A DNA stretch of 15,673 nucleotides from Spirochaetaceae bacterium. GTDB lineage: Bacteria > Spirochaetota > Spirochaetia > Treponematales > Breznakiellaceae. Where the stretch lies: positions 1-15,673 of the forward strand of contig JAITAE010000102.1 of assembly GCA_031284295.1 (NCBI GenBank), read 5' to 3'. This document shows positions 1 through 15,673 of the stretch, one piece after another; position 1 is the first letter of the stretch; each line of letters opens with the position of its first letter. Both the position numbers and the translations under genes were made by a program. The notes below the pieces were generated by a model, which had not been told where the DNA came from, searched no databases, and saw only the letters and a list, made by a program, of their open reading frames with translations.

Positions 1-1
1 A

Positions 2-151
2 GCAGACCCCACTGCTCAAGAGCCTCCTGCGGAGGCTCGATCGGATAAGGAAATTTATAATACCGTCTGGTTTAATACCAAATCTCTGTCGGCGTTGCAT
101 TACCTGAGCCGCGGCAAGCCGCGGGGTATTAAACCAGATATTGCAGAATAA
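2..151 (+). CDS. 3' end of an unrecognised gene (partial)
   Basis: An open frame enters from the left edge and runs about 49 codons to a TAA at 149-151. The residues look like real protein: a Pro/Ala/Glu-rich stretch, then a segment with YNTVWFN and HYLSRGKPRG, ending PDIAE. I do not recognise the family. It lies on the same strand as the dcw cluster but is separated from mraZ by more than 400 bases of poor coding potential, so it is probably the end of a different transcription unit. The frame also contains a 14-bp inverted repeat (66-79 with 125-138), unusual inside a coding region. A wholly noncoding structured RNA is the alternative, but the uninterrupted frame with sensible composition favours a gene end. 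Confidence 0.5.
   Translation, partial: ADPTAQEPPAEARSDKEIYNTVWFNTKSLSALHYLSRGKPRGIKPDIAE
66..138. repeat. Perfect 14-bp inverted repeat with inner hairpin
   Basis: The arm at 66-79 (TCTGGTTTAATACC) is the exact reverse complement of 125-138. A small inner hairpin (GCGGC/GCCGC) lies at 111-122, and an 8-bp hairpin GAGCCTCC/GGAGGCTC at 20-38 just before. All are inside the partial reading frame. No T-run follows the right arm, so it does not look like an intrinsic terminator. Confidence 0.6.
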
Positions 152-537
152 AAAACAGCAAAATGCGCCGCATTTGCTGCGACTTGGGAGAAAATCATAC
201 GATTCTTGAACAAGTCCAATTTATGTTTGGAAACCGGAGACTGAACAATTTCACTTTTGGGGGTACTGGAAGACCCGCATAAGCCCGCTTGCGGGCGGCG
301 CGGGGCTGTAAGTAGGGGGGCGCGACAGGAACGCCACTATGTGCCGCAGACGGCATGGAAATAGCGCCCCCTTTCAAAAAAAGAAACGTTGAAGACCTGG
401 CAAAATCCATGGAGAACACCAACTCTACCGGCGTATTTTTAAAAAGCGACCTGGGCGCCCGGTGGATGACCTAAATATCTGTTTAGTAGTAATTGGAGGA
501 AAAATTCCCAAAACCTTTTATTTTTGGCTAAAGCCCG
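152..537. other. Low-coding spacer upstream of the dcw cluster, possible gene remnants
   Basis: No convincing gene fills this stretch. Two 39-codon open frames occur on +: 163-282 (starts MRRICCDLGEN, no ribosome site) and 355-474 (starts MEIAPPFKKRN, ends DLGARWMT). The second has protein-like composition and stays open upstream to 316, so it may be the tail of a decayed gene. Between them is a GC-rich piece with a 6-bp hairpin GCCCGC-tt-GCGGGC (283-296). A minus-strand open frame across 195-422 looks like a shadow. The whole could be degraded repeat or pseudogene sequence. I cannot name a source. Confidence 0.35.
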
Positions 538-566
538 TTGACCCAAAAAAGCGGGTGGGTTATAAA
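538..566 (+). promoter_or_regulatory. Sigma-70-type promoter of the dcw cluster
   Basis: TTGACC (538-543) and TATAAA (561-566) are separated by exactly 17 bases, each matching the sigma-70 consensus at 5 of 6 positions. The predicted start of transcription, near 573-576, falls at the first of three direct repeats that look like MraZ boxes. This is the only strong promoter I see ahead of mraZ and probably drives the operon at least as far as murF. Confidence 0.75.
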
Positions 567-574
567 TAAAATAT

Positions 575-604
575 GTGGCGAATAGTGGCGAATAGTGGCG
601 AAAA
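575..604 (+). promoter_or_regulatory. Triple 10-bp direct repeat, probable MraZ operator
   Basis: GTGGCGAATA occurs at 575-584 and 585-594, and GTGGCGAAAA at 595-604, so GTGG recurs with an exact 10-bp period, one helical turn. MraZ proteins of other bacteria repress their own operon by binding short G-rich direct repeats (TGGGN5-type in E. coli) spaced one turn apart just ahead of mraZ. Position directly behind the -10 box, repeat number and spacing all fit. The core GTGGCG differs somewhat from the E. coli core. Assignment as an MraZ site is inference. Confidence 0.7.
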
Positions 605-615
605 ATTCACAAAGA

Positions 616-1116
616 ATGGAATGGCGCGTTACGGAAACAGGGCAGGCGAGGGCCGGAGAAAAAACGGCCGGGTATGGCTCTTTGCTTAACGGCGGCTATT
701 GTAACACGCTTGACGACAAGGGCCGCATAACATTTCCCGCGGCGTTGCAACGGGCGCTTGCGAGCGAAAAACTGGTGATCACCCGCGGCATAGAGCAGTG
801 CCTATGGGTTTACCCGCCCGAAAAATGGCGAGAATTCGCCGAAAAGTGGGAAAAAGCTTCGCCCATGCTGAAGGATGTCCGCAGGATGCAGCGCCACTTT
901 CTGGGTTGGGCCGCGGAAGCGGAAATCGACAAGTCCAGTCGTATAGCGATACCCCAGAGTCTACGGGAGTACGCCGGCCTTAAACGGGAATGTTTTGTTA
1001 TAGGCGTGGGTCAGCGTATTGAAATTTGGGATGCCGTCGTATACAAGACAGTGAACGAAGGTGAGGATGGTGAAAGTTTGGCCTTGGCGGCGGAACAATT
1101 CGGCGAGTTGTTTTGA
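616..1116 (+). CDS. mraZ: MraZ, transcriptional regulator of the division cluster
   Basis: MraZ is a DNA-binding protein that forms a ring and represses the dcw operon, including itself. Two AbrB/MraZ half-domains are visible: TLDDKGRITFP near residues 31-41 and EIDKSSRIAIP near 103-113, the second followed by GLKRECFVIGVGQRIEIWD. The start is uncertain. The frame stays open from GTG 595, which lies inside the third operator repeat; ATG 616 is the first ATG; TTG 682 would give MLNGGYCNTLDDKGR, which aligns best with normal MraZ N-termini and gives 144 residues, the usual length. None has a good ribosome site. I use ATG 616 (166 residues) as a compromise. The gene ends inside the rsmH start codon, indicating translational coupling. 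Confidence 0.93.
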   Translation: MEWRVTETGQARAGEKTAGYGSLLNGGYCNTLDDKGRITFPAALQRALASEKLVITRGIEQCLWVYPPEKWREFAEKWEKASPMLKDVRRMQRHFLGWAAEAEIDKSSRIAIPQSLREYAGLKRECFVIGVGQRIEIWDAVVYKTVNEGEDGESLALAAEQFGELF

Positions 1117-2081
1117 CGATTGTACATACTCCGGTGTTGCCGGAGGAACTTATACGCTTTCTTGCTACAGAAAGGATGCTCTCCGCGGTTGGGGAGTACA
1201 TGATAGACTGTACGCTAGGGGAAGGGGGGCATAGCGCCGTTTTTTTGAGCCGTTTTCCCAATTTGCGGATAACGGGGATAGACGCGGATAAAGAAATAAT
1301 AAAAGCTGCGCGTGAACGCTTAAAAGAATTTGGCGGACGAATAGAGTTTTATCGTGGCTGGGCGCAGGATTTTTTATCTTGCATTGGCGCAGGGGAAGCG
1401 CCTTCAGTTTGCGAAACTCTGACCGGTAACGAATTGCCCGGTATCATTCTTTTGGATTTGGGGGTGTCCCTTTACCATTATCAGAAAGGGGACAGAGGTT
1501 TTAGTTTTAGAGTCACCGAAACTCTGGATATGAGAATTGATACTGAAAGAGGGCAATCCGCCGCCGAAATACTTGCATCTTACAGTGAGAGCGCGCTTGC
1601 CGATATGTTTTTTTTTAACGCTGAGGAGCGCTATTCACGTCGTATCGCGAGAGCCATTGCCGAGGCAAGGCGGGTGCGGGCGGTCGCGGATTCCAGTACG
1701 CTGGAACGGCTTGTCTGGGACGCTGTTCCGGCGGCCTGCCGCCACCGCCGCCTTCACCCTGCTACAAAAGTGTTTCAGGCCCTGCGTGTAGAGGTGAACG
1801 GCGAGTTGAAAAAGCTACCCGGCCTGTTAGATGCGGCGTTTTCCGCGTTAAGGCCGGGCGGCAGGCTGGGCGTGATTACGTTTAACTCGCTGGAGGACCG
1901 GATCGTAAAAAACTTTTTCCGCGTCAAGTCCTTAGGCGGCGGCTTTCACGGCTCATCCAAAACGCCGATAGTAAAGGAGGCGCTGTTACTAACCGCAAAA
2001 CCGGTGACTCCTTCGCGGGAAGAGCTTGTCTCGAATCCGCCGTCGCGGAGCGCGAAGCTGCGGGCGCTTGAAAAACTGTAG
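1113..2081 (+). CDS. rsmH: RsmH (MraW), 16S rRNA N4-cytosine methyltransferase
   Basis: RsmH transfers a methyl group from S-adenosylmethionine to N4 of C1402 (E. coli numbering) in 16S rRNA at the ribosomal P site. The 322-residue product starts MTIVHTPVLPEEL, the usual N-terminus. The SAM-binding loop DCTLGEGGHS is at 32-41 and the acidic GIDAD at 55-59. Further conserved blocks are IILLDLGVSL (111-120), GFSFR...LDMRID (129-143), and near the C-terminus the VNGEL segment and FNSLEDRIVKNFF. The start codon is TTG, embedded in the mraZ stop as TTGA (1113-1116), so translation is probably coupled. Length and motifs are normal. It is the second gene of dcw clusters in most bacteria. Confidence 0.97.
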   Translation: MTIVHTPVLPEELIRFLATERMLSAVGEYMIDCTLGEGGHSAVFLSRFPNLRITGIDADKEIIKAARERLKEFGGRIEFYRGWAQDFLSCIGAGEAPSVCETLTGNELPGIILLDLGVSLYHYQKGDRGFSFRVTETLDMRIDTERGQSAAEILASYSESALADMFFFNAEERYSRRIARAIAEARRVRAVADSSTLERLVWDAVPAACRHRRLHPATKVFQALRVEVNGELKKLPGLLDAAFSALRPGGRLGVITFNSLEDRIVKNFFRVKSLGGGFHGSSKTPIVKEALLLTAKPVTPSREELVSNPPSRSAKLRALEKL

Positions 2082-2094
2082 CATGAGGGTTTCT

Positions 2095-2370
2095 ATGGGA
2101 CGGAAAATATTTTTGTACGCTATGGCGGTGAGCTTACCGCTTTCGTTAGGCGTGGTGATTTGGCAGTCCGCACGTTATTCCGCGTTGAAGGATGAAGTTA
2201 GTGTTTTGCTCGAACGACAGCGTGAGTGGATAGACAACAACAAGCGGCTAATCAGGGATATTACCGCGCTTTCATCCTCGGCCCGCATCGAAGATTTCGC
2301 CAGGTCTAAGCTGATGCTGGAAAAGAAGCGGCCTGAGGATGTGCTTCAGGTAATTATTGGCAGGGAATGA
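2095..2370 (+). CDS. ftsL: FtsL-like small division protein
   Basis: This is a small bitopic protein of 91 residues. A short basic N-terminus (MGRK) leads into one membrane helix (about residues 5-25), then a heptad-like region (SALKDEVSVLLERQREWIDNNKRLIRDI) that should form a coiled coil, then ARSKLMLEKKRPEDVLQVII. The last part resembles the C-terminal motif of FtsL/DivIC proteins, which pair with FtsQ/DivIB at the septum. Sequence conservation in this family is poor, so the call rests on topology, size and position between rsmH and murF. ATG 2095 is chosen because AGGG lies five bases upstream; ATG 2083, directly after the rsmH stop, is possible. The same frame is open back into rsmH, but that part is a shadow. 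Confidence 0.8.
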   Translation: MGRKIFLYAMAVSLPLSLGVVIWQSARYSALKDEVSVLLERQREWIDNNKRLIRDITALSSSARIEDFARSKLMLEKKRPEDVLQVIIGRE

Positions 2371-2405
2371 GTGCGGATAAGTCCCGCGCGTTTAAGGCGT
2401 AACGT

Positions 2406-3776
2406 ATGCTGATGACCTTTAACGAGGCGGCGGCGCTTGCGGGCTTTGAACTTTTACCGGCCCACGGCGGCGGTTTGGGGGATCGAGGTTTCGATTCTGT
2501 CTGCATCGATTCGCGTAAGGCGGCTCCGGGGGCCTTGTTTGTCGCGCTGCCGGGTAAAAACAACGATGGCCATGCCTTTGTAAAACAGGCCTTTGCCGCG
2601 GGCGCGGCGAGCGCACTTGTCGAAAAAGCCGGACTTGACACGTTTGGGCTTGAGAAGGCGGCGCGGGAAGCGGGCGGGACGCTGATACTGGTCAAAGATG
2701 CGTTGCGGGGCCTGCAGGCGCTCGCGGCGGCCTACATCGACCGGTTTCCAGAGCTGCTGAGGATAGGCATTACCGGTTCGTCCGGCAAGACTACGACGAA
2801 GGAAATTGCGGCGGCCATGATAGGGGCGGAACGGAGCGTGGTATTTAACGATGGCAACCTTAATTCCGATTTGGGGCTGCCGCTTTCGGTGTTCCGTATT
2901 CGCGCCGGCCACGAAGTTGGGATTTTCGAGATGGGGATGAACAGGAAGGGCGAGATAGCGGAGCTTGCATCGGTGCTGAGGCCGGATATAGCGTTGATAA
3001 CGAATACCGGTTCCGCCCATGCCGGCATAATAGGAAGTGAGCGGGAGATTGCCCTTGAAAAAAAAGCGATTTTTTCGCGCTTTACCGGTAAAGAGCTCGG
3101 TTTTCTACCGGAAGACGGTGTTTTTTCGGAGTTTTTGGCCGAAGGGGTAAATGGAAGGCTGGGCTATTTTGGAAAGACCGCCTCGAAAAAATTCGGCGGC
3201 GCCGAGGCAAAGGGGCTTTTCGGCAGTAAGGTGGTCTGGGACGGTCAAAGTGTAAACTTTGCGCTACCGGGTGAACATAATTTACTGAACGCGCTTGCCG
3301 CCGCCGCCGTAGCGGAAGCCGCCGGTGTAAGCGGCGAGGCGGTAAGGACGGGACTGGCCGCGGCAAGGCCGCTGTTTGGCCGTAGCGAAATCATCGCCGG
3401 AGATTTTACCGTCGTGCGGGACTGCTACAACGCAAACCCCGAATCGATGGAAAAGGCAATATCGCTTTGCGATGAGGCCGGCTGGGACGGGCGGCGCGTT
3501 TATGTGATAGGCTCGATGCTTGAACTGGGCGGTGAGGCAAGGGCGGCACATGAAGCGCTGGGAGAGCGGCTTGCCGAATCTAAGGCGGATATTATTTTTT
3601 TGTTTGGTGAAGAAGCAAAGATTTCTTATGCAAAACTAAAAGACGCAAGGAATAAATTTGTGTTTCACACAAACAGTATCAATGAGTTAAAGTTAAAGGT
3701 GAGGAACAGCGCAAGAGCAGGCGACATGATTCTGTTAAAAGGAAGCAGGGCCTGCGCGTTGGAAAGGGTTATATAG
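2406..3776 (+). CDS. murF: MurF, UDP-MurNAc-tripeptide:D-Ala-D-Ala ligase
   Basis: MurF is the cytoplasmic ATP-dependent ligase that adds D-alanyl-D-alanine to UDP-N-acetylmuramoyl-tripeptide, completing the pentapeptide. The 456-residue protein has the three Mur ligase domains: an N-terminal substrate-binding domain with DSRKAAPGALFVALPG (35-50), a central ATPase domain with the P-loop GSSGKTTTKE (124-133) and GNLNSDLGLPLS, and a C-terminal domain with the conserved DCYNANPESM. It ends ILLKGSRACALERVI, close to the usual KGSR..MERVV ending. ATG 2406 has AAGG eight bases upstream. MurE, MurD, MurG, MurC and Ddl, often next to MurF, are absent here. Confidence 0.96.
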   Translation: MLMTFNEAAALAGFELLPAHGGGLGDRGFDSVCIDSRKAAPGALFVALPGKNNDGHAFVKQAFAAGAASALVEKAGLDTFGLEKAAREAGGTLILVKDALRGLQALAAAYIDRFPELLRIGITGSSGKTTTKEIAAAMIGAERSVVFNDGNLNSDLGLPLSVFRIRAGHEVGIFEMGMNRKGEIAELASVLRPDIALITNTGSAHAGIIGSEREIALEKKAIFSRFTGKELGFLPEDGVFSEFLAEGVNGRLGYFGKTASKKFGGAEAKGLFGSKVVWDGQSVNFALPGEHNLLNALAAAAVAEAAGVSGEAVRTGLAAARPLFGRSEIIAGDFTVVRDCYNANPESMEKAISLCDEAGWDGRRVYVIGSMLELGGEARAAHEALGERLAESKADIIFLFGEEAKISYAKLKDARNKFVFHTNSINELKLKVRNSARAGDMILLKGSRACALERVI

Positions 3777-3794
3777 CGGATCGCGGCCCATAGA

Positions 3795-3824
3795 GCTTTC
3801 CAAAAACTAAAGTTTTGGGAAAGC
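3795..3824. other. Hairpin between murF and mraY
   Basis: The arms 3795-3808 and 3811-3824 are complementary except for one A-G mismatch, giving a stem of about 13 bp closed by a very short loop. It sits in the 77-base gap between the murF stop and the mraY start. The bases after it are not a clean T-run, so it is not a strong intrinsic terminator. It may tune transcript stability or attenuate readthrough into mraY. Confidence 0.45.
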
Positions 3825-3853
3825 CTTCATACTGTTGTTTTAGGGGTTTTTTA

Positions 3854-4930
3854 GTGTTTCTGGAATTTTTTTATCCGCTGATTAAATATTGGACGGCATT
3901 CAATGTATTTCAATATATAACTTTCAGAGGAGCCTACGCGGCGCTTTCTACATTACTGCTCTGTTTTTTATTCGGCGCTCCGATCATTGAGAGTCTGAGA
4001 AAATTCAAAATAGGACAGTCGGTACGGGATGACGGCCCGGCGACTCATCTTAAAAAAACCGGTACGCCGACGATGGGCGGACTTTTAATAATAATATCCG
4101 TGCTTATCTCGATGCTGCTCTGGATGGATTTGGGAAATTCAAAAGTGGGGCTTACGCTTGCCGCGTTTATCGTATTCGGCGCGATTGGGTTTGCCGATGA
4201 TTTTTTAAAGATAAAGAGGCGCGATTCACGCGGGCTGCCCGCATGGTCAAAACTAATCCTGCAATTCTTTGCGGCGCTGGCGATAGCGTTATATTTGTAC
4301 AATAACGAAAAAATATCTACTGTCTTGTATCTGCCGTTTTTCAAGAATCCCGTTGTTGATATGGGCGTGCTGTGGATTCCGTTTGCTGTACTGCTGATGG
4401 TCGGCGAAAGCAACGCGGTAAATTTGAGTGATGGGCTGGACGGCCTCGCTTCCGGGCTTTTGATATTCGTATTTATAAGCCTTGCCATACTCACCTACCT
4501 TTCGGGCCGCGCCGACTATTCGCAGTACCTGGGAATTCCATACATTCCCGGCGCGGGGGAGCTTACCGTGTTTTGTCTTGCCGGCGTGGGGGCCTGTGTC
4601 GGCTTCCTTTGGTTCAACGCCTACCCCGCCGATGTTTTTATGGGTGATGTAGGCAGTCTCGCGTTGGGCGGGGTTATATCAGTAATATCGCTGCTGATAA
4701 AAAAAGAAATACTGATACTGATAGCCGGCGGCGTCTTCGTGCTTGAGGCGGCGTCCGTAATAATACAGGTGCTTGTATACAAGATGAAAAAGAAGCGTGT
4801 GTTCAGGATGGCCCCGCTTCATCATCATTTTGAGTTGTCGGGCTGGGCGGAAACAAAAGTTGTAAACCGTTTCTGGATACTTGGCGGATTGTTTGCGATA
4901 ATAGCCTTGTCAACATTAAAAATTCAATGA
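3854..4930 (+). CDS. mraY: MraY, phospho-MurNAc-pentapeptide translocase
   Basis: MraY is the polytopic membrane enzyme that transfers phospho-MurNAc-pentapeptide from UDP to undecaprenyl phosphate, forming lipid I. I start it at GTG 3854: this gives MFLEFFYPLIKYWTAFNVF, the normal N-terminus, and AGGGG lies seven bases upstream (3842-3846). The frame is open back to 3815 but the extra residues cross the intergenic hairpin. The product is 358 residues with about ten membrane helices. Signatures are TPTMGGLL (71-78), the catalytic FADDFLK (113-119), NLSDGLDGLASG, NAYPADVFMGDVGSLALGG, and the histidine motif PLHHHFELSGW. It follows MurF in the pathway. It lies before ftsW as in many dcw clusters, though murD is missing between them. 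Confidence 0.96.
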   Translation: MFLEFFYPLIKYWTAFNVFQYITFRGAYAALSTLLLCFLFGAPIIESLRKFKIGQSVRDDGPATHLKKTGTPTMGGLLIIISVLISMLLWMDLGNSKVGLTLAAFIVFGAIGFADDFLKIKRRDSRGLPAWSKLILQFFAALAIALYLYNNEKISTVLYLPFFKNPVVDMGVLWIPFAVLLMVGESNAVNLSDGLDGLASGLLIFVFISLAILTYLSGRADYSQYLGIPYIPGAGELTVFCLAGVGACVGFLWFNAYPADVFMGDVGSLALGGVISVISLLIKKEILILIAGGVFVLEAASVIIQVLVYKMKKKRVFRMAPLHHHFELSGWAETKVVNRFWILGGLFAIIALSTLKIQ

Positions 4931-5088
4931 TGGCGGATTCAGTGAATGACGGTACGGTAGCTTGATTATTATCAGCTAAAAATATACGATTGAACATTCA
5001 TTATTTGGTATGGTATGGTTGGTGTGAGCGGACCGGTATGCGAATGCTGAATGGTTCAGGTTTTTAATATGTTTTCCTTGGGGGAGGG
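4931..5088 (+). promoter_or_regulatory. Spacer mraY-ftsW with a weak promoter-like pair
   Basis: No gene is visible in this 158-base gap, where murD often sits in other bacteria. TTGAAC (4990-4995) and TATGGT (5014-5019), 18 bases apart, form a weak sigma-70-like pair. The gap ends with a G-rich ribosome site (5080-5088) directly against the ftsW ATG. An internal promoter for ftsW-divIB-ftsA is possible but poorly supported. Confidence 0.25.
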
Positions 5089-6255
5089 ATGGGTTTTTCT
5101 GTTGACGGCGCGGGTAAAAAGGCAGTCTTTGATCACGCGCTGGTAGTATGTATAGTGTTACTTACCGGAGCGGGCCTGGTGATGCTGTATTCGGCGTCTT
5201 ACGCTTTCGCGGAAAACTGGTACAATGGTGACCGCTGGCATTTTGTTTCACGTCAATCCGTATTCGCGGCTTTTGGTTTTGTCTTTTTCGTGATAGCCGT
5301 CAATATAAACCTGGAAACGCTACGCGGCTCAATAAAATTCCTGGTAATGGTCGCAATAATTCTTTGCTGTTTAACTTTTGTTCCCGGCATCGGCCTTAAC
5401 ATAAACGGCGCCTCCCGCTGGATAGGCATAGGTGGATTTTCATTCCAGCCTTCCGAGTTTGTCAAACTGGTACTGCCGCTCTATCTTGCCCATATTTTTG
5501 ACAAGAAAAAAGAAAAGATGGATATGTTTGCATCCGGCATCCTGCCGCCGACGCTGATTACCGCGTTATTTTTTACGCTGATACTGCTACAGAATAATTT
5601 TTCAACGGCGATTTTTATCGCAAGCAACGCTCTTTTTGTATTCTTTTTGGCCGGAGTAAAGAAACGTTACTTTGTCAGCGCGTCGCTAATATTCCTGCCG
5701 GTTTCTTTTCTGCTTGTACTGACAAAGGAGCACCGCCTGCGCAGGTTGATAAGTTTTATATGGCCGGAGTGGGAACCGCTGGGCGCTGGGTACCAGACGC
5801 AGGCTTCGGTGGTAACCGTAAGGTCCGGAGGTTTTTGGGGTAAAGGCATTGGACTGGGGACGCGAAAAATTGAGAGTGTGCCGGAGATACAGAGCGACTT
5901 TATTTTTTCCGCTTTTTCCGAGGAAGGCGGCTTTATCGGTGTGGTAATATTCATACTGGTATTTGCGTTTTTCGCGTGGCGCGGCTACCGAGCCGCGTTA
6001 AGATCGGACGGAATGTTCAAGCGCCTTCTGGCCTGCGGCATGGTAAACATGATCGTTACGCAGGCGCTGCTCAACATCGCCGTTGTTTCGGGCGCTGTGC
6101 CCGCTACCGGCGTACCGTTGCCGTTCTTTTCGGCTGGCGGTTCATCGCTGCTCATAACGCTGATAATGTCGGGTATTGTCGTGAACGTTTCCCGTGTCCC
6201 GGCTTTTTCCGCGTCTGAGGGAAAAATTGACAACGGAGTTTACGGTGGACTATAA
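5089..6255 (+). CDS. ftsW: FtsW, SEDS-family septal peptidoglycan protein
   Basis: SEDS proteins (FtsW, RodA, SpoVE) are polytopic membrane glycosyltransferases that polymerise lipid II with a partner class B penicillin-binding protein. The 388-residue product shows about ten hydrophobic segments and the family motifs: GASRWIGIGGFSFQPSEFVKL near 110-130, GAGYQTQASVVTVRSGGFWGKGIG, the PEIQSDFIFSAFSEEGGFIG loop, and GVPLPFFSAGGSSLL near the C-terminus. FtsW rather than RodA is inferred from its place with divIB, ftsA and ftsZ. The partner FtsI/PBP3 is not encoded in this window. ATG 5089 follows a GGGGGAGGG run almost without spacer; no better in-frame start is present. The 3' end overlaps divIB. 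Confidence 0.94.
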   Translation: MGFSVDGAGKKAVFDHALVVCIVLLTGAGLVMLYSASYAFAENWYNGDRWHFVSRQSVFAAFGFVFFVIAVNINLETLRGSIKFLVMVAIILCCLTFVPGIGLNINGASRWIGIGGFSFQPSEFVKLVLPLYLAHIFDKKKEKMDMFASGILPPTLITALFFTLILLQNNFSTAIFIASNALFVFFLAGVKKRYFVSASLIFLPVSFLLVLTKEHRLRRLISFIWPEWEPLGAGYQTQASVVTVRSGGFWGKGIGLGTRKIESVPEIQSDFIFSAFSEEGGFIGVVIFILVFAFFAWRGYRAALRSDGMFKRLLACGMVNMIVTQALLNIAVVSGAVPATGVPLPFFSAGGSSLLITLIMSGIVVNVSRVPAFSASEGKIDNGVYGGL

Positions 6256-7090
6256 GGCCGCGATGGGGTACGACGCCGCGATAGACGAAGGCATGGATGC
6301 GGCGGCAGTTACGAATGAAAAAGAAAATTTTAAGTTTGAAAAACCGTTAAAGCGTATCCTGATCGCCTGTTCAATTCTGCTGGCAGGCGAACTGCTCTGG
6401 CTCTTTGTGATAAACCCCTGTATGCCGTTAAGCGTGGTGGATATAAAGGGGTTTGACGGAATTGGCCGTACAGCGGTTTTGGAACAGGCCGGCATAGATT
6501 CGCGTTCTTCGTTCATGTCGGTAAACGCCGCGGCGGCGGAAAAAGCCCTGTCCGCGCTTCCTATGGTTGAAAGCGCAAAGGTGATAAAGCACTTTCCGGA
6601 CAGTGTTGAGATAGTCATTACGAACCGTATTCCCGTGGCGGCCGGGTCGGCCGATCTGGGCGGTAGGACGGTTCCCGTCTTATTTGATAAGGACGGCGTA
6701 CTGTTTCAGATAGGGCAGAACGGCGGCGTTGCTGTGAACACGGCGCTGCCTGTAATATCCGGGCTGGTATTCGAAAACATAGCGCCGGGGCTGAGGCTTC
6801 CAGACTTCCTGCTGCCCTTGTTCAAGGATTTGCATACTCTGCGCGCGGACGCGCCGGAACTGCTTTCCACCATCTCCGAAATACAAATCAATAAAAAGAC
6901 GTATGACGCTTATGAATTGACATTATATCCGGTGTATAACCAGGCGAAGATTCGTATGGGCCAGCGTATAACCGAAGACAAGCTGCGCTATATGCTGCTG
7001 CTGCTGGACGTGTTGAACGAAAAAGGCGTGGTGCTTGACGAACTGGATTTTAGAACAGGTACCGCTTCGTACAAGATTAGGGAAATGTAA
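6245..7090 (+). CDS. ftsQ: DivIB/FtsQ, POTRA-domain division protein
   Basis: FtsQ/DivIB is a bitopic protein that joins FtsL and DivIC/FtsB at the septum. From GTG 6245 it has 281 residues: a cytoplasmic tail of about 36, one membrane helix (LIACSILLAGELLWLFVINP, about 39-58), a POTRA domain (about 62-132: PLSVVDIKGFDGIG through the ALPMVESAKVIKHFPDSVEIVITNR motif), and a beta domain ending LDFRTGTASYKIREM. GTG 6245 is chosen because GGAG (6235-6238) lies six bases upstream, giving an 11-base overlap with ftsW. ATG 6263, with AAGG six bases upstream, is nearly as good. The gene ends two bases before ftsA, consistent with cotranscription. Confidence 0.9.
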   Translation: MDYKAAMGYDAAIDEGMDAAAVTNEKENFKFEKPLKRILIACSILLAGELLWLFVINPCMPLSVVDIKGFDGIGRTAVLEQAGIDSRSSFMSVNAAAAEKALSALPMVESAKVIKHFPDSVEIVITNRIPVAAGSADLGGRTVPVLFDKDGVLFQIGQNGGVAVNTALPVISGLVFENIAPGLRLPDFLLPLFKDLHTLRADAPELLSTISEIQINKKTYDAYELTLYPVYNQAKIRMGQRITEDKLRYMLLLLDVLNEKGVVLDELDFRTGTASYKIREM

Positions 7091-7092
7091 AG

Positions 7093-8367
7093 ATGACCAG
7101 AAATAGTATCATTGTGGGGCTTGACATAGGTACAACGAAGGTTCGCGCCGTTATCGCCGAGCAGAGCCCTCAGGGCGGTTTTTCTATAACCGGTGTTGGG
7201 CAGAGCCCTTCTACCGGGCTGCGGAAGGGCGTGGTGGTGAACATTGAAGCCACGCTGCGTTCCATCTCCGCCGCCGTAGAGGCGGCGGAGATGATGAGCG
7301 GACAGGTTGCGGACAACTGTTGGACGGGTATAAGCGGCAGCCATACGGAAGGTGTCATCTCGCGCGGCGTGGTTGCCGTAAACGGCAAGAACCGCACCCA
7401 CCGTGAGATAAGCGGGGACGATATGGAACGTGTGCTGGAAGCTGCTCGCGCCGTTGATTTTTCGATGGACAGAAAAATTCTGGAAGTTATTCCCCAGACC
7501 TACATCGTAGACAGTCAGTCCGGCATACGGGACCCGTTGCACATGATAGGCGTGCGTCTTGAAAGCGAGGTTCTTATCATCACCTGTTCGATGACAAGCG
7601 CGCAGAATCTGGTTAAATGCGTGAATCGCGCCGGTTTCCGGGTGAACGGCCTGGTGCTGCAGACGCTTGCCGCCGGACGCGCTGTACTTACCGAGGAGGA
7701 AAAAGAAATGGGCGTGGCGCTGCTCGATCTGGGCGGCGGCACTTCTAATATTCTTGTTTACAACCAGGGCGCGGCCTGTTTTACCGCTTCTGTCCCGGTG
7801 GGCGGGGCTCAGGTTACAGGCGACATTTCTATCGTAAAAAATATAGCCGCGGAAACGGCTGAAAAGATAAAGCTTGAGGCGGGATGCTGCTGGGAGCCGC
7901 TCCTTGACGAGGTGGAAGAAACGGTAATCGTGCCGGGTATGGGCGGACGCGCGCCGTTTCCGATTCCCCGTTCGCTGATTCTGGATATAGTAAAGCCGCG
8001 TATGACGGAAATTTTTCAGATGGTCAAGGCAAAGGTCGGGGAATACAGTCCGCTACGGACTCTGGGGGGCGGCATAGTGCTTACCGGCGGCGGCGCGAAT
8101 CTTCTGGGATCGGCGGACCTAGCCGCCGAAGTTTTTAACCTGCCGGTGCGTATAGGAAACCCGCTGCCTGTCGGCGGCCTTGTTGACGATTACCGCAACC
8201 CGGTCTATGCCACCGCGGTGGGGCTTGTGCTGGAAGGCAATGAAAGGGAGGGCGGCGCGGCGCCTTCACCGGGCGCTTCGGACGCGGTTCCCGGACATTC
8301 AGACGGAATTAACCCGCTTCCCATTTTTGCCAAAATAGGGAACTGGATAAAACGTGAATTTTTTTAA
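7093..8367 (+). CDS. ftsA: FtsA, actin-like Z-ring membrane anchor
   Basis: FtsA is an actin-fold ATPase that tethers FtsZ to the membrane and recruits later division proteins. The 424-residue product begins with the phosphate-1 loop VGLDIGTTKVRAV (8-20). It has the 1C subdomain after the first strands, the phosphate-2 motif LLDLGGGTSN, and the adenosine motif LTGGGANLLGSADLA. It ends in an amphipathic helix, FAKIGNWIKREFF, the typical C-terminal membrane-targeting sequence, preceded by a Gly/Pro/Ser-rich linker. ATG 7093 follows the divIB stop by two bases, with AGGGA about ten bases upstream. Unusually, ftsZ does not follow directly: 368 bases with tandem repeats and hairpins intervene. Confidence 0.96.
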   Translation: MTRNSIIVGLDIGTTKVRAVIAEQSPQGGFSITGVGQSPSTGLRKGVVVNIEATLRSISAAVEAAEMMSGQVADNCWTGISGSHTEGVISRGVVAVNGKNRTHREISGDDMERVLEAARAVDFSMDRKILEVIPQTYIVDSQSGIRDPLHMIGVRLESEVLIITCSMTSAQNLVKCVNRAGFRVNGLVLQTLAAGRAVLTEEEKEMGVALLDLGGGTSNILVYNQGAACFTASVPVGGAQVTGDISIVKNIAAETAEKIKLEAGCCWEPLLDEVEETVIVPGMGGRAPFPIPRSLILDIVKPRMTEIFQMVKAKVGEYSPLRTLGGGIVLTGGGANLLGSADLAAEVFNLPVRIGNPLPVGGLVDDYRNPVYATAVGLVLEGNEREGGAAPSPGASDAVPGHSDGINPLPIFAKIGNWIKREFF

Positions 8368-8393
8368 ACCGGCACGGAGGGACGGCACACCCG

Positions 8394-8613
8394 GTACGAA
8401 GTAGCGGGGGCGTTACGTGTGATTGCTGTTTCATGCAGTGTTACGTTTACTGGCACGGTACGAGGCAGCGGGGGGCGTTACGTGTGATTGTTGTTTCGTG
8501 CAGTGTTACGTTTACTGGCACGGTACGAGGCAGCGGGGGGCGTTACGTGTGATTGCTGTTTCATGCAGTGTTACGTTTACTGTGCATGGTACGAGGCAGC
8601 GGGGGGCGTTACG
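8394..8613. repeat. Tandem repeat, 3.4 units of about 65 bp, between ftsA and ftsZ
   Basis: Units start with GTACGA at 8394, 8458, 8523 and 8589, giving lengths 64, 65 and 66. The fourth is partial and breaks off near 8613. Units 2 and 3 differ at only a few positions; unit 1 differs slightly more at its left end. Each contains GTTACGTGTGATTG and GCAGTGTTACGTTTAC. The open frames across it are repeat shadows: they encode the same peptide over and over in shifting frames and have no ribosome site. Confidence 0.9.
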
Positions 8614-8680
8614 GGGGCGCGCAGCCCCCGTAGAGGGGGTAGGGCGCAACATAGTGCGCCCGTAGGGGGAGACTTCCCCC
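8612..8680. other. Three consecutive GC-rich hairpins ahead of ftsZ
   Basis: Hairpin 1: CGGGGGC (8612-8618) with GCCCCCG (8624-8630). Hairpin 2: GGGCGCA (8642-8648) with TGCGCCC (8655-8661). Hairpin 3: GGGGGA (8665-8670) with TCCCCC (8675-8680). They follow the tandem repeat directly. The sequence after the last stem (ACTTTAATTTTG) is T-rich but not a clean U-tract. They could weaken readthrough from ftsA, act as RNA-processing sites, or be part of a dispersed repeat. Confidence 0.6.
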
Positions 8681-8716
8681 ACTTTAATTTTGAAAAAACC
8701 GCAGTAGCGGAAAATT

Positions 8717-8731
8717 TATAAGATTTGGGGG
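8717..8731 (+). promoter_or_regulatory. Possible ftsZ -10 box and ribosome site
   Basis: TATAAG (8717-8722) matches five of six -10 positions. The best upstream TTGAAA (8690-8695) is 21 bases away, too far for a normal spacer, so the promoter is weak or needs an activator. GGGGG (8727-8731) lies four bases before ATG 8736 and is the likely ribosome site. If TATAAG were used, the leader would be very short. Confidence 0.35.
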
Positions 8732-8735
8732 ATAT

Positions 8736-9935
8736 ATGAATATCTTGGGAGTTTCTGATATGGAAATCGCAGGACAAAGCGAGACGATAATAAAAGTTAT
8801 CGGCTCAGGCGGCGGCGGTTCCAACGCGGTAAACCGCATGATTGAATCCGGTTTGGATAATGTTCAGTTTATAACGGCAAATACCGATTTGCAGGCGCTG
8901 AACAAGAGCAAGGCGATGGTGAAGCTGCCTATCGGGTCTAAACTGACAGCCGGTCTTGGCGCGGGCGGGCGGCCTGAAGTTGGCGAAAACGCCGCGACTG
9001 AGGACCGCGACATGATTGAAAACGCGCTTCGCGGTGCGGATATGGTGTTCATCACCACGGGCATGGGCGGCGGTACGGGTACGGGTTCGGCGCCGGTCAT
9101 CGCCGAGATCGCGAAATCGCTGGGTGCGCTCACGGTGGGTGTTGTTACGATGCCGTTTGATTTTGAGGGTAAGAGTAAGATGAGTATCGCAAAGGAGGGG
9201 CTCGCCAAGCTGCGCTCCGTCGTTGATGTTATCATAACCATCCCCAATCAGAATGTTTACAAAATTGTTGACCGCCATTCGTCTATGGCTGAAATGTTCC
9301 TGAAGGTTGACGATGTGCTGCGGCAGGGTATCCAGGGTATCTCGGACATGATTACCAAGCACGGCGAGATAAACATTGACTTTGCGGATGTGCGTGAATT
9401 CACGCGCGGTCAGGGCGGCGCGCTGATAGGTATAGGCGGGGGGTCCGGTGAAAACCGTGCCGGGGAGGCTGCGGAAGCGGCTATGAGTAACCCCATGCTT
9501 GAGGTGTCGTCTATAAAGGGCGCTCAAAAAATACTTGTAAATGTTACCGCCGGCAGGGACCTTTCACCGCCTGAATTCCAGGACATAGTAAACAAGGTAA
9601 CGGAATTCGCGGATGAGGATGTGAAGTTGAAGGCGGGCTGGGTTATCGATCAGAGTATGGAGGGGAAGGTTCAGGTAACGGTTGTCGCGACAGGTTTTGA
9701 TGACCCTTCCGTTATAAAGCTTAAACCCATCAAAGACGCGGACGAAAAAAAGGCGGGCGGGCAGCACAGCGATTTTTTGTTTGGCGATGAATGGGACAAC
9801 CTGCGTGGGGGCGATGGAAAGCATCCGCCGCTGCCGCTTCGCGGCGACGATCTTGAGACGCCTACCGTCCTTCGCCGCGGCAGTATGAGCGTTATTGAAA
9901 ACTATGGTCAGTTCAAACAGGGCTGCGCCGGATAA
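8736..9935 (+). CDS. ftsZ: FtsZ, tubulin-like cell division GTPase
   Basis: FtsZ polymerises with GTP into the ring that organises septation. The 399-residue protein has the nucleotide-binding start [18 protein letters not shown] (about 19-36), the tubulin signature [12 protein letters not shown], the GTPase domain with [14 protein letters not shown], and the second domain ([21 protein letters not shown]...VVATGF). The linker runs to a C-terminal LETPTVLRR that resembles the conserved FtsA-binding peptide. Instead of ending there, it continues about 18 residues ([18 protein letters not shown]) through the xer start region. ATG 8736 has GGGGG upstream; ATG 8760, with GGGAG upstream, is an alternative. 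The gap from ftsA suggests partly separate expression. Confidence 0.97.
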
Positions 9936-10914
9936 GGCGCTTGTCGAACGCTACCGGTCCAGGCTTGTAAGTGTGGACCGCCTGTCGCGGCTTTCTGTAG
10001 AAACATACCTTGCCGAAATCCGGCGGCTGCTTGTCTATGCCGGACCGGCGGGCGCGGAAAGCGCGGACAGCGCCACGCTGACGCGCTACCTGGAGGAACG
10101 GGCGCTTAGCGACGGGATAGACTGGCGGAGTACGGCCAAGGCTATCGCCGCGCTGCGCTCATTCTACCGCTTTCTGATCGATTCGGGCGTCAGAAAGGAT
10201 AATCCCGCTTCTCTGCTCGAAGCGCCCAGGAGTGAAGCGCGGCTGCCAGAGGCGCTTCCCGCCGAATCGATAGACGCCCTGCTTGCCCTGATAGATACCG
10301 GCTCGCCGGCTGGCCTGCGGGACAGGGCTCTTTTCGAATTGGTGTACTCGTCCGGTCTCCGCGTCTCCGAAGCTGTTGGCCTTAATGTTGACGACTGCTT
10401 TTTCAGTGAGGCCGTGATTCGGGTTACGGGTAAGGGCAGGAAGGAAAGGCTTGTTCCTTTCGGCTCCGCCGCGGAAGATACGCTACGCCGCTACCTGGCT
10501 CTGGGCCGCCCGTTGCTGCTGAAACCGGGCCGTAAATCGGAGGCGCTGTTCCTGAGCCGTCTGGGGCGGCGGCTTGGCCGTAAGGGTATCTGGAAAAATT
10601 ACGCGGCTCTTGCCGCGCGTAACGGTACAAGCTCAAAACTCCATACGCTGCGTCATAGTTTTGCCACGGAACTCCTGTCCGGCGGCGCGGATATCCGTTC
10701 CGTGCAGGAGCTTCTGGGCCACGCCGATATAAGCACTACGCAAATCTATACCCACGTAGCCGTATCGGCTCTGGAAGACGCGCACAAAAAGTATATGCCG
10801 GTCTTGGATCCCACCCCGCCCACACCAGTGGGTTTAAAGTCCGCTACGCGCCCGCCAGCGGGTTTAAAGTCCGCTACGCGCCCACCAGTGGGTTTAAAGT
10901 CCGCTACGCGGTAG
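9904..10914 (+). CDS. Xer-type tyrosine recombinase (XerC/XerD-like)
   Basis: Tyrosine recombinases of the Xer group resolve chromosome dimers at dif during division. An N-terminal SAM-like core-binding domain (about 10-105, with [14 protein letters not shown] and [18 protein letters not shown]) precedes the catalytic domain. The catalytic residues are all present: Arg153 ([16 protein letters not shown]), Lys177 ([12 protein letters not shown]), His247 and Arg250 ([12 protein letters not shown]), His273 (LLGHADIS) and Tyr282 (TTQIYTH). It should be active. I cannot decide between XerC and XerD. ATG 9904 overlaps ftsZ by 32 bases; the frame extends to TTG 9895, and no clear ribosome site is seen. 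Unusually, after the normal end ([10 protein letters not shown]) a 30-bp DNA repeat encodes three copies of P(V/A)GLKSATR. Confidence 0.92.
10821..10910. repeat. Three 30-bp tandem repeats in the 3' end of the recombinase gene
   Basis: GGTTTAAAGTCCGCTACGCG recurs identically at 10831, 10861 and 10891, an exact 30-bp period. The variable ten bases between are short palindrome-like segments (CACCAGTG or GCCAGCG within CCC...GGG). Because 30 is a multiple of three the frame stays open, adding [14 protein letters not shown] units to the recombinase. The stop codon follows one base after the last unit. The DNA itself looks like a repeat element rather than evolved coding sequence. Confidence 0.9.
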
Positions 10915-10918
10915 CATA

Positions 10919-10947
10919 CCGCCAGCCCACCCCGCCGGCGGCCTTTT
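10919..10947 (+). terminator. Possible weak terminator after the recombinase gene
   Basis: CCGCC (10919-10923) can pair with GGCGG (10937-10941), followed by CCTTTTAAA. Within it, 10932-10941 is a perfect palindrome (CCGCCGGCGG). The T-tract is only four bases and the loop of the longer stem is large, so termination would be inefficient. It is the only candidate at the end of the dcw-xer unit. Confidence 0.35.
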
Positions 10948-10985
10948 AAATACGCGGGTATGTCAGGTGTTGTCTTTGCTGTTTT

Positions 10986-11177
10986 CTAGGGCAACGCTGA
11001 TTAACTTGAGGCCTCGCCAACTTCGTTGGCGCATCATCGTTGCCCTAAGGAGCAAGCTCATCCTGCTTAACCCATTAAGGAAGGAGTGTCAACTTCGTTG
11101 ACATTCGCATTAAAGGAGCACCGATTGCGTCAGCTATGTTGACGAATGCGCACTCGCATAAATCAGTGTTGCCCTAG
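10986..11177. mobile_element. 192-bp MITE-like element with 17-bp terminal inverted repeats
   Basis: The left end CTAGGGCAACGCTGATT (10986-11002) is the inverse of AATCAGTGTTGCCCTAG (11161-11177) with one mismatch. Inside are hairpins built on a common core: GCCAAC-ttc-GTTGGC (11016-11030), TGTCAAC-ttc-GTTGACA (11087-11103), and CGTCA/TGACG (11128-11144). A partial extra copy of the end motif (GTTGCCCTAA) lies near 11039-11048. No ORF of note is inside. The structure fits a non-autonomous inverted-repeat element. No clear target-site duplication is visible, and I do not know the family. Confidence 0.6.
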
Positions 11178-11266
11178 GTCTTCAATGATTCATTCTTCAA
11201 AAGAGTACTCTAAATCGTCCACGGATTACACAGATTAACATTTCTCATTCATCACTCTTCATTTCC
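11178..11266. other. Simple and dispersed repeat debris
   Basis: No gene. The stretch includes CACGGATTACACAGATTAAC (from about 11220), a motif type seen again in altered form at 14897-14951, and a piece (about 11240-11268) whose reverse complement (AAGAGTGATGAATGAGAAATG) resembles the GAAGAGTGAAGAGTGAAG run at 11524-11546. These look like degraded repeats flanking the gene remnant. Confidence 0.4.
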
Positions 11267-11500
11267 TTAGGGCACTATTGCCTCGCCTTCCCACTCAATC
11301 TCCCAGCGCCCCGTCATGTAAACACGCTTCCCCCGGTATTCCTCCCCGAACTCCAGGTAGAGCGGACTCGCCGTGTCAAAAGCCGAGTTGACAAACTCCT
11401 CAATGCCCGCGGGGTCGTGGTCTAGGATAGCCCAGCGCACCTCAATGCCGTGCACGTCGGCGGGCTTGCCGCAGTGAGTGGAGCCCTTGTCGCGATGGGA
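11267..11500 (-). pseudogene. C-terminal remnant of a conserved hypothetical protein
   Basis: Reading on - from about 11500 to the TAA at 11267-11269 gives about 77 residues containing GSTHCGKPADVHGIEVRWAILD, NSAFDTASPLYLEF, RGKRVYMTGRWE and a final EGEAIVP. From memory this matches the C-terminal end of a hypothetical family in which HG.E..WAILD, NS.FDT..P.TLEF, RGK.VY...RWE and AI(V/I)P are conserved, here lacking a few residues before the end. I know of no firm function for that family. The open frame continues to 11620 but the upstream part is repeat sequence, so the first part of the gene has been lost. Homology seems to stop where the GC-rich repeat at 11503 starts. Confidence 0.55.
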
Positions 11501-11502
11501 GC

Positions 11503-11665
11503 GGGCCGCCGCCAGGCGGCTGAGGAGTGAAGAGTGAAGAGTGAAGACACAAAAACTTATTCTAAACAGCGGCCTGATCCCGCGCCACAGCCGGTCGCTT
11601 TTTCGCCTAAACGCGCTCAATGTTTCGCGCGCCGTTATCGGGCTGGGGCCGCCGCCTGGCGGCTG
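11503..11665. repeat. Pair of 20-bp GC-rich direct repeats around a 123-bp segment
   Basis: GGGCCGCCGCCAGGCGGCTG (11503-11522) recurs at 11646-11665 with one change (A to T at the centre of its CCGCC-n-GGCGG palindrome). The enclosed segment carries a GAGTGAA-type short tandem (11524-11546) and an open frame from GTG 11541 to 11717 (58 codons, starts MKTQKLILNSGLIP) that I do not recognise and consider doubtful. The arrangement could mark a small insertion or recombination between repeats. Confidence 0.45.
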
Positions 11666-11756
11666 GGAGTCGTCCTTGAGAGGGTGCGCGGCGGCGGGGT
11701 ATAGTCATACACCGTAAGGCCGGTTTATTATTCAGGGGAACGGGCCGTGTAGGGCC

Positions 11757-12473
11757 ATGAGGTTGTATAGTATGCTGTTGATGTTAAATTTTTTGGCAAA
11801 AGGCGCGCTTGTTTCGCTGGAGATTTTTTTTCTGACGCTTGTTTTTTCACTGCCGCTCGCAATGCCGATAGCCCTTGCGCGAACATCAAAGAATCGGGTA
11901 TTGAGCGGCATAATAAATATTTATCTGTTAATAATGCGGGGAACGCCGCTTATTTTGCAGCTTATATTTATTTATTTCGTGCCGAAATATTTTTACACGT
12001 TTTTGTACAACACGTTTTCGCCGTTTATTGTTTCCGAAAGTCTCTGGGCCGCCGCCAAATTTATTTTATCGTACAACCGCTTTACGGCGGTGATAATAGC
12101 TTTTGTACTGAACTATGCGGCCTACTTTGCCGAGATTTACCGCGGCGGCATCGAGGCCATATCAAAAGGACAGTACGAGGCCGCAAAGGTGCTCGGCTTT
12201 ACGAATAGGCAGGCGTTTAACCGGATTATTTTGCCGCAGGTGATAAAGCGAATCCTGCCCGCTTCAGGGAACGAGGTGATCACGCTTGTAAAAGATACCG
12301 CTCTTGCTCAGGTTATAGGGGTCGCGGAGCTTTTTCACGCCGCGCAGAACGCCGCCGCCCGTGAATTCTCGACAATACCGATATTCGCGGCGGGCGTATT
12401 TTACTTCATCATGAATTGGGTGGTATCCTTCGCGTTCGTCCGCACCGAAAAAAAATTGTCGTACTACAGTTAG
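11757..12473 (+). CDS. Amino-acid ABC transporter permease (HisM/GlnP type), orphan
   Basis: This 238-residue inner-membrane protein resembles permeases of polar amino-acid uptake ABC transporters. Membrane segments lie at about 8-40, 51-78, 108-126, 180-195 and 206-228. Near the N-terminus it has the LARTSKNRVLSGIINIYLLIMRGTP block typical of the family. The cytoplasmic EAA loop that contacts the ATPase is EAAKVLGFTNRQAFNRIILPQ (141-161). ATG 11757 has AGGG very close upstream; ATG 11772, with GAGG nine bases upstream, is equally plausible. No ATPase or substrate-binding protein is adjacent: the gene is flanked by repeats on both sides, so its partners lie elsewhere or were separated. The substrate cannot be assigned. 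Confidence 0.88.
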   Translation: MRLYSMLLMLNFLAKGALVSLEIFFLTLVFSLPLAMPIALARTSKNRVLSGIINIYLLIMRGTPLILQLIFIYFVPKYFYTFLYNTFSPFIVSESLWAAAKFILSYNRFTAVIIAFVLNYAAYFAEIYRGGIEAISKGQYEAAKVLGFTNRQAFNRIILPQVIKRILPASGNEVITLVKDTALAQVIGVAELFHAAQNAAAREFSTIPIFAAGVFYFIMNWVVSFAFVRTEKKLSYYS

Positions 12474-12528
12474 CCTCCTGTAAAGGTTGCGGTTCTCCTC
12501 TGGAGAGGGCGGGGGAGCCCGCTTGCTG
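12474..12528 (+). other. Short spacer with a weak hairpin after the permease
   Basis: GCGGG (12509-12513) can pair with CCCGC (12518-12522), loop GGAG, followed by TTGCTGCTAG. It lacks a T-run and is at best a weak terminator for the permease gene. Confidence 0.25.
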
Positions 12529-12741
12529 CTAGTATCCAGACATCATTCAAACTGTAGATTTAAGTTTTGGTATATGGGCGCATCGCCGCTGCGCGGCGAC
12601 CGGGCTATCCGCTCTAATGAACCTCCCCACCCTTCAGGGTGGGGAGGTTCATTCCGCTTCTATCCCTTGCGCGGAGCTTCGTCTCCTGAATAAGATATCC
12701 GCACTGGGAAACCGGTATTTACAATCGTGTCGGGATACTAG
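12529..12741. mobile_element. Dispersed palindromic repeat, copy 1, with short terminal inverted repeats
   Basis: Positions 12529-12682 match the second copy at 15014-15151, from CTAGTATCCAGACATC through GCGGAGCTTCGT. Inside are a conserved hairpin CGCCGC-tgc-GCGGCG and, between the flanks ending CTATCCGCT and starting CCGCTTCTATCCC, an 18-bp perfect palindrome arm pair (12616-12633 with 12636-12653). Beyond the shared part, GGATACTAG at 12733-12741 is the exact inverse of CTAGTATCC at 12529-12537, so the element may be bounded by CTAG-ended inverted repeats (213 bp). The conserved block (reverse complement has GGGATAGAAGCGG and GCGGATAGCCCGGTCGC) resembles REP-like repeats; that family link is inference. 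Confidence 0.7.
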
Positions 12742-12778
12742 CCGTTTATGATGGAGGCGTTGTGAGGCGAGTGAGTAT

Positions 12779-12976
12779 GCGGTTCCAAAGGCGCGGCCTT
12801 TGGCCCGGAATGTGCTAATAACACGGCAGCCAAAGCCTCCACCCGCAGTTCCAAAGGCGCAGCCTTTGGCCCGGAATGTGCTAATAACACGGCAGTCAAA
12901 GCCTCCACCGGCAGTTCCAAAGGCGCAGCCTTTGGCCCGGAATGTACTAATGATGCGGCAGTCAAAGCCTCCACCC
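12779..12976. repeat. Three exact-period 66-bp tandem repeats
   Basis: Units occupy 12779-12844, 12845-12910 and 12911-12976, differing at only a few positions. Each contains a hairpin CCAAAGGC-gca-GCCTTTGG and the segment CCCGGAATGT(G/A)CTAAT. As 66 is a multiple of three, several frames stay open on both strands with 22-residue repeats; none has a ribosome site or recognisable protein, so I treat them as shadows. The remaining bases to 13100 include two copies of CGGAGGGGGTAACG (about 12981 and 13063) and no gene. Confidence 0.85.
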
Positions 12977-13100
12977 GCCACGGAGGGGGTAACGGGAGGG
13001 GCGTTGAGGCGGCTGGGAGTTAAGGGGAACTTCCCAGGCATTACATTCTGCTACCGTCCCGCGGAGGGGGTAACGCCTGTGTTTGCTGAAAGGCGCCGCT

Positions 13101-14597
13101 CTATGAAGCCGGCTGGCCGGCGGATGTCCTGGTATTAGTGTCAAAAACTTTGTCTATCAGCGATTTTTCGGGCGGTTTTGTGAAGACGGACACTAGAGGG
13201 ACAATGATGAACGGCGCGATGATCGCTATTGAGGCGGTGAGCGGGGAATTGGACGGGCCGAGTATGAAAAACAATGCCATTTCTATGGCTAAACCGCTTA
13301 AAAGACCTGCGTAAGCCGCCGCTTTGCTTGCCCGTTTCCAGTACAATCCATAGATGAAGGGCGCGGCGAATGAACCGGAAACCGCGCCCCAACTGAGCGA
13401 CATCAGGTACACTATGATGCTGATCTGAAAACGCGATATGAAGTAAGAGACGATTATGAACAGCAGTGAAAGAAAACGCATCATGGCGGTTGAGCGGTCT
13501 TTACCGGTGCCGGGATCGTTCTTTACAGGGTAAAGGTCGATCGCGACGGACGATGACGAAATCATAACGAGGGACGACAGGGTAGACATCGATGCCGACA
13601 GCACAAACAACAGAATCAACGCCGTCAGTGTTTCAGGCAGATGTTCCGTAAGCAGCGTCGGCACTATCAGATCGAACAGGATTTTGCCGTCAGCCGCGCG
13701 CGGTAAGGTGTCGGGCGTAAAAAAGATGTGCGCCGAACTGCCGACCAGGTAGGCCGAGAAACCGATGATCGCCGCAAATATTGTCGTGACAATTACCGCT
13801 TTCGGAATGACCTTTTCGTTTTTTATCGCGTAGAATTTCTGTGTCATCTGCGGCAGGGCCCAGGTACCGAAGCTGGTCATAAACACCAGCGATGCGACGG
13901 TAAGGAAACCTGGACGGGCGGCGGGCGGAATGTGTTCGTTGTAGTTTTCCGCAATGCCGGCAAGGAACGAGCCCAGCCCGCCGCCTTCAGAAACGATTAT
14001 GAAAACCATCGCCAGCGCACCCGCTATCATCAAAAGTCCCTGGATAAAGTCTATTACCACAACGGCAAAGTAGCCGCCCAGTATCAGGTATACGCCGGTA
14101 AACGCTATCATCAGGATCAGGGCCGTATTGTATGGGATGTGAAAGACAGCCTCGAACAGGTGCCCAAGCCCTTTGAATATCGAAGCCGAGTATGGCAGCA
14201 GGAACAGGAATACGATGACCGCCGCTATCGGTTTGAGGTGTTTCGCGCCGTAACGTTCCTGCAGGTAACCGGGCATCGTCATCGCGTCCAGATTCTGCGT
14301 CTGCCGCCGCGTCCGTTTGGCCAGTACGAGCCATGCCAGCATGGAGCCGATAAAAGCGTTTCCCGCAGCTATCCACAGGCTGTTAAGACCGAACAGCCAG
14401 CCCTGGGTTCCGGCGAAACCTATAAAAATAACGGCGGAAAAGTACGATGTGCCATAAGCAAAAGCCGACACCCAAGGGCCCATCTTGCGCCCGCCCAGAA
14501 AAAAATCTCCAAGCGTCTTTGTGCGCGTCATTCCCCATATTCCGATACCCGTAAGCAGGGCAAAGAAAATCACCAAAAGTACGATGTGAAAAACCAT
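13101..14597 (-). CDS. Sodium:solute symporter (SSS family)
   Basis: The 498-residue polytopic membrane protein has about 13 hydrophobic segments and is predicted to import a solute with Na+. After the first helix (MVFHIVLLVIFFALLTGIGIWG) comes TKTLGDFFLGGRKMGPWVSAFAYGTSYFSAV, the typical loop and discontinuous TM1 of the family. Next are DAMTMPGYLQERYG and LILGGYFAVVVIDFIQGLLMI, the position of the family signature. A helix with SASMSTLSSLVMISSSSVAIDLY carries the Ser residues expected at a Na2 site. The solute (proline, pantothenate, sugar or other) cannot be read from the sequence. ATG at 14597 has no clear ribosome site. It lies downstream of tRNA-Pro on the same strand, separated by a 14-bp hairpin. 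Confidence 0.9.
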   Translation of the reverse strand: MVFHIVLLVIFFALLTGIGIWGMTRTKTLGDFFLGGRKMGPWVSAFAYGTSYFSAVIFIGFAGTQGWLFGLNSLWIAAGNAFIGSMLAWLVLAKRTRRQTQNLDAMTMPGYLQERYGAKHLKPIAAVIVFLFLLPYSASIFKGLGHLFEAVFHIPYNTALILMIAFTGVYLILGGYFAVVVIDFIQGLLMIAGALAMVFIIVSEGGGLGSFLAGIAENYNEHIPPAARPGFLTVASLVFMTSFGTWALPQMTQKFYAIKNEKVIPKAVIVTTIFAAIIGFSAYLVGSSAHIFFTPDTLPRAADGKILFDLIVPTLLTEHLPETLTALILLFVLSASMSTLSSLVMISSSSVAIDLYPVKNDPGTGKDRSTAMMRFLSLLFIIVSYFISRFQISIIVYLMSLSWGAVSGSFAAPFIYGLYWKRASKAAAYAGLLSGLAIEMALFFILGPSNSPLTASIAIIAPFIIVPLVSVFTKPPEKSLIDKVFDTNTRTSAGQPAS

Positions 14598-14679
14598 AGG
14601 TATAGTTTAACCAATATCAAAAAAGAATCCAGATACACGCGGTCACCGGCAGGCAATTTTACATTAAAAGATTTTTTCA

Positions 14680-14711
14680 TACATCAAAACCACCTGTGTG
14701 GTTTTGATGTA
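14680..14711. other. Perfect 14-bp hairpin between tRNA-Pro and the symporter gene
   Basis: TACATCAAAACCAC (14680-14693) and GTGGTTTTGATGTA (14698-14711) are exact complements around a CTGT loop. On - it lies just behind the tRNA 3' end and ahead of the symporter. It is followed on - by TGAAAAAATC rather than a T-run, so it is not a textbook terminator, though it could end or process the tRNA transcript. A 36-codon frame starting just behind it on - (MKKSFNVKLPAG) overlaps the symporter start and is doubtful. Confidence 0.6.
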
Positions 14712-14728
14712 CGCGCTGTACGCTCTAT

Positions 14729-14801
14729 TCGGAAGGGGGGGATTTGAACCCCCGCTGTCCAGTTCCCAAAACTGGCGGCTTAACCACTGGCCTACCCTCC
14801 G
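14729..14801 (-). tRNA. tRNA-Pro (anticodon UGG)
   Basis: The reverse complement of 14729-14801 folds as a 73-base tRNA. The acceptor stem is CGGAGGG/CCTTCCG with one G-U pair and discriminator A; the C1-G72 pair is typical of bacterial tRNA-Pro. The D-arm is GGC...GCC, the anticodon stem CCAGT/ACTGG with loop TTTGGGA, giving anticodon TGG followed by G37, as in tRNA-Pro. The T-arm is GGGGG-TTCAAAT-CCCCC. The CCA end is not encoded. Confidence 0.95.
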
Positions 14802-14812
14802 TTACTAAATAC

Positions 14813-14842
14813 AGTATCCTATTCATTGCGTTCCAGGGTCAA
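14813..14842 (-). promoter_or_regulatory. Likely promoter of tRNA-Pro
   Basis: On -, TTGACC (14842-14837) and GATACT (14818-14813) are separated by 18 bases. The predicted transcription start falls about five bases before the mature tRNA 5' end. The -35 is strong, the -10 matches four of six positions. Position supports the call more than the -10 does. Confidence 0.5.
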
Positions 14843-15013
14843 TGAGGCGGACGCAGGTCCCATGCGCGTTTAGTTAATGGACTTGCCCACATATTACACG
14901 GATTTTCACAGATTACCCAGGACGTGATATGAAAATCCACGTTAATCCGTGCGCTCCATCGATTCTAAAGTAAAGGCCGATAGATTTTTCGTCCGCAGTT
15001 ACGCGAATTAATA
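14843..15013. other. Gene-free stretch with an imperfect inverted repeat
   Basis: No gene. CACGGATTTTCACAGATTAC (from 14897) faces TGAAAATCC (14930-14938) and AATCCGTG (14944-14951), forming nested complementary pieces; the CACGGATT motif resembles the one near 11220. It looks like degraded dispersed repeat. The remaining bases show nothing I recognise. Confidence 0.45.
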
Positions 15014-15151
15014 CTAGTATCCAGACATCATTCAAACTGTGTTTTAGTTTTGGAATTTGGACCCGCATCGCCGCTACGCGGCGACCGGGCTATCCGCTAT
15101 AATAACGCCGGACGGCGTTATTCCGCTTCTATCCCTTGCGCGGAGCTTCGT
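15014..15151. mobile_element. Dispersed palindromic repeat, copy 2
   Basis: This copy matches 12529-12682 at its left end (CTAGTATCCAGACATC), the hairpin CGCCGC-tac-GCGGCG, CGACCGGGCTATCCGCT, and the right block through GCGGAGCTTCGT. At the internal site it carries a different, shorter palindrome: AATAACGCCG (15101-15110) with CGGCGTTATT (15113-15122), loop GA. The right terminal repeat seen in copy 1 is absent; the sequence passes directly into a truncated transposase gene. An open frame starting at 15050 runs through it but is not coding here. Confidence 0.7.
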
Positions 15152-15520
15152 GTCCATAACAGGTTTACCTGTTGTTACCGGAATGAGCGGTCTTCGGTAG
15201 ATAATCCCAAAGACAAACGGATTGAGACCTTTGGCCTCAACGATTTTGGTACGGCTCAATTTTTCAAAACCCTAACGGCGGACACTCACGTTCTCATTGA
15301 GTCGACCGTCACGACCTTTTCTTTTGCCCGGCTGTTCAAGGATCGGGTGAAAGAGGTCGTGACAGCCAACACCTACGAATTGAAGCAGATTTCGGCATAC
15401 GTGCCGCGTCTTGCCCGGTGCAACACGGACAAGATCGACGCGGACAAACTGTGCCGGATTATCAAGATGCAGGTACTCGCCGGGGAACAACTGGTATCGC
15501 CGGTTACGATTTTTAAATGA
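15152..15520 (+). pseudogene. IS110-family transposase, N-terminal fragment truncated at both ends
   Basis: About 120 residues read like the N-terminal DEDD domain of IS110/IS116/IS902-type transposases: FTCCYRNERSSVDNPKDKRIETFGL, then TLTADTHVLIESTVTTFSFARLF, then VKEVVTANTYELKQI, then the family hallmark TDKIDADKLCRIIKMQV and EQLVSPVTI. The family's normal first strand with its catalytic Asp (a GIDLH-type start) is missing: the frame instead comes out of the dispersed repeat ending at 15151. The 3' part also ends early, at TGA 15518-15520, and the following sequence does not resemble the rest of a transposase. It is therefore a dead fragment. DEDD transposases of this type use a central dinucleotide core and, in some relatives, a bridge RNA; nothing of that kind can be recognised here. 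Confidence 0.7.
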
Positions 15521-15673
15521 CGTTGCCCTGTCATGTAACAGAACAGGGCAAAATCCTATCTTCACGATCCGGAAATCATGTAATTTCCGGGCTTTGCCGA
15601 ATATGCCCAAAAGCCGTAGTTTAGGGTGCAGATAAAAATATAGCGGCAGCCTTGTGGTTCATCGTATTTTTAT
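15521..15673. other. Gene-free right edge with two hairpins
   Basis: TTGCCCTGT (15523-15531) pairs with ACAGGGCAA (15543-15551), and CCGGAAAT (15569-15576) with ATTTCCGG (15583-15590); both loops contain CATGTA. Short open frames across it (for example one ending at 15635) have no recognisable content. It may be non-transposase sequence adjoining the IS fragment. Confidence 0.4.

Follow-up and report, generated by a model that had tools for sequence, protein, structure and literature searches.

Flavo-1 hairpin repeats with apparently exchangeable palindromes in a Spirochaetaceae bacterium

Flavo-1 (RF01705) was tabulated as a candidate RNA in 2010 (Weinberg et al.; PMC2864571) and is filed under sRNA in Rfam. 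A 2022 review ranks it with the most abundant sRNA families of bacteria, and the relevant portion of that text gives no function for it (PMC9029176). Several other systems resemble it in part. REP/BIME/REPIN sequences with RAYT are likewise dispersed intergenic hairpins, and REPs are described, in an excerpt of PMC1525189, as insertion targets of IS elements. Integron attC sites also combine a conserved base with a variable terminal hairpin, as outlined in parts of PMC3607928 and PMC4909258, and template-switch mutation, as presented in part of PMC8794818, would yield or preserve perfect stems in a single event. Among the papers listed by literature searches by sequence and by topic, none dealt with this element; RepRanger (PMC12306157) contains no word starting with "Rfam", and "flavo" occurs in it within genus names only. 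The family itself is already known, and what is added here is the exchange of hairpins, the three-way junction, and the DNA-level reading. Hairpin exchange, the high copy number in Spirochaetes, and the DNA-level reading are absent from the consulted part of the Flavo-1 description (PMC2864571).

Two Flavo-1 copies in the window

In a 15,673-nucleotide stretch of DNA from a Spirochaetaceae bacterium (the window), two repeat copies had been described as sharing matching flanks while differing in a perfect palindrome at the same internal point, and direct reading bears this out (Table 1). Counting hairpins with perfect pairing, arms of at least 10 bp, and loops of at most 4 bases, we found four in the window with a longest arm of 18, compared with a mean of 0.1 and a longest arm of 12 in 30 approximate dinucleotide shuffles.

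Table 1. Positions of the two repeat copies and their parts in the window
Feature	Position	Strand	Basis
Copy 1, 213-bp repeat (MITE-like in this genome) that holds a Flavo-1 unit between inverted ends CTAGTATCCAGACA / TGTCGGGATACTAG	12529..12741	+	direct read, end searches
Copy 1 Flavo-1 three-way-junction unit; P1 pairs 12578-12582 with 12668-12672	12578..12672	+	model R1, 84.3 bits
Copy 1 hairpin P2 (TCGCCG/CGGCGA)	12583..12599	+	alignment A1, direct read
Copy 1 conserved core, left side GGGCTATCCGCT (P3 GGGcTA)	12602..12613	+	core pattern, covariation
Copy 1 palindrome P4, AATGAACCTCCCCACCCT-TC-AGGGTGGGGAGGTTCATT (18-bp arms, 2-base loop), matching the left-end hairpin of an IS200/IS605-like mini-element	12616..12653	+	direct read, sequence comparison
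Copy 1 conserved core, right side CCGCTTCTATCCC	12654..12666	+	core pattern
Copy 1 Rfam Flavo-1 (RF01705) match, under gathering score	12594..12682	-	29.5 bits, E 0.0015
Copy 2 (L013), left end and Flavo-1 unit as in copy 1; right inverted end absent	15014..15152	+	direct read
Copy 2 Flavo-1 unit; P1 with one mismatch	15063..15141	+	model R1, 73.5 bits
Copy 2 palindrome P4, AATAACGCCG-GA-CGGCGTTATT (10-bp arms, 2-base loop), short member of the genome's commonest P4 family AATAACGCC..GGCGTTATT	15101..15122	+	direct read
Copy 2 Rfam Flavo-1 match, under gathering score	15079..15151	-	27.1 bits, E 0.0068

Judged by homology, both copies are Flavo-1 elements. Their matches remain under the 42-bit gathering score of RF01705 and cover model positions 1-76 of 76. 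Among 18 loci drawn with the same core, 13 pass this cut-off at that core; a fourteenth (L101) also passes it but at another copy, and L064, L068, L113, and L179 stay below. The core, the internal loop, and P4 are common to the window copies and RF01705, with a Bacteroidetes host range as a further likeness, whereas the 76-position Rfam model lies on the opposite strand and lacks P1 and P2. The full unit as read from the sequence exceeds that model, and its outer stem P1, variable hairpin P2, conserved-core stem P3, and variable palindrome P4 make up a three-way junction.

Pairing in this structure is supported across copies. The A/T pair of the core covaries in 180 of 182 copies; 151 of the 182 also have an exact P1, whereas shuffles average 45 and reach 58 at most. 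For selected copies, the covariation score was 0.503, compared with 0.159 when shuffled and 0.12-0.25 when slid. Alignment A1 admitted only copies with an exact P1, a stem distance of 18-27, and a core length of 44-70 (75 chosen, 56 aligned); its P1 covariation is therefore partly made by selection, and the 151 of 182 is the less selected figure. Similarly, the invariance of the core in the copy sets results from selection, because the search pattern fixes the core.

The original prediction took many copies across the genome with unrelated but perfect central palindromes as support for a cassette, and the core search and the comparison of copies found many copies with unrelated yet near-perfect hairpins at the same points; the repeat is not confined to the window pair. 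The window's genome has 16 exact-core copies (none for the reversed control pattern), 18 once the A/T variant is allowed, and 32 covariance-model matches at E 0.01, with at least 148 such matches in the genus mate G001 and at least 145 in G027. Flavo-1 is a dispersed family of three-way-junction hairpin repeats of about 75-110 bp in Bacteroidota and Spirochaetes. Phage and plasmid relatives were also sought by blastn, which gave one and 60 records, all of them short partial matches; of the plasmid places, three were inspected and dropped.

Copy 1 runs on beyond its Flavo-1 unit and terminates in an inverted copy of its own start. We found 39 matches to this end with up to one mismatch in the window's genome, and reading of the loci gave 10 distinct paired segments of 155-396 bp with up to two mismatches. 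The inverted ends recur at fixed spacing in many copies, as in a TIR transposon or MITE, and some of the Flavo-1 copies in this genome ride within an inverted-end repeat of 211-215 bp. This carrier is not general, since 5 of 18 strict copies have both ends, 7 have one, and 6 have neither. Because the carrier ends in CTAG, a CTAG target duplication is indistinguishable from the inverted end itself.

Block-wise change of P2 and P4

The whole palindrome had been proposed to be swapped or rewritten as a unit, and block-wise change is what emerged from comparing orthologous sites, the metH site, and sister copies. At the orthologous metH site of 20 Flavobacterium species, P2 is either of two unrelated hairpins, in 15 and 5 species, respectively. 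On the metH2 tree, a weak one with good support for 3 of 17 inner branches and 7 open, these states are not clustered and need 5 changes, at least 3 of which are forced by well supported branches. A core variant on the other side is clustered on the same tree, with 3 changes, a number as low in 3 of 500 shuffles. In four between-species site pairs matched by neighbouring genes, P4 differs, and in one of these pairs both sites carry the core pair in its rare G-C state.

Within G001, there are 37 distinct P2 sequences among the 54 copies with an exact P1 (7 of 61 dropped; counted more loosely, all 61 give 43 strings, some of them truncated). P2 class and P4 class vary independently in 57 copies (the 4 of 61 without a P2 class being dropped; permutation p 0.52). 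P2 and P4 thus appear from sequence comparison to be exchangeable modules that are replaced block-wise while the rest of the repeat stays.

Imperfect palindromes that would explain the differences by ordinary mutation were found in part. One-sided arm changes occur in 9 of 40 G001 copies within one palindrome family, and therefore ordinary mutation with compensation operates within a P4 family. Between families, no such intermediates were seen among the copies compared, but insertion, as seen at the loci L428 and L416 below, explains the palindrome of copy 1. Of the two-sided changes, 35 of 36 cluster at arm pairs 8-11, a restriction not expected from plain template switching; nor does template-switch mutation explain the exchange between two fixed hairpin types.

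Origin of the copy 1 palindrome

The P4 of 9 of the 18 strict copies in the window's genome starts as the family to which copy 2 belongs. The P4 of copy 1 appears to be a terminal remnant of a small mobile element that landed inside the repeat. A sister copy, L428, holds a whole 182-bp insert, AAT/GAACCTCCCC...CACTGCGAAT/AACGCC, at the same point and beside the usual palindrome. L416 has a truncated version of this insert, and L012 and L015 have the perfected hairpin. All 23 matches listed, many of which are the same place, have AAT in front of the left-end motif; AAT was required in the insert pattern search (8 distinct entries, of which L202 looks different) and not in the left-end listing. 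An insertion site for palindromes had also been suggested, and the L428 insert with its AAT left flank locates such a site at the foot of P4.

The L428 insert has hairpins and no TIR at its ends, its short left flank is fixed as AAT, and AAT stands again at its end; in these features it resembles the IS200/IS605 family and its non-autonomous derivatives, to which we therefore presume that it belongs. It differs in that it encloses no transposase gene. No autonomous IS sharing its exact ends was found; the Y1 loci L017, L185, and L203 have a similar hairpin and a GGTATTAAACC-like end, and their left end is not the same.

Taken together, the best explanation, which we consider probable, is that Flavo-1 copies keep a conserved core while their exchangeable P2 and P4 are renewed by the insertion of mini-elements. 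IS200/IS605-like mini-elements would insert at the AAT foot of P4, and copies would replace one another's hairpins block-wise, for which gene conversion anchored in the core is the likeliest route. Complementarity of the arms may be kept by hairpin template switching, by selection, or by both. Copy 2 would then retain the usual P4 of the genome, and the P4 of copy 1 would derive from an insert's left-end hairpin whose arms have been lengthened outward. How the exchange proceeds is something that we infer, with gene conversion, template switching, and a dedicated enzyme as candidates. If its hairpins are indeed DNA modules swapped block-wise at fixed sites, Flavo-1 offers a natural system in which to measure the formation, maintenance, and exchange of perfect palindromes in bacterial chromosomes.

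Copy 1 may instead have received two inverted mini-element insertions, one per strand at AAT and ATT, followed by deletion of the middle and without fold-back copying. The feet of P4, AAT on one side and ATT on the other, and the identity of both arms to the left end are consistent with this origin; however, no copy with two opposed inserts is present among the 10 inverted-end segments read, and we regard it as possible but doubtful.

Transposase, gene-cassette, and RNA readings

The original prediction offered, as one of two explanations, a REP-like element processed by a TnpA-REP (RAYT) type Y1 transposase, to be checked by looking for such a gene with adjacent copies. The hairpins are indeed dispersed in many copies, and subclass 2.6 RAYTs of Bacteroidetes are said, in part of PMC6006769, to have atypical structures on their flanks, copies of which occur elsewhere. 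However, the expected linkage did not appear in 32 Y1 loci (a sample of all, two pairs of which overlap in part): model R1 found a single element, adjoining a subclass-1.2-like gene, and the exact-half scan found one right half, in L185. Both subclass-2.6-like genes that were read sit among palindromes of other kinds. The two copy-rich genomes yielded no intact Y1 gene, with a broken remnant only in G001 and no Y1 match in G027 (incomplete MAGs, 88% and 86%). The sampled loci and these genomes led us to reject RAYT linkage, and movement by RAYT is extremely improbable. By eye, alignment A1 shows no GT[AG]G tetranucleotide at the hairpin foot, and Flavo-1 further differs from REP/BIME/REPIN in its three-way junction.

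A second reading takes the element as an attC-like recombination site for gene cassettes. It is attractive at metH, where the metH1-metH2 gaps of Flavobacterium hold differing small ORFs together with an element adjoining metH2, and five gaps of 82-145 bp have neither ORF nor element (L335 and L353, without metH2, were left out). L314 also carries two copies with one gene each, and antitoxin/toxin-like ORFs (by eye) lie near two direct copies in Treponema. The reading is weakened, however, by the single gene family that was followed, which keeps to that site in 13 of 15 matches (E below 1e-15), and by the absence of a gene-to-element orientation rule in three genomes. RYYYAAC / GTTRRRY boxes were not seen by eye in alignment A1, and Flavo-1 differs from integron attC sites in this respect, in its three-way junction, and in having no general cassette rule. 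We therefore hold an attC-like role to be highly unlikely. It is also very improbable that Flavo-1 is a single-strand DNA "socket" at which a putative enzyme would recognise the core and junction and swap P2 and P4 cassettes in trans, and at some sites, such as metH1-metH2 in Flavobacterium, neighbouring genes as well.

As for the level of action, we infer that the element acts on DNA at least as much as on RNA. If Flavo-1 were a structured non-coding RNA, its stems would drift by compensatory mutation under selection for the fold, which agrees with the strong covariation, the sRNA class in Rfam, the one-sided intermediates in G001, and several 5' transcribed regions of F. psychrophilum that coincide with Flavo-1 matches in the available part of PMC9723704. 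If the hairpins are DNA modules exchanged block-wise at fixed sites, however, covariation alone is no proof of RNA here, and block replacement at orthologous sites, where no intermediates were seen, speaks against drift. The wobble pairs, with each distinct hairpin counted once, are divided. P2 is nearly without them (4 G.T and 22 A.C beside 1214 Watson-Crick pairs and 18 other mismatches) and leans to the other strand (p 0.0005), whereas P4 has 88 G.T vs. 60 A.C (104 other mismatches; p 0.03) and leans to this strand, as an RNA reading would favour. Because these leanings are opposite, we claim no strand of function; the joint count is 92 G.T vs. 82 A.C, and that of the tRNA control is 6 vs. 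0 (2 of 18 tRNAs dropped). A structured RNA whose stems drift by compensatory mutation is unlikely overall. The same F. psychrophilum study, in the portion concerned, reports matches that are sense and antisense alike, with many untranscribed and no strand preference (PMC9723704). Copies also lie in both orientations to genes in three genomes, with 9 scored ++, 8 --, 5 +-, and 5 -+ among 27 (3 of 30 Flavobacterium loci were dropped for having no core near the centre).

Identity and distribution of the repeat

Judged by model matches, the two window copies are divergent members of the known family Flavo-1 (Rfam RF01705), since 13 of 18 loci sharing their core (a viral contig, a Treponema locus and the remainder from the genome collection) have a Flavo-1 match above the gathering score at that core. 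At locus L101 the above-threshold match lies at another copy, its metH copy scoring below, and four of the 18 loci have no match above the gathering score. The window copies match the model on the minus strand, below the gathering score of 42 (copy 1, 29.5 bits, E 0.0015; copy 2, 27.1 bits, E 0.0068). On direct rereading of the sequence, the coordinates, arms and loops in the original prediction were correct for both palindromes. Weinberg et al. (2010; PMC2864571) list the family.

Coordinates of the repeat copies and other features in the window
Feature	Position	Description
Tandem repeat	8406-8600	65-bp unit, three copies
Tyrosine recombinase gene	9895-10914	immediately after ftsZ; 34-nt repeats with 30-base spacing at its 3' end
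Copy 1	12529-12741	GCGCA - hairpin - CC - GGGCTATCCGCT - palindrome - CCGCTTCTATCCC - T - TGCGC
Tandem repeat	12779-12976	66-bp unit, three copies
Copy 2	15014-15152	as copy 1, with CCGCA replacing GCGCA
Open frame	15182-15517	directly behind copy 2; no Pfam match

The open frame behind copy 2 may resemble the start of an IS110-type transposase, and such an element may account for the removal of that copy's right end. The exact-core pattern matches 16 copies across 15 contigs of the window's genome (18 copies when an A/T variant was added), and the reversed control pattern found none there. A covariance model of the element gave 32 matches in this genome, at least 148 in its genus mate G001, at least 145 in G027 and 68 in G004, among 16 chosen genomes with 150 candidates scored per genome, the high counts being lower bounds.

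With one genome per species, the core pattern occurs in at least 120 stretches; among the matches listed (80 titles), all belong to Spirochaetes and Bacteroidota except for a possibly mis-binned Clostridiales Family XIII bin. Viral contigs contribute 11 stretches. The exact core is present in 18 of 59 relatives and 4 of 198 phylum genomes, the window's own genome counted in each. A sample of 148 genomes from the phylum to which a Flavobacterium genome belongs (itself counted) gave model matches in 20 at E 1e-4 under strict filters with 28 candidates scored per genome, the top count being at least 28. Two Treponema genomes (G196 and G161; loci L179:1478-2302, L183 and L184) have two direct Flavo-1-like copies ~750-860 bp apart, with antitoxin/toxin-like ORFs close by (read by eye) and, at L179, a match to Rfam TD-2 in the stretch that separates them.

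A paired three-way junction

The element consists of an outer stem (P1), a variable hairpin (P2), a conserved-core stem (P3) and the variable palindrome (P4). Across 182 distinct copies found with the exact-core pattern, the variable core pair is A-T (116 copies), T-A (64) or T-T (2); Flavobacterium adds a third state, G-C, and there the inner pair C44-G93 is T-A in several copies. P1 is a perfect 5-bp stem in 151 of the 182, whereas shuffling right halves among copies gives 45 on average and 58 at most, and its variants include GCGCA/TGCGC, GCGTG/CACGC, GCGTT/AACGC, GGGTG/CACCC and GCGCC/GGCGC. In an alignment of 56 selected copies, 87.0% of cells in the three-way junction are paired (67.5% shuffled) and the covariation score is 0.503 (0.159 shuffled, 0.12-0.25 with slid partners); these copies were chosen for perfect P1, which inflates the P1 and P2 figures.

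A DNA-level element is favoured because of the stem pair counts, the tRNA control and the mixed gene orientation, and an RNA role is compatible with the data. The stems of 135 distinct P2 hairpins contain 1214 Watson-Crick, 4 G.T, 22 A.C and 18 other pairs, and those of 220 distinct P4 hairpins 2838, 88, 60 and 104, respectively. Wobble pairs lean to the Rfam strand in P2 (p 0.0005) and to the opposite strand in P4 (p 0.03); combined (92 vs 82), there is no strand lean. By comparison, tRNA acceptor stems at the same loci, a small control with 16 of 18 used, have 6 G.T and 0 A.C. In three Flavobacterium genomes, the 27 copies scored have neighbouring genes in mixed orientations. A transcriptome study of Flavobacterium psychrophilum reports Flavo-1 hits at several 5' transcribed regions, but finds sense and antisense placement of the hits alike and many of them outside transcribed regions (PMC9723704).

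Block-wise change of hairpins between and within genomes

Change of a hairpin as a unit, originally proposed for the palindrome, is supported for P2 at the Flavo-1 copy in the metH1-metH2 gap of Flavobacterium, the queried region being matched in 145 of 150 genomes. Of the 20 loci that match best, one from each genome and with that of the query counted, 15 have P2 of the TCC..GG type and 5 of the TTTCGCCGnGGCGAA type. The type changes five times on the metH2 gene tree, at least three of these forced by well supported branches; the tree is weak, with good support for 3 of its 17 inner branches and 7 left open. Because this scatter equals that of shuffled labels (mean 4.7 changes) and the core variant on the far side of P2 is clustered (three changes; 3 of 500 shuffles as low), P2 switches between two unrelated hairpins while the rest of the locus tends to follow the tree. 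In four pairs of corresponding sites in different Flavobacterium genomes, the element is retained and P4 differs: both neighbour genes look alike in L363/L374, which share the rare G-C core pair, and L355/L360, and one does in L359/L362 and L366/L370 (ORF starts, by eye).

The metH1-metH2 gap looks like a cassette site. In many Flavobacterium species it contains varying small ORFs, most of them on the metH2 strand, and Flavo-1 adjoins metH2. Our sample comprised 46 loci (20 best matches and 26 hand-chosen from the hit list), 44 with metH2; by a strict motif, 30 of these 44 carry the element, and L310, L320 and L328 add three in which its core is altered or truncated. Neither the strict motif nor a 60-codon ORF occurs in any of the five gaps of 82-145 bp. 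Against a cassette site, 13 of the 15 strong hits to the gene family followed lie at the metH site, and no gene-to-element rule holds elsewhere in three Flavobacterium genomes. It is improbable, though kept as a possible larger meaning of Flavo-1, that an enzyme recognising the core and three-way junction swaps P2/P4 cassettes and, at some sites such as metH1-metH2, neighbour genes too. The gap (L308-L353) is a hot spot with small ORFs ahead of the element, and L314 has the order gene-element-gene-element.

Within G001, 61 strict-core copies were read. P2 takes 37 different strings among the 54 copies with exact P1. In the stems of the distinct G001 P2 hairpins that were scored for pairing, 337 pairs are Watson-Crick and 9 are mismatches. 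All P4 palindromes but one belong to three families, and P2 class and P4 class are independent (permutation p 0.52; 57 copies, classed by our own string rules). In the largest P4 family (40 copies of 15 pairs), 591 of 600 cells are Watson-Crick. The intermediate imperfect palindromes that the original prediction set against exchange as a unit do occur, within this one family: compensated and half-way states are both present, as 36 two-sided and 9 one-sided changes, and ordinary mutation can be their source. Pairs 1-7 do not vary, pair 9 is 23 A-T, 12 G-C, 3 C-G and 2 T-A with zero mismatches, and 35 of the 36 two-sided changes are crowded into pairs 8-11, which plain template switching would not predict. 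In P4 family T1 (L220-L277), arm pairs 8-11 are hypervariable, nearly always paired and flanked by near-invariant stretches; downstream of P1, many elements at these loci carry further hairpin-module strings, e.g., CTCAACGCGCAAGCGCGTTGAG and AATCAAACCGCTTTCAGCGGTTTGATT.

Probable origin of the palindrome in copy 1

Part of the Flavo-1 copies in the window's genome lie inside repeats with inverted ends CTAGTATCCnGACA. With up to 2 mismatches, both ends are present in 5 of 18 strict copies, a single end in 7 and no end in 6, although one copy close to the edge of its contig has only 9 bases to its right. With up to 1 mismatch the genome holds 39 end matches, and we read 10 different segments (155-396 bp) with paired ends. 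One of these, L428, has a 182-bp insert exactly at the P4 foot (AAT|GAACCTCCCCACCCTTCAGGGTGGGGTATC...GGGCGGGGTATTAGACTCCACTGCGAAT|AACGCC), the usual palindrome being retained beside it, as expected of the insertion site first suggested at this position. L416 has the same left end without the right part or the usual palindrome, and in copy 1 and L015 nothing but AATGAACCTCCCCACCCT-TC-AGGGTGGGGAGGTTCATT stands at this point. Their hairpin is the insert's left-end hairpin, its arms lengthened outward by nine bases complementing its own start. The palindromes of copies 1 and 2 share only AAT/ATT because the insert is joined to the AAT foot; AAT precedes the left-end motif in 23 of 23 matches listed, many from the same place. 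The perfect arms of copy 1 may come from fold-back copying or, somewhat less probably, from two opposed inserts.

Inserts of the L428 type recur elsewhere (eight distinct cases, L202 among them looking different), with hairpins at their ends and inverted ends absent. This anatomy is that of an IS200/IS605-type mini-element. At Y1 transposase loci of this and a related genome, the end hairpins are similar and the left end is not the same. A REP-like element processed by a RAYT, as first proposed, is unsupported: over 32 Y1 loci a model of the element (R1) gave a single match, which lies upstream of a gene with the subclass-1.2 motif at its end, and around two genes with subclass-2.6-like motifs (motifs as given in PMC6006769) other palindromes were seen by eye. 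Weak Y1_Tnp matches number 47 in G010 and 19 in G007, genus mates that perhaps carry an amplified Y1-like family.
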